Assembly: GCA_947627235.1 (NCBI GenBank)
Contig: CANQVG010000001.1
Location: forward strand, 62,001-126,000
Origin: an uncultured Clostridia bacterium
GTDB taxonomy: Bacteria; Bacillota; Clostridia; Oscillospirales; Ruminococcaceae
Reading direction: 5' to 3'
DNA: 64,000 nucleotides
The notes beneath the pieces were generated by a model that was not told the origin of the DNA, ran no database searches, and saw only the letters and a program-made list of their open reading frames with translations. Each line of letters starts with the position of its first letter. The stretch's first letter is position 1. Of this stretch, positions 1 to 64,000 are shown piece after piece. The position numbers and the translations under genes were made by a program.

Positions 1-581
1 TCACAGACCCTCGGACAGGCAGGCGTCCGTATGCGGTCGTGCAGCTCAGGCTCGAAAACACCGCAGGAACGCTCTACAACCTCGTGGGATTCCAGACAAA
101 CCTGAAATTCGGCGAGCAAAAGCGCGTCTTTTCGATGATTCCCGGGCTTCGTGACGCAGAGTTTATGAGATACGGCGTGATGCACAGAAACACCTATCTG
201 AATTCGCCGGAGCTTTTGGACAGGCACTTTTGTCTGAAAAGCGACCCGAGGATATATTTTGCGGGGCAGATTACCGGAGTCGAGGGCTACATAGAGTCGG
301 CGGCGAGCGGCATATACGCCGCGATGAGTCTTGCAAGGCGCATAAACGGTGAAAGTGAAATTACCCTGCCTGAAGATACGATGCTCGGGGCGCTTGCAAA
401 ATACGTTGAAACAGGCTCGCCGTCGGGATTTCAGCCGATGGGTGCAAATATGGGAATCCTGCCCGAGCTTCCCGAAAAAATAAGAGGCAAGCAGGAAAAA
501 TATGCGGCGCTCGCAAAGCGCTCTATTGCGAGCCTTGAGGCCGCGCTGACAGGAGGTAACCGAAATGAGAATAATTGTTGA
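1..581 (+). CDS. trmFO: TrmFO, tRNA U54 methyltransferase (C-terminal part)
   Basis: This is the C-terminal part of the folate- and FAD-dependent methyltransferase that makes ribothymidine at position 54 of tRNA. The reading frame is open from base 3, so the gene starts upstream of the window and the GTG at 39 is not the real start. Visible family landmarks are the DPRTGRRPYAVVQLR stretch at the very start, the NLVGFQTNLKFGEQKRVF block and the FAD-site GQITGVEGYIESAASG block. It overlaps plsX by 17 bases, with the plsX ribosome binding site AGGAGG lying inside its end, so the two are translationally linked. The identification is firm; only the N-terminal FAD-binding half is missing because of the window edge. 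Confidence 0.95.
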   Translation, partial: TDPRTGRRPYAVVQLRLENTAGTLYNLVGFQTNLKFGEQKRVFSMIPGLRDAEFMRYGVMHRNTYLNSPELLDRHFCLKSDPRIYFAGQITGVEGYIESAASGIYAAMSLARRINGESEITLPEDTMLGALAKYVETGSPSGFQPMGANMGILPELPEKIRGKQEKYAALAKRSIASLEAALTGGNRNENNC

Positions 582-1575
582 CGGCTTCGGCGGAGATAAT
601 GCACCGCTCGAAGTGCTCACGGGCTGCGTTCAGGCTGTAGACGGTCTCGGAGTAGATGTGACTGTTGTCGGGGACGAAAGCAAGCTCCGCAAGTGCGCCG
701 ATGAGAACGGTATCGACATTTCCGGGCTTTCACTTAAGCACGCCGACACTGTTATCGACGTATGCTGCGACCCTACAAAGATTCTTAAGGAATATTCCGA
801 CTCCTCGATGGCTGTCGGTCTTAAGATGCTTGCCGACGGTGAGGGCGACGCTTTTCTGTCGGCGGGTTCCACAGGCGCGCTTGTAGTCGGTTCGACTTTT
901 ATTGTAAAGAGAATAAAAGGCATAAAGCGCGTTGCGCTGGCTACTCTTATCCCGACGCTTCGTTCGAATACGCTGCTGCTCGACGTCGGCGCTAATGCCG
1001 ACTGCCGCCCGGAAATGCTCGCGCAGTTTGCGGTTATGGGTTCGGCGTATATGACGCGTTTTATGGACATAAAAGCTCCGACCGTCGCGCTTGCGAATAT
1101 CGGCGCAGAGCCTACTAAGGGCAGGGAGCTTGAAACCGAGAGCTATAAGCTTCTTGAAACAGCGCCGGTGAAGTTTATCGGAAACGTCGAGGGACGTGAC
1201 ATACCGCTCGGCGCAGCAGATGTAGTGGTCGCGGACGGTTTTTCGGGTAATCTTATCTTAAAGACCGTCGAGGGAATGGGAAAATTTTTCTCAACCTCGC
1301 TTAAAGAGATGTTTTCGGGCGGGATAGGCGCAAAACTCGGCGCCGTTATGCTTCTTAAAAAGATAAACGCGTTCAAGAAAAAAATGGACTACACCGAACA
1401 CGGCGGCGCACCGCTTCTCGGCACTCAGAAACCCGTCATCAAGGCTCACGGCTCCTCAAACGCCAAAGCGTTTTACAACGCTGTCCGTCAGGCGAAAATC
1501 TGTGTTGAGAATAACCTTGTCGCCGAAATAACAAAAGGTCTTGACGAACTGAAAACACAGAGCGATGAGCTGTAA
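565..1575 (+). CDS. plsX: PlsX phosphate acyltransferase
   Basis: PlsX converts acyl-ACP to acyl-phosphate, the first step of phosphatidic acid synthesis in most Gram-positive bacteria; it acts at the inner face of the membrane. The 336-residue length is normal. The N-terminus MRIIVDGFGGDNAP matches the family, as do the glycine-rich LSAGSTGALV segment (about residue 98) and VADGFSGN (about 220). ATG 565 follows AGGAGG at 551-556. The usual downstream partners fabD/acpP are not here: rnc follows directly, with its ribosome binding site 20 bases after the plsX stop. Confidence 0.95.
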   Translation: MRIIVDGFGGDNAPLEVLTGCVQAVDGLGVDVTVVGDESKLRKCADENGIDISGLSLKHADTVIDVCCDPTKILKEYSDSSMAVGLKMLADGEGDAFLSAGSTGALVVGSTFIVKRIKGIKRVALATLIPTLRSNTLLLDVGANADCRPEMLAQFAVMGSAYMTRFMDIKAPTVALANIGAEPTKGRELETESYKLLETAPVKFIGNVEGRDIPLGAADVVVADGFSGNLILKTVEGMGKFFSTSLKEMFSGGIGAKLGAVMLLKKINAFKKKMDYTEHGGAPLLGTQKPVIKAHGSSNAKAFYNAVRQAKICVENNLVAEITKGLDELKTQSDEL

Positions 1576-1606
1576 AGAAATTTTACTTTACACGCAGGAG
1601 GAAGTA

Positions 1607-2296
1607 ATGGACAAACTCGAAGAATTTGAGAAGATAATAGATTACCGTTTCAAAGACCGCGGGCTGCTTTTTGAAGCGCTGTCGCACTCCTCCTTTGCGA
1701 ACGAGTCAAAGCACCGCTTTCGTTCAAACGAGCGTCTGGAGTTTTTGGGCGATTCCGTGCTGTCGATAGTCGTTTCTGACTATCTATTCGAGAATTTTAC
1801 TGACATTCCCGAGGGCGAGCTCACCAAAACACGCGCAACGCTCGTCTGCGAAAAGGCTCTGCACCATTTCGGCTCACAGATAAATCTTGGGAATTACATT
1901 ATGCTCGGTAAAGGCGAAGAGCTTGCCGGAGGACGTGAGCGTCCGTCGATAATCGCCGACGCTTTCGAGGCGGTCATAGCGGCAATCTATCTCGACGGCG
2001 GAATGGAGGCCGCCCGCAGACATATCCTGAGATTTATGCCCGAGGACGTTTTGGGAGCGGTAGCCGAGGCTTATGACGATTATAAAACAATACTACAGGA
2101 GATAATCCAGAAAAATCCCGAGGAGCATGTCGAATACAAGCTTGTCGGAGAGTCGGGTCCCGACCACAACAAATCGTTTACCGTTAGGGTTATGCTCAAC
2201 TCCAACGTGATAGGCGAGGGTACGGCCCACAGCAAGAAGTCGGCGGAACAGCTTGCAGCAAAAGAAGCGCTTCGGCTTATGGGTTGGCGAAAATAA
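1607..2296 (+). CDS. rnc: Ribonuclease III
   Basis: RNase III cleaves double-stranded RNA, including the rRNA precursor and many structured mRNAs. The protein (229 residues from the start chosen here) has the catalytic signature ERLEFLGDSVLS near residue 40, a second acidic site in the IIADAFEAVIAAIYLD segment, and a C-terminal dsRNA-binding domain (about 155-225, ending in KKSAEQLAAKEAL). A longer frame begins at 1565 inside plsX, but AGGAGG at 1596-1601 lies six bases before ATG 1607, which decides the start. The stop TAA overlaps the ATG of the radical SAM gene by one base. Confidence 0.95.
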   Translation: MDKLEEFEKIIDYRFKDRGLLFEALSHSSFANESKHRFRSNERLEFLGDSVLSIVVSDYLFENFTDIPEGELTKTRATLVCEKALHHFGSQINLGNYIMLGKGEELAGGRERPSIIADAFEAVIAAIYLDGGMEAARRHILRFMPEDVLGAVAEAYDDYKTILQEIIQKNPEEHVEYKLVGESGPDHNKSFTVRVMLNSNVIGEGTAHSKKSAEQLAAKEALRLMGWRK

Positions 2297-3291
2297 TGAA
2301 CAGACGTGCTTCTGTAGCGGTTTTCGTGCCGCATATAGGCTGCACGCACAGGTGCAGCTTCTGCGACCAGAGGACGATAACCGGTTCTCAAAGCGTTCCG
2401 CATGCGAAAGACGTGGCATACGCCTGTGAGCGCGCGATAGAGTGCGGCGCCGACCTTAAGAATACCGAAATTGCCTTTTTCGGAGGCAGCTTCACAGCTG
2501 TCCCGAGAGAATATATGCTTGAGCTTCTGGAAGCTGCGGAGCGTTATGTCAAAAAGGGTTTTCGCGGGATACGCCTCTCCACGCGTCCCGACGCCGTAGA
2601 CGGTGAAGTACTCGGCATACTTCGGGACTTCGGAGTGACCTCGGTTGAACTTGGCGCGCAGACGATGTCTGACGAGGTTCTCAGGCTCAATGAGCGCGGT
2701 CACACCTCCGAGGACGTCGTCAAGGCGTCGGAGCTTGTAAAGTCGTATGGCTTTACGCTCGGCTTGCAGATGATGGTAGGGCTTTACGGCTCGTCGCCCG
2801 AGAAGGATATATACACCGCCGAGCGTATTATCGGTCTCGAACCGTCGGAAGCCAGAATATACCCGACGGTTATACTAAAAAACACCCGTCTCGGCGAGCT
2901 TTTTCTCAGCGGTGAGTACCGTCCTTATGCCATAAATGACGCAGTTGCGTTATGCGCGCGGCTTTTGGATATGTTTGAAAGCGCGGGAATTTCGGTAATA
3001 AAGCTCGGGCTTCATTCCTCAACCGACGTCGAAAAGGATATGCTCGGCGGTCTATACCACCCTGCTTTCAGGGAGCTTTGCGAAAGTTTTCGGTATCGGA
3101 GCGAGATGGAGTGTCAGATAGGGGCTGACAAGTATGCAACCTTTACAGTACCTTCACGTGAACTTTCCAAGGCTCTCGGTCAGAAAAAGTCAAATATAGA
3201 ATATTTCCGCTCAAAGGGCGTCGAGGTAAGGATTATTCCCGACCCTTTGCTCAGCGGGCACCACATAAACAGACAAACGGAGGACAACTAA
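2296..3291 (+). CDS. Elp3-like radical SAM protein
   Basis: A radical SAM enzyme of the Elp3/HemN-like superfamily (331 residues). The [4Fe-4S]-binding motif CTHRCSFC (CX3CX2C) sits near residue 16, followed by the glycine-rich FFGGSFTA SAM-contact motif and by ELGAQTMSDEVLRLNERGH, which is typical of the Elp3-like group. The substrate cannot be told from sequence; a gene of this family lies between rnc and smc in many Clostridia. There is no acetyltransferase domain, so this is not full-length Elp3. Start: ATG 2296 overlaps the rnc stop; the TTG at 2284 inside rnc is less likely. Confidence 0.85.
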   Translation: MNRRASVAVFVPHIGCTHRCSFCDQRTITGSQSVPHAKDVAYACERAIECGADLKNTEIAFFGGSFTAVPREYMLELLEAAERYVKKGFRGIRLSTRPDAVDGEVLGILRDFGVTSVELGAQTMSDEVLRLNERGHTSEDVVKASELVKSYGFTLGLQMMVGLYGSSPEKDIYTAERIIGLEPSEARIYPTVILKNTRLGELFLSGEYRPYAINDAVALCARLLDMFESAGISVIKLGLHSSTDVEKDMLGGLYHPAFRELCESFRYRSEMECQIGADKYATFTVPSRELSKALGQKKSNIEYFRSKGVEVRIIPDPLLSGHHINRQTEDN

Positions 3292-6200
3292 GTGTATCTA
3301 AAATCGCTTGAACTTCACGGCTTCAAGTCCTTTCCGGACAAGGTCACGCTCGAATTCGGCAAAGGTCTGACGGCTGTGGTCGGCCCTAACGGCAGCGGCA
3401 AATCGAATATCGGCGACGCTGTCCGCTGGGTTCTGGGCGAGCAGTCGTCAAAGACTCTGCGCGGCGGCAAAATGGAGGACGTCATATTCGGCGGGACCCA
3501 ACAGCGTAAGCCCGTCGGATTTGCGGCGGTAACGCTCAATATCGTCAACGACGACCGTACTCTCGCGGTAGAGGCGGACACCGTGAGCGTCACGCGCAAG
3601 CTCTACCGCAACGGCGACAGCGAATATCTTATAAACGGCAATCCTGTGAGGCTGCGCGATGTTGTCGAGCTGTTTATGGACACCGGTCTCGGACGCGACG
3701 GCTACTCGATAATCGGTCAGGGACGAGTCGCGGACATTGTCGGCAGCAAATCCGGTGAGCGCAGGGAAATCTTTGAAGAAGCTGCGGGAATATCAAAATT
3801 TCGATATAAAAAGGCGGAATCGGAACGCAAGCTCGCCGCGTCTGAGGAAAACATCCTCAGACTTCGTGACATACTTTCTGAGCTTGAGGGTAGAGTCGAG
3901 CCGCTGAGAGTGCAGTCCGAAAAGGCAAAGAAATATCTTGTTTTAGCCGATTCCCGCCGTTCGCTTGAAATAGCGGTGTGGACCCACAGGCTTCAGGAGC
4001 TGAGAGGAGTTATCGACGAGCTTGAGGACAGGCTTCTCGCGTCAAATGCCGAATACGAGCATCTTGGCAACGAGATTGACAAGTGCGACGAGGAGATATC
4101 TGACCTATCACTTAAGCGTCAGCAATGCACAGCCGCCGCCGAGGAATACCGCGGCAAGATTACGGAGCTTGAGAGTTTGGGTGCTTCTGCCGCTGCCGAC
4201 ATAGCTGTTTTCAAGAACAACATTCTCCATTATAACGAGCAGATAGATGAAAACACGCGGCGCAAGTCCGAGCTGTCTCTCGGCGAGGCTCAGCTTAGGG
4301 AGAAAATCTCAGATAAAAGAGCGCAGATAGCGGATATTGAAAAGGAAAAGGCAGATATAGAGAGCGAAATCGTCGGGCTGTCCGAAAAACTTTCAAGCTT
4401 GTCGCTTGAGGCGGACGAATTTGAGCGCTCGCTTTCGGACAGAAACGAAGAACTCAACAGGCTTTACATCAAGAAATCCGAGTTGAGCTTTTCGCTCGCG
4501 AGCGCAGATTCTACACGCGCCGAGCTTGAAAAGTCGGTATCGGACTGCAAGAACGCGATTTTGCAGGGAAAGGCTGAAGCCGCGAATGCCGAAAAACAGC
4601 TTTGCGCGCTCGATAAGGAGATTTCCGAGGCGGAAGACGCTTCAAAGGAGCACACTAACCGTTTAAACGGCTTCTTAATGCTCTATAATAAAAAAAGCGA
4701 GCAGCTAAAATCGCTTACAGCCGAGTGCAACGACTCGGATCTCAACATAAGGAACCTTAAGCAGCGCAGACAGATGCTTATGGACCTCGAAAATTCTATG
4801 GAGGGTTTTGCGGGAAGCGTCAGGCAGATAGTAAAAGCCGGCAGGAGCGGTCAGCTAAGAGGGGTCAGAGGAACCGTTGCGCAGTTGATTTCCGTCGAGC
4901 AGAAATACAGTCTCGCGATAGAAACCGCTCTCGGCGGAGCTTTGCAGAATATTGTGGTCGACAACGAGGAGACCGCCAAGCGCGGAATCAGGATTCTCAA
5001 AGAGACCAACGGCGGACGTGCTACATTCCTGCCGATAACGTCGGTAAAGGGAAACACGCTTGCGGAGAAGAACCTCGATATGCAGGAGGGATATATTGCG
5101 CTTGCGAGCGAGCTTGTGAGCTTCGAGCCTGAGTATCGCGGTATCGTCGACTCTTTACTCGGAAGAATTGTAATAGCGGAGGATATAGACCTCGCCGCAA
5201 ATATCGCAAAAAAATACGGATATAAATTCAGAATCATCACCCTTGACGGTCAGGTAATCAACGCCGGCGGCTCGTTTACCGGAGGAAGCTCGCAGCGCTC
5301 GTCGGGCGTGCTTTCCCGCAAAAATGAGATAAAGTCGATTGACGCTCAGCTTGAAAAGCTCGGCGCTTCGTATGAGGCCGTAAAGCGGCGTCTCGAAAGC
5401 CTTTCCACCGAGACCGAAAAGCTTGGTTTCGACCTTGACGGAGAGAGAGATATGGTTTCGAGGGCAGATACCGAAAAAGTCCGTCTTGAGGGTGACAGAA
5501 GCAGGATAACGGCGCTGAAAGAGCAGTACGAGTTAAGAATATCCGAACTTGAAAAGAGCGTTAAAGACAGCGAGGAGCGAATTGCCGCTGCCGCTGCTCA
5601 GAAGGAATCGGGCGCCGCAGAGCATAAAAAGTGCGAGGAAAGGATATCCGCGCTCGAAGCCGAGCTTTCCGCCGCGCAGGAAAAGAGCGGCGAGACAAAA
5701 GAGGTAAGAGAGCAGCTTTCGTCAAGGATTTCCGAAATGAGGCTGAAGTTTGCCGGTCTTGAAAAAGATATTCAGTCCTGTGAGGACGCAATAGTTCAGA
5801 TAGAGCAGAATATTGAAAACTCCGCCTCAGAATCAAAGCGCTTTGACGACAGAATCGCTGAGCTTAGGGCGGCAATAGAGCAGGAAAATATAAACGTTGA
5901 GGAGCGCAGCCGCGAAGCCGATGAAGCCAAGCAGAACGCCGCTTTGTTGGGAGAGAAAATCAAAGATGAGCTTGCGCGGAGTATGGAGTATGAGCGTCAG
6001 GCGCAGAATCTCAGAGGCATACAGCGCTCAAAGTCGAACGAAAAGGAGACTGTCTCTGCGGAAATATCCCGCGTGACCGAGCGTCGCGATAACGTCAAAA
6101 AGGAGAGCGACGGAATGGTTTCGCAGTTGTGGGAGTCATATTCTCTCACTGTTGCGGAGGCTGCCGAGCAGGCAGAGGATATCGGGGACGTTGCCGACGC

Positions 6201-6858
6201 TCAGAAGCGTCTCAACGAGATAAAGAACAAGATTCGCGCCCTCGGTTCGGTCAATACCGACGCCATAGACGAGTATAAAGAAGTCAAGGAGAGATACGAG
6301 TTCTTATCGGCGCAGCTTAACGACGTTCTTAAATCGAAGGACGAGCTTGAAAAGCTGATAGCAAGTCTTACAAAGAGCATGCGCGAGATTTTCACCGACA
6401 GCTTCAATAAGATAAACGAAAACTTCAAGACCACATTTGTTGAGCTTTTCGGCGGCGGACGCGGTGAGCTTATTCTTACCGACCCGGATAACGTCCTTGA
6501 ATCGGGAATAGAGATCAACGCTGCGCCTCCGGGCAAGGTAATTAAGAACCTTTCGCTTCTTTCGGGCGGCGAGCAGGCGTTTGTCGCGATTGCGATATAC
6601 TTTGCGATACTCAAGCTGCGGCCGTCGCCGTTCTGCATTCTCGACGAAATCGAGGCGGCGCTCGACGATGTGAACGTGACGCGTTACGCGCAGTATCTTA
6701 GGAATTTCACCGGCACGACGCAGTTCATACTTATAACCCACCGCCGCGGAACGATGGAGGAAGCCGACGTTCTGTACGGCGTGACGATGCAGGAAAAGGG
6801 CGTTTCAAAGCTTTTGAGAATGGATATAAGCGAAGTCGGAAATGACGACGCCGAATAA
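3292..6858 (+). CDS. smc: SMC chromosome segregation ATPase
   Basis: The SMC subunit of the condensin-like SMC-ScpA-ScpB complex that organises and separates the chromosome. At 1188 residues it is full length. The order is N-terminal Walker A GPNGSGKS (about 31-38), long coiled coil, hinge (about 505-670, containing GVRGTVAQLI and GGSFTGGSS), second coiled coil, then the ABC signature LLSGGEQA (about 1089) and Walker B CILDEIEAALDD (about 1115). The start is GTG at 3292 with GGAGG about 9 bases upstream. Its partners scpA and scpB are in the same window near 51-52 kb. ftsY follows after 9 bases, the classic rnc-smc-ftsY order. Confidence 0.97.
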   Translation: MYLKSLELHGFKSFPDKVTLEFGKGLTAVVGPNGSGKSNIGDAVRWVLGEQSSKTLRGGKMEDVIFGGTQQRKPVGFAAVTLNIVNDDRTLAVEADTVSVTRKLYRNGDSEYLINGNPVRLRDVVELFMDTGLGRDGYSIIGQGRVADIVGSKSGERREIFEEAAGISKFRYKKAESERKLAASEENILRLRDILSELEGRVEPLRVQSEKAKKYLVLADSRRSLEIAVWTHRLQELRGVIDELEDRLLASNAEYEHLGNEIDKCDEEISDLSLKRQQCTAAAEEYRGKITELESLGASAAADIAVFKNNILHYNEQIDENTRRKSELSLGEAQLREKISDKRAQIADIEKEKADIESEIVGLSEKLSSLSLEADEFERSLSDRNEELNRLYIKKSELSFSLASADSTRAELEKSVSDCKNAILQGKAEAANAEKQLCALDKEISEAEDASKEHTNRLNGFLMLYNKKSEQLKSLTAECNDSDLNIRNLKQRRQMLMDLENSMEGFAGSVRQIVKAGRSGQLRGVRGTVAQLISVEQKYSLAIETALGGALQNIVVDNEETAKRGIRILKETNGGRATFLPITSVKGNTLAEKNLDMQEGYIALASELVSFEPEYRGIVDSLLGRIVIAEDIDLAANIAKKYGYKFRIITLDGQVINAGGSFTGGSSQRSSGVLSRKNEIKSIDAQLEKLGASYEAVKRRLESLSTETEKLGFDLDGERDMVSRADTEKVRLEGDRSRITALKEQYELRISELEKSVKDSEERIAAAAAQKESGAAEHKKCEERISALEAELSAAQEKSGETKEVREQLSSRISEMRLKFAGLEKDIQSCEDAIVQIEQNIENSASESKRFDDRIAELRAAIEQENINVEERSREADEAKQNAALLGEKIKDELARSMEYERQAQNLRGIQRSKSNEKETVSAEISRVTERRDNVKKESDGMVSQLWESYSLTVAEAAEQAEDIGDVADAQKRLNEIKNKIRALGSVNTDAIDEYKEVKERYEFLSAQLNDVLKSKDELEKLIASLTKSMREIFTDSFNKINENFKTTFVELFGGGRGELILTDPDNVLESGIEINAAPPGKVIKNLSLLSGGEQAFVAIAIYFAILKLRPSPFCILDEIEAALDDVNVTRYAQYLRNFTGTTQFILITHRRGTMEEADVLYGVTMQEKGVSKLLRMDISEVGNDDAE

Positions 6859-6867
6859 GGAGAAATT

Positions 6868-7785
6868 ATGGGATTTTTTGAAAAACTCAGGCAGGGTCTG
6901 AAAAAGACCAAAACAGGGCTGATAGGCGGTATAAATTCGCTGCTGTCAGGCTCGGAGATAAACGACGATTTTTACGACGAGCTTGAAGAGACACTGATTC
7001 TTTCGGACATCGGCGCTAAAACCTCTGAAGACATTGTCGCGGGACTGCGTCAGAGAGTTAAGGAGCAAAAGCTCTCGACACCCGACGATGTGCGTTCGGC
7101 GCTGAAAGAAATGATAAGGGAAATGCTCGGTGAGGACACGCCGCTCGATTTGTCTACGGTTCCGTCGGTAATACTTGTCATCGGGGTGAACGGGGTCGGC
7201 AAGACCACGGCTATAGGAAAACTTTCCAACCAACTCAGGCAGGAGGGCAAACGAGTTCTTGTCGCGGCTGCGGACACTTTCAGGGCTGCCGCTATTGAGC
7301 AGCTCAACGTCTGGACCGACCGTGCGGGAGTTGAAATAATTAAGCACAACGAGGGTTCCGACCCCGCGTCGGTTGTATACGACGCTCTTGACGCCGCAAA
7401 GTCCCGTAACGCCGACGTAGTCATTATCGACACGGCGGGAAGACTTCACAATAAGGCTAATCTGATGAACGAGCTTGCCAAAATTTCGAGGATAGTGCAT
7501 CAGAAGGCGGAGGGCTGCGCTCTCGAGGTGCTTATCGCGCTCGACGCCACCACCGGACAGAACGCCGTGAATCAAGCGAGAGCATTCAACGACGCCGCCG
7601 ACATAACCGGAATTATTCTCACAAAGCTCGACAGTTCGGCAAAGGGCGGAATCGTAATATCCATCGCAAATGAGCTTAAGGTACCGGTGAAGCTGGTTTC
7701 GGTCGGCGAGAAGATAGACGATTTGCAGCCGTTTTCGGCGCAGGACTTTGTCGATGCGCTGTTTGAGAACGACAGCGAGGACTGA
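6868..7785 (+). CDS. ftsY: FtsY, signal recognition particle receptor
   Basis: FtsY is the SRP receptor GTPase that docks ribosome-SRP complexes at the membrane. The 305-residue protein is the short Gram-positive form with no long acidic A domain. After an N-terminal amphipathic helix ([15 protein letters not shown]) come the four-helix N domain and the G domain, with P-loop GVNGVGKTT (about 109-117), the DTFRAAA motif, the DTAGR motif and TKLD as the guanine-specificity motif. ATG 6868 follows AAGGAG. It sits in the smc operon. Confidence 0.97.
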
Positions 7786-7796
7786 AAGGACAAGCT

Positions 7797-8390
7797 ATGA
7801 CAAAAATGATACTTGCGAGTTCAAATCCGCATAAGCTTCGCGAATTTCGTGAGATTTTGGAGCCGCTCGGTTGCGAGGTTGTCTCGCAGAAGGACGCGGG
7901 GATAGACGTCGAGCCGGAGGAAAACGGCTCCACATTTGAGGAAAATTCGGCGATAAAAGCAAGGGCGATATACAAAATTGCGAAATGCGCCGTGATAGCC
8001 GACGACAGCGGTCTTGAGGTAGACGCTCTCGGCGGCGAGCCGGGGGTATATTCAGCCCGGTACGGCGGCACCCGCGACGATATAGCGCATAACGACCTTG
8101 TAATAAAGAAGCTTGAAGGCGTACCCGACGAAAAGCGCACCGCGCGGTTTGTCTGCGCGATAACATATATCGACGCCGACGGCAACGAATCCCGTTTTCT
8201 GGGAAAATTCGAGGGACGCATCGGTTACGAAATGAGAGGAGAGCACGGCTTCGGCTACGACCCGATATTTATGGTCGGTGGTATCAGCTCCGCTGAAATG
8301 ACGCCCGAGGAGAAGAACGCCGTCAGCCATCGCGGAAAGGCGCTTAGACTTCTTGCAGATTACATCAACAGAACCAATTCGGAGGATTAA
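7797..8390 (+). CDS. rdgB: RdgB/HAM1 XTP/dITP diphosphatase
   Basis: A house-cleaning pyrophosphatase that hydrolyses XTP, ITP and dITP, keeping deaminated purines out of nucleic acids. The 197-residue protein shows the family pattern: N-terminal ASSNPHKLREF, the ADDSGLEVDALGGEPGVYSARY block, and GFGYDPIF near the C-terminus. ATG 7797 has an AAAGGA ribosome binding site. It lies between ftsY and yhbY with gaps of 11 and 1 bases, so it is almost certainly cotranscribed. Confidence 0.95.
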   Translation: MTKMILASSNPHKLREFREILEPLGCEVVSQKDAGIDVEPEENGSTFEENSAIKARAIYKIAKCAVIADDSGLEVDALGGEPGVYSARYGGTRDDIAHNDLVIKKLEGVPDEKRTARFVCAITYIDADGNESRFLGKFEGRIGYEMRGEHGFGYDPIFMVGGISSAEMTPEEKNAVSHRGKALRLLADYINRTNSED

Positions 8391-8391
8391 A

Positions 8392-8685
8392 ATGCTAAGT
8401 TCAAAGCAAAGGTCATATTTAAAATCGGTCTCCGCAAAGCTCGACCCTGTGTTTCAGGTCGGCAAGGGAGGTGTTTCGAGGGAGCAGGCAGAGGGCATTT
8501 CAAAATATCTTACCGCTCACGAAATAGTCAAGATTAAGGTGCTGGATAACTCTCTTTATTCCGCCGACGAAGCCGCTCGGGAAATAGCGGAGCTTACGGA
8601 TTCGGAGGTTGTGATTGTAATAGGCTCAAAAGCTGTGTTGTTCAGACGCAATCCCGAAAAGCCTACCGTGAGTCAGAATCTATGA
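8392..8685 (+). CDS. yhbY: YhbY-type CRM-domain RNA-binding protein
   Basis: A small (97-residue) single CRM-domain protein of the YhbY/YqeI family, which associates with pre-50S ribosomal particles. The frame contains LDPVFQVGKGG, corresponding to the family's GKGG RNA-binding loop, and ends VIGSKAVLFRRNPEKP as usual. GGAGG at 8381-8385 decides the start at ATG 8392; the open frame extends upstream into rdgB but only by overlap. The ATGA overlap with nadD indicates translational coupling. Confidence 0.93.
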   Translation: MLSSKQRSYLKSVSAKLDPVFQVGKGGVSREQAEGISKYLTAHEIVKIKVLDNSLYSADEAAREIAELTDSEVVIVIGSKAVLFRRNPEKPTVSQNL

Positions 8686-9284
8686 AAAAGACGGTTGTTT
8701 TCGGCGGAACGTTTAATCCCTTCCATTTGGGGCATCTTAAGCTTATAACCGAAGTTGCCGCAGTGATAAAACCTGACAGATTTATACTTATGCCTACCCA
8801 TATTCCGCCTCATAAAGAGGCGCATGAGCTTCTTGACGACACCGACCGCCTCGAAATGTGCAGGCTTATCGCGTCTGAGCTTCAGGGAGTGGAGGTCAGC
8901 GACTATGAGATAAAGGCGGGCGGAAAGAGCTATACGGTCAATACGCTGGAATATCTGCACTCGGTTTATCCCGAGGACGAGCTGTATTTCGCTATGGGAA
9001 GCGATATGCTGATATCTTTTATGAGCTGGTACCGTCCCGAAAGGATACTCGAGCTTGCCACCCTTGTCTGCAACTGTCGGGATGAAAATGACCGAAATGC
9101 TTGCGAAGCCGCAAAGTCCGAGATAGAAGCGGCGGGCGGCAGATGTATAATCACCGAATGTGAGCCGCTTGTCTGCTCGTCGACCGAAGTACGCGACCTG
9201 ATTGACAGAGGCGAGCGGATAGACGGGCTTGTGCCTGCCGTTATTGCGGAGTACATTGAAAAAAGGGGACTTTACCGTGACTGA
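8682..9284 (+). CDS. nadD: Nicotinate-nucleotide adenylyltransferase
   Basis: NadD adenylylates nicotinate mononucleotide to deamido-NAD in NAD synthesis. The 200-residue protein begins with the nucleotidyltransferase motif FGGTFNPFHLGHL (the HxGH motif at its end) and ends with SSTEVRD, the ISSTxIR phosphate-binding motif. It overlaps yhbY by four bases and yqeK by eight. pncB, acting earlier in the same salvage route, is at 55.8 kb in this window. Confidence 0.95.
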   Translation: MKKTVVFGGTFNPFHLGHLKLITEVAAVIKPDRFILMPTHIPPHKEAHELLDDTDRLEMCRLIASELQGVEVSDYEIKAGGKSYTVNTLEYLHSVYPEDELYFAMGSDMLISFMSWYRPERILELATLVCNCRDENDRNACEAAKSEIEAAGGRCIITECEPLVCSSTEVRDLIDRGERIDGLVPAVIAEYIEKRGLYRD

Positions 9285-9870
9285 GCCGAAAATTTCCGAA
9301 ATTAAGGAATATCTTAAAGATAACCTGTCCGAAAAAAGATATATACACAGCCTGAACGTCGCCGACGCCGCCAAACGTCTTGCCGAAATAAACGGCGCCG
9401 ACCCCGACAAATGTTATCTTGCGGGTCTTTTGCATGACATATGCAAGGAACTTCCGAAAGAAAAGCAGCTTGAGCTTGTCTTACGTTCGGAGTTTGAAGT
9501 CTCCGAAATAGAGATAGCAGCGCCTAAAACCCATCACGCAATAGCCGGCGCGGTCTTTGTAAAGGAAAAATACGGAATTACCGATAATGATATTTTGTCT
9601 CCGATACGTTGGCACACCGTCGGAAAGGGCAGAATGAACATATACGAGCAGATAATCTATATGGCGGATCTCATTTCCGCCGACCGCGATTATGCCGATG
9701 TCGGAACAATCAGGGAGATTACGTATCGGGATTTAAAGCAGGGACTTTATGAAGCGTTTAAGTGGATGATACGTGAAAACCTTGAAAAGCAAAGGCTGAT
9801 ACCGCAGTCTACATACGACGCTTATAACGAATATACCGCGCTCGAAATAGCGAGGCTTAAGGACAGATAG
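9277..9870 (+). CDS. yqeK: YqeK HD-domain phosphohydrolase (Ap4A hydrolase family)
   Basis: An HD-superfamily metallohydrolase. Characterised YqeK proteins hydrolyse diadenosine tetraphosphate symmetrically. The metal-binding motif appears as RYIHSLNVAD, then GLLHDICKE (the HD pair), KTHHAIAG and IRWHTVG. The start is GTG 9277, preceded by AAAAGGGG at 9261-9268, and overlaps the end of nadD; an open frame extends to 9229 but without a ribosome binding site. The nadD-yqeK-LCP-rsfS order is standard in Firmicutes. Predicted length 197 residues. Confidence 0.92.
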   Translation: MTEPKISEIKEYLKDNLSEKRYIHSLNVADAAKRLAEINGADPDKCYLAGLLHDICKELPKEKQLELVLRSEFEVSEIEIAAPKTHHAIAGAVFVKEKYGITDNDILSPIRWHTVGKGRMNIYEQIIYMADLISADRDYADVGTIREITYRDLKQGLYEAFKWMIRENLEKQRLIPQSTYDAYNEYTALEIARLKDR

Positions 9871-9906
9871 CAGGAGATACGGGAAGCATCGCCCCGAATT
9901 TCAGGT

Positions 9907-10857
9907 ATGAAGAAATCGGGATTTGTTTTCACACTTATAACCGTCTGCTTTGTGAGCGCGGCGGTGACGCTTGCGATACTCGGATATGCGGCAAAGACCG
10001 CCAGACTCAGAGTTGCCTCTCAGTATACCGTGCCTGATTATGTCAGGTATATTTCCGACGGATATGCTTTTGACACGGTGAGTTCGAAAAAGAATTTTTT
10101 GATAACCGTTACCGACGGCGAGCTTCCGGTCAGGGTTCATATCTTTACCGTTGACGAGGATAAAAATACTCTCGACGTTTTGGAGCTTCCTCCCGACACA
10201 TACGTAATCGCCGACGGCTATTACGGCACTCTGCGAGACGCGTTTCCCACGTCGGTTTACAAGCAGATAATAAGCCGTGTTCTCTGTCTCAGAATAGATG
10301 GCTCGGCGAGCTTTGACGCAAAAACATTCGGTGATATGGCGCAGCTTCTTGAAGTAAATATAAAGCTTCCGAAGACCGTTTATCGGGAAAGCAATATTGA
10401 GGTGACGAGCGAGGTCGGCGAAAAGATTGCGCTTGACGGTTTTTGCTACTCCGGCGGCGACAAAGAAGCTGTCAGGCTTTACAGGACTCTGCTCGCGGAG
10501 ATTTTTTCCGAGCTCGGAGAGCGCGGCTCGCTCGAAAGCTTCTCGCTGCTTATGAACCTTGTGGTCAACAGATTTGACACCGATATGACCGTTGAGAATA
10601 TGATTGACGCCGTTAATTCCGTCAAGGACGTTAAACTTCGTAAGATAAACATAAGACTTGCGGTCGGAAGTCCGGCAAAATTCGGTGAAAACAGAGTATG
10701 GTCGCTCGACCCCGAGGGCATGGCGGAGCTTTTGAACGCAAACTTTCGGGTCAAGGGAGTGGAGTATCCCGCCGAAAGCCTGAGCATACCGGCGGTTACT
10801 GCCGGGGAGTTTCCGTATGATGAGCTGCCCGAAAGGGTAACGGATATTTTGGAATGA
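9907..10857 (+). CDS. Divergent LytR-CpsA-Psr (LCP) family protein
   Basis: A 316-residue membrane-anchored protein with one N-terminal transmembrane segment (about 6-28) and an outside domain resembling LCP proteins, which attach glycopolymers to peptidoglycan. The recognisable core runs from NFLITVTDGE through LELPPDTYVI (94-101) and SASFDAKTFGDMAQLLEVNIKL. The conserved Arg of the usual IPRDT motif is replaced (LPPDT), so phosphotransfer activity is doubtful. Identification rests on this weak similarity plus position: LCP genes normally lie between yqeK and rsfS. The start is ATG 9907; I see only a weak ribosome binding site. Confidence 0.65.
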   Translation: MKKSGFVFTLITVCFVSAAVTLAILGYAAKTARLRVASQYTVPDYVRYISDGYAFDTVSSKKNFLITVTDGELPVRVHIFTVDEDKNTLDVLELPPDTYVIADGYYGTLRDAFPTSVYKQIISRVLCLRIDGSASFDAKTFGDMAQLLEVNIKLPKTVYRESNIEVTSEVGEKIALDGFCYSGGDKEAVRLYRTLLAEIFSELGERGSLESFSLLMNLVVNRFDTDMTVENMIDAVNSVKDVKLRKINIRLAVGSPAKFGENRVWSLDPEGMAELLNANFRVKGVEYPAESLSIPAVTAGEFPYDELPERVTDILE

Positions 10858-10874
10858 CAAAAAGGAGGATAATT

Positions 10875-11225
10875 ATGACACAGCTCGAAAAACTGTCAAC
10901 CATTGTCAAGGCTCTTGATTCAAAGAGCGCGCAGGACATCAGGGTGATAAGGATAGGCGACCTCACGATAGTTGCCGATTACTTTGTCATCGCAAACGGC
11001 ACCTCAACTACCCATACCCGCGGACTTGTAGACGAAGTGGATTTTCGTATGGGCGAAAAGGGCGTGAATGTAGACCATATAGAGGGAGTGGACGGCGCGA
11101 GCTGGATAGCTATGGACTACGGCGACATTGTAGTTCACGTCTTCTACCGCGACGTGAGGGAACAGTATAACCTCGAAAAGCTCTGGAGCGACGGCGAAGC
11201 GGTTGACATTCAGACTTTATTGTGA
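10875..11225 (+). CDS. rsfS: RsfS ribosome silencing factor
   Basis: RsfS binds L14 on the 50S subunit and blocks subunit joining when nutrients are low. The protein is 116 residues from ATG 10875, which follows AAAGGAGG at 10860-10867 by eight bases; the frame opens at 10854 but without a better site. Family features are SAQDIRVIRIGDLTIVADYFVIANG, broken here as IRVIRIGDLT and DYFVIANGTS, then GVDGASWIAMDYGDIVVHVF (the WxxxDYGDVVVHVF block) and the C-terminal YNLEKLWSD. It is the last gene before leuS. Confidence 0.95.
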   Translation: MTQLEKLSTIVKALDSKSAQDIRVIRIGDLTIVADYFVIANGTSTTHTRGLVDEVDFRMGEKGVNVDHIEGVDGASWIAMDYGDIVVHVFYRDVREQYNLEKLWSDGEAVDIQTLL

Positions 11226-11270
11226 TACAATGTCTTCTTGGTTTTATTTTCATAAAAAGGAATGATAAAA

Positions 11271-13676
11271 ATGAAATACGATTTTTCCGCCGTTGAAGCC
11301 AAATGGCAGAAGTATTGGGAAGATAACAGAACCTTTGAGGTCGATATCGACCGCTCAAAGCCGAAATACTACGCTTTGGTGGAATTTCCCTATCCATCGG
11401 GAGCGGGAATGCATGTCGGGCATATTAAAGCTTATACGAGCCTTGAAGCGCTTTCGCGAAAGAAGCGTCTTGAGGGCTACAACGTTCTCTTTCCGATGGG
11501 CTTTGACGCTTTCGGTCTTCCCGCCGAAAATTACGCGATAAAGACCGGCGTACACCCGCGTGTTTCCACCGACCACAATATCGCACACTTTTCCGAGCAG
11601 ATGAAAAAGGTCGGCTACAGCTTCGACTGGTCGAGAGTCGTAGATACATCCGACGAGAATTACTATAAATGGACCCAATGGATATTCCTGAAGATGTTTG
11701 AAAACGGGCTCGTTTTCAGGGATACCGCGCTTGTCAACTACTGCCCGAGCTGCAAGGTCGTCCTTTCAAACGAGGACTCTCAGGGCGGCAAGTGCGACGT
11801 CTGTCACAGCGATATCGTGCAGATGTCCAAAGAGGTATGGTACTTACGGATAACTGAATACTGCGAAAAGCTCCTTGAAGGGCTCAACGAGGTAGACTAC
11901 CTCCCGTATGTAAAGGCCCAGCAGGAGAACTGGATAGGCAAGTCGACGGGAGCTTTCGTGAATTTCGAGCTCAAGGGTTCCGACGAAAAGCTGCGAATCT
12001 ACACCACCCGTCCCGATACGCTCTACGGCGTGACGTTTATGGTCATAGCGCCGGAGCATCCCATAATCGACCGCAGTGCTGCTGTCATTAAGAATATGGA
12101 TGATGTAAAGGCTTACAGGTCGGAGTGCGCCAAAAAGACGGAGTTTGAGAGGACTCAGCTCGTCAAGGACAAGACGGGCGTAAGGCTCGACGGTCTCAGC
12201 GCAATAAACCCTGTGAACGGCAGGGAGATACCGATATATATTTCTGACTATGTTATGATGGGCTACGGCACCGGCGCGATTATGGCAGTACCTGCGCACG
12301 ACCAGCGCGACTGGGAGTTTGCGAAGAAATTCGGAATCGACATAATAGAGGTTATCAAGGGCGGAGATATCGAAAAGGAAGCCTATACCGGCGACGGTGA
12401 AATGGTCAACTCCGGCGTTCTCAACGGTCTTACCAACAAAAAGGACTCCATCGCCAAGATGCTTGAATTTCTGACCCAAAAGGGGATAGGCGAAAAGGGA
12501 GTTCAGTACAAGATGAAGGACTGGGCGTTTAACCGTCAGCGCTACTGGGGCGAGCCTATCCCGATTGTCCACTGCCCGCACTGCGGAATGGTCGCTGTGC
12601 CGTATGATGAGCTTCCTCTAAGGCTGCCCGATGTCGAAAACTTTGAGCCGGGAACCGACGGTCAGAGTCCGCTCGCGAGAATCGAGAGCTTTGTCAACTG
12701 CAAGTGTCCGAAGTGCGGCGGCGACGCTAGGCGCGAGACCGACACAATGCCGCAGTGGGCGGGTTCCTCGTGGTATTACCTCAGGTATGTCGACCCGCAC
12801 AATTCCGAGGCATTTGCCTCCAAAGAGGCTATGGATTACTGGCTCCCCGTCGACTGGTACAACGGCGGCAACGAGCATGTCACCCGGCATATGATCTATT
12901 CGAGATTCTGGCACCGCTTCCTCTATGACATCGGCGAGGTTAATACTCCCGAGCCTTATATGAAGCGCACATGTCAGGGACTCGTACTCGGTCCCGACGG
13001 CGATAAGATGTCAAAGTCTAAGGGCAACGTAGTCGACCCGCTTGACGTTATAAAGGTCTACGGCGCTGATGTTCTGAGGGTATACGTTCTCTTTATGGGC
13101 GACTACGAAAAGGCAGCTCCGTGGTCTGAATCCGGCGTGACCGGCTGTAAGCGTTTCCTTGAAAGGGTATGGGGCCTTCAGGACATTATGACACCCGTCG
13201 ATGCCTACCGTCCGGAATTTGTCTCGAAGATGCACAAGACCATCAAAAAGGTCACATCGGATATAGACACTATGAAGTATAACACCGCTATAGCCGCTTT
13301 GATGACTCTTATCAACGATTTTTACGCAACCGGCAGCATAACCCGAGCCGAACTCAGAGATTTCTGCATACTGCTTTACCCGTTTGCTCCGCATATTACC
13401 GAGGAAATCTACGAAGCGCAGGGCTTTGGCGGATATCTCTACGACGCTGCTTGGCCGAAGTATGACGACGCTCTCTGCCGCGACGACGAGGTTGAGGTAG
13501 CCGTACAGGTCAACGGAAAAATCCGTGAAAAGCTCACTGTAGACGCCGACGCCGGTCAGGACGAGGTAATCGAAGCCGCGAAGTCGCTTGAGAGAATTGC
13601 CGCCGAGATTGCCGGTAAGCAGATTGTAAAAGCCATATACGTAAAAGGAAGACTTGTGAATATTGTCGTGAAGTAA
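11271..13676 (+). CDS. leuS: Leucyl-tRNA synthetase
   Basis: Class I aminoacyl-tRNA synthetase charging tRNA-Leu; 801 residues, the bacterial size. HIGH-type motif HVGH near residue 48, a zinc ribbon CPSCKVVLSN...CDVCHSD (about 155-185), the CP1 editing domain (about 220-400, with TTRPDTLYGVTF), the leucine-specific region with a second Cys cluster (CPHCG and CKCPKCGG), KMSKS at about 579 and the C-terminal anticodon-binding domain. ATG 11271 is chosen because AAAAAGGAA lies 8-10 bases upstream, while the ATG at 11262 is too close to it. No T-box is visible in the 45-base gap after rsfS. Confidence 0.97.
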   Translation: MKYDFSAVEAKWQKYWEDNRTFEVDIDRSKPKYYALVEFPYPSGAGMHVGHIKAYTSLEALSRKKRLEGYNVLFPMGFDAFGLPAENYAIKTGVHPRVSTDHNIAHFSEQMKKVGYSFDWSRVVDTSDENYYKWTQWIFLKMFENGLVFRDTALVNYCPSCKVVLSNEDSQGGKCDVCHSDIVQMSKEVWYLRITEYCEKLLEGLNEVDYLPYVKAQQENWIGKSTGAFVNFELKGSDEKLRIYTTRPDTLYGVTFMVIAPEHPIIDRSAAVIKNMDDVKAYRSECAKKTEFERTQLVKDKTGVRLDGLSAINPVNGREIPIYISDYVMMGYGTGAIMAVPAHDQRDWEFAKKFGIDIIEVIKGGDIEKEAYTGDGEMVNSGVLNGLTNKKDSIAKMLEFLTQKGIGEKGVQYKMKDWAFNRQRYWGEPIPIVHCPHCGMVAVPYDELPLRLPDVENFEPGTDGQSPLARIESFVNCKCPKCGGDARRETDTMPQWAGSSWYYLRYVDPHNSEAFASKEAMDYWLPVDWYNGGNEHVTRHMIYSRFWHRFLYDIGEVNTPEPYMKRTCQGLVLGPDGDKMSKSKGNVVDPLDVIKVYGADVLRVYVLFMGDYEKAAPWSESGVTGCKRFLERVWGLQDIMTPVDAYRPEFVSKMHKTIKKVTSDIDTMKYNTAIAALMTLINDFYATGSITRAELRDFCILLYPFAPHITEEIYEAQGFGGYLYDAAWPKYDDALCRDDEVEVAVQVNGKIREKLTVDADAGQDEVIEAAKSLERIAAEIAGKQIVKAIYVKGRLVNIVVK

Positions 13677-13704
13677 AAAACGCAAGATTTTTTCTTTGGG
13701 GGTA

Positions 13705-13733
13705 TTGACTTATTTGCCTCAATGGTTTATAAT
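13705..13733 (+). promoter_or_regulatory. Vegetative promoter for rpsU
   Basis: TTGACT (13705-13710), a 17-base spacer and TATAAT (13728-13733) give a near-perfect sigma-A promoter between leuS and rpsU. The rpsU start codon lies 67 bases downstream. Confidence 0.85.
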
Positions 13734-13800
13734 TACAAGGTACATTGTGGTGTGATGTAAAATACCTTCGCCCTCAGGCGGCAAAGGGAGGGAACAGTAA

Positions 13801-13974
13801 ATGGCAGAAGTTCGTGTCGGCAAGAATGAGTCTTTGGATACGGCTCTTAAGCGCTTTAAGAGATCCTGCGCCAGAGACGGCATTATAGCCGAAGTTCGCA
13901 AGCGCGAGCAGTACGAAAAGCCTTCGGTAAGGCGCAAGAAAAAGTCGGAAGCTGCTCGTAAGCGCAAGTACTAA
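13801..13974 (+). CDS. rpsU: 30S ribosomal protein S21
   Basis: A 57-residue basic protein of the small subunit, near the Shine-Dalgarno-binding site of 16S rRNA. It starts [20 protein letters not shown], continues with [19 protein letters not shown] and ends in a Lys/Arg-rich tail, matching bS21. ATG 13801 is preceded by GGGAGG. It has its own strong promoter and a strong terminator downstream, so it is a one-gene unit. S21 is absent from many bacteria but common in Firmicutes. Confidence 0.95.
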
Positions 13975-13994
13975 TTTAACAGTGCAATATAAAA

Positions 13995-14032
13995 CGAAAG
14001 CGGGCAGAGAATCTCTGTTCGCTTCGGTTTTT
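13995..14032 (+). terminator. Intrinsic terminator after rpsU
   Basis: A long imperfect hairpin (CGAAAGCGGGCAGAG / CTCTGTTCGCTTCG with G-T pairs and a single bulge) followed by TTTTT at 14028-14032. It lies 20 bases past the rpsU stop and just before yqeG. Confidence 0.75.
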
Positions 14033-14055
14033 ATTGAATTAACGGAGGCGGTATT

Positions 14056-14550
14056 TTGCTTCATAAGCCTGACTATGTTTTTAACTCAATATCCGACCTC
14101 ACACTCGATTTTTTTGACGCCGAGGGGATAGACGCGCTTATTTTAGACCTTGATAATACTCTGACCACTCACAATAATCCGGTTCCCGACAAAGAGCGTC
14201 TTAGGTGGTTTAACGGTATGAAAGCGCGGGGTATGAGTATGATAATAGTCTCAAACAATCACCCCGAGCGTGTAAAGCCCTTTGCCGACTTTTTGGGACT
14301 TGATTTTGTGCCGGACGGCGGAAAGCCGCTCCCGAGGGGTTACAATGAGGCATGCAGGCGTCTCGGAATTGCGAAAAAGAGAATCGCCGCCGTAGGCGAC
14401 CAGATTTTTACGGATGTTATGGGCTGCAAGGCAGCAGGGATACGCTCGATTTTCGTCTTTCCGATAGAATATGAGACCGGTTTTTGGTTTCGGGTAAAGC
14501 GCGCTCTTGAAAAACCGCTTCTCCCTAAAAGACCCCAAAAAGGAGGGTAA
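14056..14550 (+). CDS. yqeG: YqeG family HAD phosphatase
   Basis: A 164-residue HAD-superfamily IIIA phosphatase of the YqeG/PGP-like family. Motif I is DLDNTLT (the DxDNT nucleophile/acid pair) at about residue 32, motif II is IVSNN at about 64, and the motif III/IV region is AVGDQIFTDVMG at about 115. The start is TTG 14056 with GGAGG at 14044-14048; no ATG fits. Its physiological substrate is not known to me. I see no promoter of its own, so it may depend on readthrough past the rpsU terminator. A 2-base gap separates it from the next gene. Confidence 0.9.
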   Translation: MLHKPDYVFNSISDLTLDFFDAEGIDALILDLDNTLTTHNNPVPDKERLRWFNGMKARGMSMIIVSNNHPERVKPFADFLGLDFVPDGGKPLPRGYNEACRRLGIAKKRIAAVGDQIFTDVMGCKAAGIRSIFVFPIEYETGFWFRVKRALEKPLLPKRPQKGG

Positions 14551-14552
14551 AA

Positions 14553-15419
14553 ATGTCTGCAATTTTCGGACCCGCCGGCAGTGCGGAAAACTTTTTAAAG
14601 CTCTATAAATCCTCGTCCGATATGCCTAAGTATCTCAGCGAAATCGGGCTTGATGCCTTTGAATATCAGTGCGGACAGGGCGTAAGGGTATCCGACGCCG
14701 TTGGTGCCGCTCTCAAAGATAGCGCCGAGAAATATAATATCACGCTTTCGCTGCATGCGCCTTATTTTATCTCGCTTTCAAGCTTAGAACCCGAAAAGCG
14801 CGACAAGTCGATTGACTACATACTCCAGAGCGCTTCGGCGGCGAAAAAGATGGGTGCTAAGAGGATAGTCATTCACTCCGGCTCCTGCTCGAAGATTTCC
14901 CGTGAGGAGGCTCTTTCGCTTGCCGAGGACACTCTTTTGAGAGCAAGAAGAGCCGCTGTAGAGGCAGGTTTTGAAGACATAATCTTTTGTCCCGAGACTA
15001 TGGGAAAATTCAATCAGCTCGGAAATCTCGAGGAGGTTTTGGAGCTTTGCCGCCTCGACGACAGCTTTTTGCCGACGGTAGACTTCGGTCACCTCAACGC
15101 CAGAACGCTCGGTCAGGTTAATTCCAAGGAGTCTTTCGAGCATATACTTGACAGCATCGAGAACCGCCTCGGAAGCGACAGACTGAAAAGATTCCATTCT
15201 CATTTTTCAAAAATCGAGTATACCGAGGGCGGCGGGGAAAAGCGACATCTGACCTTTGAAGACGAGCTTTACGGTCCGCGCTTCGAACCGCTCATGGAGC
15301 TTATCGCGAAGAAACACCTCAGTCCTACATTTATCTGCGAAAGCGCCGGCACACAGGACGTCGACGCTCTTACGATGAAAAAATACTATCTTAACGAACT
15401 CAACAAGCAGGGAGGATAA
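14553..15419 (+). CDS. Endonuclease IV-like TIM-barrel protein
   Basis: A 288-residue protein of the AP endonuclease 2 (TIM barrel) superfamily that includes endonuclease IV and sugar isomerases/epimerases. Metal-ligand-like positions are visible: SLHAPY (about 69), IVIHSGS (about 107), CPETMG (about 148), TVDFGHLNA (about 178), RFHSHFSKIEY (about 213) and FICESAG near the end, broadly in the endonuclease IV order. It could be a DNA-repair AP endonuclease or a related hydrolase/isomerase; sequence alone does not settle it. AAAGGAGG precedes the ATG, and it is packed between yqeG and a peptidase. Confidence 0.75.
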   Translation: MSAIFGPAGSAENFLKLYKSSSDMPKYLSEIGLDAFEYQCGQGVRVSDAVGAALKDSAEKYNITLSLHAPYFISLSSLEPEKRDKSIDYILQSASAAKKMGAKRIVIHSGSCSKISREEALSLAEDTLLRARRAAVEAGFEDIIFCPETMGKFNQLGNLEEVLELCRLDDSFLPTVDFGHLNARTLGQVNSKESFEHILDSIENRLGSDRLKRFHSHFSKIEYTEGGGEKRHLTFEDELYGPRFEPLMELIAKKHLSPTFICESAGTQDVDALTMKKYYLNELNKQGG

Positions 15420-15421
15420 TT

Positions 15422-16486
15422 ATGACAAAATATGAAAGGCTGATGAACGGGCTGCCCGCCCATATCGACGCGGCGCTCGTCACCGAAGACGTAAACAGGC
15501 GGTATTTCACCGGAATGAAGTCATCGGCGGGTACGGTTCTTGTGACCCGCGAAAAGGCGTATCTTGTAATTGACTTTCGCTATATAGAAAAAGCGCGGAA
15601 GACGGTTCACGACGCCGAGGTCATTATGCAGGAAAAGCTGTTTGAACAGATCAACGGTCTGCTTAAAAAGCACGGTGCTAAAACTGTAGCAATCGAGAGC
15701 CGCAGTATGACGGTTTCTCAGCTCAAGGGCATACGCGAAAAGCTTTGCGCCGAAATCGACGATTCCGACGCTCTGAGCAACGCCATAGACGCCCTGAGAA
15801 TTGTCAAGTCGCAGGACGAAATAGACAAGATCATCAAGGCTCAGAGAATAGCCGAAGCCGCCTTTGAAGACGTTTTGAACTTCATTCGTCCGGGCGTTAC
15901 CGAGCGCGAAGTCGGGCTGCATCTCGACTATTATATGCTCTCTCACGGAGCGGAGGCGCTTTCTTTCGATACTATAGCGGTGTCGGGACCGAATACATCT
16001 CTTTGCCACGGCGTTCCCACCGACAGACCGGTGCAGTCGGGAGAATTTGTACTTATGGACTACGGAGCGACGTATGAAGGCTACCACAGCGATATGACGA
16101 GAACCGTATGCGTCGGTAAACCCACCGAAAAGATGGAGCAGGTATACGCCATAGTTCTCGATGCGCAGCTCAAGGCGCTTGCCGAAATAAAGGCTGGCGT
16201 TCGCGGTTCTGATATCGACAAGATAGCGCGCGACGTGATAGCTGACGCAGGCTACGGCGATGCTTTCGGTCACTCTCTCGGTCACGGTGTTGGAATGAAT
16301 ATCCACGAGACCCCGAACGCTTCTCCGTCGTCCGGTCATATTTTCAGGGAGAATATGATAGTTACGGTCGAGCCGGGAATATATCTGCCTGACGAATTTG
16401 GCGTTAGAATAGAGGATTTCGTCGTTATTAAGGAAAACGGCTGCGAAAATATGACGCTTGCAAAGAAAAATCTTATTTCTTTGTAA
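15422..16486 (+). CDS. M24 family Xaa-Pro peptidase
   Basis: A 354-residue metallopeptidase of the aminopeptidase P/prolidase family (PepP/PepQ-like, B. subtilis YqhT type). A creatinase-type N-terminal domain (1-125) is followed by the pita-bread domain with the expected ligands: MDYGATYEGYHSDMTRT (two Asp), GHSLGHGVGMNIHE (His) and VTVEPGIYLP and VRIEDFV (two Glu). It is cytoplasmic, with no signal peptide. A homologous peptidase gene directly before efp is a conserved Firmicutes arrangement (yqhT-efp). Confidence 0.92.
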   Translation: MTKYERLMNGLPAHIDAALVTEDVNRRYFTGMKSSAGTVLVTREKAYLVIDFRYIEKARKTVHDAEVIMQEKLFEQINGLLKKHGAKTVAIESRSMTVSQLKGIREKLCAEIDDSDALSNAIDALRIVKSQDEIDKIIKAQRIAEAAFEDVLNFIRPGVTEREVGLHLDYYMLSHGAEALSFDTIAVSGPNTSLCHGVPTDRPVQSGEFVLMDYGATYEGYHSDMTRTVCVGKPTEKMEQVYAIVLDAQLKALAEIKAGVRGSDIDKIARDVIADAGYGDAFGHSLGHGVGMNIHETPNASPSSGHIFRENMIVTVEPGIYLPDEFGVRIEDFVVIKENGCENMTLAKKNLISL

Positions 16487-16492
16487 AAACAC

Positions 16493-16521
16493 TTGCATTA
16501 TTTGAAAAGATAGGTTACAAT
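16493..16521 (+). promoter_or_regulatory. Promoter for efp
   Basis: TTGCAT (16493-16498), 17 bases, TACAAT (16516-16521), located between the peptidase stop and the efp start 59 bases downstream. Good but not perfect match to the vegetative consensus. Confidence 0.75.
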
Positions 16522-16579
16522 ATATTATACTATATGGCATAAAGAAAAATAGACAGAATTAGAAAGTGAGGACACTCAT

Positions 16580-17137
16580 ATGATCACAGCAGGTGATTTC
16601 AGAAACGGTGTAACATTTGAAGAGGACGGCAACGTCATGCAGGTAATCGAATTCCAGCATGTCAAGCCGGGCAAGGGCGCTGCTTTTGTGAGAACCAAGA
16701 CCAAAAATGTTCTTACGGGTGCGGTTGTCGAAAAGTCCTACAACCCCACCGCAAAGTTCCCGACTGCATATATCGAGAGAAAGGATATGGAATATTCTTA
16801 TAGCGACGGCGAGCTTTATTACTTCATGGATTCCGAGACTTACGAGCAGGTTCCCGTAAGCCCTAACGATGTCGGCGACAGTTTCCGTTTTGTCAAGGAG
16901 AATATGGTCTGCACTATTTTGTCCTACAAGGGCAAGGTATTCGGCGTAGAACCTCCGTTCTTTGTCGACCTTGTCGTCACTCAGACCGACCCCGGCTTTA
17001 AAGGCGATACCGCTACCAATGCCACCAAGCCCGCGACTCTCGAGACCGGCGCCGAAATCAAGGTTCCGCTCTTTATCAACGAGGGCGATGTTATCCGCGT
17101 TGACACCCGCACCGGCGAGTATATGCAGAGAGCATAA
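16580..17137 (+). CDS. efp: Elongation factor P
   Basis: EF-P binds stalled ribosomes between the P and E sites and relieves pausing at consecutive prolines. The 185-residue length and three-domain structure are standard, starting [13 protein letters not shown]. The modification loop reads KPGKGAAF, with Lys at the tip (about residue 34). The C-terminus [20 protein letters not shown] is canonical. No modification enzyme (EpmA or EarP) is in the window. It has its own promoter and an AAAGTGAGG ribosome binding site. Confidence 0.97.
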
Positions 17138-17178
17138 GCTCGCGAAACATTATTGATTATTTAGAAAGGAGATTATCT

Positions 17179-17616
17179 ATGCTTTCTGAAAGGGCTGCAT
17201 ATCTCAAAGGTCTTATGGACGGTCTTGAAATTGATGATTCCACCAAGGAGGGCAAGGTTTTGCTTGCTCTTTACGACGTGATAAGCGAGATCTGCGAGAC
17301 AGTAGACACTATTGACGCCGACGTTGACGATATCGTAGAGTTCTGCGACACCGTCGATCAGGACCTCTCAGACGTTGAGGACGCCGTATTCGGCGACGAA
17401 GACGAGTGTGAATGTGACGGCGACTGTGACTGCGATTGCGATTGCTGCGATGATGACGACTGCACTTATGAAGTCGTCTGCCCGACATGCGGCGATACCA
17501 TTGAGCTTAATGACCTTATGCTCGAGGACGGCTCTGTCGAATGTCCTAACTGCGGCGAGCTTCTTGAATTTGACATTGAGGAAGACAGCAAGGAAGAGGA
17601 AGACGGCGAGGAGTAA
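17179..17616 (+). CDS. CD1247-like acidic Cys-rich zinc-ribbon protein
   Basis: A 145-residue very acidic protein. Residues 1-70 resemble the CD1247 N-terminal domain found next to efp in Clostridia (MLSERAAYLKGLMDGLEID, STKEGKVL). A Cys/Asp-alternating tract follows (about 75-95, eight Cys interleaved with Asp/Glu), then a zinc ribbon with CPTCG and CPNCG spaced by about 23 residues, then an acidic tail. No function is established that I know of. The tract looks like a metal-binding segment, which is inference. The ribosome binding site GAAAGGAGAT fits ATG 17179. It is probably cotranscribed with efp (41-base gap). Confidence 0.8.
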   Translation: MLSERAAYLKGLMDGLEIDDSTKEGKVLLALYDVISEICETVDTIDADVDDIVEFCDTVDQDLSDVEDAVFGDEDECECDGDCDCDCDCCDDDDCTYEVVCPTCGDTIELNDLMLEDGSVECPNCGELLEFDIEEDSKEEEDGEE

Positions 17617-17644
17617 TCCGAGTCGGAAAAGAAAACTGAATAGA

Positions 17645-17782
17645 TATCTTCGGGGTAGGGTGAAAATCCCAATCGGCGGTTAAAGTCCGCGAGCCTGCGC
17701 CGCAAGGCAGGGCAGGAATCGGTGAAATTCCGATACCGACGGTAACGCATTGAATTTGTGCGAAGTCCGGACGAGAGAAGAA
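17645..17782 (+). promoter_or_regulatory. FMN riboswitch (RFN element)
   Basis: The conserved RFN blocks are all present in order: ATCTTCGGGGTAGGGTG, AATCCC, CGGCGGTTAAAGTCCGCGAGC, the variable P3-P4 arm, CAGGAATCGGTGAAATTCCG, ATACCGACGGT and AGTCCGGACGAGAGAAGA. The outer ATCTTC/GAAGA pairing closes the aptamer. It lies 28 bases after the previous stop and controls the riboflavin transporter gene downstream. I could not find a clear promoter directly in front of it. Confidence 0.96.
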
Positions 17783-17800
17783 AATCGGTTATATGAACCT

Positions 17801-17834
17801 AAAGCCCGTGGATTTTTTCACGGGCTTTAATTTT
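17801..17834 (+). terminator. FMN riboswitch expression-platform terminator
   Basis: AAAGCCCGTG (17801-17810) pairs perfectly with CACGGGCTTT (17819-17828) around an 8-base loop, followed by AATTTT. This hairpin between the FMN aptamer and ribU is the expected transcription-termination switch when FMN is bound. Confidence 0.88.
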
Positions 17835-17849
17835 GAGGAGATGTTTTTT

Positions 17850-18530
17850 ATGCAGACAAAATCAACATCAAAAATAGTTACGCTTGTGCTTGCGGCGCTC
17901 TTTTCGGCGCTCGCTTATCTCACGGTTTTCATATTAAGGATACCGTTTGTACCGGCGGTAGGTTTCCTGAAATACGAGGCAAAGGACGCCGTTCTCGCGC
18001 TTGAGGCTCTTATACTCGGACCGGTGCCGTCGGCGCTCAGCTCGCTCGTCATCTCGCTTATCGAGATGGTCACGATAAGCGATACGGGAATAATCGGCGC
18101 GGTGATGAACTTTCTTTCGTCAATGGCGTTCGTGCTGCCGGTCGGGATAATCTATAAGTACAAAAGAAATATCGGCGGGGCTGTGATAGGACTTATACTG
18201 TCTATTGTGAGCGAAACCACCGTTATGCTGCTGTGGAACTATATATTTTCCCCGATGTATATGGGAATTTCGCGCGAAGCTATTGTTGAACTGCTGCTTC
18301 CCGGTTTTCTGCCGTTCAATCTCATAAAGTCGCTCATAAACGCAAGCATCACGTTTTTGCTTTATAAACCGATAATGACCGTTCTCAGAAAGGCGAATCT
18401 TCTGCCCAAGAGAGAGGGCGGTGAGCCTCAAAAGAGAACACTGCCCATAATTGTGAATGTAGTGTGTGTGCTGCTGCTTGCCGGCGCGATAATAGCTATG
18501 CTCATATCGTCGGCAGAAAGTTTGTCTTAA
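17850..18530 (+). CDS. ribU: Riboflavin ECF transporter S component RibU
   Basis: The substrate-binding membrane subunit of an energy-coupling-factor transporter for riboflavin; it needs the shared EcfA/EcfA'/EcfT module, which is not in this window. About six transmembrane helices are predicted across 226 residues. The ALFSALAYLTVFILRIP segment, followed by FLKYEAKDAVLAL, is the typical RibU N-terminus. The FMN riboswitch upstream confirms the substrate assignment. ATG 17850 is chosen because GAGGAG ends nine bases earlier; the longer frame from 17793 would start inside the terminator hairpin region. The C-terminal 60 residues add an extra helix. Confidence 0.93.
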   Translation: MQTKSTSKIVTLVLAALFSALAYLTVFILRIPFVPAVGFLKYEAKDAVLALEALILGPVPSALSSLVISLIEMVTISDTGIIGAVMNFLSSMAFVLPVGIIYKYKRNIGGAVIGLILSIVSETTVMLLWNYIFSPMYMGISREAIVELLLPGFLPFNLIKSLINASITFLLYKPIMTVLRKANLLPKREGGEPQKRTLPIIVNVVCVLLLAGAIIAMLISSAESLS

Positions 18531-18563
18531 TGCCGAAGATATGATATATATTTCAAATTGCTA

Positions 18564-18592
18564 TTGACATTTTTCGCTCTGAGAAGTATAAT
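18564..18592 (+). promoter_or_regulatory. Consensus promoter for the S-box/metK transcript
   Basis: TTGACA (18564-18569), 17 bases, TATAAT (18587-18592): an exact vegetative consensus promoter 19 bases before the SAM riboswitch aptamer. Confidence 0.93.
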
Positions 18593-18610
18593 ACATATAA
18601 ACTTAATAAG

Positions 18611-18701
18611 CCTTATCAAGAGCGGCGGAGGGAACAGGCCCCGTGAAGCCCGGCAACCTTTAAAAGGTGCTAAATCCTGCGGTTTTACCGAAAGATGAGG
18701 A
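18611..18701 (+). promoter_or_regulatory. SAM-I riboswitch (S-box)
   Basis: The aptamer shows CCTTATCAAGAG, GGCGGAGGGA, GGCCCCGTGAAGCCCGGCAACC, AAGGTGCTAAATCC and CCGAAAGATGAGG in order. P1 pairs CCTTATC (18611-18617) with GATGAGG (18694-18700). SAM binding should stabilise the aptamer and allow the terminator just downstream, lowering metK expression when SAM is plentiful. Confidence 0.96.
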
Positions 18702-18713
18702 CGTATGAATTTC

Positions 18714-18740
18714 ACGCGCTCCTTTCGGGGCGCGTTTTTT
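18714..18740 (+). terminator. SAM riboswitch terminator
   Basis: ACGCGCTCC (18714-18722), loop TTTC, GGGGCGCGT (18727-18735) and a run of T (18736-18740). This is the OFF-state hairpin of the SAM-I element, 60 bases before metK. Confidence 0.9.
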
Positions 18741-18800
18741 GGTTTGGCTGCTGACGGAGAGTACCCGTCCGACAAATGAAATTCTAACGGAGGAATAATA

Positions 18801-19970
18801 ATGAAGAAGCTTTTTACATCCGAATCTGTCACCGAAGGTCATCCGGACAAGCTCTGCGACAGAATATCCGAGGCGGTTTTGGACGAATGTCTGGCTCAGG
18901 ACCCGATGTCGCGTGTTGCGTGTGAGGCATTTGCCGCCACGGGAATGGTTCTCTGCTGCGGAGAGATAACTTCCGACGCGCGCCTCGATATACCAGAAGT
19001 AGTAAGAGGAGTGGTTAAGGATATCGGCTATGATCGCGCTAAATACGGCTTTGATTATGAGACATGTTCGGTTCTCAGCTCAATTCACCGTCAGTCGCCG
19101 GATATCGCTCAGGGCGTAGACGACGCTTACGAGAGCCGCGGCTTGGGAAAGTTTGATATAGGCGCGGGCGATCAGGGAATGATGTTCGGTTTTGCCTGCG
19201 ACGAGACCCCCGAGCTTATGCCAATGCCTATTTCATACGCGCATAAGCTTGCAAGGCGCCTTGCAGAGCTGAGAAAGACCGGTGAGCTTGAGTATCTCAG
19301 ACCCGACGGAAAGAGTCAGGTGACGGTAGAATATGACGGAGACAGACCTAAAAGAATTGACAGTGTGGTTATTTCGGCACAGCACGATCCAGATGTGTCT
19401 CAGGAAACTATAAGGCGCGACGTCATTGAAAGAGTGATACGGGAGGTTATCCCGGCGAAGCTTCTCGACAACGATACCGTTTTTTATGTCAACCCGACGG
19501 GAAGGTTTGTCATCGGCGGACCTCAGGGCGACTGCGGTCTTACCGGCAGAAAAATAATCGTCGACACCTACGGCGGATATTCCCGCCACGGCGGGGGAGC
19601 GTTCAGCGGCAAGGATCCCACTAAGGTTGACCGTTCGGCGGCATATGCCGCTCGCTATGCGGCAAAGAATATTGTGGCTGCGGGGCTTGCGAGCAAATGC
19701 GAGCTTCAGATCGCATACGCAATAGGCGTGGCAAAGCCCGTTTCGCTGATGGTTGACACCTTCGGAACAGGAAAGGTCAGCGATGAAAGGCTTGCACAGG
19801 CTGTAGGCAGGGTGTTTGACCTGCGTCCGGCAGCGATAATCGAGATGCTCGGTCTCAGAAAAATGAAATATCTGCCGCTTTCGGCATACGGACATATGGG
19901 CAGAGAGGATCTCGGCGTGTCTTGGGAGAAGCTGGATAAGGTCGACGCGCTTATTGATGCCGTAAAATGA
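18801..19970 (+). CDS. metK: S-adenosylmethionine synthetase
   Basis: MetK makes SAM from methionine and ATP. The 389-residue protein has [14 protein letters not shown] at the N-terminus (ATP site), [12 protein letters not shown] (about 113), the methionine/phosphate loop [16 protein letters not shown] (about 258) and the usual DLRP and GHMGR segments near the end. ATG 18801 follows GGAGGA. Expression is under the SAM-I riboswitch immediately upstream, a textbook feedback arrangement. It overlaps the following gene by four bases. Confidence 0.98.
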
Positions 19971-20647
19971 AGCTAAGAGCATCGGAAGCTGCGTTTGTTC
20001 TGATATGCCTTGCCGCGGTTATTGCTTCGGCGGCAGCGGTTTACATATCTCGCAGCAGAGCAGACGGAAGTCCGCTTACGGTTGTCAGCGGAAGCGAATC
20101 GGAGGAAGATTCGGAGTATGATGTTTTAGCGCTCAACTCCGCTTCGCTTGAGGATTTTATGCAGGTCAGCGGCATAGGTAAGGTCAAGGCAGGGAATATA
20201 ATAGCATATCGCGACGCCTTAGGAGGCTTTACCCGCGCTTCGCAGCTTAAGGACGTCAGCGGAATAAGCGACGGCCTTTATAACCGGATAATCGAGTACT
20301 TTTATCTATGCGCTCCGAAAGAAGTTGAAGCATCATTTTCCGAGACAGCTACCGTTGCTGCCGAGACAGAAGTTACAGCCCTAAACGAAGCTATGAAAGC
20401 GACCGAATCCGATGCCGTGACAGAAGCCGTTACAGCGGAGCGGATTATGCGGGATGTGAACGTCAACGAGGCGAGTGCCGAGGAGATATCCGACGCGCTG
20501 ATGATAGACTTTGGGCTTGCCGAAGAGATAGTCGCTCTTCGGGAGAAGATTCACAAAATCTCCACTGTTCAGGAGCTATACGGTTTTTGCGACGGTATGA
20601 CTACGGAGATTTACCGAAGAATAAAGGACTACGTTAGATTTGATTAA
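19967..20647 (+). CDS. ComEA-like membrane-anchored helix-hairpin-helix protein
   Basis: A 226-residue protein with one N-terminal transmembrane helix (about 7-27) and two helix-hairpin-helix regions on the outside. The first (about 54-108) has [21 protein letters not shown], split as [16 protein letters not shown] and [11 protein letters not shown], and is a good ComEA-type DNA-binding repeat. The second (about 165-226), starting [11 protein letters not shown], is degenerate and lacks the GIG hairpin. A Thr/Glu/Ala-rich linker joins them. ComEA binds incoming DNA in natural transformation; whether this one does is inference. It overlaps metK by four bases (ATGA). Confidence 0.72.
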
Positions 20648-20696
20648 AACGGTCAAAAAAGTGAAAAACTTTTTCTCAAAAATTTTCAAAAAACTA

Positions 20697-20725
20697 TTGA
20701 CAAACCCGGCGTTATAGTTTATAAT
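20697..20725 (+). promoter_or_regulatory. Consensus promoter for tRNA-Thr
   Basis: TTGACA (20697-20702), 17 bases, TATAAT (20720-20725), 36 bases before the tRNA. The region just before it (20650-20690) is very A/T-rich and holds only a weak A-T hairpin that might terminate the ComEA-like gene. Confidence 0.92.
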
Positions 20726-20760
20726 ATCAAATCGTGGCACGGATAAATCGTGCTCAAGGT

Positions 20761-20835
<75 letters not shown>

Positions 20836-20836
<1 letters not shown>

Positions 20837-20870
20837 AAGCTCCCGAAGCAGTTGTTTCGGGAGCTTTTTT
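20836..20870 (+). terminator. Intrinsic terminator after tRNA-Thr
   Basis: AAAGCTCCCGAA (20836-20847) pairs perfectly with TTCGGGAGCTTT (20856-20867), followed by T residues. The stem starts at the last base of the encoded CCA. Confidence 0.93.
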
Positions 20871-20890
20871 CTGACAGAAAGGAGTAAAAT

Positions 20891-21595
20891 ATGGTCGACA
20901 ATCAAGAGTATCATGACCTGAAAAAGTGGTTTGAAGAAACCGCCGACGAGCGTTGTGAGGATATGAGCGCGTTTTTCGATAGCAGGATTTCGGGCTACGA
21001 GGAGCATATGAGCTTCTGGAACGAGCATTACAGGCGCGTAGCCGAGCTTGTACCGGAAAATGCGCGTACTCTTTTGGATCTCGGCTGCGGCACGGGACTC
21101 GAGCTTGACAGAATTTTTGAGCGCTTGCCCGGGATTCGCGTCACCGCAATAGATCTCTGCGAAAGCATGCTTGATGAGCTTCTCAAAAAGCACGGACACC
21201 GGTCGCTTGAAGTAATAAGGGACGACTACTTTTTGCATGACTTCGGTGAGAACCGCTTTGATGTTGCGGTTTCGGTGGAATCTCTCCACCACTTTACTGC
21301 GGAGAAAAAGGCGGGACTTTTTAAAAAGGTTTACCACGCGCTTAAACCGAATGGCATCTACATAGAGTGCGACTATATAGCGAGTATACCCGAAATAGAA
21401 ACGCTTGCGTTTGAGGAGTGCCGCAGGCGCAGAGAGCGCGACGGCATCCCAGACGGGCGCTATATTCATTTCGATACGCCGCTCACGCTTGAACACGAGC
21501 TTGAGGCAATGCGAGAAGGCGGTTTTGACGACGCTGCGCTTGTAGAAAACATCAAAGGGACGCCGATAATCGTCGCGACGAAAAGGGGAGTCTGA
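20891..21595 (+). CDS. Class I SAM-dependent methyltransferase
   Basis: A 234-residue Rossmann-fold methyltransferase. SAM-binding motif I is LLDLGCGTGLEL (about 58-69), motif II the acidic VTAIDLCESML (about 81), with later VSVESLHHF and LKPNGIYIECDYI motifs. The family is broad and the substrate (small molecule or other) cannot be deduced. ATG 20891 follows AAAGGAG. The adjacent P-loop gene begins one base after its stop, so the two are likely cotranscribed, probably from read-through or a weak promoter I could not identify. Confidence 0.8.
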   Translation: MVDNQEYHDLKKWFEETADERCEDMSAFFDSRISGYEEHMSFWNEHYRRVAELVPENARTLLDLGCGTGLELDRIFERLPGIRVTAIDLCESMLDELLKKHGHRSLEVIRDDYFLHDFGENRFDVAVSVESLHHFTAEKKAGLFKKVYHALKPNGIYIECDYIASIPEIETLAFEECRRRRERDGIPDGRYIHFDTPLTLEHELEAMREGGFDDAALVENIKGTPIIVATKRGV

Positions 21596-21596
21596 A

Positions 21597-22118
21597 ATGA
21601 AGATATCGGTTCTCGGCTACAGCGGCTCGGGAAAATCCACTCTTGCGAGGCTTTTAGGCGAAAAATATTGCGCCGACGTTCTTCACTTTGACGCTATTCA
21701 CTGGCTTCCCGGCTGGCAGATGAACACCCCCGAAGAAAAGCTCAGACTGACAGAGGAGTTTCTGAACACGCACGGTTCTTGGGTCATCGACGGCAATTAT
21801 ACAAAGTACTGTCTTGAGCGGAGAATGTCGGAGTCAGACAAAATCGTGTTTTTGCTGTTCAACCGCTTTTCCTGTCTTTTAAGGGTGATAAAGCGCTACT
21901 TTACATATAAAGGCAGCAGTCGCCCGGATATGGGCGCGGGCTGCGACGAAAAGCTCGATTTAGAGTTTATAAAGTGGGTACTTTGGGAGGGCAGAAGCAA
22001 GGAAACGAAGGCTAAATTCAGAGCGATAGCGGAAAAATATCCCGAAAAGGCGACGGTAATTAAAAATCAGAGGCAGCTCGACGAATTTTATAAGCGGAAT
22101 AAATTAAGCGCTCCATAG
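21597..22118 (+). CDS. FlaR-like P-loop nucleotide-binding protein
   Basis: A 173-residue P-loop protein resembling adenylate-kinase-like proteins often annotated as DNA topology modulation protein FlaR. Walker A is GYSGSGKSTL (about 7-16), with LHFDAIHWLPGWQ and WVIDGNYTKY in the places expected for the family. The historical name does not prove a role in DNA topology; it may be a small-molecule kinase. AGGGGAG precedes the ATG. The stop codon lies inside a terminator hairpin shared with the convergent AraC gene. Confidence 0.75.
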   Translation: MKISVLGYSGSGKSTLARLLGEKYCADVLHFDAIHWLPGWQMNTPEEKLRLTEEFLNTHGSWVIDGNYTKYCLERRMSESDKIVFLLFNRFSCLLRVIKRYFTYKGSSRPDMGAGCDEKLDLEFIKWVLWEGRSKETKAKFRAIAEKYPEKATVIKNQRQLDEFYKRNKLSAP

Positions 22119-22127
22119 GGGAGCGCT
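22107..22127. terminator. Bidirectional hairpin between convergent genes
   Basis: AGCGCTCC (22107-22114) and GGAGCGCT (22120-22127) form a perfect 8-bp stem at the junction of the P-loop gene and the minus-strand AraC gene. The T-tracts on either side are imperfect, so its strength is uncertain. Confidence 0.6.
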
Positions 22128-22145
22128 CTTGTATTTTCGGTTATA

Positions 22146-23054
22146 TCATATCTTCTCAACCGGCAGCCAGACCTCGATGTACCTTTTATTTTTGACATCT
22201 TCGCTTTCTTTTTCATCGTCAGACCAGTACCAGTGGGTGATCTCAAGCTCGGGAGCCTTGCGGAGCTGATAACCGAGTGTCGGCAGAAGCTCGGATACCA
22301 TATCTTTGCGCAGATCGAGAAACACCTCGGTTGGGAACTTCATTCTCTCGGTTTCGCAGACGACATATGTTCCGGCGGGAACGGTGAGGTTCTTATACTT
22401 CTTAATGCCATCTTCGCCGAAGTCGTATATAAGGTCTTCACGGGTTCTGTCTGACAGGAAAGCTCCGATATAGCAGTCAAAGCCGTCGTCGTCGCAGTTG
22501 TCAATAGCAAGAACGCTTGTCTCGTAATCGCGAGAGAGCCACTGCAAGGCATACTGCTGTTCGCGGGTCGAGACGTAAAAGTCCTTCTCCTGTTCATGGC
22601 GATCGCCGGGACTTCCAGAAAGGCGTCTCATAATTCCGGTCATAACCGTTTCGGGTCTTTCGACAATTTTGTAATTCATAGTGTTACCCTCCAAAATAAG
22701 TTTGATTCTGAGGCGTGAAAATGATTTGAGAGTCCCTCCGCCGCGCGCCTGCGAGGGGAGTATCCCGTGGAAAGCTCGGAACGCTTTGGAAAAGCTGTCG
22801 GGGCTGTCGTAGCCGTATTTCAGCGCTACGTCTATGACCTTTGCCTTTTCCGACCTCAGCTCTATTCCCGCGAGCGTAAGCCGTCTTTGGCGTATGTATT
22901 CGCCCAAGGTATAGCCGCAAAGGATTGAAAATGCACGCTGAAAGTGATACTCCGAGCAGAAGCAGAGCTTCGCAGCCTCGGAATAGCTTATCTCACCGCC
23001 GAGATTGTCCTCGATGTAGTCGAGCGCCTTTGACATTCCGTCTATCCAATTCAT
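22146..23054 (-). CDS. AraC-type regulator with GyrI-like effector domain
   Basis: A 302-residue transcription factor: two AraC helix-turn-helix motifs at the N-terminus (about 8-105, including SYSEAAKLCFCSEYHFQRAF and IDVALKYGYDSPDSFSKAFR), then a GyrI/BmrR-type effector-binding domain (about 125-302, starting YKIVERPETVMTGI). Proteins of this build (Rob/SoxS-like) sense hydrophobic or cationic compounds; the ligand here is unknown. The start is ATG 23054, six bases after GAGGTG; ten more residues are open upstream. No promoter could be assigned with confidence. Confidence 0.88.
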   Translation of the reverse strand: MNWIDGMSKALDYIEDNLGGEISYSEAAKLCFCSEYHFQRAFSILCGYTLGEYIRQRRLTLAGIELRSEKAKVIDVALKYGYDSPDSFSKAFRAFHGILPSQARGGGTLKSFSRLRIKLILEGNTMNYKIVERPETVMTGIMRRLSGSPGDRHEQEKDFYVSTREQQYALQWLSRDYETSVLAIDNCDDDGFDCYIGAFLSDRTREDLIYDFGEDGIKKYKNLTVPAGTYVVCETERMKFPTEVFLDLRKDMVSELLPTLGYQLRKAPELEITHWYWSDDEKESEDVKNKRYIEVWLPVEKI

Positions 23055-23128
23055 TTCATTCACCTCGTCTATATGGTAGCACATTCAAAATCTTAAATCC
23101 CGACTTTTTCTGCTTTCTTTGGACGGAT

Positions 23129-23719
23129 TTATTTTCCGAAGAAATAAATAAACAGAAAGGTCATGACTGCTGTTACCGCAAGAGCAATAAGCGCCGAGCA
23201 GATCGCCAGCAAAATCTTCTGATACGGTCTTTTGCCATCCTCGCGAGCTTTTTCTATCTCGGTGAGATCCTTGCCGTCCAAAAACGCGGAAATCTCCTTG
23301 AAAGTCTGAATGTCGTACTTTTTCTTGTACTTTTCGATTTTTACCGCAAAAAACATCGTGATCGCAAAAACCACTATGTAAGCCGCCAAACCCCACCAAC
23401 CTAAGAAGTGGGCAAGCGGGATCGGCGTTACCAGCATCAGTATACACAAAACCGTAAAAATAACGGAATTGCGCAAGAATTTTGCATACTCCTGCCCGTC
23501 GATTTGCTTTTTCATTTCGTTAAGGTCTCCTTTTATCAAAGCGTCAAGGGACGTTTCAAAGACCTCGCTCAGAAGTATCAGGCTTTTTATATCGGGATAT
23601 GTCTTTTCGTTTTCCCAGTTCGAGACCGTCTGCCGCGAGACAAAAATCTTCTCCGCAAGCTCGTCCTGAGAAAGACCCTTTTTTGTTCTAAGCCTTTTTA
23701 TCTGGTTCGCAATTTCCAT
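23129..23719 (-). CDS. XRE-family regulator with membrane domain
   Basis: A 196-residue protein with an N-terminal Cro/C1-type helix-turn-helix (about 5-60, with LSQDELAEKIFVSRQTVSNWE) and about three transmembrane segments (roughly 82-103, 106-128 and 168-194) separated by a charged, Lys-rich cytoplasmic stretch. Membrane-bound XRE proteins of this type are frequent in Firmicutes; targets and signal are unknown. AGGAGGCG precedes ATG 23719. A likely promoter and an inverted repeat sit just upstream. Confidence 0.85.
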   Translation of the reverse strand: MEIANQIKRLRTKKGLSQDELAEKIFVSRQTVSNWENEKTYPDIKSLILLSEVFETSLDALIKGDLNEMKKQIDGQEYAKFLRNSVIFTVLCILMLVTPIPLAHFLGWWGLAAYIVVFAITMFFAVKIEKYKKKYDIQTFKEISAFLDGKDLTEIEKAREDGKRPYQKILLAICSALIALAVTAVMTFLFIYFFGK

Positions 23720-23742
23720 TCAAAACGCCTCCTTGCGCTTTA

Positions 23743-23771
23743 AATTTATCTCGCCTTGACGAAAATGTAAA
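23743..23771 (-). promoter_or_regulatory. Probable promoter for the XRE gene
   Basis: On the minus strand: TTTACA (23771-23766), 17 bases, TAAATT (23748-23743), 24 bases before the start codon. Moderate consensus match. Confidence 0.55.
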
Positions 23772-23773
23772 TC

Positions 23774-23817
23774 AAAAGTCTTTGACATTGCCGATATTAT
23801 CAGCGTCAAAGACTTTT
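23774..23817. terminator. Perfect 13-bp inverted repeat, probable terminator
   Basis: AAAAGTCTTTGAC (23774-23786) and GTCAAAGACTTTT (23805-23817) are exact inverted copies with an 18-base loop. It lies between the end of the minus-strand GyrI-like gene and the promoter of the XRE gene. Ending in TTTT, it most likely terminates the icd transcript; an operator role for the XRE protein cannot be excluded. Confidence 0.6.
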
Positions 23818-23834
23818 TACCGTTCAAAATCTGT

Positions 23835-24470
23835 TTATTTTATCGGGTGTCTTATAACGGTTTTAAGCCTTTCCGGCGCGCATTTGCGAGGGTCGCTCAG
23901 ATAAATCTCGTGATGTAACCGGGTTTCATTCAAATCTGGCTTATATCCGTTTTCGGCAGCGTATTTGTGCATAAGCTCCACTGTTTTTGGCTCGCCGTCA
24001 TAGCTGCCGATGTGCATACATTGAACGCACAGTCCTTCATCTACGGTCAAAAACCTGACCTTAGAGAAGTCGGTCTTTTTCTTCCGTTCAGCTTCTGCGA
24101 CAGCCCAGTCAAATTCAGCCTTTGTTACAAAATCCGGCAACCGTATTACCGAAATGAATTCGAGGTCTTCCTTGCGCGAGTAATCAATGCCAGATACGAT
24201 GCTATCTTGCTTCCAGAAGCCTTCAAGCGGCGGAACAACATAGTCGAAGTAGCCTTCGATTCTGTGGTCGCCAAGTTTACACATTTTAATGGTGAAGGCA
24301 ATGCCGTAAAGAAGACCTATTGATTGTTTATATTCACCGTTTTCGACGTTAGGATCGCCTTTGCCGCTCACCGCTATATAATTCATCCTTGGCACAGTCA
24401 GGATTGTCGGCTTGCTTTTAGGCATATAAAACTCTTTGTATTCCTTCTTGTAATCAAACGCCACAGGCAT
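23835..24470 (-). CDS. Stand-alone GyrI-like domain protein
   Basis: A 211-residue protein made only of a GyrI-like small-molecule-binding domain. Typical family segments are FDYKKEYKEFYMPK, PRMNYIAVSGKGDPN (about 30-44), the PPLEGFW motif, CVQCMHIGSYDGEP and the C-terminal HHEIYLSDPRK. Members bind or hydrolyse hydrophobic or cyclic compounds; no substrate can be named. The ATG at 24470 overlaps the icd stop (TGATG), so it is translated with icd; the GTG at 24473 is an alternative. Confidence 0.85.
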   Translation of the reverse strand: MPVAFDYKKEYKEFYMPKSKPTILTVPRMNYIAVSGKGDPNVENGEYKQSIGLLYGIAFTIKMCKLGDHRIEGYFDYVVPPLEGFWKQDSIVSGIDYSRKEDLEFISVIRLPDFVTKAEFDWAVAEAERKKKTDFSKVRFLTVDEGLCVQCMHIGSYDGEPKTVELMHKYAAENGYKPDLNETRLHHEIYLSDPRKCAPERLKTVIRHPIK

Positions 24471-25684
24471 CACCTCATCAGTTCCGCAAGCCTTTCAGCA
24501 ATCGCTCCGAGGAACTCCTCGGTATAAACCGAGCGCTTGTTTTCAAGCTTTGAAAGCGCGGCCATATCGCCGGTCATAACGCCGCTTTCAATGGTATCTA
24601 TCGTCGCTTTTTCGAGCTTATCGGCGTAATCAACGAGCTCCGCGATTCCGTCAAGCTCGCCGCGCTTTCTTAGCGCACCGCTCCACGCGAATATTGTTGC
24701 GACGGGGTTGGTAGAAGTCTTTTCACCTTTAAGCCATTTGTAATAATGGCGCTGGACGGTTCCGTGTGCGGCTTCATATTCGTATACGCCGTCGGGGGAG
24801 ACGAGTACCGACGTCATAAGACCGAGGCTGCCGTAAGCAGTAGCGACCATATCCGACATAACGTCTCCGTCGTAATTCTTGCACGCCCATATGACCCCGC
24901 CCTCGGAGCGAATTATCCTTGCGACGGCGTCGTCGATGAGTGTGTAGAAGTATTCGATGCCGGCTTCGTCAAACTTAGTCTTGTATTCGCTCTCAAAAAT
25001 TTCCGCGAAGATGTCCTTGAAGCGGTGGTCGTAGGTTTTGGAGATAGTGTCTTTTGAGGCGAACCATATGCTCTCGCGTTCGGAAAGCGCAAATTCAAAG
25101 CAGGAGCGCGCGAAGCTCGCAATCGAGCGGTCAAGGTTATGCACGCCCTGAACTATTCCCGCCGAGCCTGAAAAATTGTGGATAAGCGCGCGGGTTTCCT
25201 TTCCGTCTTTGTCGGTTACGACAATTTCAGCTTTCGCACCCTCCGGGATTCTAAGCTCGGTATTCTTGTAGATATCGCCGTAAGCGTGACGCGCGATAGT
25301 TATAGGCTTTGTCCAAGTCGGGATAAAAGGCGTTATGCCCTTTACTATTATCGGCTTGCGGAAGACCGTGCCGTCGAGTATTGCCCTTATGGTTCCGTTT
25401 GGCGACTTCCACATCTGCTTAAGCTTATATTCGTCCATGCGTGCGGCGTTGGGGGTGATAGTGGCGCACTTGACCGCTACTCCGTATTTTTTAGTCGCTT
25501 CGGCGGAATCTGCGGTGACCTTGTCGTCGGTCTCGTTGCGCTTTTTGAGCCCGAGGTCGTAATATTCGGTTTTGAGGTCGACATAAGGCTCAATGAGCTG
25601 TTCTTTTATCATCTTCCAGATGACTCTCGTCATCTCGTCGCCGTCCATTTCGACGAGCGGGGTCTTCATTGTGATTTTAGACAT
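24470..25684 (-). CDS. icd: NADP-type isocitrate dehydrogenase
   Basis: Converts isocitrate to 2-oxoglutarate and CO2, supplying the carbon skeleton for glutamate. The 404-residue protein is of the eukaryote-like/homodimeric type II family (starts [20 protein letters not shown]; contains [28 protein letters not shown] and [12 protein letters not shown]). ATG 25684 is favoured over 25693 because AAAGGA is eight bases upstream of it. It lies downstream of aconitase with a 72-base gap on the same strand; citrate synthase is not in the window. The pair suggests a partial oxidative TCA branch for glutamate synthesis. Confidence 0.95.
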
Positions 25685-25756
25685 TTTGTTCATCCTTTCA
25701 TAATCATCAGTTTAGTGCAAGATCGAGGGCGGTGCATACGCAAAACAGCGCCTTTT

Positions 25757-27688
25757 TCATTTGCCGAGCGCTTCGCGGGTATAGTCCAAAAGCCCTCCTG
25801 CGAGCATTATCTCGCGGTCTCTTTCGGATATATCAAGGTCGAGCGTAATTTCCTTTCCGTTCACCTTGACGATAATATCCCCGCCGTTTTTGACGGTTTC
25901 GCGGAGGTTATTAAATTCAACGGTATCTCCCTGCGCGATTTTATCATAGTCGTCGGGATTTTTAAAAGTCAGCGGAAGGATACCCGCGTTGATAAGATTT
26001 GCCTTGTGAATCCTCGCGAACGACTTCACGATGACTGCCTTTATTCCGAGATACAGAGGCGCGAGCGCCGCGTGTTCGCGGCTTGAGCCTTGACCGTAAT
26101 TCTCGCCGCCGACTACTACGGAAGCACCGAGCTTTTTCGCTCTTTCGGGGAAAGTCTCGTCGCAGACGGTGAAGCAGTGCTTTGAAATCTCTGGGATATT
26201 CGAGCGCAGCGGGAGAATTTTTGCGCCGGCGGGCATAATGTGGTCGGTAGTGATGTTGTCGCCGACCTTGAGCGAACAGGGAACGCTCAAACTGTCATTA
26301 AGCGGCGAGGTTTCGGGATATCCCGCGATGTTCGGACCTCTTAAAATCTCCACCGAGTCCATTTCCGACTCGGGTGCGGGAGGCTCTATCATATTGTCGT
26401 TTACCACAAATTTTTCGGGAAGTTCAAATAGAGGCATATCGCCGAGGGTGCGAGGGTCGGTCATAACTCCCGTGAGAGCCGACGCCGCGGCAGTTTCGGG
26501 CGAAACAAGGTATACACCCGCGTCGCGGGTGCCGCTTCTGCCCTCAAAGTTGCGGTTGAAGGTGCGAAGTGAAATACCTTTTGAATTTGGCGACTGGCCC
26601 ATACCTATGCAGGGTCCGCAGGCGGATTCGAGAATCCTCGCGCCGGCGTCTATCATCTTGGTAAGAGCGCCGTTTTGTGAAATCATTGAAAGCACCTGCT
26701 TTGAGCCGGGGGCGATGGCGAGTGAGACCGACGGGTTTACCGTTTTGCCGTCGAGTATATATGCGACCTTCATCATATCTACAAAGGATGAATTTGTGCA
26801 GGAGCCGATGCAGCACTGGTCTATCTTCATTCCGGCAAGCTCGCGGACGGGTTTGACGTTGTCGGGAGAGTGAGGACAGGCGGCAAGGGGTTCGAGCGCC
26901 GAAAGGTCGATTGTCAGTTCCTTGTCGTAAACGGCGTCGGGGTCGGCGGAAAGGGGGATATAAACGTCTTCTCTGCCCTGAGCTTTGAGAAATTCGAGAG
27001 TTCGCTCATCGCTCGGGAAGATAGAGGTAGTGGCGCCGAGTTCGGCGCCCATATTTGTTATCGTTGCTCTTTCGGGGACGGAAAGCGTTTTTACGCCCTC
27101 GCCGGTGTATTCGACTATGTACCCCACGCCGCCTTTTACGCTAAGTCTGCGCAGGACTTCAAGGATAACGTCTTTTGCCGAGACCCACTTGGAAAGCTTT
27201 CCTTTTAGTTCAACCTTGATTATCTTCGGGTATGTGATATAATAGGCGCCTCCGCCCATAGCGACGGCTACGTCGAGACCGCCCGCGCCTATGGCTATCA
27301 TTCCGAGACCGCCGCCCGTAGGGGTATGGCTGTCCGAGCCGATGAGCGTTTTTCCGGGTGCTCCGAATCGCTCAAGATGTACCTGATGGCAGATGCCGTT
27401 TCCGGGACGGGAAAAGCTTATGCCGTGCTTTTTGGCGACAGAGCCGATAAAGCGGTGGTCGTCGGCGTTTTCAAAGCCCGACTGGAGAGTGTTGTGGTCG
27501 ATGTAAGCGACGCTTTTCTCGGTCTTCACGCGAGGAACGCCCATTGCTACATATTCTATATACGCCATAGTGCCTGTAGCGTCCTGAGTGAGGGTTTGGT
27601 CCATACGGATTGCAATTTGCTCACCCTTTTTGAATTTACCTTCGACAAGGTGCGCTTTCAGTATTTTTTCGGCGAGTGTCAGTCCCAT
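25757..27688 (-). CDS. acn: Aconitate hydratase
   Basis: Isomerises citrate to isocitrate using a [4Fe-4S] cluster. The 643-residue form resembles the IPMI-like single-chain aconitases of anaerobes, with the swivel domain at the C-terminus. Visible: GTMAYIEYVAMG, GSDSHTPTGGGLGMIAIGAGG, cluster Cys in CCIGSCTNSSF and ACGPCIGMG, and the swivel-domain GGENYGQGSSREHAALAP. The start is ATG 27688 after GGAGGTTATAACT; an open frame to 27736 lacks support. It is the first gene of the acn-icd-gyrI-like unit. Confidence 0.95.
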   Translation of the reverse strand: MGLTLAEKILKAHLVEGKFKKGEQIAIRMDQTLTQDATGTMAYIEYVAMGVPRVKTEKSVAYIDHNTLQSGFENADDHRFIGSVAKKHGISFSRPGNGICHQVHLERFGAPGKTLIGSDSHTPTGGGLGMIAIGAGGLDVAVAMGGGAYYITYPKIIKVELKGKLSKWVSAKDVILEVLRRLSVKGGVGYIVEYTGEGVKTLSVPERATITNMGAELGATTSIFPSDERTLEFLKAQGREDVYIPLSADPDAVYDKELTIDLSALEPLAACPHSPDNVKPVRELAGMKIDQCCIGSCTNSSFVDMMKVAYILDGKTVNPSVSLAIAPGSKQVLSMISQNGALTKMIDAGARILESACGPCIGMGQSPNSKGISLRTFNRNFEGRSGTRDAGVYLVSPETAAASALTGVMTDPRTLGDMPLFELPEKFVVNDNMIEPPAPESEMDSVEILRGPNIAGYPETSPLNDSLSVPCSLKVGDNITTDHIMPAGAKILPLRSNIPEISKHCFTVCDETFPERAKKLGASVVVGGENYGQGSSREHAALAPLYLGIKAVIVKSFARIHKANLINAGILPLTFKNPDDYDKIAQGDTVEFNNLRETVKNGGDIIVKVNGKEITLDLDISERDREIMLAGGLLDYTREALGK

Positions 27689-27738
27689 AGTTATAACCTC
27701 CATATCTGAGTTGTAAAATTTATTTTTTGATACCATAT

Positions 27739-27767
27739 ATAGTATTATATCAAAGGCTGAATGTCAA
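27739..27767 (-). promoter_or_regulatory. Probable promoter for acn-icd
   Basis: Minus strand: TTGACA (27767-27762), 17 bases, TACTAT (27744-27739). A stronger TATAAT lies too close to the -35 to pair with it. Confidence 0.65.
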
Positions 27768-27859
27768 GTGTTAAACCGCTAAAGACGGAACTATTCCGAA
27801 ATCTTACAATAAAAATGAAATTTTTTGAATATTTTCCTGCAAAACTGTTACATTCGTTC

Positions 27860-27888
27860 TTGACGGCGGGGTTGATTTGGGATATAAT
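27860..27888 (+). promoter_or_regulatory. Promoter for tepA-ylzJ-uppP-ftsK
   Basis: TTGACG (27860-27865), 17 bases, TATAAT (27883-27888), 70 bases before the tepA start. The 269-base gap between acn and tepA otherwise holds only the divergent acn promoter. Confidence 0.82.
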
Positions 27889-27957
27889 ATAAAATGTTGT
27901 GAATATTCTTTTCCTGCGGTGAGAAACTAACCCCGATAGTTTTTTGAGGGGTGTATT

Positions 27958-28647
27958 ATGGATACTCAGGATTATAATGAAACAGCAGGGGAAGTGACGG
28001 CGGAGCAGAGCGAGGAGTCGGAAAAGTACCGTGATGTTGCAATTCCGAACGCGAGGCATCTGATTCACTGTCTTTCGGTAATCGGTCAGATAGAGGGACA
28101 CTATATTCTCCCTCCGCAGAACAAAACCACAAAATACGAGCATATAATGCCGGCTCTGGTTGCAATCGAGCAGGACACGTCGATAGAGGGGCTTATTATT
28201 ATAATAAACACTGTCGGCGGTGATGTCGAAGCAGGACTTGCCCTTGCCGAGCTTATATCCTCTATGAAGACTCCGACAGTCTCGATTGTGGTCGGCGGCG
28301 GACATTCGATAGGCGTTCCGCTTGCGGTAAGCGCAAGGCGCTCGTTTATCGTAAGGTCTGCGACTATGACCATCCATCCCGTTCGTCTCACGGGACTTGT
28401 TCTCGGTGTGCCGCAGACTCTTTCCTACTTTGAAAAGATGCAGGAACGCATTGTCAGGTTTGTGACTGACAACTCAAAAATCACTCCCGAGCGCTTTAAG
28501 GAGCTTATGCTTAAGACCGGCGAGCTTGTTATGGATGTAGGAAGCGTTCTGACAGGTGAAGACGCAGTCAGAGAGGGCATAATAGATTCCGTAGGCGGTC
28601 TTTCAGAGGCGATAGAGTGTCTTTACGGAATGATAGAGGGCAGATAG
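27958..28647 (+). CDS. tepA: TepA, ClpP-like serine protease family
   Basis: A 229-residue member of the ClpP/crotonase-fold TepA (YmfB) family, linked in Bacillus to protein translocation and to the neighbourhood of spoIIIE. The probable nucleophile is Ser-117 in [11 protein letters not shown] and the His is 140 in TMTIHPVRL, as in ClpP. It has an acidic, probably disordered N-terminal 30 residues. GAGGGG precedes the ATG. The order tepA-ylzJ-ftsK/spoIIIE is conserved in Firmicutes; here uppP is inserted before ftsK. Confidence 0.9.
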
Positions 28648-28842
28648 ATGCTTTATACGGTGATAAGCGAGTACGATATATTCTTCAGCGGATGCGGTTC
28701 ACGAAATTATCTCGAAGTAAAGGGCGGAAAGCTTGAATATATAGGCTCGGGGAAGAATAAAAGAATAGTAGGCTTGTTTTCCACAGACCCGGCGATGTAT
28801 CTCAGAAAGGACTATCAGCCGGGAAAAAGAATAAAAATTTGA
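28648..28842 (+). CDS. ylzJ: YlzJ-like small protein
   Basis: A 64-residue protein of the YlzJ-like family. The N-terminus LYTVISEYDIFF and the C-terminal pattern STDPAMYLRKDYQPGK match the family, whose function is unknown. It begins directly after the tepA stop, consistent with the tepA-ylzJ pairing seen in spore-forming Firmicutes. Confidence 0.8.
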   Translation: MLYTVISEYDIFFSGCGSRNYLEVKGGKLEYIGSGKNKRIVGLFSTDPAMYLRKDYQPGKRIKI

Positions 28843-28858
28843 CAACGGGGGTATTTTT

Positions 28859-29725
28859 ATGACGGTTTTAGACGCTGTATTTCAGGCGGTGATTCAGGGG
28901 CTGACCGAGTTCCTGCCGGTCTCCTCATCTGGTCATCTCTCGCTCTATCAGCATTTTTCGGGCAACAGCGGCGAAGGCGCGCTGATGTTTTCGGCGCTCC
29001 TTCACCTCGGCACGCTCATAGCCGTAATAGCGGTATTCAGAAAGCGCATCGTTTCGCTGATAGCAGAATTTTTCGCGATGATAAAGGATATCTTTACCGG
29101 GCGTTTCTCTGTCAAAAATGCACCGCCCGAGCGCAGAGTAATCTTTATGTTCATAATCTCCACCGCGGTGCTGATTCCGTTTTACATATTCAAGGGCTTC
29201 TTTGAGGGCTTTGCCGAGGATTCGAGCATCTTTGCCGAGGGCATCTGCTTCTTATATACCGCCGCCATACTCTTTATGGCGGACCTAACCACCAAGGGGA
29301 ACAAAAAAATGACCGACCTTCGTACTCCTGACGCCGTGAGAATAGGCTTCTTCCAAGCAATAGCTCTGCTTCCGGGCGTGAGCCGTTCGGGTTCGACGAT
29401 TTCTGCGGGTATTTTTTCGGGACTCAGGCGCGACGAAGCTGTAAGCTACAGCTTTATCCTCGGTATCCCCGCTATTCTGGGCGGAGGTCTTTTAGAGCTT
29501 AAGGACGGCATCTCTCAGGGTGTGCCGATAGGTATTCTGCCCTGCATCATCGGGCTTATTGTTTCGGCGCTCGTAGGCTTCGGCGCAATCAAGCTTGTTC
29601 AGTGGCTTATGAACACCGACCGCTTCAAGTATTTCGGAATTTACACTGCCGTTCTGGGCGTTGTTGTTATAATTATATCAATCGTGGAAGCAATTATGGG
29701 CAGTCCGATAGTTTTCGGAAAATAA
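28859..29725 (+). CDS. uppP: Undecaprenyl-diphosphatase UppP/BacA
   Basis: Membrane enzyme that recycles undecaprenyl diphosphate to the monophosphate lipid carrier for peptidoglycan synthesis; overexpression gives bacitracin resistance. The 288-residue protein has about eight transmembrane helices and the two catalytic blocks: QGLTEFLPVSSSGHL (about 15-29, with the Glu and the SSSGH motif) and LLPGVSRSGSTISAG (about 170, with the catalytic Arg). ATG 28859 follows a GGGGG-rich site. Confidence 0.96.
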   Translation: MTVLDAVFQAVIQGLTEFLPVSSSGHLSLYQHFSGNSGEGALMFSALLHLGTLIAVIAVFRKRIVSLIAEFFAMIKDIFTGRFSVKNAPPERRVIFMFIISTAVLIPFYIFKGFFEGFAEDSSIFAEGICFLYTAAILFMADLTTKGNKKMTDLRTPDAVRIGFFQAIALLPGVSRSGSTISAGIFSGLRRDEAVSYSFILGIPAILGGGLLELKDGISQGVPIGILPCIIGLIVSALVGFGAIKLVQWLMNTDRFKYFGIYTAVLGVVVIIISIVEAIMGSPIVFGK

Positions 29726-29746
29726 TGATTCGGAGGAAGTTAAAAA

Positions 29747-32224
29747 ATGCCTTCTAAAACCGCACGAACATCAAAAAAAGCTGCTTCGCAGAGGCGTAAG
29801 CCGGAACTGAGCGAGGCAGCGCGCTTGAGAAGAAACCGAATGTGCAGTTCCGTGATATTTATTCTCGGAGTTTTCATGCTTTTTCTCACATACATAAAAG
29901 GTCAGGCGGTATGGCTCTGGATGCACAATGTGCTCTGGGGTCTTATGGGCGTTTCGGCGGTGCTGTTTGCGCCGATAATGCTCTATGTCGCCGTGATGCT
30001 GGCTATGGACCGCTCAAAAAGTGCCGTTATCACAAAGGTGATACAGGGCGGGGTGCTTATGCTTCTCATAAGCCCGTCGTTTGAAATCATCTACTGCCTT
30101 GTTAACCGGCTTCCGATATATGAGGGAGACAGCGTCCCGCAGATAATATCGTCGCTGTTTGAAAGCGGAAAGAATATGCAGGGCGGCGGCGCGCTTTCTA
30201 TTGTAATCGGCGGTACACTTCATGCCCTATGCGGAACCGCCGGAGCGCTGATAATAATAATTCTTCTCGTGATACTCTTTGCTATGCTTCTTACAAACAT
30301 AACCCTTGTAGACGTCTGGCGCTTCTTTGCCGGGCTGTTTGGCAAGGCGGGCGACGCTATCCGTCAGAACGGAGAGGAACGCGACCTGATTGAGGCTCAG
30401 AAAGCCGAGGAAGCTCAGAGGGCTGAGGAAAAGAGCAGAAAAGAAAAGCGCATAGATATTGCCAAGTTTATCCCGGATAAGGACGAACCGGTCGGGGAGA
30501 TTTCAGCCAATCCCGTTGTTCCCGAAAAAGCGGAGCAGCCTGTTTTTCGCGATATTGAGCCTTTAAAGCCAAAGGACAAAAAGAAAGATAAGAGAAAAGA
30601 CAACAGTTCTACGGATTCCGACGCCGCAGCCGCTGCTGCCGCAGAAATTACGAATCCCATATATGTAAACGAAGACGGTCAGACCTCTCTTATAGAGAAC
30701 GACGACGCGGTAAAATCTTCATATGATATTCCTCCGATTGACCTGCTTAATCCTCCGAGAAATACCGTTTCCGCCGAGGATACCCGCCTTGAGATTCAGC
30801 AAAATTCCGAGACTCTGGTTGAAACCCTCAAGAGCTTCGGCGTAACTACACGGCTTATAGACACCCACCGCGGGCCGTCGGTCACTCGCTACGAGCTTCA
30901 GCCCGCCGCCGGCGTAAAGGTTTCGAGGATAACCAGCCTTGCCGATGATATAGCGCTCAATCTTGCTGCCGACGGTGTGAGAATCGAGGCCCCGATTCCG
31001 GGAAAAGCCGCTGTCGGAATAGAGCTTGCCAATAAGGTCAGGGAAACTGTTTACATCCGCGATTTGATCGACTCGGATGAGTTTAGAGCGCAAAAATCAA
31101 AGCTCGGATTCCCTGTCGGAAAAAATATAGAGGGCAATATTATCACCGGAGATATCGCCAAGATGCCGCACCTTCTGATTGCGGGAACCACAGGCTCGGG
31201 CAAATCTGTTTTCACCAACTCAATTATTATGAGTATACTCTATAACGCCTCTCCCGATGAGGTAAAGCTTATACTCGTTGACCCGAAACAGGTAGAGTTT
31301 CCGGTATACAACGGCATACCGCATCTTTTGATTCCAGTCGTTACCGAAGCGAGAAAGGCTGCGGGTGCGCTCGGTTGGGCTGTCACCGAGATGATGAAGC
31401 GCTATAAACTGTTCTCCGACAACGGTGTTCGCGACCTCGGCGACTATAACGATTTCGTCAAGGATAAAGAGGGTATGAGCCCTCTGCCTAAGATTGTTAT
31501 AATCGTGGACGAGCTTGCCGACCTTATGATGGCGGCGCCGAAAGAGGTCGAGGAATCTATCTGCCGCATAGCACAGCTCGCGAGAGCGGCAGGTATGCAT
31601 CTTGTAATCGCTACTCAGAGTCCGCGAGTAGATATTGTCACCGGTCTTATCAAAGCAAATATTCCGAGCCGCGTCGCTCTTAAAGTCTCAAATCAGGTTG
31701 ATTCGAGGGTAATACTTGACGAGGGAGGAGCGGAAAAGCTTCTCGGAAACGGCGACCTGCTATATAAGCCTGTAGGAGTAGGCAAGCCGGTCAGGATTCA
31801 GGGAAGCTTCGTTGCTACCGAGGAAATTCGCAGAGTGGTGGACTTTCTTAAAGCTCAGACCGCTTCTCAGTATGACGACGAAGTCGCTACAGAGATCGAA
31901 AAGCATATACCCGTCCCCAAGGGAGAAAAACCCGCTCAGGCGGACGACGCTTCGCAGGACAACGGTCAGGGCGATATGATAGAGAGAGCCATTGAGTGCA
32001 TAGTCCGTGAGGGAACGGCTTCGACTACCTTTTTGCAGCGAAGACTCAAGCTTGGTTACGCGAGAGCCGCGAGAATTATGGACGAGCTTGAACAGATGGG
32101 AATAGTCGGCCCCGCCGACGGCGCAAAGCCGCGTGAGATCAAGATGACCAAGGAGCAGTGGCTCGAGAGAAAGACGTCGATGGGCGGCAGCGTTCCCGTT
32201 GATATGACCGTTCCGGATGAGTGA
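29747..32224 (+). CDS. ftsK: FtsK/SpoIIIE DNA translocase
   Basis: A hexameric DNA pump at the septum that clears chromosome DNA during division or sporulation. 825 residues: four transmembrane helices (about 35-190), an acidic and Lys-rich linker (about 215-320), the RecA-like motor with Walker A GTTGSGKS (about 481) and Walker B IIVDELADLM (about 585), and the C-terminal gamma winged-helix domain (about 742-805) that reads KOPS/SRS sequences. It overlaps the next gene by about 8 bases if that starts at 32217. It is in the tepA operon. Confidence 0.97.
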   Translation: MPSKTARTSKKAASQRRKPELSEAARLRRNRMCSSVIFILGVFMLFLTYIKGQAVWLWMHNVLWGLMGVSAVLFAPIMLYVAVMLAMDRSKSAVITKVIQGGVLMLLISPSFEIIYCLVNRLPIYEGDSVPQIISSLFESGKNMQGGGALSIVIGGTLHALCGTAGALIIIILLVILFAMLLTNITLVDVWRFFAGLFGKAGDAIRQNGEERDLIEAQKAEEAQRAEEKSRKEKRIDIAKFIPDKDEPVGEISANPVVPEKAEQPVFRDIEPLKPKDKKKDKRKDNSSTDSDAAAAAAAEITNPIYVNEDGQTSLIENDDAVKSSYDIPPIDLLNPPRNTVSAEDTRLEIQQNSETLVETLKSFGVTTRLIDTHRGPSVTRYELQPAAGVKVSRITSLADDIALNLAADGVRIEAPIPGKAAVGIELANKVRETVYIRDLIDSDEFRAQKSKLGFPVGKNIEGNIITGDIAKMPHLLIAGTTGSGKSVFTNSIIMSILYNASPDEVKLILVDPKQVEFPVYNGIPHLLIPVVTEARKAAGALGWAVTEMMKRYKLFSDNGVRDLGDYNDFVKDKEGMSPLPKIVIIVDELADLMMAAPKEVEESICRIAQLARAAGMHLVIATQSPRVDIVTGLIKANIPSRVALKVSNQVDSRVILDEGGAEKLLGNGDLLYKPVGVGKPVRIQGSFVATEEIRRVVDFLKAQTASQYDDEVATEIEKHIPVPKGEKPAQADDASQDNGQGDMIERAIECIVREGTASTTFLQRRLKLGYARAARIMDELEQMGIVGPADGAKPREIKMTKEQWLERKTSMGGSVPVDMTVPDE

Positions 32225-32225
32225 T

Positions 32226-33152
32226 ATGACTGCAAAACGTTCAAACAGAGGCGTCTCATTTGGTAAGGGCAAAAAGCTTTACACAGCCATAATTGCTGTA
32301 ATACTTGCAGTTGCGGTTCTGTTGTTTTTGTATGATGAAGGGTTTTTTACAAAATCCGGCAAAACCGTTATACCTGACGGCAGCGCACAGGTGCATTTTA
32401 TCGACGTAGGTCAGGGAGACTGTGAGCTTATAATCGCCGACGACGGAAGCACGTTGCTTATCGACTGCGGCGAAGCCGAATACAGCGCGTCTGTTCTAAG
32501 ATACCTCGACAGCTTAGGCATTACAAGACTTGATTACCTTTTTGCTACGCATCCTCACTCCGACCATATGGGCGGAATGGCAGACATAGTTTCATCAGAC
32601 ATTGAAATCGGCACTATAATAATGCCGCGCGTAGAAGATGAATATATCCCCATAACTTCGGTATATGAGCGTCTTCTTGACGCCATTGCCGATAAAGGCT
32701 ACACGATTCACGCTGCAAGAACCGAGAATATTCCGTTAGGGTCGGGAGAATTGCAGTTTATCAAGGCAGATTATTCCGGAAGCAACCTCAATAACTATTC
32801 CGCCGTTGTGAGATTTGTGTTTGGGGAAAGCAGTTTTATCTTTTCGGGCGATGCCGAGTCGGAAATCGAGAAACAGATATTATCTGACGGATACGACCTT
32901 AAAGCCGACGTATATAAGGCGGGGCATCACGGCAGCTCTACTTCGTCCTGTGCGGAGTGGTTAGCGGCAATTGACCCCGATTACTGCGTTATTGAATGTG
33001 GCGCCGATAATATTTACGGGCATCCTCATCAAGAGACGCTTGAGCTGCTTTACGGCTATACCGACGTTATTCTGAGAACCGATGTAAACGGCACGGTAGT
33101 ATTTACAACCGACGGAAAAGAAATATCATATGAATGTTCAAGGCAGGGATGA
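32226..33152 (+). CDS. ComEC/Rec2-like metallo-beta-lactamase fold protein
   Basis: A 308-residue protein with one N-terminal membrane helix (about 18-40) and an extracytoplasmic metallo-beta-lactamase domain like the C-terminal hydrolase of ComEC. Motifs: FIDVGQGDCELI, then the metal site THPHSDHMGG (HxHxDH) at about residue 113-118, GDAE, AGHHGSSTSS and CGADNIYGHPHQETL. Proteins of this type are often secreted single-domain hydrolases; the substrate is unknown and it lacks ComEC's channel. ATG 32226 or 32217 may be the start; neither has a strong ribosome binding site, consistent with coupling to ftsK. Confidence 0.82.
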   Translation: MTAKRSNRGVSFGKGKKLYTAIIAVILAVAVLLFLYDEGFFTKSGKTVIPDGSAQVHFIDVGQGDCELIIADDGSTLLIDCGEAEYSASVLRYLDSLGITRLDYLFATHPHSDHMGGMADIVSSDIEIGTIIMPRVEDEYIPITSVYERLLDAIADKGYTIHAARTENIPLGSGELQFIKADYSGSNLNNYSAVVRFVFGESSFIFSGDAESEIEKQILSDGYDLKADVYKAGHHGSSTSSCAEWLAAIDPDYCVIECGADNIYGHPHQETLELLYGYTDVILRTDVNGTVVFTTDGKEISYECSRQG

Positions 33153-33154
33153 AT

Positions 33155-33370
33155 ATGAGACTGATAATCGACAGATTTGAGAGCGACACTGCGGTATGCG
33201 AAACCGAAGATCTCAGTCATATATACATACAGCGCGGACTTCTTCCCGAAGGAGCGCGTGAGGGCGACGTCATAGAACAGGTGAACGGGCAGTATAAGAA
33301 AGACATCAAGACAACCGATGAACGCCGCAGTCGGATTAGCGAAAAGCTAAAACATCTTATCGAGGAGTAA
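33155..33370 (+). CDS. DUF3006 family protein
   Basis: A 71-residue protein with the DUF3006 pattern MRLIIDRFESDTAVCE and RGLLPEGAREGDVI. Genes of this family regularly follow the ComEC-like hydrolase gene, as here (2-base gap), suggesting a shared but unknown task. CAGGG at 33144-33148 fits ATG 33155; the frame is open from 33134. Confidence 0.8.
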   Translation: MRLIIDRFESDTAVCETEDLSHIYIQRGLLPEGAREGDVIEQVNGQYKKDIKTTDERRSRISEKLKHLIEE

Positions 33371-33376
33371 AAAGCT

Positions 33377-34246
33377 ATGAACGGGAATTTGTTTGCTACT
33401 CTAAGCTCGCGTATACCCGAGTTTTCCAAGGGACACCGAAGAATCGCCGACTATATCCTTGCCCACTACGACAAGGCGGCTTTTATGACCGCTTCAAAGC
33501 TCGGAGAGAGCGTAGGAGTCAGCGAGTCTACTGTTGTTAGATTCGCTTCCGAACTCGGATTTGAAGGATATCCCGAGCTTCAGAAAGCGCTTCAGGAGGA
33601 GATGCGCACGCGTCTGACAGCCGTTCAGAGGATTGAAGTCAGTTTTGACCGCTTCGGCAGGGATGAAGTATTCAGGAGCGTTCTTCTTCACGATATGGAC
33701 CGCATACGCTGCACGCTTGAAGAGACCAACCCTTCGGATTTCAGCGCTGCGGTTGAAAACATCGTTACGGCTAACCATATTTATGTTATGGGTATAAGAA
33801 GTTCGGCATCACTCGCGTCTTTTCTGGGCTATTACTTCAAACTTATGCTGCCGAATGTCACTGTTATCCAGACAGGCAGCAGAAGCGAGCTTTACGAGCA
33901 GCTTATGCATATGACCGACAAGGATGTTTTAATCGGTATATCATTTCCAAGGTATTCCCGTCAGACGGTTCACGCGATAAATTACTCCCATGACGTAGGT
34001 GCGAAATCCATAGCAATAACCGACAGTATTGATTCTCCGATAGCTGCAAAGGCGAGTATGGCTCTTTTGGCAAAGAGCGATATGGTTTCGTTCGTTGACT
34101 CTTTGGTTGCCCCGCTGAGCCTTATAAACGCGCTTATTGTGGCAGTTTCGATTCAGAATAAGGAGCTTGTTTCAAAAAACTTCGCGATGCTTGACAGAAT
34201 CTGGGAAGAATATGAGGTCTACGAAAAGAACGGCGGAGAAAAGTGA
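33377..34246 (+). CDS. RpiR/MurR-family transcriptional regulator
   Basis: A 289-residue regulator: N-terminal HTH_6 domain (about 1-77; LGESVGVSESTVVRFASELGF is the recognition part) and C-terminal SIS domain (about 125-265) that binds phosphosugars. Such proteins typically control amino-sugar or sugar-phosphate use. No sugar catabolic gene is adjacent, so the target is unclear. It overlaps the flavoprotein gene by four bases (GTGA). Confidence 0.9.
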   Translation: MNGNLFATLSSRIPEFSKGHRRIADYILAHYDKAAFMTASKLGESVGVSESTVVRFASELGFEGYPELQKALQEEMRTRLTAVQRIEVSFDRFGRDEVFRSVLLHDMDRIRCTLEETNPSDFSAAVENIVTANHIYVMGIRSSASLASFLGYYFKLMLPNVTVIQTGSRSELYEQLMHMTDKDVLIGISFPRYSRQTVHAINYSHDVGAKSIAITDSIDSPIAAKASMALLAKSDMVSFVDSLVAPLSLINALIVAVSIQNKELVSKNFAMLDRIWEEYEVYEKNGGEK

Positions 34247-35523
34247 GCGGATACGGAGTTATAATTGTCGGCGGAGGAGCTGCCGGTCTTTTTGCGGCTG
34301 CAAACGTCCGTACAGATAAAAGGATTCTTATAATCGAGCCTAACAGAGTTTTGGGCAGAAAGCTTCGAATAACCGGCAAAGGTCGGTGCAATCTTACAAA
34401 CAACTGTTCGCCGGATGAGGTTCTGAAAAACGTCTTGAGAAATCCGAAATTTTTGTACAGTGTTGTTTCGGAATTTCCGCCCTATAGCATTATTGATTGG
34501 TTTGAGAACAGGGGAGTGCCGCTTAAAACAGAGCGAGGCAGGAGGGTATTTCCCCAGAGCGACAGGGCGGAGGATATTGCCGAGGCGCTTATAAGTGAGT
34601 GCAGGAGAAACGGCGCTGATTTTGTTAAATCAAAGGCGGACGGGATTATCGTATGCGACGGAGCTGTAAAAGGCGTGAGATGCGGAGAAAAAGAGTATTT
34701 TTCTGACTGTGTGTTGTTGGCGACAGGCGGGAAATCCTATCCGCGCACGGGGTCGGACGGTAGCGGCTATTCGCTCGCCGAGGCAGTCGGGCATACAGTA
34801 ACCGCCTTGCAGCCTTCACTTGTGCCGATTGAGATTGAAGATAGCATTTGCGCGGCTCTTTCGGGGCTGACGCTGAAAAATGTAGTGCTCAGGCTTCACG
34901 ACACACAAAAACCCACAAAGCCGCTTTATTCCGAACTTGGCGAAGTGACTTTCACGCCGGTCGGCATCGGCGGACCTCTCGGAATTTCGGCGTCTTGTTA
35001 TATTGATGAGAATAAGCTCAGATGTAAAGGCTATAAGCTTGTCATAGATTTAAAGCCTGCGCTTTCAGCTGAACAGCTTGACGCAAGGCTTCAGAGGGAC
35101 ATTAAAGCCGCTCCGCAGTTGCCGTTTGAAAAACTGCTCGCTGGGCTTATGCCGAGTGCTATGGCAAAGCCGTTTTCGGATAGGCTTGAATTTGTAAAAC
35201 CCGCGTCAATAGGCAATTTGACGCGCGAGCAGCGCCGAATGACAGTAGAGCTTCTGAAAAACTTTGCGCTCACTCCGAGGGTTCTTCGCGGCTTTGACGA
35301 GGCCATAGTTACACGCGGAGGGGTATCGGTAAAGGAAGTATTTCCATCGACGATGGAATCAAAGCTTGTAAAGGGATTATACTTTGCAGGCGAAATTATC
35401 GACTGCGACGCTTTTACGGGCGGTTACAATCTTACCATTGCCTTTTCGACCGCCTATGCGGCGGCGTCGGATATATCAAAGAAAATTCAGAATCAAGAAA
35501 GGGAAGCTGAAAAATGGGATTAA
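34243..35523 (+). CDS. HI0933-family FAD flavoprotein (YhiN-like)
   Basis: A 426-residue FAD-binding oxidoreductase of the HI0933/YhiN family. The dinucleotide-binding motif is IIVGGGAAGLFAAA (about 6-19); GKGRCNLTN (about 46), ATGGKSYPRTGSDGSGY (about 160) and the C-terminal GEIIDCDAFTGGYNL are diagnostic. The reaction is unknown. The GTG start at 34243 lies in the end of the rpiR gene, with GGCGGAG as ribosome binding site. It overlaps cmk-plsC by ten bases. Confidence 0.92.
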   Translation: MSGYGVIIVGGGAAGLFAAANVRTDKRILIIEPNRVLGRKLRITGKGRCNLTNNCSPDEVLKNVLRNPKFLYSVVSEFPPYSIIDWFENRGVPLKTERGRRVFPQSDRAEDIAEALISECRRNGADFVKSKADGIIVCDGAVKGVRCGEKEYFSDCVLLATGGKSYPRTGSDGSGYSLAEAVGHTVTALQPSLVPIEIEDSICAALSGLTLKNVVLRLHDTQKPTKPLYSELGEVTFTPVGIGGPLGISASCYIDENKLRCKGYKLVIDLKPALSAEQLDARLQRDIKAAPQLPFEKLLAGLMPSAMAKPFSDRLEFVKPASIGNLTREQRRMTVELLKNFALTPRVLRGFDEAIVTRGGVSVKEVFPSTMESKLVKGLYFAGEIIDCDAFTGGYNLTIAFSTAYAAASDISKKIQNQEREAEKWD

Positions 35524-36815
35524 ACTGCGCTATTGACGGTCCGAGCGGCGCCGGAAAGTCTACCATCGCAAAGGAACTTGCCCGCAGGCTCGGATTTGTA
35601 TATGTCGACACGGGCGCGCTTTACCGTTCAATCGGTTATTACGTCGTATCAAAGGGAGCTAAAACATCATCTGCCGAGGAGGTCGTGCCGCTTCTCGGAG
35701 ATATCAGCATCGAGCTTAAATATGTCGACGGCGTTCAGCGCGTGATTCTAAACGGCGAGGACGTCTCGGACAAAATAAGAACACCGGAGATTTCTATGGC
35801 GGCGTCAAACGTCTCCGCGATTCCCGAAGTACGGGATTTTCTTCTCAATCTCCAGAGAGACATCGCCGGAAAGAACGACATAATAATGGACGGCAGGGAC
35901 ATCGGCACAGTCATTCTACCGAGCGCTGAGGTAAAGGTTTTTCTGACCGCTTCTGCAGAGGAAAGGGCGCGCCGCAGGTTTGAGGAGCTTAAGGACAAGG
36001 GTCAGAACGTTGTGTATGAAGACGTTCTAAATGATATAAATCAGCGCGACTATAACGACTCACATCGCGAAACCGCGCCTCTTAAAAAGGCTGACGACGC
36101 TGTCGAGCTTGACACTACCTCAATGACGGTAGACGAGGTGGTCGGAAGTATAGAAAAGCTCATCATCGAAGCGCAGCGCGAGGAATCCGTTCCGTTCAAA
36201 AAAATTCCCGCCTTTCGCAGATGGCTGTTTGCAATCCCGAGATTTATTGTGAGGGTAGGATTTTCAATAGTTTTCAATCTCAAATATGAGGGAACCGAAA
36301 ATCTTCCGGATCACGGCTCGGTGATACTCGCCGGAAACCACAGGACATGGTTCGACCCGGTTCTTATCGCAATCCGTGTAAAATATATCTCGGCATATAT
36401 GGCGAAAGCTGAGCTTTTTGACCATTTTCCGCTGAATGTCATAATCAGAGCTGTGCATGGCTTCCCGACAAGGCGCAACAGCGCCGATGTTTCTGCCCTT
36501 ACTCGCGCTGAAGAGGCAATTAGAAAAGGTTACAATCTGACTATCTTCCCCGAGGGAACCCGCTCCAAGGACGGCAAGATAGGCAGAGCAAAGAGCGGTG
36601 TTGCATTTATCGCATCAAAGTGCGGAGTGCCTGTGTATCCGGTCGGAATTTCCTTTAAGAGCAAGCTTCATTTTCGCTCAAAAATCACCGTTCGTTTCGG
36701 CAAACCGATTTCTCCCGAGGAGCTTCATATAAATTCTATGTCCAAGACCGATTTAAGAGCTGCTGGCGAGCTGATAATGTCGAATATCGCGGGGCTGGTG
36801 GATAGCGATGCCTAA
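35514..36815 (+). CDS. cmk: Fused cytidylate kinase / PlsC acyltransferase
   Basis: A 433-residue two-domain protein. Residues 1 to about 222 are a complete CMP/dCMP kinase (P-loop DGPSGAGKST at 8-17, DTGALYR, MDGRDIGT, R-rich lid). Residues about 225-433 are a 1-acylglycerol-3-phosphate acyltransferase: NHRTWFD (the NHX4D motif, about 274), then FPTRR and FPEGTRS (about 344). The frame is continuous, with no stop or internal ribosome binding site at the junction. In many Clostridia cmk and plsC are separate neighbours before ispH-rpsA, so this is a fusion of adjacent genes. The first part makes CDP; the second makes phosphatidic acid. Confidence 0.93.
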   Translation: MGLNCAIDGPSGAGKSTIAKELARRLGFVYVDTGALYRSIGYYVVSKGAKTSSAEEVVPLLGDISIELKYVDGVQRVILNGEDVSDKIRTPEISMAASNVSAIPEVRDFLLNLQRDIAGKNDIIMDGRDIGTVILPSAEVKVFLTASAEERARRRFEELKDKGQNVVYEDVLNDINQRDYNDSHRETAPLKKADDAVELDTTSMTVDEVVGSIEKLIIEAQREESVPFKKIPAFRRWLFAIPRFIVRVGFSIVFNLKYEGTENLPDHGSVILAGNHRTWFDPVLIAIRVKYISAYMAKAELFDHFPLNVIIRAVHGFPTRRNSADVSALTRAEEAIRKGYNLTIFPEGTRSKDGKIGRAKSGVAFIASKCGVPVYPVGISFKSKLHFRSKITVRFGKPISPEELHINSMSKTDLRAAGELIMSNIAGLVDSDA

Positions 36816-38805
36816 AGTAACTGTCGCTAAGACCGCAGGTTTCTGTTTCGGAGTCGACAGGGCGGTAAAGCTTGCGTATGAGGCAGCGGGAAGATATGAT
36901 AACGTTCTTACGCTCGGACCGATAATTCATAATCCGGACGTCGTGGGCGACCTCGAAAAGCACGGTGTGAGGGTTATAGAAAACCTTGACGGCGTCACGG
37001 CCAAGGATACGGTGATAATCCGCTCTCACGGCGTAGGTCCCGACGTTTATGCGAAGCTGCTTGAAATAGGCGCGAGGGTAGTAGACGCCACATGTCCTTA
37101 TGTTAAAAAGATTCATCAGATAGTGTCGGAGCGTTCAAAGGCCGGAGATTTGATACTGATTGCGGGCGACGAAACCCATCCTGAGGTCAGAGGAATAGTA
37201 GGATATGCCTCAGGAGAGTATCATGTCTTTGCCGACGCTGACGAGATGATGAAACTTATAAGAAAAAACTGTGAAAATTCAAAAAAAAGTGTTGCAATTC
37301 TTTCGCAAACCACTTATAATATTAAACTGTGGGAGAATTGTAAATCCCTTGTAAAGGATATGCCGGGCGTGACGGTTTACAACACCGTCTGTGCGGCAAC
37401 CTCCAAAAGGCAGTCCGAGGCTATGGAGCTTTCCTCTCAAAACGATGTCATGATTATCGTAGGCGGGTGTAACAGCTCAAACACCAAAAAGCTGTATGAT
37501 ATATGCAGTCAAAACGCCGAGTGTCATCTCGTGGAGAATGCCGAGGGTCTGAAAGATATAGATTTTTCCCATATAAGATCCGCTGGGATCTCTGCCGGCG
37601 CGTCAACTCCGGCGTATATTATTAAGGAGGTACAAAATACCATGACTGAAATTCTGACAAAGGAAGAGGAGTTCAACTTCGAGGAAGCGATTGAGCAGAC
37701 CTTCAAGAAAATATATACCGGAAAGAGAGTAAGCGGCATCGTCACTGCGGTCAACCCCACTGAAGTTATAGTCGATATCGGAACCAAGCAAACCGGATAT
37801 ATTCCTCAGGCAGAACTTTCTTCCGATCCGAACGTAAAGCCTTCCGACGTTGTATCTGTGGGCGACGAGATTGACGTTATCGTCACCAAAATCAACGACG
37901 TTGAAGGAATAGTTTACCTCTCCAAGAAGCAGGTAGACGCACAAAAAGGCTACGACGAGGTTAAAAAAGCCGCTGAGGATGGCACCGCCGTTTCGGGCGT
38001 TGTCACCAATGTCATAAAGGGCGGAGTTATCGTAGTCGTAGAGGGTATGAGAGTCTTCGTCCCCGCATCGCAGACCGGCGTAAGAGCTGACGTCAGCCTT
38101 GATACGCTTTTAAAGCAGACCGTTAACCTCAAGATAATCGAGCTCAACGAGCAGCGCAAGCGCGCCGTCGGTTCGATTCGCAAGGTCGCTGCGGAGGAGA
38201 GAGCTGCAAAGCGCGCTGCGTTCTTCGAGAATGCCGTTATCGGCTCCACAGTCGAGGGCGAGGTTAAGTCAATCACCGACTACGGCGTATTTGTCGATGT
38301 CGGCGGTGTCGACGGTCTTGTCAGAAAGGCAGACCTCACTTGGGCGAGAATCAAGCACCCGTCCGACGTTGTATCCGTTGGAGACCGCATCGAGGTCACC
38401 ATAAAGGATATCGACCGCGAGACCGGCAAGGTTTCTCTCGTCTACAAGAAGCAGTCCGACAATCCTTGGGACATCTTCCGCAATAACTACGAGCTCGGAC
38501 AAGTCGTTGATGCGACTATTGTGTCCATCACGAGCTTCGGCGCTTTTGCGCAGATAATTCCCGGTATCGACGGTCTTATTCACATTTCGCAGATCGCCGA
38601 CCAGAGAGTCAACAATGTTGCTGATTTCCTCACCGTCGGTCAGACCGTTCAGGCGAAGATTACCGAGTGCGATTTTGAAAAGAAGCGCGTCAGCCTCTCA
38701 ATCAGAGCGCTCCTGCCCTCTGCAAATGAAGCTGAGGAAGCAGATGAAGCCGTTGAAGCCGAAGACGCAGCCGAAACCGAATCCACCGAGGAGTCGGCTG
38801 AATAA
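36808..38805 (+). CDS. ispH: Fused IspH (HMBPP reductase) / ribosomal protein S1
   Basis: A 665-residue bifunctional protein known from Clostridia. Residues 1 to about 278 are IspH, the last enzyme of the MEP isoprenoid pathway, with cluster Cys in AGFCFGVDRAV, DATCPYVKK and the VGGCNSSNT block. From residue 279 four S1 RNA-binding domains follow (about 308-377, 392-460, 478-550, 562-634) and an acidic tail. A strong AAGGAGGT (37624-37631) and in-frame ATG (37642, residue 279) sit exactly at the junction, which could yield separate S1. It overlaps cmk-plsC by eight bases and ends at a terminator. Confidence 0.95.
   Translation: MPKVTVAKTAGFCFGVDRAVKLAYEAAGRYDNVLTLGPIIHNPDVVGDLEKHGVRVIENLDGVTAKDTVIIRSHGVGPDVYAKLLEIGARVVDATCPYVKKIHQIVSERSKAGDLILIAGDETHPEVRGIVGYASGEYHVFADADEMMKLIRKNCENSKKSVAILSQTTYNIKLWENCKSLVKDMPGVTVYNTVCAATSKRQSEAMELSSQNDVMIIVGGCNSSNTKKLYDICSQNAECHLVENAEGLKDIDFSHIRSAGISAGASTPAYIIKEVQNTMTEILTKEEEFNFEEAIEQTFKKIYTGKRVSGIVTAVNPTEVIVDIGTKQTGYIPQAELSSDPNVKPSDVVSVGDEIDVIVTKINDVEGIVYLSKKQVDAQKGYDEVKKAAEDGTAVSGVVTNVIKGGVIVVVEGMRVFVPASQTGVRADVSLDTLLKQTVNLKIIELNEQRKRAVGSIRKVAAEERAAKRAAFFENAVIGSTVEGEVKSITDYGVFVDVGGVDGLVRKADLTWARIKHPSDVVSVGDRIEVTIKDIDRETGKVSLVYKKQSDNPWDIFRNNYELGQVVDATIVSITSFGAFAQIIPGIDGLIHISQIADQRVNNVADFLTVGQTVQAKITECDFEKKRVSLSIRALLPSANEAEEADEAVEAEDAAETESTEESAE
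37624..37644 (+). promoter_or_regulatory. Internal ribosome binding site and start at the IspH/S1 junction
   Basis: AAGGAGGT (37624-37631) followed 10 bases later by an in-frame ATG (37642-37644). Initiation here would give a free 387-residue S1 protein beginning MTEILTKEEEFN. Translation of the fusion reads through this region as IKEVQNTM. Whether ribosomes use it is inference. Confidence 0.6.
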
Positions 38806-38819
38806 TCATTGCAAGACTA

Positions 38820-38850
38820 ACGGCAGGGGAGCAATTCTCCTGCCGTTTTT
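38820..38850 (+). terminator. Intrinsic terminator after ispH-rpsA
   Basis: ACGGCAGGGGAG, loop CAATT, CTCCTGCCGT with one bulged base, then TTTTT (38846-38850); 14 bases past the stop codon. Confidence 0.9.
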
Positions 38851-38899
38851 GCAATTTATTAAGATTCGGTTAAAAATGGTTACAATTTCGGTTTTGCTC

Positions 38900-38928
38900 T
38901 TAACATTTTTGAAAAAGTGTGGTATATT
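38900..38928 (+). promoter_or_regulatory. Probable promoter for the PBP1A gene
   Basis: TTAACA (38900-38905), 17 bases, TATATT (38923-38928), 40 bases before the start. Upstream at 38852-38869 is a sequence nearly identical to one at 46742-46759 (see findings). Confidence 0.6.
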
Positions 38929-38967
38929 GTAAAAGAAGTGATTATCTTTCGGAAAGGAGCGGTTTGG

Positions 38968-41304
38968 TTGTCAAAGCTATCCGAAAATCTGAAAAAAATT
39001 AAACGCAGGCTGCGCAGAATATTCAGACCGATAAAAAAGACTGTCGGAACAGTAGCGACGGCATTTCTCTGTCTGTTCCTCGTGGCGGTTCTAACCGTTA
39101 CGATTGTGGGTTCGGCGTTTACAGTCTATATTGTCAATCTTATGGAGGGTACTTCCGAGATAACTCTTGATAATGTCTCCTCCAGCTACACTACCTATAT
39201 CTATGCACAGGGCGACAACGGCGACTGGATAGTCTACGACCTTATGTCAAACGAGGGCGAAAAGCGCATCTGGTGCAGCCTTGAGGGTATACCTCAGCAC
39301 GTTCAGGACGCTTTTATCTATTCCGAGGATGAGCGTTTTTACAGCCACGACGGCGTTGATTTTCAGGGCATACTTTCAGCCATCAGGGATATTGTCACTA
39401 AAGACAGCAAGCGCGGAGCCTCTACGATAACGCAGCAGACCGTAAAGAACATCACCGACGACCGCGCCGATATGGACGACGGTCTTGCCGGCGTCGCGAG
39501 AAAGATACGCGAGCTCTACCGTGCGGTTCAGCTTGAAAAGCACTACACCAAGGACGATATTCTTGAAACGTATCTCAACCTCGTTCCGCTCAATAACAAT
39601 ATCTACGGTGTTCAGGCGGCGTCGAACTACTACTTCAACAAAGACGTGAGCGAGCTTACCCTCGGTGAAGCGGCGTGCATAGCCGCTATAACCAAGAGCC
39701 CGAGATTTAACGACCCTATAGATCACCCCGACAGCAACTATGAGCGCCGCGAGTATATCCTCGACGCGATGCTCGAAAACGGCGCAATTTCCTCACAGGA
39801 ACACGACGCCGCGCTCGCCGAGGAGCTTCACCTCATAGGCAGCATGGTCTATACAAAGACCGATGACAACTCGGTAGATTCTTCGGCGGTTTCGGCTTAC
39901 GACAACTTCAACAGCGTTTCCTCCTACTACGTCGACGCCGTGATAAACCAGTGCGTTGACGTATTTATGAACAAGTACGGTATAAGTTGGCAGGAGGCGT
40001 ATCAAAAGCTCCGTTCCGGCGGATATCAGATTTACACCTGCGTCGACCTCGACATTCAGAAGCAGCTTGAGGAAAAATATCTTGATTACCATAATCTCTT
40101 CGGCGAAGACGGCGACGAGAAGCTCCAGAGCGCATGCATCTGTATGGACTACAACGGCAGAGTGCTCGGAGTGATAGGCGGTGTAGGCAAAAAGGAAAGC
40201 CCTCTCGGTCTGAACCGCGCCACGCAGTCTACCCGTCAGCCCGGCTCGTCGATAAAGCCTATCGCCTCATATTCCCTTGCGGTCGACAAGGATTACATTA
40301 CATGGTCTTCGCAATTTTTGGACGCACCGCTTCTTATCGAGGACGCCTCTGCCGAAAACGGCTATATGGTCTGGCCGGTAAACTATTCAACTTCCAGCAA
40401 CCGTGGCGCTTGGTCCTATGATTATAACTTTACTTTCCAGTGCCTCCAGCGCTCTCTCAACACCACCGCCGCGCAGATAGTCGAGATGTTGACGCCTGCT
40501 TCCTGCTTTGAGCAGCTCTATTATAAGCTTCACCTTAATACTCTCGCTCTGTATCAGAACGGCAGCACCGATGTAGCGCGGTCTCCGATGTCGGTGGGCG
40601 CGCTGACCAACGGCGTAAAGCTTCAGGATATGGCGGCGGCGTATCAGATTTTCGGCAACGGAGGTCTCTACTACGATTCAACCTTTATCTCGAGAATTAT
40701 CGACAATACCGGCGAGGTGATATATTCACACAGCTTTGTAGGTGAGAACGTCCTGAATGAGAGTACGGCCTACGTTATGAACAGAATGATGGAGACCGTA
40801 GTATCAAGCTCGCGCGGCACGGGACGCAACGCAAAGCTCGACGGAGTTGAGCTTATTGCGAAAACCGGTACCACTAACGACTGGCACGACCTTTGGTTTA
40901 TGGGCTGCACCCCCAACTACGTCACGGGGCTTTGGATAGGCTACGACATTCCTGCAGATATCGGCACGAGCGTAAGCTCGTCGACTGTCTGGAAAAACGT
41001 CTTCAAGGACATTTGCGAGGCAGGGGAACTCAAGACTTTCAAAGCGTCAAACAACGTGGTTCAGCGCGAATACTGCACCGAAACGGGTCTTATTGCCGGC
41101 AGCGGCTGCACCTCTACCTCGACCGGTTTCTATAAGCGCACGAATATTCCGCCGGTATGCTCGGGCGACCATGTATACCCCGAGATTGATAAATCCAAAA
41201 AGCCGGTAATAGTTACCGACGGCGTGGATACGGCGCATTACGAGGAGCTTACGGGTCACCACTACTTCTATGTCTTCAACATTCTGCGAGACGGAAGCTT
41301 TTAA
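38968..41304 (+). CDS. Class A penicillin-binding protein (PBP1A)
   Basis: A bifunctional peptidoglycan synthase: short basic cytoplasmic tail, one transmembrane helix (about 25-52), a GT51 glycosyltransferase domain with EDERFYSHDG (catalytic Glu) and GASTITQQ, and a transpeptidase domain with the SSIK tetrad in RQPGSSIKP, SLN and KTGTT motifs. Length is 778 residues from TTG 38968, placed nine bases after GGAAAGGAG; the upstream ATG at 38917 has no ribosome binding site and would start inside the promoter. The C-terminal tail is short and carries extra Cys residues (CTETGLIAGSGCTSTST). Confidence 0.93.
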   Translation: MSKLSENLKKIKRRLRRIFRPIKKTVGTVATAFLCLFLVAVLTVTIVGSAFTVYIVNLMEGTSEITLDNVSSSYTTYIYAQGDNGDWIVYDLMSNEGEKRIWCSLEGIPQHVQDAFIYSEDERFYSHDGVDFQGILSAIRDIVTKDSKRGASTITQQTVKNITDDRADMDDGLAGVARKIRELYRAVQLEKHYTKDDILETYLNLVPLNNNIYGVQAASNYYFNKDVSELTLGEAACIAAITKSPRFNDPIDHPDSNYERREYILDAMLENGAISSQEHDAALAEELHLIGSMVYTKTDDNSVDSSAVSAYDNFNSVSSYYVDAVINQCVDVFMNKYGISWQEAYQKLRSGGYQIYTCVDLDIQKQLEEKYLDYHNLFGEDGDEKLQSACICMDYNGRVLGVIGGVGKKESPLGLNRATQSTRQPGSSIKPIASYSLAVDKDYITWSSQFLDAPLLIEDASAENGYMVWPVNYSTSSNRGAWSYDYNFTFQCLQRSLNTTAAQIVEMLTPASCFEQLYYKLHLNTLALYQNGSTDVARSPMSVGALTNGVKLQDMAAAYQIFGNGGLYYDSTFISRIIDNTGEVIYSHSFVGENVLNESTAYVMNRMMETVVSSSRGTGRNAKLDGVELIAKTGTTNDWHDLWFMGCTPNYVTGLWIGYDIPADIGTSVSSSTVWKNVFKDICEAGELKTFKASNNVVQREYCTETGLIAGSGCTSTSTGFYKRTNIPPVCSGDHVYPEIDKSKKPVIVTDGVDTAHYEELTGHHYFYVFNILRDGSF

Positions 41305-41328
41305 ATTCAACTGAAAGGGTGTTCGACA

Positions 41329-42432
41329 ATGCGGCTTTGCTGTCCCTGCCATTTCGGTCTGGAGAGCGTTCTTGGATTTGAAATCAAAAAAATCGGCGGA
41401 GAAAATCTCGAGGTTTCGGACGGAAGAATAAGCTTCGACGGCGATATGGAGCTTCTTGTCCGCGCGAATATCCGCCTTGCGACCGCCGAGAGGGTCTATA
41501 TCGAACTCGGAAGCTTTAAAGCCGAGACTTTCGCGGAGCTTTTTGACGGCGTCAGGGCTCTTAGACTTGAAGACTATATCGGCAAGACCGATGCCTTTCC
41601 GGTAAAAGGTCACAGTTTAAAATCGAAGCTTCACAGTATTCCCGACTGTCAGTCGATAATAAAAAAAGCCGCTGTCGAGCGGCTGAAAAGCGTATATCAT
41701 ATCGAAAGATTCGAAGAAACTGGTCCGAAGCATCAGATACAGTTTAATATCTTAAAGGACATTGTGACTGTATATCTCGACACCTCGGGCGACGGGCTTC
41801 ACAAGCGCGGTTACCGAAAAACCTCGAACTTGGCGCCGATAAAGGAGACCCTCGCCGCAGGAATAGTCGACCTTGCGAGAGTAAGAAGCGGAAGCGTAGT
41901 CTGCGACCCGATGTGCGGAAGCGGAACTTTTCTGATAGAATCCGCGTATAAGGCTCTCGGAATAGCACCGGGTCTTAAAAGGAGCTTTTGTGCGGAAAAG
42001 TGGGACGTCATTTCAAAGGAAATATGGCAAAACGAGCGCAACGCCGCTCTCGGAGATATCAGAGAGAATGATTTTAAGGCGTACGGCTTTGATATTGACG
42101 ACTTCGCGGTTTCGCTGAGCCGCTCCAACTGTAAGGAAGCCGGCGTCGCCGACAGGGTATCAGTAGAGAAGCGAGACATTTTGAATCACGTTCCGATTGA
42201 AGGCGCGATAACAATTTGCAACCCGCCCTATGGTGAAAGGATGCTTGAAATTCGTCAAGCCGAAGACCTTTACAGAAAGATGGGACAGGTACTTCACCCG
42301 TCAAAGACCAATCCTGCCTACATCATCACACCGCACGAGGAGTTTGAACGGCTCTTCGGCAAAAAGGCCGATAAAAAGCGCAAGCTTTATAACGGCATGC
42401 TTAAATGCTGCCTTTATATGTACTATCTCTGA
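41329..42432 (+). CDS. RlmL-like THUMP-domain rRNA methyltransferase
   Basis: A 367-residue class I RNA methyltransferase of the YpsC/RlmL N-terminal type. A THUMP domain (about 50-150) precedes the Rossmann domain with VCDPMCGSGTFLIE (motif I, about 190) and ICNPPYGER (the N2-guanine methylation motif, about 297). The likely substrate is 23S rRNA guanine. AAAGGGTG precedes the ATG. It ends tail-to-tail with mtaB, overlapping by ten bases. Confidence 0.88.
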   Translation: MRLCCPCHFGLESVLGFEIKKIGGENLEVSDGRISFDGDMELLVRANIRLATAERVYIELGSFKAETFAELFDGVRALRLEDYIGKTDAFPVKGHSLKSKLHSIPDCQSIIKKAAVERLKSVYHIERFEETGPKHQIQFNILKDIVTVYLDTSGDGLHKRGYRKTSNLAPIKETLAAGIVDLARVRSGSVVCDPMCGSGTFLIESAYKALGIAPGLKRSFCAEKWDVISKEIWQNERNAALGDIRENDFKAYGFDIDDFAVSLSRSNCKEAGVADRVSVEKRDILNHVPIEGAITICNPPYGERMLEIRQAEDLYRKMGQVLHPSKTNPAYIITPHEEFERLFGKKADKKRKLYNGMLKCCLYMYYL

Positions 42433-43715
42433 ACGATTTCGCCGAACAGTGAACCGTTCTCAGACGAAATTATTCGCACATTGTGCACCTGTCTGAAAAG
42501 CGTATCTGTAAAGCGTTTCACATTTACAAGCTGATAGCCCTCTGAATGCCCCTGATGAAAATCGGGGGATTTTTCGCGTTCAAAAATCACCTGTAAAACT
42601 TTCCCGATAAGCGAACGAAGATAGCTGTCTCTGCTGTTTTCCACAGCCTGCGCCATAATTCGTGCGCGCTTTGCTTTTACGGCTTCCGGTATTTGGTCTG
42701 CCCTCGCGGCGGCAGGAGTGCCTTTTCTCGGCGAGTAGGGGAATATGTGGGCGTCTGCAAAGGAAATTGACTTTACAAATTCGAGAGACTCATTAAAGTC
42801 TGCCTCAGTCTCCCCCGGGAAGCCGATCATAATATCGGTTGTTATCGCGCAGTCAGGAAAGCGCAGTCTGAGGTAATCGACAAGTTCGCGGTACCTTTCG
42901 GCGGTGTATTTGCGGCGCATTTGTAAGAGCGTTTTGTCACACCCGCTCTGGAGTGCAAGGTGAAAATGCGGACAAAGTCCGTGAAGCTTTGCAAGGCGGT
43001 CGATTACCTGCTCTGTCATCTCCTCGGGCTCAAGAGAGCCGAGCCTGACTCTTATCGCGCCGCTTTGAAGTATCGCTTCGGCAGCGTCGGCAACGGTTTT
43101 ATCTGTGCCTTTACCGTAGTCAGAGAGGTTTATCCCGACCGCGACGATCTCCTTATGTCCCGCTTCAACGAGGATTTTCGCTTCGGAAGCTATGGCGTCG
43201 AGCGGCTTTGAGCGTGAGCGTCCGCGCGCATAGGGGATTATGCAGTATGAGCAGAAACGGTCGCAGCCGTCCTGAATTTTGATTATGCCTCGCGTTTTGC
43301 TGCTGCCGTGAATCAGCGTTTCAAGTTCGGGATATTCCTTTTGCAACGGTGTGATTTCAACACTTTTGCACCTATTTTCAACAAAGCTTTCAACAAGCTC
43401 CGGTAAACGCTGTTTATTTTCGGTGCCGACTGCTACGTCTGCGTCCCTGACAGCTTCCGAATCCGCGCCGTGAGCCTGAGGGTGACATCCGCACAGAGCT
43501 ATGACGGCGTCCGGATTTTCGCGCCTGATGCGCCTTATAAGCTGACGAAGCTTCATATCCGACTGCGCGGTAACTGTGCAGGTGTTGATTATGCACGCTT
43601 TCGCCGATTCTATTTCGTCGGTAAAAGAGTGTCCGCGACGCTCAAAATTTTGCTTTAAAAGCTCGGTCTCATACTGATTGACCTTGCATCCAAAGGTGTA
43701 AAACCACACGTTCAT
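42423..43715 (-). CDS. mtaB: MtaB tRNA t6A37 methylthiotransferase
   Basis: Converts t6A37 to ms2t6A37 in tRNAs reading ANN codons. The 430-residue protein has the three MTTase Cys in GCKVNQYET, INTCTVT and LCGCHPQ, then the radical SAM motif CDRFCSYC (CX3CX2C, about 150) and a C-terminal TRAM domain. It is transcribed from a promoter at 43752-43780, divergent from the HPr-like gene. Confidence 0.93.
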   Translation of the reverse strand: MNVWFYTFGCKVNQYETELLKQNFERRGHSFTDEIESAKACIINTCTVTAQSDMKLRQLIRRIRRENPDAVIALCGCHPQAHGADSEAVRDADVAVGTENKQRLPELVESFVENRCKSVEITPLQKEYPELETLIHGSSKTRGIIKIQDGCDRFCSYCIIPYARGRSRSKPLDAIASEAKILVEAGHKEIVAVGINLSDYGKGTDKTVADAAEAILQSGAIRVRLGSLEPEEMTEQVIDRLAKLHGLCPHFHLALQSGCDKTLLQMRRKYTAERYRELVDYLRLRFPDCAITTDIMIGFPGETEADFNESLEFVKSISFADAHIFPYSPRKGTPAAARADQIPEAVKAKRARIMAQAVENSRDSYLRSLIGKVLQVIFEREKSPDFHQGHSEGYQLVNVKRFTDTLFRQVHNVRIISSENGSLFGEIVQR

Positions 43716-43751
43716 AGTTATTCCTCACATATTTTAACGTCTGTTAAAAGT

Positions 43752-43780
43752 ATAATATCACAAAAACAAAAAATTGTAAA
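43752..43780 (-). promoter_or_regulatory. Probable promoter for mtaB
   Basis: Minus strand: TTTACA (43780-43775), 17 bases, TATTAT (43757-43752), 37 bases before the start codon. Confidence 0.65.
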
Positions 43781-43796
43781 TTGTCTGTAAATTCGC

Positions 43797-43825
43797 TTGA
43801 CAGCTTATTGTAAGACTGCTATACT
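43797..43825 (+). promoter_or_regulatory. Promoter for the HPr-like gene
   Basis: TTGACA (43797-43802), 17 bases, TATACT (43820-43825), 34 bases before the ATG. Confidence 0.85.
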
Positions 43826-43858
43826 GAGATTCAAGAAAATTACATAGGGGGTATTTTT

Positions 43859-44089
43859 ATGACCGCTGTTAAAATCAGACTGGGTACCATAAATGACGTC
43901 AAGGACTTCGTCAACGCCGTTACGCTCTGCGACTATGAGGTCGACCTTGTTTCGGGAAGATACGCTATCGACGCCAAGTCGATAATGGGCATATTCAGCC
44001 TCGACCTTTCAAGACCTGTCGATATGATAATCCACACCGACGAATGCGGAGAGCTTCTCGCAAAGATTGACAGGTTCGTTGAAAAATAA
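43859..44089 (+). CDS. HPr-like protein lacking the phospho-His
   Basis: A 76-residue HPr-fold protein. The regulatory segment DAKSIMGIFSLDL (38-50) matches the Ser-46 region of PTS phosphocarrier HPr closely (Ser-41 here). The catalytic GLHARPA segment with His-15 is absent: the corresponding region reads INDVKDFVNAV. It therefore cannot carry phosphate from PEP like HPr, and may be a regulator in the way Crh is, or act with a partner. It has a strong promoter, a GGGGG ribosome binding site and its own terminator. Confidence 0.85.
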   Translation: MTAVKIRLGTINDVKDFVNAVTLCDYEVDLVSGRYAIDAKSIMGIFSLDLSRPVDMIIHTDECGELLAKIDRFVEK

Positions 44090-44099
44090 TATATCGTCA

Positions 44100-44130
44100 A
44101 AAGCCTCTCAAGCGAGAGGCTTTAATTTTT
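44100..44130. terminator. Terminator after the HPr-like gene
   Basis: AAAGCCTCTC (44100-44109), loop AAGC, GAGAGGCTTT (44114-44123), then AATTTTT. It sits between the convergent HPr-like gene and the minus-strand membrane protein and could serve both. Confidence 0.88.
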
Positions 44131-44151
44131 GTCTCGGCTTTCGACAGACGT

Positions 44152-44808
44152 TCAGTCGCCATAGTCGTATATATCGACCAATTCGTCGGTTCCCTTATAA
44201 TATAATTTGCCGCCGTCCGAGTAAAAAACTTGGTTTCCCTTGGCTACATTAAAACAGAAAACTATTCGATACAAGACGTCATATTCATATACACCGTCTT
44301 CGTTTTTCGTCTCATCTACTATATACTGATATCCGCATTTTTCGGGACTTATTTTGTTTTTTGCGATTTCTGTTATATTTTCGCCTAAATTTATTGTAAA
44401 AACAAGTGTTTCATAATCACCGTCGCCGTATTCGTCAACGGATGATGTTAAAAAAGAACTCTCGGTATCCATTTCTTCCGGAAGATTGATTAAGAAAGCA
44501 TGGGAAGGTCCCGAAACGGAATTTCCAAGCACGGTAACGTTTGTTTCTTCAATTCTGTCGGCGACGGTTATCTCCATACCGTTTAGGCTGCCATCCCAGT
44601 CATATACCGCGGCGACGGCTTTTTTAAATGTCGGGTTGTATTCATAACAAATGTTCTTTACATTAACGGAGCGATAGTCTTTGGAAGCGGACAATAACCA
44701 AAACAGCGATATACACAGAAAAGCAAAAATCGCAGCGCAAGTAAGGACGGTATTGATAATTACCGCGAAAATTATTTCCACAGTGAGAATGGTTTTTTGA
44801 GTTTTCAT
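44152..44808 (-). CDS. Hypothetical membrane-anchored protein
   Basis: I do not recognise this 218-residue protein. It has one long N-terminal hydrophobic segment (about 8-42) and an outside domain rich in Asp/Glu/Tyr, ending YDYGD. No catalytic motif is apparent. The frame opens inside asnB, but ATG 44808, five bases after the asnB stop, is the natural start, although the ribosome binding site is weak (CGGG). It probably depends on the asnB transcript. Confidence 0.7.
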   Translation of the reverse strand: MKTQKTILTVEIIFAVIINTVLTCAAIFAFLCISLFWLLSASKDYRSVNVKNICYEYNPTFKKAVAAVYDWDGSLNGMEITVADRIEETNVTVLGNSVSGPSHAFLINLPEEMDTESSFLTSSVDEYGDGDYETLVFTINLGENITEIAKNKISPEKCGYQYIVDETKNEDGVYEYDVLYRIVFCFNVAKGNQVFYSDGGKLYYKGTDELVDIYDYGD

Positions 44809-44813
44809 TGTTT

Positions 44814-46637
44814 TTACCCGAAATACACGCCGTACCATATAAGGAATGTGTATACAGTCCAGATTTTACGAGAGTTGTCGTATTTCCCGTCGCGGTGCTG
44901 GTTCAAAAGCTCCACGAGCTTATCGGAATTGAAGAATTTTTGCGCTCGCTCGCTCTCAAACTCCGACCTTACCTTGTTGTAATACTCGTCTTCTTTGAGC
45001 CATACCCTTATCGGAACAGGGAAGCCGAGCTTCTTTTTGTTGGCGGTTAGGGGAGGGCAGGCGGCGAGGGCAGCCTTGCGCATTGCAAACTTTGTGTTTT
45101 CCTTAGTGACGCGGTATCTCTTGGGAATTCTCTCGGCAAGCGCCATAACATATCTGTCGAGGAACGGCACTCTGAGTTCCAAAGAGTTGGCCATAGACAT
45201 TTTGTCGGCTTTTAGAAGTATATCGCCTGTCATCCAGAGGTTGAGGTCGAGATACTGCATCTTTGTGACGGCGTCCTTATCCGCTACCTTGTCATAAAAC
45301 GGTTTTGTAATATCCTTGGCGTCGGGAGCGTCTGTCTTTATTTTAAGGAGCTGCTTGCGCTCTTTTTCGGAAAAGATGTAAGCGTTTCCGATAAAGCGCT
45401 CCTCAAGGTCTTTTCCGCGGCGAATAAGGAAGTTTAGACCGCGGTGGGCGGGGAGCATAGACGCGCACTTTCCGATGCAGCGGCGTATCGGGCGGGGTAT
45501 AAGGTTGTAGATTGCAACGTCGTCCGGCTCTTTGTATATGTTGTATCCTCCGAAGATTTCGTCGGCGCCCTCTCCGGAAAGAACCACCTTTACACGCTCC
45601 GAAGCAAGCTTGCAGACAAAATAGAGCGCCACGGCTGCCGGGTCGGCGAGCGGTTCGTCCATATGATACTGAATCTTCGGAAATGTTCCCCAGTATTCTT
45701 CGGGCGTGATGACTTTCGATATGTTTTCCTTGCCGATGTACTTTGAAAACTCCTTTGCGTAGCCGATTTCGTTGTACTTTTCGTCTTCGCCGAAGCCTAC
45801 GGTGAAGGTCTTGTCGACGTTTGCGACAGCCGCTACATAGCTTGAATCCACACCGCTTGAAAGAAAGCTTCCGACTTCAACGTCGGCTATTTTGTGTGCC
45901 TCTACGGAGTCCTTGAAAGTTTCGGAAATTCTCTTTACCCACTCGTCGAGGTCCGGTTTTTCGTCGGCGTCGAAATTGACGCTCCAGTAGCGCTCGGTCT
46001 TTAATTTGCCGTCGCAATATGTGAACCAGTGTGCGGGGAGCAGTTTGTAAACGCCCTTGAAAAACGTCTCCTCGCAGGGTGAATACTGGAATGTCAGATA
46101 GTTTTCGAGGGCGGTCTCGTTAAGCTCTTTTTTGAAGTCCGGATGCAAAAGAAAGCTCTTTATCTCCGAGCCGAAGATGAAGCTTTCGCCCATTTTTGCG
46201 TAATACAGCGGCTTAATGCCGAAAAAGTCCCTCGCGCCGAATAGCTCCTGCTTATTTGAGTCCCATATCACAAATGCGAACATTCCGCGAAGCTTGGGGA
46301 GCATATCCTTGCCCCACTCCTCGTAGCCGTGAAGAAGCACTTCGGAGTCTGTATTTGTCGAGAAGCAGTGACCCGCGTTTATAAGCTCCTCGCGCAGCGA
46401 ACGGTAGTTGTAGATTTCGCCGTTGAAAGTGAGAACAAGCGAGCGGTCCTCGTTATAGAGCGGCTGTGAACCGGTTGAAAGGTCGATTATTGAGAGCCGC
46501 CTGAAGCCGAGTGCAATGCCGGAGTCTATGTGTTTTCCGCCCGAATCGGGACCGCGATGACGTATCGCTTCCATCATATTTTCTATGACCTCATCGGCGT
46601 TTTGGATTTTATTTGTAAAGCCTACGATTCCGCACAT
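44814..46637 (-). CDS. asnB: Asparagine synthase (glutamine-hydrolysing)
   Basis: Makes asparagine from aspartate, ATP and glutamine. The 607-residue protein starts MCGIVGF with the nucleophile Cys-2 of the Ntn glutaminase domain, contains HRGPDSGG and FNGEIYNYRSLR, and has the synthetase PP-loop SSGVDSS (about 264) and SGEGADEIFGGY. AAGGAGAT precedes ATG. AsnB-type enzymes may also amidate peptidoglycan or lipids, but nothing here indicates that. Its promoter is divergent from the GDSL cluster. Confidence 0.94.
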   Translation of the reverse strand: MCGIVGFTNKIQNADEVIENMMEAIRHRGPDSGGKHIDSGIALGFRRLSIIDLSTGSQPLYNEDRSLVLTFNGEIYNYRSLREELINAGHCFSTNTDSEVLLHGYEEWGKDMLPKLRGMFAFVIWDSNKQELFGARDFFGIKPLYYAKMGESFIFGSEIKSFLLHPDFKKELNETALENYLTFQYSPCEETFFKGVYKLLPAHWFTYCDGKLKTERYWSVNFDADEKPDLDEWVKRISETFKDSVEAHKIADVEVGSFLSSGVDSSYVAAVANVDKTFTVGFGEDEKYNEIGYAKEFSKYIGKENISKVITPEEYWGTFPKIQYHMDEPLADPAAVALYFVCKLASERVKVVLSGEGADEIFGGYNIYKEPDDVAIYNLIPRPIRRCIGKCASMLPAHRGLNFLIRRGKDLEERFIGNAYIFSEKERKQLLKIKTDAPDAKDITKPFYDKVADKDAVTKMQYLDLNLWMTGDILLKADKMSMANSLELRVPFLDRYVMALAERIPKRYRVTKENTKFAMRKAALAACPPLTANKKKLGFPVPIRVWLKEDEYYNKVRSEFESERAQKFFNSDKLVELLNQHRDGKYDNSRKIWTVYTFLIWYGVYFG

Positions 46638-46688
46638 ATAAATTTATCTCCTTGTATGAAAATTTGAGTTGTTTCGTGAATTTCAGCA

Positions 46689-46717
46689 ATTATACCATAT
46701 TTTGAGTAAAAATTCAA
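46689..46717 (-). promoter_or_regulatory. Promoter for asnB
   Basis: Minus strand: TTGAAT (46717-46712), 17 bases, TATAAT (46694-46689), 51 bases before the start codon. Confidence 0.85.
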
Positions 46718-46767
46718 TCGGATAAGGTTACACAAAGGTTACAATTTATTAAAATTCGGGAATTTCC

Positions 46768-46796
46768 TTGAAAAAGAATGAGGATTGCTGTATAAT
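46768..46796 (+). promoter_or_regulatory. Promoter for the GDSL-DUF4358-SBP cluster
   Basis: TTGAAA (46768-46773), 17 bases, TATAAT (46791-46796), 46 bases before the ATG. Two GGTTACA copies with 11-base period (46726-46732 and 46737-46743) lie just upstream. Confidence 0.85.
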
Positions 46797-46842
46797 ATGA
46801 TTGTCGTTATATATGCCTTGATACCGAATCGGAGTTGAAATT

Positions 46843-47709
46843 ATGAATGAGAATTTCGGCAGAAAAAAGAAGCTGAGAGTAAGATACCGTTTGAGCGTGG
46901 TATTCTTTGCCGCCGTGCTTATTTTCGGAATTATGTTTTACCGCTATATGAAGACCGTTACTCTTGAAGACGTTTTATCCGAAAACAGAACCATCACTGT
47001 TTTTTCTCATAACGCGCCCGATAAGGCGGAAGACCGCGAAGACGGGCAGGATTTCCCGGCAGGTGACGACAGCGGTTCTCAGCAGCCGGAAGACCCATCG
47101 GGAATTGTCAATCCCGTTCCCGAGTGTGAAGCTGCCGACAGCTCATATATAAATGATTGCGTATTTATAGGCGACTCTATAGTCTACGGACTGAGCTCAT
47201 ACGGAGTCGTGCCGTCGTCGAATGTCTTCGCAAGCGTATCTATGAGCGTTTCCAAGGCTGAGACCGAAAAGATTGATACTCAGTATGGCTCGGTAACAGC
47301 GATAGAGGCGGTAACCCAGATGCAGCCGAAGATAATATATATAATGCTCGGCTCCAACGGGGCGGCGTATATGTCGGCCTCAGAGATGTATCAGAGTTAT
47401 CAGGCGTTTTTGAATAAGGTCAGACTTGCCTCTCCGTATTCCGAGGTATATATAATCTCAACGCCACCGGTTACCTCCGCGAAGGAAAACTCGGTAGAGT
47501 CTCCGATAAAAAATTCAGATATCGACAGTCTCAATGAAAAACTCTTGGAATACGCCGACAGCAACGGCATACATTTTCTTGATTTGAACTCCGCGCTTAA
47601 AGACTCCTCGGGATATCTCCCGTCGGAATCGGCGGAAAATGACGGAATGCATTTCAAGTATTCTACATACGAGACCTTTATCGATTACATTCTCAGCCAC
47701 ATCGCTTAA
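46843..47709 (+). CDS. Membrane-anchored SGNH/GDSL hydrolase
   Basis: A 288-residue protein with a basic N-terminus, one transmembrane segment (about 17-34), an acidic Asp/Pro/Glu-rich linker (about 57-98) and an SGNH-type hydrolase domain. Block I is FIGDSIVYGL with the nucleophile Ser-112, block III is MLGSNG (about 169) and block V is DGMH (267-270) supplying Asp and His. Such enzymes are extracytoplasmic esterases or acetyl-hydrolases of cell-surface sugars; the substrate is unknown. It leads a three-gene run with two lipoproteins. Confidence 0.85.
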   Translation: MNENFGRKKKLRVRYRLSVVFFAAVLIFGIMFYRYMKTVTLEDVLSENRTITVFSHNAPDKAEDREDGQDFPAGDDSGSQQPEDPSGIVNPVPECEAADSSYINDCVFIGDSIVYGLSSYGVVPSSNVFASVSMSVSKAETEKIDTQYGSVTAIEAVTQMQPKIIYIMLGSNGAAYMSASEMYQSYQAFLNKVRLASPYSEVYIISTPPVTSAKENSVESPIKNSDIDSLNEKLLEYADSNGIHFLDLNSALKDSSGYLPSESAENDGMHFKYSTYETFIDYILSHIA

Positions 47710-47720
47710 GGAGGAGCCGT

Positions 47721-48173
47721 TTGAAAAAACTGTTGTGCGCGGTGTTTGCGCTTGTTTTTCTTGTGTCATGTACTAAATATGCCGAGCCTGATGTTTCGGA
47801 GCTTTCCGAGAGCCTGCTTTGCGGTCAGGAGCTTGAGGAAATGACGTCTGCGGATATAACGGATATCGGCATAATATTTGATATTGACCTGTCTCTTGCC
47901 GAGGAGTATGCCGTAAACTACAGCGGCAAGGGCGGGCGCGCCGATATTCTTGCGGTATTCAAGCTTTACGATAAGGACGACGTTTCTTACTTCGCCGAAG
48001 CACTTGAGCAGTACCGCGAGGAGCGCTATAATGACTTTTTGGGTTACGCGCCTTTTGAGGCTAAAAAGATTGAAAACGGTAAAGTGCTCATCTACGGCAG
48101 ATATGTAATTCTGGCGATACTGCCGGACATTGACGCCGCGATTGAGACGGCAGACAAGGCTTTCAAAGAATGA
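47721..48173 (+). CDS. DUF4358 lipoprotein
   Basis: A 150-residue secreted lipoprotein: signal peptide ending in lipobox LVSC (Cys at about 17), then a DUF4358-type domain, with MTSADITDIGIIFDIDL and a C-terminal YGRYVILAILPDIDAA typical of that family. The function is unknown. The start is TTG 47721 after AAGGAGGAG. It overlaps the next gene by four bases. Confidence 0.85.
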   Translation: MKKLLCAVFALVFLVSCTKYAEPDVSELSESLLCGQELEEMTSADITDIGIIFDIDLSLAEEYAVNYSGKGGRADILAVFKLYDKDDVSYFAEALEQYREERYNDFLGYAPFEAKKIENGKVLIYGRYVILAILPDIDAAIETADKAFKE

Positions 48174-49807
48174 TGAGGATAAAATTTTGCGCAGCGGCGC
48201 TATTTGTTTTTATAATATGCTCGTCGATGTTTTTTGTCGCATGTGCGCCTGTTGACGCAATTATCGGTTTTTTTGCCGACGACGGCACAGGACACATTTT
48301 TAAAATTGCCATAGATTCCGACCCCGACTGTCTTGACCCCCAGCTTGCTGAGGACGAAAATTCGGTCAGGATAGCGAATAATCTCTTTGCCGGTCTTATG
48401 GATTATGACGAAAACGGCAGGTTGGTATGCCGCTTGGCAAAGGACTACACGGTATCAAGCGACGGACTTAAGTATACTTTTTACATTGAAGAAGGTTATA
48501 AATGGCACGCTGTCGGCGACTTTGAGGCTCCCGTTACCGCTCACGATTTTGTCTTCGGATTCAGGCGTCTTATGGACCCTAAAACCGCTTCGCCACACTC
48601 TGAAAAGTATTTCTGCATTTACGGTGCTGAGGCGGCGCGTACCGGTTTAATCGGTGTCGACTGCATCGGCGTCGCCGCGCTTGACGACTACACGCTTGAG
48701 TTTACGCTCGGATACCGCAACGCCGAGTTTCTTTACCTTTTGGCGGAGCTGCCTGCCATGCCCTGCTGCGAGGAATTTTTCAATACTTCCGGCGGAAAAT
48801 ACGGACTTGAAGCCGATGAAACATGTTCAAACGGACCGTTTTATCTCAGATACTGGCTTCACGACCCATACGGAAAAAACAACTACGTCAGGTTGAGAAG
48901 AAACCCCGGCTACAGCGAAATGAGCTATGTCAGTCCTGCCGGAGTAAACTATCTTGTCACCCCGGACGCGCAGGAGAGAACGGCAGATCTAATAAACGGC
49001 TCTACAGATGCCGCTCTATACAGCGGTGGGCGTGCCGCTCCGATAGACGGAAACGAGTATGTTTTTGGCTATGCCGATACTGCGGGTCTGATATTCAATG
49101 AAAACATAAAGGCTTTTTCAAATCCCGAGATAAGGCAGATTTTCTCGTGGGCTGTTGACAGAGACGCTCTTAATGATTCGTCTCCGGATATTCTTTTTCA
49201 GGCCGACAGATTGATTCCTCAGAGTCCGGTGTTTTCTCAGAAGGGTTATTCGTCATCGGTTTCCGAAGAAGTAACCGCCTCTGATAAAGCTATGGCAGAA
49301 TATAAATGGAGTTTTATTCTGACCGAAGCGGAAAAGGCAGAGCTTATCGGAAAAACGGTGATGGTGCCGTCGGAATTTGAGTACGGTGAGTATCTCTCTA
49401 AGCTTACCGACTGCTGGTATTCAGTCTTCGGAATCCACTTCGGGCTGGAATTTGTGAACGTACGCGACTACGAGAACAGACTGAAAAACGGGGATTACGA
49501 CATCGCGCTGTTTATGCTTCACTCCGACAGCGCCTCGGCATTAGATTATATTGAGCCTTTCGGAAACGGTGAGCTGACTTTCAGGTCGGAATCGGCAGCT
49601 TCGGCGCTCTCGGACAAAGGGCGCTTCGCCTCAATGTCGCTTTTGAATTACGGCTGTTCGGTTGCGGAGAGCGAAATATTGTCTGACTATCATTTTATTC
49701 CGATATGGTATATTCCTACCGTATGCTGTTACGATGAAGACGCCGAGGAAATAAAGCTTGACCCGTTTTCGGGAACCGTTTACTTTGAAAACGCGAAGAT
49801 GTTCTGA
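48170..49807 (+). CDS. OppA-like peptide-binding lipoprotein (orphan)
   Basis: A 545-residue family 5 extracellular solute-binding protein. The N-terminal signal ends in a lipobox-like FVAC (Cys about 25). Typical fold segments are IDSDPDCLDPQLAED, VRIANNLFAGLMDYDENG, LAKDYTVSSDGLKYTFYI and FVFGFRRLMDPK. It resembles OppA-type peptide receptors, but no permease or ATPase gene is nearby, so it may be an orphan receptor or have another role. The ATGA overlap with the DUF4358 gene implies coupled translation. It ends at a bidirectional terminator. Confidence 0.88.
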   Translation: MMRIKFCAAALFVFIICSSMFFVACAPVDAIIGFFADDGTGHIFKIAIDSDPDCLDPQLAEDENSVRIANNLFAGLMDYDENGRLVCRLAKDYTVSSDGLKYTFYIEEGYKWHAVGDFEAPVTAHDFVFGFRRLMDPKTASPHSEKYFCIYGAEAARTGLIGVDCIGVAALDDYTLEFTLGYRNAEFLYLLAELPAMPCCEEFFNTSGGKYGLEADETCSNGPFYLRYWLHDPYGKNNYVRLRRNPGYSEMSYVSPAGVNYLVTPDAQERTADLINGSTDAALYSGGRAAPIDGNEYVFGYADTAGLIFNENIKAFSNPEIRQIFSWAVDRDALNDSSPDILFQADRLIPQSPVFSQKGYSSSVSEEVTASDKAMAEYKWSFILTEAEKAELIGKTVMVPSEFEYGEYLSKLTDCWYSVFGIHFGLEFVNVRDYENRLKNGDYDIALFMLHSDSASALDYIEPFGNGELTFRSESAASALSDKGRFASMSLLNYGCSVAESEILSDYHFIPIWYIPTVCCYDEDAEEIKLDPFSGTVYFENAKMF

Positions 49808-49840
49808 CGCACGGCGCTCATAAGCGTTGCAAAAATAAAA

Positions 49841-49862
49841 AAAGCCCGGACGGGCTTTCTTT
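49841..49862. terminator. Bidirectional terminator between SBP and rpmB
   Basis: AAAGCCC (49841-49847), loop GGAC, GGGCTTT (49852-49858), with A-rich sequence before and T-rich sequence after, so it can work for both convergent genes. Confidence 0.85.
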
Positions 49863-49877
49863 ATTGCATTGTTCGGA

Positions 49878-50063
49878 TTATGCTCTTGTGACCTTACCGG
49901 ATCTGAGGCATCTCGAGCAAACATAGACGTGGCAGGGCGTGCCGTTCTTGATAACCTTGACTCTTTTTACGTTAGGCTTCCAAGTTCTATTGGTTCTCCT
50001 ATGAGAGTGAGAAACCTTAATTCCGAAAGTAACACCCTTTCCGCAAACTTCACATTTAGCCAT
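49878..50063 (-). CDS. rpmB: 50S ribosomal protein L28
   Basis: A 61-residue zinc-binding bL28 of the Cys-containing type: CEVCGKG at the N-terminus and [10 protein letters not shown] near the C-terminus give four Cys ligands. [14 protein letters not shown] is the family core. AAGGAGGTG precedes the ATG. It is a single-gene unit with its own promoter. Confidence 0.96.
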
Positions 50064-50106
50064 CGGGCTGCACCTCCTTTTTGTATTTCATAGAATCACA
50101 AGCTAT

Positions 50107-50135
50107 ATCTTAGCAAATTTTTTTGTGAAATGCAA
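50107..50135 (-). promoter_or_regulatory. Promoter for rpmB
   Basis: Minus strand: TTGCAT (50135-50130), 17 bases, TAAGAT (50112-50107), 44 bases before the start codon. Confidence 0.7.
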
Positions 50136-50183
50136 GTGTTTTTGCAAAAATATTTATATATTTTCAAATCTTTTCTATATGCC

Positions 50184-50212
50184 TTGCTATTTTTTGAAAT
50201 TTATAGTACAAT
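50184..50212 (+). promoter_or_regulatory. Promoter for the M50 protease-scpAB operon
   Basis: TTGCTA (50184-50189), 17 bases, TACAAT (50207-50212), 54 bases before the protease ATG. Confidence 0.75.
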
Positions 50213-50265
50213 AGTATAAATTGAGTGCGTAAGGATACACGACGTTTTCTGAAAGGAGCCTTTAA

Positions 50266-50973
50266 ATGTCTTTTTTGCTGAATTACTCGGGGGCAGAGCT
50301 TGTTATATTGCTTTGTATCCGTCTGCTTATAATATTTGCGATTCTGCCTATACATGAATACGCTCACGGTTATGCCGCCCGAAAGCTCGGTGACAATACC
50401 GCTCTTATATCCGGCAGACTCACCCTGAACCCGCTTGCTCATGTCGATCCTCTCGGCGCCATACTGCTTTTGCTTCTCGGATTCGGTTGGGCAAAACCTG
50501 TTCCGGTCAATCCGCGCAACTTCAGAAACTATAAGCGCGATATGGCAATAACCGCCTTTGCAGGTCCGCTTTCAAACCTTTTATGCGCGCTTGCGGCAAT
50601 ATTTGTCAATTCTGTTTTAATAGGAGTTTACAATTACAGGGCGTTTTCTTTTTCCGATTCGGTTTATACCGTGATATATTTTGTTATAATCGCATTTCAG
50701 TATTTCGCGACAATCAATATTTCGCTCGCTGTTTTCAACCTGATACCGATAGAACCGCTCGACGGCTCTCGCATATTCAGCTATTTTCTGCCGCCGAAAG
50801 CCAACGCCTTTATCGCGCGTTACAGGAGGTATTTCTACTACGGTCTGCTGATACTTCTCATTACCGGCATACTTACAGGCCCGCTTTCGTGGATAATCAA
50901 TAAATTGTACAACCTGTTTGGGCTGCTGTTCTTCTGGGTTGACATCATCTTCAGAGCGGTATTCTTAAAATGA
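50266..50973 (+). CDS. Site-2 protease family (M50) membrane metalloprotease
   Basis: A 235-residue protein with about five or six transmembrane helices. The zinc motif HEYAH is at about residues 29-33 inside the first membrane region, and NLIPIEPLDGSRIF (about 157-170) provides the conserved Asp. Enzymes of this compact class cleave substrates within the membrane; the substrate is unknown. It overlaps scpA by four bases, an arrangement widespread in Clostridia. Confidence 0.9.
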   Translation: MSFLLNYSGAELVILLCIRLLIIFAILPIHEYAHGYAARKLGDNTALISGRLTLNPLAHVDPLGAILLLLLGFGWAKPVPVNPRNFRNYKRDMAITAFAGPLSNLLCALAAIFVNSVLIGVYNYRAFSFSDSVYTVIYFVIIAFQYFATINISLAVFNLIPIEPLDGSRIFSYFLPPKANAFIARYRRYFYYGLLILLITGILTGPLSWIINKLYNLFGLLFFWVDIIFRAVFLK

Positions 50974-51701
50974 GCTATACTGCAGTATCATACCGGCTTG
51001 ACAGCTTCGAGGGTCCTCTCGACCTGCTTCTGTTCCTGATTTCAAAGCATAAGCTGAATATCAATGACATTAAAATATCAATGCTTTTGGAGCAGTACCT
51101 TGAATATATTGACGGCATTGAGGAACAGGATTTTGAATACGCAGGCGAATTTCTCGAAATGGCTGCAAGGCTGATTCTTATAAAAACGCTTTCGCTGCTG
51201 CCAAAGCACGAAGAAGCCAACGAGATGAAGCAGGAACTTCAGGGCAGGCTGATTGAGTATTCGCTTTGCAAAAAGGCCGCCGCGCGTCTGAGGGAGAGCT
51301 ATAAGGGCGACGTGATTTATGTAAAAAAACCGTCGGAGCTTAAGATTTCCAAGACCTATACCCAAACTCACAGCCCTGATGACCTTTTGGCTGCTTTCTT
51401 CGGAATATCAAATCAGAAGCTCAAAAACAGTCCGGTTCAGATTTCAGCATTCAGACCGATAGTTTCAAAGCGCATTGTCTCGGTTTCCTCAAAGATTTTT
51501 TATGTGCTGCGCAGGCTTTACCGCACGGGCAAGTGCGGCTTGCAGGACTTGTATGAGGGTATGACCGACCGCTCCGAAAAGATCGCGACCTTTCTTGCGA
51601 TTTTAGAGCTTACGAAGTCGGGGCGGATACTTTTAAACGACGACAACACCGAAATTACCTTTGACCCCGAAAAGCGGCGGAAAAGGCATAGTGAGGAATA
51701 A
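50970..51701 (+). CDS. scpA: ScpA, kleisin subunit of SMC complex
   Basis: The kleisin that bridges SMC heads and recruits ScpB. The 243-residue protein begins with YRLDSFEGPLDLLLFLI, the N-terminal SMC-binding helix pattern, followed by the DFEYAGEFLEMAARLILIK segment, and ends with a winged-helix domain (FLAILELTKSGRI). Its SMC partner is at 3.3-6.9 kb. It overlaps the protease gene by four bases. Confidence 0.95.
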   Translation: MSYTAVSYRLDSFEGPLDLLLFLISKHKLNINDIKISMLLEQYLEYIDGIEEQDFEYAGEFLEMAARLILIKTLSLLPKHEEANEMKQELQGRLIEYSLCKKAAARLRESYKGDVIYVKKPSELKISKTYTQTHSPDDLLAAFFGISNQKLKNSPVQISAFRPIVSKRIVSVSSKIFYVLRRLYRTGKCGLQDLYEGMTDRSEKIATFLAILELTKSGRILLNDDNTEITFDPEKRRKRHSEE

Positions 51702-51703
51702 AT

Positions 51704-52255
51704 ATGCAGTTGGATGAAAAAATTTCCATAATTGAGGCTATACTATTTGCAAGCGGAGACCCCATAGAATTTGACAAGCTTGCGCTCGGGGCCGGAGTAG
51801 ATATATCCGACTTACATAAGCTTATACCGATACTCAATTCAAATTACCGTGACCGCGGTTCGGCGTTTGAGGTACTCAGGCTTGAGGACTCCTATCAGCT
51901 CGCGACTCTCGAAAAATACGCGCCATATATCCGCGCAGCGCTCGAATCTAAAAGAACGGCGACGCTTTCTCCTGCGGCGATGGAAACGCTCACCATCATT
52001 GCATACAATCAGCCGGTGACAAGAAGTTTTGTCGAGGACGTCAGGGGAGTGGATTCGAGCGGAGTTATTACAAATCTTCTCGAAAAGGAGCTTATAGAGG
52101 AAGCAGGGCGGCTCGACGTTCCCGGCAAGCCGCTCACATTCAAAACCACCGCTAACTTTCTCAGATGCTTTGGACTTTCATCGATAAAGGATTTGCCGCC
52201 GCTTCCGAGCGACAACTCTCAGATGACCTTTGACGACGTTAATTCCGAAAGCTGA
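51704..52255 (+). CDS. scpB: ScpB, SMC complex subunit
   Basis: The KITE-type winged-helix dimer that works with ScpA and SMC. The 183-residue protein has the two winged-helix domains; IEAILFASGDPIEFDKLA opens the first and LSPAAMETLTIIAYNQPVT starts the second. It begins three bases after the scpA stop. Confidence 0.95.
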   Translation: MQLDEKISIIEAILFASGDPIEFDKLALGAGVDISDLHKLIPILNSNYRDRGSAFEVLRLEDSYQLATLEKYAPYIRAALESKRTATLSPAAMETLTIIAYNQPVTRSFVEDVRGVDSSGVITNLLEKELIEEAGRLDVPGKPLTFKTTANFLRCFGLSSIKDLPPLPSDNSQMTFDDVNSES

Positions 52256-52285
52256 GCGTTAAAAAATCAAAAATGGGGGAATGAT

Positions 52286-53071
52286 ATGATTGTACTCTGG
52301 ATAATTTTGGGCGTTCTTGCCGCTCTGATTGCAATTATTGTCATACTTCTCCATATTTCGGTCAGGGCATATATCGAGGCGGACAAGACGCATTTGAACG
52401 TCGAAGTAAAGTATCTCGGCTTCAGCCTTTATAAGCTCTCGCTTCCGGATAAAAATGAGAACGAGCCGTCGGGCGAGGTAAACCCGCCGCAGGATAACCT
52501 CCGAGAACCGGACAAGCCTGAAATTGAGATAACCGAGATACCCGAGTCGGATTCCACCGACAGGGAGGAAGCTTCAAAGAAATCCGAGGAGGAATGCACG
52601 GAGGAAAACTCGAACGAAGAAGAAAAGTCGCAGAAAGTGTCGGAGCAGGACGAAAAAAGCGCCGAACCGACGCTCTTGGAAAAATTCAACGCCGTAAAAA
52701 AGTATATTCCGGCGGGCAAAAAGGCTTTCCGAAAGCTTCTGAAGCTGATAAGGTTTTACGGACTGCGCCTTGAGTTGACAGTCGGCAGCGACGATCCTTA
52801 TAAAGCCGGACTTAATTTTGGCAGAATCAACGCGGCTTTGTATTCATTGCTTGGACTTTTGTGCTGTTTGTTCAGCGTGAAAATCGAGCATACTGAGATC
52901 AGGTGCGACTTTGAGAAAAAAACTACAGACTTTTACGCGAAGACTGCGGTATACATCCGTCCCATAGCGCTTATCGCTCTCGCGGTATACGTGGGAATTT
53001 ATTACCTCAAAATTAGAAAAAGCTTAAAAAAACTTGAGAATAGCAAAAAGGAGACTGCAAATCATGAGTGA
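52286..53071 (+). CDS. DUF2953 membrane protein
   Basis: A 261-residue protein of the DUF2953 family found in this operon in spore formers (next to ytfJ). It has an N-terminal helix (about 3-25), a charged Glu/Lys-rich region (about 55-130) and a C-terminal part with two hydrophobic segments (about 175-200 and 222-240). The function is unknown. It overlaps ytfJ by eight bases. Confidence 0.78.
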   Translation: MIVLWIILGVLAALIAIIVILLHISVRAYIEADKTHLNVEVKYLGFSLYKLSLPDKNENEPSGEVNPPQDNLREPDKPEIEITEIPESDSTDREEASKKSEEECTEENSNEEEKSQKVSEQDEKSAEPTLLEKFNAVKKYIPAGKKAFRKLLKLIRFYGLRLELTVGSDDPYKAGLNFGRINAALYSLLGLLCCLFSVKIEHTEIRCDFEKKTTDFYAKTAVYIRPIALIALAVYVGIYYLKIRKSLKKLENSKKETANHE

Positions 53072-53474
53072 AAAAAGCACAAATCTTGAAATTTTAGTCA
53101 AGACAGCAATTGAAAAAATCAGGGATATGGTCGACACCGAAACAATCATAGGCAAGCCTATCGAGACGGTCAACGGAACGACTATTATTCCTGTGTCAAA
53201 GGTGTCGGTCGGTTTCGGCTCCGGCGGTTCTGACCTTCCCACTAAGCAGGCGCAGGATTTGTTTGGCGGCGGCGCTGGCGGCGGCGTTTCGATCCAGCCG
53301 ATAGCATTTATTACCATTATGCCGGACGGCAGCGTCAAACTTTTGCAGATGACAATAAACGCTTCCAAGGAAAACGCGGCTTTAGCTCTTATTCCCGACA
53401 TTGTCGACAAAATCACGGGAATTATCTCCAAGGGAAAGACTGACAGCGCGCCGGAAGAAACGTCCGAAGAATAA
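53064..53474 (+). CDS. ytfJ: GerW/YtfJ family sporulation protein
   Basis: A 136-residue protein of the YtfJ (GerW) family. In B. subtilis it is made in the forespore and is needed for germination with certain germinants. The family core is ETIIGKPIETVNGTTIIPVSKVS followed by a Gly-rich stretch (FGGGAGGG) and IQPIAFITI. AAGGAG at 53047-53052 points to ATG 53064; the open frame extends upstream into the DUF2953 gene. Its presence suggests a sporulating lineage. Confidence 0.88.
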   Translation: MSEKSTNLEILVKTAIEKIRDMVDTETIIGKPIETVNGTTIIPVSKVSVGFGSGGSDLPTKQAQDLFGGGAGGGVSIQPIAFITIMPDGSVKLLQMTINASKENAALALIPDIVDKITGIISKGKTDSAPEETSEE

Positions 53475-53536
53475 AGCGTATTTTTTGAACGGCTCGGCAT
53501 AGACTATCTTCCGAAACCCATTACGGAGGATTGTTT

Positions 53537-54616
53537 ATGGAATATATAAAAAGAATGGTTGTATGCCTGATATGTCTTGCGGCTATTGCAACCGTTATCT
53601 GTATAAATATAAGAGCCGACGATGTTGTGACCAACGCCAAGGGCGCCGTACTTATGGAGCCTGAGAGCGGAAAAATTCTTCATTCGAAGAATATGGACGC
53701 TAAACTTCAGATGGCGAGTACAACAAAGATAATGACCGCGATTCTTACTATCGAGTCCGGGAATATAGACGAGCCTTTTACTGTTGACAGCGAGGCTATA
53801 AAGGTAGAAGGTTCTTCTATGGGGCTTTTGGAGGGCGACACCGTTACAAAGCGGACGCTCTGCTACGGTATGCTTTTGCCGAGCGGAAACGACGCCGCCA
53901 ATGCAGCGGCTGTAGCCGTGGCGGGGAGCGTTGACAGGTTTGTTGAGATGATGAACCGAAAGGCTAAGGAGCTTGAACTCAATTCCACAAGCTTTGTTAC
54001 GCCGTCGGGTCTTGACGACTTCACAGACGGTCACTATTCCACGGCGCTCGATATGGCAAAGCTTGCGGCATATGCCCTTAAAAACGATGTCTTTCGCGAG
54101 ATTTGCTCTACAAAGAGCATAAGTCTTGACCTTGGCGGCAGAAGTATCTGGCTGTCAAACACAAATAAGCTTCTCGGCAGCTGCGACGGTGTTTTTGGAG
54201 TGAAGACCGGTTTTACCGATAAGGCAGGCAGATGCCTTATAACTGCCTGTGAACGCGACGGAATAAGTCTGATATGCGTGACCCTTGGCGATTCAACTGA
54301 CTGGATTGACCACACCAATCTCTACGAATACGGTTTTTCTGTGATTGAGCGTCTGAGCCTTGGCGGCGACAGCTATAAAGTTCCGGCGGTTGGCGGCTGC
54401 GAGAACGTCGTTGAACTCAAAAGCGAGGAAATATGCCTTACCATTGATAAGGGAAGCGGCGAAAAGGTTGAGAAAACGGTTATTTTACCGCAGTTTATAT
54501 ATGCGCCGTCGGAGCAAGGGAGCGTTTTCGGTCAGGTCATATACTATCTTGACGGCGGAGTTGTAGCTGTTTCGGAGTTAAGACTTGCGGAGGATTTGAA
54601 TATAAAAACAGAGTGA
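53537..54616 (+). CDS. D-alanyl-D-alanine carboxypeptidase (DacF/PBP5 type)
   Basis: A 359-residue class C low-molecular-weight PBP that trims the terminal D-Ala from peptidoglycan peptides. N-terminal membrane segment or signal (about 5-25), then SxxK in MASTTKIMTA, SGN in LPSGNDAANAAAVA and KTG in GVKTGFTDKAGR, followed by a beta-rich C-terminal domain and a C-terminal end that could anchor it. GGAGG at 53525-53529 decides ATG 53537. Placing dacF with scpAB-ytfJ-rluB is common in Clostridia. Confidence 0.93.
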   Translation: MEYIKRMVVCLICLAAIATVICINIRADDVVTNAKGAVLMEPESGKILHSKNMDAKLQMASTTKIMTAILTIESGNIDEPFTVDSEAIKVEGSSMGLLEGDTVTKRTLCYGMLLPSGNDAANAAAVAVAGSVDRFVEMMNRKAKELELNSTSFVTPSGLDDFTDGHYSTALDMAKLAAYALKNDVFREICSTKSISLDLGGRSIWLSNTNKLLGSCDGVFGVKTGFTDKAGRCLITACERDGISLICVTLGDSTDWIDHTNLYEYGFSVIERLSLGGDSYKVPAVGGCENVVELKSEEICLTIDKGSGEKVEKTVILPQFIYAPSEQGSVFGQVIYYLDGGVVAVSELRLAEDLNIKTE

Positions 54617-54635
54617 CGCAATCGAAAGGACAGAA

Positions 54636-55400
54636 ATGGAATCGAGAATCCAGAAAATCATCAGTGAAAGCGGGTATTGTTCCCGCAGAAAAGCAGAGGA
54701 ACTCATTGCGGCGGGAAGAGTTAAGGTAAACGGCCGTCCTTGCAGACTCGGAGACAAAGCTGATATTTCGAGCGATATAATCAGCATTGACGGCGAAAAT
54801 ATCTATACACCCGTTAGGCGCGAGCTTGTCTACTATATGCTCAACAAGCCGCGCGGATACGTTACAACGGCTTCCGACGAGCTTGAACGCCGCTGTGTTA
54901 TGGACCTTGTTAAGGACATTCCAGAGCGCGTGTTTCCTGTGGGAAGACTCGACCGCAATTCCGAGGGTCTCTTATTGCTTACAAACGACGGCGATTTTGC
55001 CAATAAAATTATGCACCCGAGCGGACACATATCGAAAGCGTACCGCGTGACGGTGAGACCTGATATCACCGAGGAGCAGCTCAACGCGCTTGTCGGCGGT
55101 GTGGTGATAGACGGCGCAAAAACCCTTCCTGCCTCGGTGACTGTTGTCACAAAAGAGGATGGCAGGGTTGTGCTGCTGATTACAATAAGAGAGGGCAGAA
55201 ACCGTCAGATCAGAAAGATGTGCGAGGCTGTGGGTCTTGAGGTCGCAAGGCTCAAAAGGATTTCGATAGGTCCGCTGCGGCTCGGTATGCTGAAGCCCGG
55301 CGAATACAGAGAGCTTACATCCTCGGAACTTAGCTCAATAAGAAGCTGTATAAGAAAAGAGGAGAACAGAAGTGCTTCAAATTCTCAAAAAAGAAGGTAA
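54636..55400 (+). CDS. rluB: RluB-type 23S rRNA pseudouridine synthase
   Basis: A 254-residue RsuA/RluB-family pseudouridine synthase. An N-terminal S4 RNA-binding domain (about 1-60; SRRKAEELIAAGRVKVNG) precedes the catalytic domain with GRLDRNSEGLLLLTNDG (catalytic Asp about 107). The C-terminus EGRNRQIRKMCEA is typical. The substrate is 23S rRNA helix 90-92 uridine by family analogy. The ribosome binding site GAAAGGA precedes the ATG. Confidence 0.93.
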   Translation: MESRIQKIISESGYCSRRKAEELIAAGRVKVNGRPCRLGDKADISSDIISIDGENIYTPVRRELVYYMLNKPRGYVTTASDELERRCVMDLVKDIPERVFPVGRLDRNSEGLLLLTNDGDFANKIMHPSGHISKAYRVTVRPDITEEQLNALVGGVVIDGAKTLPASVTVVTKEDGRVVLLITIREGRNRQIRKMCEAVGLEVARLKRISIGPLRLGMLKPGEYRELTSSELSSIRSCIRKEENRSASNSQKRR

Positions 55401-55746
55401 TGACGGCTATGAGGAGCTTCTTAGCGAGTTAAACCTCACTGACAAACCCGATATAAAAATATCCGAAGCGGTGGATGACGGCGAAGTCGGCGGCTTCGGC
55501 ATTTATGAGATGGCATCCGACGTTGTTACGGTATATAAGATTTCCTATGGCGGCGATCTTATGCTCGGCGACGGTATCATAAGAAGCATACTTTTTTTGG
55601 CTGCCCTAAAGGGAATAGAAAGGGCTGAGTTTGAAAACGGAAGCGATGAACTTCCGAGAAGGCTCCGTATGATAAACGACGGAAACGTTTTGGAACCGAT
55701 ATCTGAGGTGTTCGGCGGCTGCGAGGAGTGCAGGGATAAAGCCTGA
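55372..55746 (+). CDS. Unrecognised small protein, weak GNAT-like features
   Basis: A 124-residue protein from GTG 55372 (AGGAGA precedes it) overlapping rluB by 29 bases. The segment GGFGIYEMASDVVTVYKI followed by LGDGIIRSILFLAALKG is arranged like the beta strands and acetyl-CoA loop of a reduced GNAT acetyltransferase, but the loop lacks the usual RGxG/A. The C-terminus carries a CEEC motif. No firm function; the fold idea is inference. Confidence 0.6.
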   Translation: MLQILKKEGNDGYEELLSELNLTDKPDIKISEAVDDGEVGGFGIYEMASDVVTVYKISYGGDLMLGDGIIRSILFLAALKGIERAEFENGSDELPRRLRMINDGNVLEPISEVFGGCEECRDKA

Positions 55747-55768
55747 ATACGCAGGTAAAAATAAAGTG

Positions 55769-55793
55769 AAAAAATCATACTAATTGATTTTTT
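55769..55793 (+). terminator. AT-rich hairpin before pncB
   Basis: AAAAAATCA (55769-55777) and TGATTTTTT (55785-55793) form a 9-bp stem ending in T residues, just past the small-protein gene. It is weaker than a GC-rich terminator but well placed. Confidence 0.45.
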
Positions 55794-55822
55794 ACAGTCT
55801 TTGATTATTAGGAGTGAAAAGC

Positions 55823-57274
55823 ATGTATAAATCCGATGAAAACTACACTATGCTCTGCGACTTTTACGAGTTGACAATGGGCAACGGCTTCTTTGAAAAG
55901 GGATACAAGGACAAAATATGCTACTTTGACGTTTTTTACCGAAATGTTCCGGACAACGGCGGCTTTGCAATTGCTTGCGGTCTTGAGCAGGTGATAGACT
56001 ATATCAAAAACCTCCGCTTCACCTCGGAAGATATTACATATCTTCGTTCAAAAGGTATTTTTTCCGAAGACTTTTTGGAGTATCTTCGCGACTTTAAATT
56101 CAGCGGGGACATCTGGGCTGTTCCTGAGGGAACCGTCGTATTTCCGAATGAACCTATGCTGACCGTCCGTGCGCCGTCAGTACAGGCGCAGCTAATCGAG
56201 ACTTTTGTCTTGCTGACTCTTAATCACCAGTCGCTTATAGCAACCAAGGCCAACCGCATATTCAGGGCTGCCAACGGAAGAGCCGTCAGCGAGTTCGGTT
56301 CACGGCGGGCGCACGGTCCAGATGCTGCCGTGCTGGGCGCGAGAGCTGCATATATCGGTGGCTGTGCCGCAACCGCCTGCACTCTCACCGATGAAGAATT
56401 CGGAGTTCCGGCAACCGGAACAATGGCACATTCTTGGGTTCAGATGTTTGACTCTGAATATGAAGCTTTCAAGGCTTACTGTGAAGTTTATCCAAACTCC
56501 GCGACTCTTTTGGTCGACACCTACAATGTACTTAAAAGCGGCGTTCCAAATGCAATAAAAGTTTTCGACGAGGTTCTCAAGCCAAGGGGCTTCCGTCCTG
56601 TAGGCATACGTCTTGACTCCGGAGACATAACATATCTTTCCATAAAGGCCCGTGAAATGCTTGATAAGGCAGGCTATCCGGACTGCAAGATTGTCGCTTC
56701 AAACTCGCTTGACGAATATCTGATCAGGGATATGCTTTTGCAGGGCGCAAAGGTTGACCTTTACGGCGTCGGAGAGAGACTGATAACTTCAAAATCATCA
56801 GCGGTTTTTGACGGCGTTTATAAGCTTGTTGCCGTTGAAAACGAGGACGGAAGCATAACCCCGAAAATCAAGATTTCGGAAAACGTCGCAAAAATCACAA
56901 ATCCCTGCTTTAAAAAGGTTTACAGACTTTATGACAATTCAAGATTTGTAGCCGTGGCTGACCTTATATGCCTGCATGACGAAACCGTAGACCAGTCTGC
57001 ACCGCTTGAAATCTTCGACCCGGATTATACTTGGAAGCGTCAGACAATAGAAAACTTTACCGCCCGTGAGCTTCTGATACCCATATTCAAAAATGGCGAG
57101 TGCGTATATGAGTCTCCGTCGCTCAAAGAAATCAGAGAGCACTGCGCGCGGGAAGTAAGCACTATGTGGGAGTCAGTTACGAGGTTTGAAAACCCGCACA
57201 CCTATTATGTTGACCTTTCACAAAAGCTTTGGGATATAAAGCACAAGCTTCTTTCGGAAAAGGCTTTTCACTGA
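55823..57274 (+). CDS. pncB: Nicotinate phosphoribosyltransferase
   Basis: Converts nicotinate and PRPP to nicotinate mononucleotide, the step before NadD. The 483-residue protein is of the long Firmicutes type. Landmarks: MLCDFYELTMGNGFF near the start, EFGSRRAHGPDAA (about 155), GTMAHSWVQMF, LLVDTYNVLKSG and GIRLDSGD. ATG 55823 follows AGGAG by eight bases; GTG 55814 is part of the ribosome binding site. Confidence 0.96.
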   Translation: MYKSDENYTMLCDFYELTMGNGFFEKGYKDKICYFDVFYRNVPDNGGFAIACGLEQVIDYIKNLRFTSEDITYLRSKGIFSEDFLEYLRDFKFSGDIWAVPEGTVVFPNEPMLTVRAPSVQAQLIETFVLLTLNHQSLIATKANRIFRAANGRAVSEFGSRRAHGPDAAVLGARAAYIGGCAATACTLTDEEFGVPATGTMAHSWVQMFDSEYEAFKAYCEVYPNSATLLVDTYNVLKSGVPNAIKVFDEVLKPRGFRPVGIRLDSGDITYLSIKAREMLDKAGYPDCKIVASNSLDEYLIRDMLLQGAKVDLYGVGERLITSKSSAVFDGVYKLVAVENEDGSITPKIKISENVAKITNPCFKKVYRLYDNSRFVAVADLICLHDETVDQSAPLEIFDPDYTWKRQTIENFTARELLIPIFKNGECVYESPSLKEIREHCAREVSTMWESVTRFENPHTYYVDLSQKLWDIKHKLLSEKAFH

Positions 57275-57302
57275 ATTTAATCAAATCTTAATCTTTTAAA
57301 TA

Positions 57303-57331
57303 TTGAATCTTAATATTTTATATTGTATAAT
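57303..57331 (+). promoter_or_regulatory. Promoter for two membrane-protein genes
   Basis: TTGAAT (57303-57308), 17 bases, TATAAT (57326-57331), 23 bases before the ATG at 57355. Confidence 0.82.
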
Positions 57332-57354
57332 CACCGTCGGGCAGGGACAAAAGG

Positions 57355-57882
57355 ATGAAAAAATTAAGCTTTCAGATAGCTTTCGGCGGAATTTCCGCCG
57401 CACTGTGCATAATAATGATGTTTTCGGTAGGACTTTTTCCGATACTTGTCTACGTCTTTCCGATGCTCTCAAGCCTGCTCATCTTCGCGGTCAACTACGA
57501 GTGCGGGGTAAAAACCGCAGCGGCATCGTATATCAGCGTGTCGCTGCTTTCGCTGATACTCTCGCCGGACAAGGAGTCGGCGCTGCTGTTTCTGTTTTTC
57601 TTCGGCTGTTATCCGATACTGAGCGGATATATCGACCAACTGAAAAGCGGAGCGGTGAGATGGCTTGTAAGATTTGCGTTTTTCAACGCGGCTGTCGCGC
57701 TGAGCTATTTTCTGCTCGCAAAGCTGTTTGTGGCTGTGGAGCTTGACGAATTCGGAAAATACACAGTTCCGGTATTTCTTGTCCTTGCAAACCTTATATT
57801 TGTTTTGTACGACAGAATGTTGCGCTCTATAGAGGTCATATATGTCCGCAAAATAAGAAAAAAGCTGTTTAAAAGAAAGTAA
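57355..57882 (+). CDS. Unrecognised polytopic membrane protein
   Basis: A 175-residue hydrophobic protein with about five transmembrane helices and a basic C-terminal tail. The opening AFGGISAALCIIMMFSVGLFP is like that of some ECF-transporter S-component or DUF-type membrane proteins, but no known signature is clear. It is followed after 14 bases by the TVP38-like gene, which suggests cotranscription. Confidence 0.65.
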   Translation: MKKLSFQIAFGGISAALCIIMMFSVGLFPILVYVFPMLSSLLIFAVNYECGVKTAAASYISVSLLSLILSPDKESALLFLFFFGCYPILSGYIDQLKSGAVRWLVRFAFFNAAVALSYFLLAKLFVAVELDEFGKYTVPVFLVLANLIFVLYDRMLRSIEVIYVRKIRKKLFKRK

Positions 57883-57896
57883 TATCAGGTGATGTA

Positions 57897-58610
57897 ATGA
57901 ATCAAAAGCAGAAAAAAGCCGTCAGAATAGGCTCTGTTGTGATTTTTTTCGCGGTTATGATTATTCTTACCTTCGTCTGCTGGCCTGTGGTCAAGCTGAT
58001 ACAAAGCGACGAGGGCAGGCTTATTCTCAAGGATTTTGTATCTGATAATCTTTTGCTCGGCGCTGTGATGTTTTTGGCGCTTCAGATTTTGCAAATTGTC
58101 GTGGCGCTGATACCCGGGGCGGTAGTTCAGGTGCTCGGAGGAGTGCTTTTCGGCGGTTTCTGGGGAACCGTACTCTGCGTTTTGGGGACATTTTTGGGAG
58201 AAGCCATAGTCTTTTATGTTGTTCGGCGTTTCGGAAAGCCGCTTGTTGAGGCGATAATAGACGTCAAGAACATACGCAGACTAAGCTTTTTGCAGGACAC
58301 AAAAAAATGTGAGCTCGCTGTTTTTATTTTATTTTTGATACCGGTGATGCCCAAAGACGCTCTGACATATATAGCCCCGCTCACGAGAATTAAGCCGTCT
58401 TCGTTTTTCCTGCTCTCGATGCTCGCGCGTTCTCCGTGGCTTGTTGTTTCTAACGTTTTCGGTTCAAGCCTCCAAAGCGGAAACATATTCATTATGGTGC
58501 TTATGTTCATAATTGTCGCGATAGGCGGCGTTGTCGGAATACTTTATAAGGACAAAATCATCGACGCCTTCCGCTCAGCGAGAAAATCTCATTCAAATGA
58601 GAAAATATGA
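57897..58610 (+). CDS. TVP38/TMEM64 (VTT-domain) membrane protein
   Basis: A 237-residue protein with about six transmembrane helices and the VTT/DedA-like core: ALIPGAVVQVLGGVLFGGFWG (here read as LIPGAVVQVLGGVLFGG) and FLGEAIVFYVVRRFGK, then PVMPKDALTYIAPLTRI. Members act in lipid and polyisoprenoid transport or membrane homeostasis. The ATG follows AGGTGATGTA. A terminator lies just beyond the stop. Confidence 0.88.
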   Translation: MNQKQKKAVRIGSVVIFFAVMIILTFVCWPVVKLIQSDEGRLILKDFVSDNLLLGAVMFLALQILQIVVALIPGAVVQVLGGVLFGGFWGTVLCVLGTFLGEAIVFYVVRRFGKPLVEAIIDVKNIRRLSFLQDTKKCELAVFILFLIPVMPKDALTYIAPLTRIKPSSFFLLSMLARSPWLVVSNVFGSSLQSGNIFIMVLMFIIVAIGGVVGILYKDKIIDAFRSARKSHSNEKI

Positions 58611-58614
58611 TTAC

Positions 58615-58640
58615 AAGGCAGACCTTTAAGGTCTGCTTTT
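58615..58640 (+). terminator. Terminator after the TVP38-like gene
   Basis: AAGGCAGACC (58615-58624), loop TTTAA, GGTCTGC (58630-58636), then TTTT; 5 bases beyond the stop codon. Confidence 0.85.
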
Positions 58641-58693
58641 ATCTTGCAGAATGACCTTTTTGCTTGCGGGAAGTTTGTTATTTTAAAAAAATG

Positions 58694-58722
58694 TGGAAAA
58701 GCATCGTCTTGGGTGATATAAT
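58694..58722 (+). promoter_or_regulatory. Probable promoter for the GH115 gene
   Basis: TGGAAA (58694-58699), 17 bases, TATAAT (58717-58722), 40 bases before the ATG. The -10 is consensus; the -35 is weak, suggesting activator dependence. Confidence 0.65.
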
Positions 58723-58761
58723 GTTCAATATACCTGCGAAAATTATGAACGGAGTGAAATT

Positions 58762-61725
58762 ATGAGCAGCTTTAAACTTTATAAAAACGGCGTTCTTTGT
58801 GATATTCTTATTGAGGAAAATGCCTTTGACGGCGTGAAGCTCGTTGCAAACGCACACGCGGAAGACATTGAGCTTGTTTGCGGCAAAAAGCCTAAAATCA
58901 GAGCGTCGCTATCCGATGTAGGGTCGGGAAGCGTAATCATTGCCGGAACCGTCGGGAAGAGCGACATAATCAACCGCCTTGCTTCCGAGGGGAAAATCAG
59001 CCTTGAAAACGTTACCGGCAAGAGAGAGGTCTATACTTTGGCGCATGTCGAAGCTCCATTTGCGGAGTATCCCGAAATCAAAGAGGCGCTCGTCGTTGCG
59101 GGAAGCGATAAGCGCGGCACAATCTACGGCATTTTCGATATCTCTGAGAGGATAGGTGTTTCTCCGCTCGTATACTGGGGCGACGTTATCCCTCGCAGAA
59201 AAGACTGCGTAGAATTGGATCTTGTCTGCGGATTCACCTCAAAGGAACCCTCTGTGCGTTACCGCGGATTGTTTATCAACGACGACTGGCCGGCGTTCGG
59301 CGGGTGGTGCCATAAGCGCTTCGGCGGATACAACGCAAAGGCATATGACCCAGTGTTTCAGCTTATTCTCAGGCTTAAGGGCAACTATATGTGGCCCGCT
59401 ATGTGGACCGGCATATTCTCGGAGGAAGGACCCGGACTTGTCAACGCCGAGCTTGCAGACAAATACGGAATTGTAATAGGCGCATCTCACCACGAGCCGA
59501 TGTGCAGGGCAGGAGCCGAATGGCAGAAGATTTATAAACAGTACGGAAACGACAACACTTGGAGCTTTATCTCCAACAAAGACGCAATTACCGAATTTTG
59601 GCGGGACGGTATAAGGCGCAACAAGGACTTTGAGAACGTCATCACAATCGGTATGCGCGGGGAAAATGACTCGCTGCTGCTCGGCAAAAATGCCACCCTT
59701 GAAGACAATATCAATGTATTGAGAAACGTCATAAACACACAGAACGGTCTTTTGCAGGAAGTCATCAATCCAGACCTGAAAAAAATCCCGCGTATGCTCG
59801 CACTTTATTATGAGGTTGAGGACTTTTATCACGGAGATAAGACGGCAAAGGGTCTTAAAAACTGGGAGGCTCTTGACGACGTAATACTTATGCTCTGTGA
59901 CGATACCTTCGCAAACCTCAGGTTCCTGCCCGACGAAACCGACCGTGACCACAAGGGCGGATTCGGTATGTATTATCACTACGACTATCATGGCGCTTCG
60001 ATATCCTACGAATGGATGAACGTCAACCGTCTCTCAAAGACTTGGGAGCAGATGACTATGGCATATGACTACAATATCAGAGAACTATGGATAGTCAACC
60101 TTGGCGATATCAAGGGACTCGAGTATCCTCTCTGCTATTTTATGTCTCTCGCGTATGACTTCGAGAAATACGGCACAAACGCTGTAAACAGCGTGGAAGC
60201 GTTTGTGAAGAACTGGGTGAAGCAGCAGTACGGCGACTGGCTTACCGATGAGCAGCTTGAAGACGTCTACACCGTTCTCAACGGCTACACAAAGTACAAC
60301 AACGCGCGCACGCCCGAGTCGATGAATCAGAATATCTATGCTCCAATAAACTTCCGTGAGGGAGAAAGAGTGTACACCGAGTGTCAGCACCTCATCAACA
60401 TTGCCGAGTCGCTCTATAAAAACGCTCCCGAACCTATAAAACCGTCGATATTCTACGAGGTGTACTATCCTGCAGTCGCTTCGCTCAACTTCATACTTAT
60501 GTCAATAGAAGCAGGTCTGAACAATTTCTACGCCTCTCACGGCAGCCTTGCCGCAAACAGGTATCTCGACTGTGTGAAGAAGCGAGTAAAGCGCGATGAG
60601 GAGCTTCAGCACGAGTTTGACACTCTGCTTGACGGAAAGTGGGTACATATGGCGGACTCCGCGCATCACGGTTTCAGGAGCTGGAACAACGAGGACTGGA
60701 GATATCCTTCCGTCAGTGAGGTTGTGCCGGTTCCGTCGGTGAAATCATATGTTTCCTTTGCCGGAAGCGAGAGGTACACTATAGGTACCTACTGGGCAGG
60801 AAATCCCCTTGAAAACCGTGAATTTATGCGGCCCGATACCGAGCGTATCACCATAAACATCGAATCGGGCAGTTCAGCCGAGATGCACTATGAAATAGAA
60901 TGTGAAAAGCCTTGGCTTGTATTTGAAAGGACGAGCGGAGTCGTGACGCCCGAGGACGGCATATCGAGTGTTGATATTAAGATTGATCGCTCAAAGCTTG
61001 AAAGCGCAGTTGACAGCGCAGATATCAATGTTCTTTGCGTCTTCAAGACCGATAATATGAATGAGCGTGACGACGAGGAGATGTATGATAAGCCCATCGG
61101 CAGAACCTACTCGAGGCTCAAGGTATACGCCGGAGGCGAATATAACTATCCGCCTATGACTTATGTCGATACAGAGGGCTTTGTTTCTATGGAGGCAAGC
61201 AAATTCAGCGACAGCCACGTCACTGAAAACGCCGCTTGGGTCGGAATCGGCCACCTTTCGAGACTTGACACTCCCGCGATGAAAGTTTTGCCCTCGGCGG
61301 AGGCATATCTCAGCAACGATGAGGATAAATACATCACCGATGATGTACCCTATATAGAGTACAGCTTTGTCACCGAAAATGAGGGAAGTTATGAACTTGC
61401 AATGTACTTCTCGACACGTAACCCCGTTTCGGTAAAATCTAAACTGAGAGTAGGCTTATCGGTAAACGGCGGCGAGCGCGAAATAGTTTATACCGCGCCG
61501 GCAGGCTATAAGCCCGGTATGCACGGCAGCAGAGACTGGGGCAGAGAGGTTCTTGAAAGAGTGCGTGTCAAGAAGACCGACATAACGGTTGTAAAGGGTA
61601 TGAATAAAATCAGAATCTACGGGGGCGACCCGAATATAATCCTTGAAAAGCTCGTAGCATACCCCAAGGGTCACGAACCCGCGAAAACATATCTCGGTGC
61701 GCCGGAAAGCTATTACGTAAAGTAA
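58762..61725 (+). CDS. Glycoside hydrolase family 115 protein
   Basis: A 987-residue GH115-like protein, the family of xylan alpha-1,2-glucuronidases that remove (methyl)glucuronic acid side chains. Family-like blocks are GLFINDDWPAF (about 170), LKGNYMWPAMW (about 205), GASHHEPM (about 240), GMRGENDS and the central YHYDYHGASISYEW. The N-terminal domain (about 1-160) and the beta-rich C-terminal domain are present. No signal peptide is visible, so it would act in the cytoplasm on imported oligosaccharides. No transporter or other glycosidase is adjacent. GGAGTG precedes ATG 58762. Confidence 0.88.
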   Translation: MSSFKLYKNGVLCDILIEENAFDGVKLVANAHAEDIELVCGKKPKIRASLSDVGSGSVIIAGTVGKSDIINRLASEGKISLENVTGKREVYTLAHVEAPFAEYPEIKEALVVAGSDKRGTIYGIFDISERIGVSPLVYWGDVIPRRKDCVELDLVCGFTSKEPSVRYRGLFINDDWPAFGGWCHKRFGGYNAKAYDPVFQLILRLKGNYMWPAMWTGIFSEEGPGLVNAELADKYGIVIGASHHEPMCRAGAEWQKIYKQYGNDNTWSFISNKDAITEFWRDGIRRNKDFENVITIGMRGENDSLLLGKNATLEDNINVLRNVINTQNGLLQEVINPDLKKIPRMLALYYEVEDFYHGDKTAKGLKNWEALDDVILMLCDDTFANLRFLPDETDRDHKGGFGMYYHYDYHGASISYEWMNVNRLSKTWEQMTMAYDYNIRELWIVNLGDIKGLEYPLCYFMSLAYDFEKYGTNAVNSVEAFVKNWVKQQYGDWLTDEQLEDVYTVLNGYTKYNNARTPESMNQNIYAPINFREGERVYTECQHLINIAESLYKNAPEPIKPSIFYEVYYPAVASLNFILMSIEAGLNNFYASHGSLAANRYLDCVKKRVKRDEELQHEFDTLLDGKWVHMADSAHHGFRSWNNEDWRYPSVSEVVPVPSVKSYVSFAGSERYTIGTYWAGNPLENREFMRPDTERITINIESGSSAEMHYEIECEKPWLVFERTSGVVTPEDGISSVDIKIDRSKLESAVDSADINVLCVFKTDNMNERDDEEMYDKPIGRTYSRLKVYAGGEYNYPPMTYVDTEGFVSMEASKFSDSHVTENAAWVGIGHLSRLDTPAMKVLPSAEAYLSNDEDKYITDDVPYIEYSFVTENEGSYELAMYFSTRNPVSVKSKLRVGLSVNGGEREIVYTAPAGYKPGMHGSRDWGREVLERVRVKKTDITVVKGMNKIRIYGGDPNIILEKLVAYPKGHEPAKTYLGAPESYYVK

Positions 61726-61751
61726 TATAGCTTTACAGACTCGCTGAAAAA

Positions 61752-62501
61752 ATGACTGATTATCAGCGCTTTGAAGAGCTCACTTCAAAGTCAATAGAGG
61801 AACTTCACGAGGATAACGGCGTGGGGACGCTTTCTGAAAAGTATCTCCACGTCTTCCTCAAGAATTATTTTGAGCCTGATAAATCCTGCCACGAAGTAAA
61901 GGTGGGACGCTTTACAGCGGATATTTGCCGCGACAATCATATCACTGAGATTCAGACCCGAAACCTCAATGCCTTGCGTGAAAAACTGGAGTATTATATG
62001 CTCGAAGGATACGACGTAACGGTCGTTCACCCTATACCGCGTATACGGAAGATGCTTCATATTGACCCTGAAACCGGAGCTGTTATAAAAACTTACCGCT
62101 ATCCGCGTAAGGGCAGTTTTTACAGCGCAATTCCCGAACTGTACAAAATAAAGTATTTTCTTGATTGGGACAAGCTTACTGTGCGTTTGATGCTCTTTGA
62201 CGTTGAGGAATACAGGGAAATAAAGACCGGCAGCAGACGAAGAAAGTCTGAGCGTCTTGAACGGATACCGTTTGCGATAGGGGAGTCGGTGATACTCGAT
62301 AATTCCGCAGATTACCTCGTTTTCATACCCGAGGGACTCCCAAAGGAGTTTACCTCAAAGGACTATGCGGAGTGTGCAAAGGTCTCGCGGGAAATTGCCA
62401 ACGCTGCGCTGAATATTCTCAGCTACCTGAAAACAGTTGAGCGCGTCGCAAAGGACGGCAGGTACTACGTCTACAGGCTGAATAAATATTTTGAAGTATA
62501 A
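61752..62501 (+). CDS. PD-(D/E)XK-like and winged-helix protein
   Basis: A 249-residue protein. Residues about 20-70 show a nuclease-superfamily-like layout: a helix containing SEKYLHVFLKNYF (with Glu-29), VGRFTADICR (Asp-57) and HITEIQTRNL (Glu-66, Gln-68, an ExQ variant of ExK). The C-terminal 55 residues (FTSKDYAECAKVSREIANAALNIL) look like a winged helix. It could be a nuclease or an inactive DNA/RNA binder. Related proteins of unknown function occur in Clostridia, as far as I recall. It ends in a terminator hairpin overlapping its stop. Confidence 0.7.
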   Translation: MTDYQRFEELTSKSIEELHEDNGVGTLSEKYLHVFLKNYFEPDKSCHEVKVGRFTADICRDNHITEIQTRNLNALREKLEYYMLEGYDVTVVHPIPRIRKMLHIDPETGAVIKTYRYPRKGSFYSAIPELYKIKYFLDWDKLTVRLMLFDVEEYREIKTGSRRRKSERLERIPFAIGESVILDNSADYLVFIPEGLPKEFTSKDYAECAKVSREIANAALNILSYLKTVERVAKDGRYYVYRLNKYFEV

Positions 62502-62528
62502 ACGGCGGATGTCCCCGCCGTTTTTTTG
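62501..62528 (+). terminator. Terminator between the nuclease-like and sigma genes
   Basis: AACGGCGG (62501-62508), loop ATGTCC, CCGCCGTT (62515-62522), followed by T residues (62521-62527). The T tract runs straight into the -35 element of the next promoter. Confidence 0.9.
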
Positions 62529-62553
62529 AAACTTTTTTATCGGGTTGCGCGTC
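62527..62553 (+). promoter_or_regulatory. ECF-type promoter of the sigma factor gene
   Basis: TGAAAC (62527-62532), 17 bases, CGTC (62550-62553), followed by TAAC. This is the classic form of ECF sigma promoters (GAAC-type -35, CGTC -10) and differs from all sigma-A promoters in the window. It lies 44 bases before the GTG start, implying autoregulation. Confidence 0.75.
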
Positions 62554-62596
62554 TAACTGTCGTAACGTTACAAAAAACAAAAAGAGGTGAATCAAC

Positions 62597-63112
62597 GTGG
62601 ACAGCATATTTGCGGAAAGACTCAGGTCAGGCGACCCTGAAGCTTTTATGCGGCTTTTTTCGGAAGTATCCGACGAGCTTTATCGCGTAGCGTATATCTA
62701 TGTCAAAAACAGCGAGGACGCCCGCGATGTTGTTCAAGAGACTGCATACAGGTGCTTCAAGGGAGTCGGCAAATTGAAAAGCGCAGAATATTTCAGAACT
62801 TGGGCAGTAAAAACCGCAATCAACTGCGCACTTGATATCCTCAGAAAGAACAAAAGAACGATTTCAATTGAGGATAATCAGGCTATTTCAATTGGGGAGT
62901 CTCCGTCGCCGGAAAATGCCGCAGTAGCTTCCGCTACGCTTGACGGTCTGATGAATAAGTTGAATGAACGCGAAAAAAGCGCAGTGGTTTTGAGACACAT
63001 CTGCGGACTGAGCCTCGAGGAAGTGGCAAAGACGCTGAAAGTCCCGTTGAGCACCGCAAAATCGGCGCTTTACCGAGCAATGAATAAGTTGAGAAAGGAG
63101 TGTTTTGAATGA
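62597..63112 (+). CDS. ECF-family RNA polymerase sigma factor
   Basis: A 171-residue group IV sigma factor. Region 2 (about 13-82) has ELYRVAYIYVKNSEDARDVVQET and the TWAVKTAINCALDILRK segment; region 4 (about 112-168) has LNEREKSAVVLRHICGLSLEEVAKTL and a helix-turn-helix PLSTAKSALYRAMNKL. The start is GTG 62597 after AAAAAGAGGTG. The next gene starts in its stop codon (ATGA), so a membrane partner is coupled. It resembles SigV/SigM-type factors; the signal is not known. Confidence 0.93.
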   Translation: MDSIFAERLRSGDPEAFMRLFSEVSDELYRVAYIYVKNSEDARDVVQETAYRCFKGVGKLKSAEYFRTWAVKTAINCALDILRKNKRTISIEDNQAISIGESPSPENAAVASATLDGLMNKLNEREKSAVVLRHICGLSLEEVAKTLKVPLSTAKSALYRAMNKLRKECFE

Positions 63113-64000
63113 ATAACAAGATTTTAGAAGCCCTTAAAACTATACCTGTTCCCGCAAATATTGAAAACAGTGTCAACGAGGGCATCAAGCGTGCCGAATC
63201 AGAAAGGAGAGATAGAATGAAAAAGAATTATCTGCGCAAAACTGCAATAGCGGCAGCCTGCGCGGCAGTAATACTGACCGCCAGCTTCACAGCTGTAGCT
63301 GCGTATGTTTCACCGTTTGAAAAATCAACAATGACCAACAGAGCCTACGGCGCCGCGCTCGAATTTGCCGTCGCGCATGCGGACAGCGAAGAACAGAGGC
63401 AAAGCATCGCGGCGATGCTGATTGACGACCTCGCATATGACAAGTCGACCGAAGAGTCATCTGTAAACTTCGGGCTTGAAGGATTCACCCCGATTTATAA
63501 TGTCGATTTTAAAGTCGCGGGCTTTGCATACGAAATTCAGGTGGACGCGAAGACCTTTGATGTCATCAGCTACGAAAGGTCTTTCGACGAAGGCTGGGAG
63601 GAGCATCTTTCGGCTGTTGAGAACAGTGAAAAGCCTTCCGTTCAGACAATCACGCCTGTAGACGCATCGTTTATTGCCCAAGACTGGTTTGGGCTGTATG
63701 ACCCCAAAAACTGTGGTGACTCGTCATTGTCAGCCACAGTGACTCCCGATAACGACGGCATAAACGTCAGACTTACTCATGGCGGATATGTCTATGAATG
63801 TAATGTCGACTACGGTTCGGGAGCGGTCACAAAAGCTACGATAGCCGAGGAAAAGAGCAGCAAAGGCGACAGGCACAGGCATGAACCGAGTGACGAATAT
63901 ATAGGTCTGTACAAGGCAAGCCGAATAGTTTTGGATGAATACAGGCTGAGCTATAGTCCATTTGATTACTTTAATCCCGAGAATATGCATGCGATGAGTA
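63109..64000 (+). CDS. Membrane PepSY-like partner of the sigma factor (partial)
   Basis: An open frame from ATG 63109 to the window end (at least 297 residues, C-terminus missing). The 40-residue basic N-terminus (MNNKILEALKTIPVPANIEN) is cytoplasmic, one membrane helix covers about 45-66, and the outside part has PepSY-like repeats: YNVDFKVAGFAYEIQVDAKT (about 137-156) and a second YVYECNVDYGSGAVTKAT (about 233-250). It overlaps the sigma gene by four bases. The topology and coupling are those of an anti-sigma factor, but the N-terminus has no clear ASD, so the role is inference. Confidence 0.82.
   Translation, partial: MNNKILEALKTIPVPANIENSVNEGIKRAESERRDRMKKNYLRKTAIAAACAAVILTASFTAVAAYVSPFEKSTMTNRAYGAALEFAVAHADSEEQRQSIAAMLIDDLAYDKSTEESSVNFGLEGFTPIYNVDFKVAGFAYEIQVDAKTFDVISYERSFDEGWEEHLSAVENSEKPSVQTITPVDASFIAQDWFGLYDPKNCGDSSLSATVTPDNDGINVRLTHGGYVYECNVDYGSGAVTKATIAEEKSSKGDRHRHEPSDEYIGLYKASRIVLDEYRLSYSPFDYFNPENMHAMS

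Follow-up and report, generated by a model that had tools for sequence, protein, structure and literature searches.

How ribosomal protein S1 is supplied when its gene, rpsA, is joined to a gene of metabolism is the question raised by one locus in the window, the 64,000-nucleotide stretch of DNA from an uncultured Clostridia bacterium that we analysed. In this locus ispH and rpsA occupy one open reading frame (ORF), and we conclude that they are very probably overlapping genes sharing that frame, with free S1 made from an internal start and an IspH-S1 fusion made from the ispH start (Table 1). Ribosomes starting at the ispH codon would read through the joint and produce the fusion, because no stop lies there. 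Other ribosomes would bind AAGGAGGT within the last IspH codons, start at the internal ATG and produce free S1. The known "fusion" of these gut bacteria would then be an overlapping gene pair whose two members lie in the same frame.

Table 1. Features of the ispH-rpsA locus, in window coordinates
Feature	Position	Strand	Details
Cytidylate kinase-acyltransferase ORF, upstream	35514..36815	+	8-nt overlap with ispH start
ispH-rpsA ORF (predicted fusion product)	36808..38805	+	665 aa, 72.1 kDa
IspH part	36808..37641	+	LytB domain match, residues 4-279
Putative internal Shine-Dalgarno sequence, AAGGAGGT	37624..37631	+	core GGAGG at 37626-37630, within codons Lys-Glu-Val
Putative rpsA internal start codon, ATG	37642..37644	+	in the ispH frame
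Predicted free ribosomal protein S1	37642..38805	+	387 aa, 42.0 kDa, N-terminus MTEILTKEEEFN

The encoded protein matches NF000907 (PRK00087, bifunctional IspH/S1) with 689 bits against a cut-off of 624, and it runs as one ORF without a stop. Pfam finds S1 domains in four stretches after IspH, and Pfam and NCBIfam agree on the combination of IspH and S1. In the organism's own genome, represented by an assembly that is 97.6% complete, the remaining matches to the IspH-S1 protein are short S1-domain pieces. The cytidylate kinase-acyltransferase ORF and ispH-rpsA probably share a common transcript.

A preliminary description of this DNA had placed a Shine-Dalgarno (SD) sequence and an ATG, ten bases apart, at the IspH/S1 joint. 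Both are present, in the frame of 36808-38805, with 10 nt between AAGGAGGT and the ATG (11 nt when counted from GGAGG). This GGAGG-ATG distance is long, as the 11 other ATG starts with an upstream GGAGG have 5-10 nt in a purely mechanical list of 12 such starts from window ORFs of at least 100 aa. A search of this genome's assembly for the 16S 3' end gave 0 matches, and pairing strengths were therefore calculated with the general anti-SD. By this measure the joint is the strongest pairing site in 36701-38805 (-12.5), with a place at 38254 close behind (-12.3) and the next at -9.6. Folding is weak in the 50 nt around the internal ATG (-3.9, against a gene mean of -9.8). Thus, an in-frame start codon with its own SD lies inside a longer ORF, as in a gene within a gene, and the nucleotide-level comparison of relatives described below indicates that the signal is kept beyond coding need. 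No stop occurs from the joint to 38805. With no ispH stop near the rpsA start, termination-reinitiation cannot operate in the window, and rpsA initiation would probably be independent, taking place between elongating ribosomes.

Junctions for this comparison came from genomes of the window's own family, class and phylum. For family f1, 148 genomes were searched and 142 junction stretches used, leaving out G016, G023 and G070, whose matches miss the joint, and G080, G123 and G146. For the class (392 genomes) a subset was chosen to cover families, comprising 28 new loci from the search, 60 further stretches and 60 genomes searched again, of which 54 matched. From the 199 genomes of the phylum 60 were taken, one per family code and selected by family only, and for family f29 60 genomes were searched, 58 matched and all 58 were taken, plus locus L244. 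The best 120 of 7999 matches in the protein search were close relatives. The 445 loci yielded 432 distinct junctions (356 in frame, 76 not), with ten identical junctions dropped and three loci excluded for having no joint (L046, L047, L288); L222 and L290 were anchored by hand, and L039 and L375, in which S1 is cut short, were counted in frame. The in-frame junctions span 121 family codes plus unnamed contigs. Codon positions +9, +10 and +15 are numbered from the G of GASTP.

GGAGG stands at the same two codons, +9 and +10, in 350 of the 356 distinct in-frame junctions: 301 of 302 in the class set and, outside the class, 49 of 54 with one per family. When one gene per family is considered it occurs in 116 of 121, where synonymous codon use within each gene would predict 16.7, and it is present in 55 of 55 genes in which GAG makes up less than 20% of the Glu codons. 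A codon alignment of 301 genes and 606 columns, from which L373 was excluded as the sole exception then known, has G as the third base of both +9 and +10 in 301/301; the next best column reaches 82% G, and the next best conserved Glu column has one codon in 66%. The residue at +9 varies. Ten codons for eight residues occupy this position in the class set (AAG, GAG, AGG, CAG, TTG, ATG, GGG, CGG, TCG and CTG), every one ending in G; in the combined class and phylum sets 354 of the 356 do so.

The start codon is also kept. Codon +15 is ATG in 342 of 356 in-frame junctions, and the 14 exceptions are seven GTG, three TTA, two CTG, one TTG and one GTT. Valine at +15 is encoded by GTG in 7 of 8 cases, though the share of GTG among all Val codons of the eight genes concerned is 9-37%. 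GTG-coded Val replaces the joint Met in L374 (genome G087), L398, L412, L430, L440 and L442, in which the start codon is thus retained. The residue after +15 is S in 159, E in 64 and T in 60 of the 356, the next residue is E in 272, and the sequence after +15 resembles the MSE... N-termini of out-of-frame rpsA genes. Together, these comparisons show the putative internal signal to be under strong selection as nucleotides. The preliminary description had proposed just such a comparison among relatives, and its expectation was borne out, with GGAGG and a start codon kept at the nucleotide level across 121 family codes and no refutation encountered; its reading, that one mRNA may give both the fusion and free S1, gains support from this pattern.

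Six of the 356 in-frame genes lack GGAGG. Three have GGGGG there, and the others are L373, L411 and L427. In L224, L230, L268, L408 and L435 an ATG lies one codon before +15, at a spacing of 8 nt. In the f1 locus L373, from a 1.0-Mb genome, GAGG precedes an ATG at +12 by 5 nt, and L411 (f100), with CTG at +15, has AGGAGG and an ATG further down. Both have a different SD-like site and ATG close to the joint, which looks like a shift of the start. The in-frame ispH-S1 gene of L427 (f155) has CTG at +15 and no clear internal SD or start. This is a possible fusion-only lineage, and at least one lineage may therefore rely on the fusion alone.

Relatives that hold ispH and rpsA in different frames provide a separate view of the signal. 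Among the 76 distinct junctions not in frame, rpsA starts inside ispH in another frame in 55, and 53 of these have the same GGAGG: 48 in f29, two in Lachnospiraceae (L043, L044) and one each in f62 (L271), f67 (L295) and f108 (L402), these last three coming from one assembly each, where a sequencing error is possible, as against 48 junctions for f29. The overlap of ispH and rpsA in the 53 is 8-46 nt (median 20), with the ispH stop near the rpsA start, and all 53 out-of-frame rpsA starts give S1-like translations, including a GTG start in L402 and a TTG start in L387 (f29). The internal signal would here be the evident start of S1. That rpsA begins at the same signal where the frames differ strengthens the internal-start reading. 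Family f29 holds both states, with 48 out-of-frame and 10 in-frame junctions and GGAGG in 58 of 58; its out-of-frame ispH genes end 16-28 codons past GASTP, and its rpsA starts lie 9, 10 or, once, 13 nt after GGAGG. In L302 (f75) and L312 (f81) the out-of-frame rpsA start lies 11 and 14 nt before the ispH end. These two loci have other SD-like sites nearer the ispH stop and no GGAGG at the usual place, which is thus not obligatory.

Trees of IspH plus S1, built by a quick method with SH-aLRT support and midpoint roots (the f29 out-of-frame rows being thinned to 18 in the second tree), place f62 beside the in-frame families f19 and f31 (SH-aLRT 97 and 94 in the two trees), f67 beside in-frame f72 (96 and 94) and f108 beside in-frame f136 (99, second tree), with f29 mixed. 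At least nine frame changes are needed on these trees, of which six (first tree) or seven (second tree) are forced by starred branches. Because the roots are midpoints, the direction of change rests on parsimony; most changes would have led away from the shared frame, with changes in either direction perhaps occurring in f29.

The 21 junctions not in frame that have no rpsA start inside ispH served as controls, with rpsA further down in eight and no S1 in reach in 13. These rows were sorted by where rpsA starts, with the S1 frame assigned blind to SDs and the start codon picked by SD-like sequence, a choice that was not fully blind, and they have GGAGG at the place in 1 of 21 (L318, with a separate AAGGAG site before its rpsA) and ATG at +15 in 1 of 21 (L306).

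Signal strength points the same way across families. In 113 of 120 family representatives the pairing of the internal SD beats that of the best candidate ispH start (medians -12.6 versus -8.2), a comparison that is approximate, with the candidate ispH starts picked by position. The SD of the internal start is the strongest of all in-frame ORF start codons in 101 of 121 family representatives, and 115 of 121 have a junction that is folded more weakly than the average of its gene. We infer that the internal site is used in this organism and that both proteins accumulate. The SD strengths suggest a ratio of fusion to free S1 in which more S1 than IspH is made from one mRNA, and the joint arrangement may in this way solve a dosage problem.

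Other explanations of the motif fare less well against these data. Conservation of the protein might by itself produce it, if [KE]-E-V is kept at the IspH C-terminus together with a methionine, in which case the motif would have no signal function. E-V is indeed common in IspH, and the 17 class junctions that lack both GGAGG and a shared frame include 8 with Glu at +10. However, six of those eight use GAA, and coding need does not account for two adjacent third bases fixed throughout an alignment (L373 excluded), for a codon +9 that ends in G while its residue varies, or for the single GGAGG and single ATG among the junctions where rpsA does not start inside ispH. The fixed third bases, the family-level excess and the 21-junction control refute this explanation, whose probability we put at practically nil. 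We also think it extremely improbable that free S1 is cut from the fusion protein, the internal site being a relic. We found no support for such cleavage; the variable linker after the M could hold a cleavage site. In a relic, synonymous sites would have decayed as the 121 families diverged, yet no such decay is seen. SD-like sequences within genes have been proposed to pause ribosomes, and the internal SD, which lies at a domain joint, might slow elongating ribosomes so that IspH folds before S1, with the ATG unused. But pausing needs no start codon, and here +15 is nearly always ATG and is GTG in half of the 14 exceptions; the same SD also serves an out-of-frame rpsA start in four families (f29, f62, f67, f108). 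We therefore judge pausing very unlikely as the explanation of the site, and a ribosome pause at the internal SD may occur as a side effect.

The place of the fusion itself is less clear-cut. If ispH and rpsA are overlapping genes and the internal start is used, the fusion could still be a tolerated by-product without a function of its own. Lineages without the fusion exist, as in the out-of-frame f29 junctions, and truncated IspH without S1 was active in vitro in the portions of PMC4746011 that concern the enzyme. In contrast, junctions in the sampled families other than f29 are by a wide margin mostly in frame (54 of 60 in the phylum set), a pattern suggestive of selection for the fusion or of infrequent change. 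We regard the tolerated by-product as plausible, at somewhat less than an even chance. That a shared frame predominates in these families even though out-of-frame versions exist suggests some value of the fusion itself, and this is the least certain part of our account. Extending the overlapping-gene reading to the phylum, we see a prospect only a shade below even that, in most sampled families, the start of S1 translation is concealed within ispH and not carried by a stand-alone gene; that the in-frame state is itself selected; that one mRNA gives a large pool of free S1 and a small pool of ribosome-bindable IspH-S1; and that the SD-start distance (9, 10 or 11 nt) acts as an evolutionary switch turning the fusion on or off with S1 supply untouched.

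The fusion was already known, as the preliminary description had it. Rao et al. 2015 (PMC4746011), in the portions dealing with it, describe IspH-RPS1 as having four and in few cases six S1 repeats and as occurring in anaerobes, mostly Firmicutes, with Fusobacteria named among the carriers and no other ispH or rps1 gene in organisms with the fusion. A 46-kDa protein co-purifying with the Clostridium thermocellum fusion in Escherichia coli was there identified as Rho (69% coverage), and we make no case for its being S1. The gene studied here is of the same kind, IspH followed by S1 repeats, with an NF000907 match above the cut-off. The difference lies in the reading: that article treats one polypeptide, whereas we propose two overlapping genes with an S1 start of its own, and the terms internal, Shine and start codon are absent from its main text.

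In-frame internal starts that give a separate C-terminal protein are described for the rpn toxin-antitoxin genes in the relevant passages of PMC10327210, where mutations of the ribosome-binding site and start abolish the short product, including that of a Gram-positive gene cloned in E. coli. The short form in rpn genes is a small antitoxin, whereas the short product predicted here is a complete ribosomal protein whose gene is joined to that of a metabolic enzyme and, in relatives, overlaps it out of frame. Translationally coupled gene pairs, as outlined in part of PMC6728339, resemble the present case in that the SD of the second gene sits within the 3' end of the first. Their plain form is found in f29, f62, f67 and f108, whereas in the window ispH does not end near the point where rpsA would begin. 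None of the literature matches listed, which came mostly from outside subscription journals, reported an internal start in ispH-rpsA, and a term search of PMC4102724 and PMC6495232 found nothing on it in the text that was reached. The fusion and internal starts giving C-terminal proteins were known separately, and none of the literature matches listed joins the two.

IspH-S1 was proposed as a "Rosetta stone" fusion, with the functional link left open in the pertinent passages of PMC4746011. Should most S1 be made in free form, a joint function would not have to follow from the fusion, a second product would need to be added to the annotation of ispH-rpsA, and how much of a ribosomal protein is made would hang on a site within a different gene. 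With their separate, out-of-frame overlapping and in-frame overlapping genes, the relatives form a natural series for the origin and loss of a fusion.

Some further observations concern the locus and its relatives. A predicted tryptic peptide of the fusion product is EVQNTMTEILTK, whereas that of free S1 would be (M)TEILTK, probably lacking the Met since the next residue is Thr. The upstream ORF at 35514-36815 encodes a 433-aa protein with cytidylate kinase at residues 6-216 and an acyltransferase domain at 256-380. An in-frame scan of this ORF found SD-like sequence before start codons at 35685, 35796 and 36633, and no such start between the two domains. In L304 (genome G388, f71), classed as not in frame, IspH is joined to cytidylate-kinase-like sequence, named by eye, in one 512-aa ORF; the joint has neither GGAGG nor ATG, and an S1 start with a GGGAGG site lies 176 nt past the ORF stop. 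Marked stops inside matches were considered as a sign of unfused genes and rejected: of the loci examined then, L176 and L039 alone have a stop no more than 300 codons from the joint. L176 (genome G056) is a separate ispH/rpsA pair in f1, a family otherwise mostly in frame; its ispH ends in TAA, and the ATG of its rpsA follows 3 nt later, after AAGGAG.
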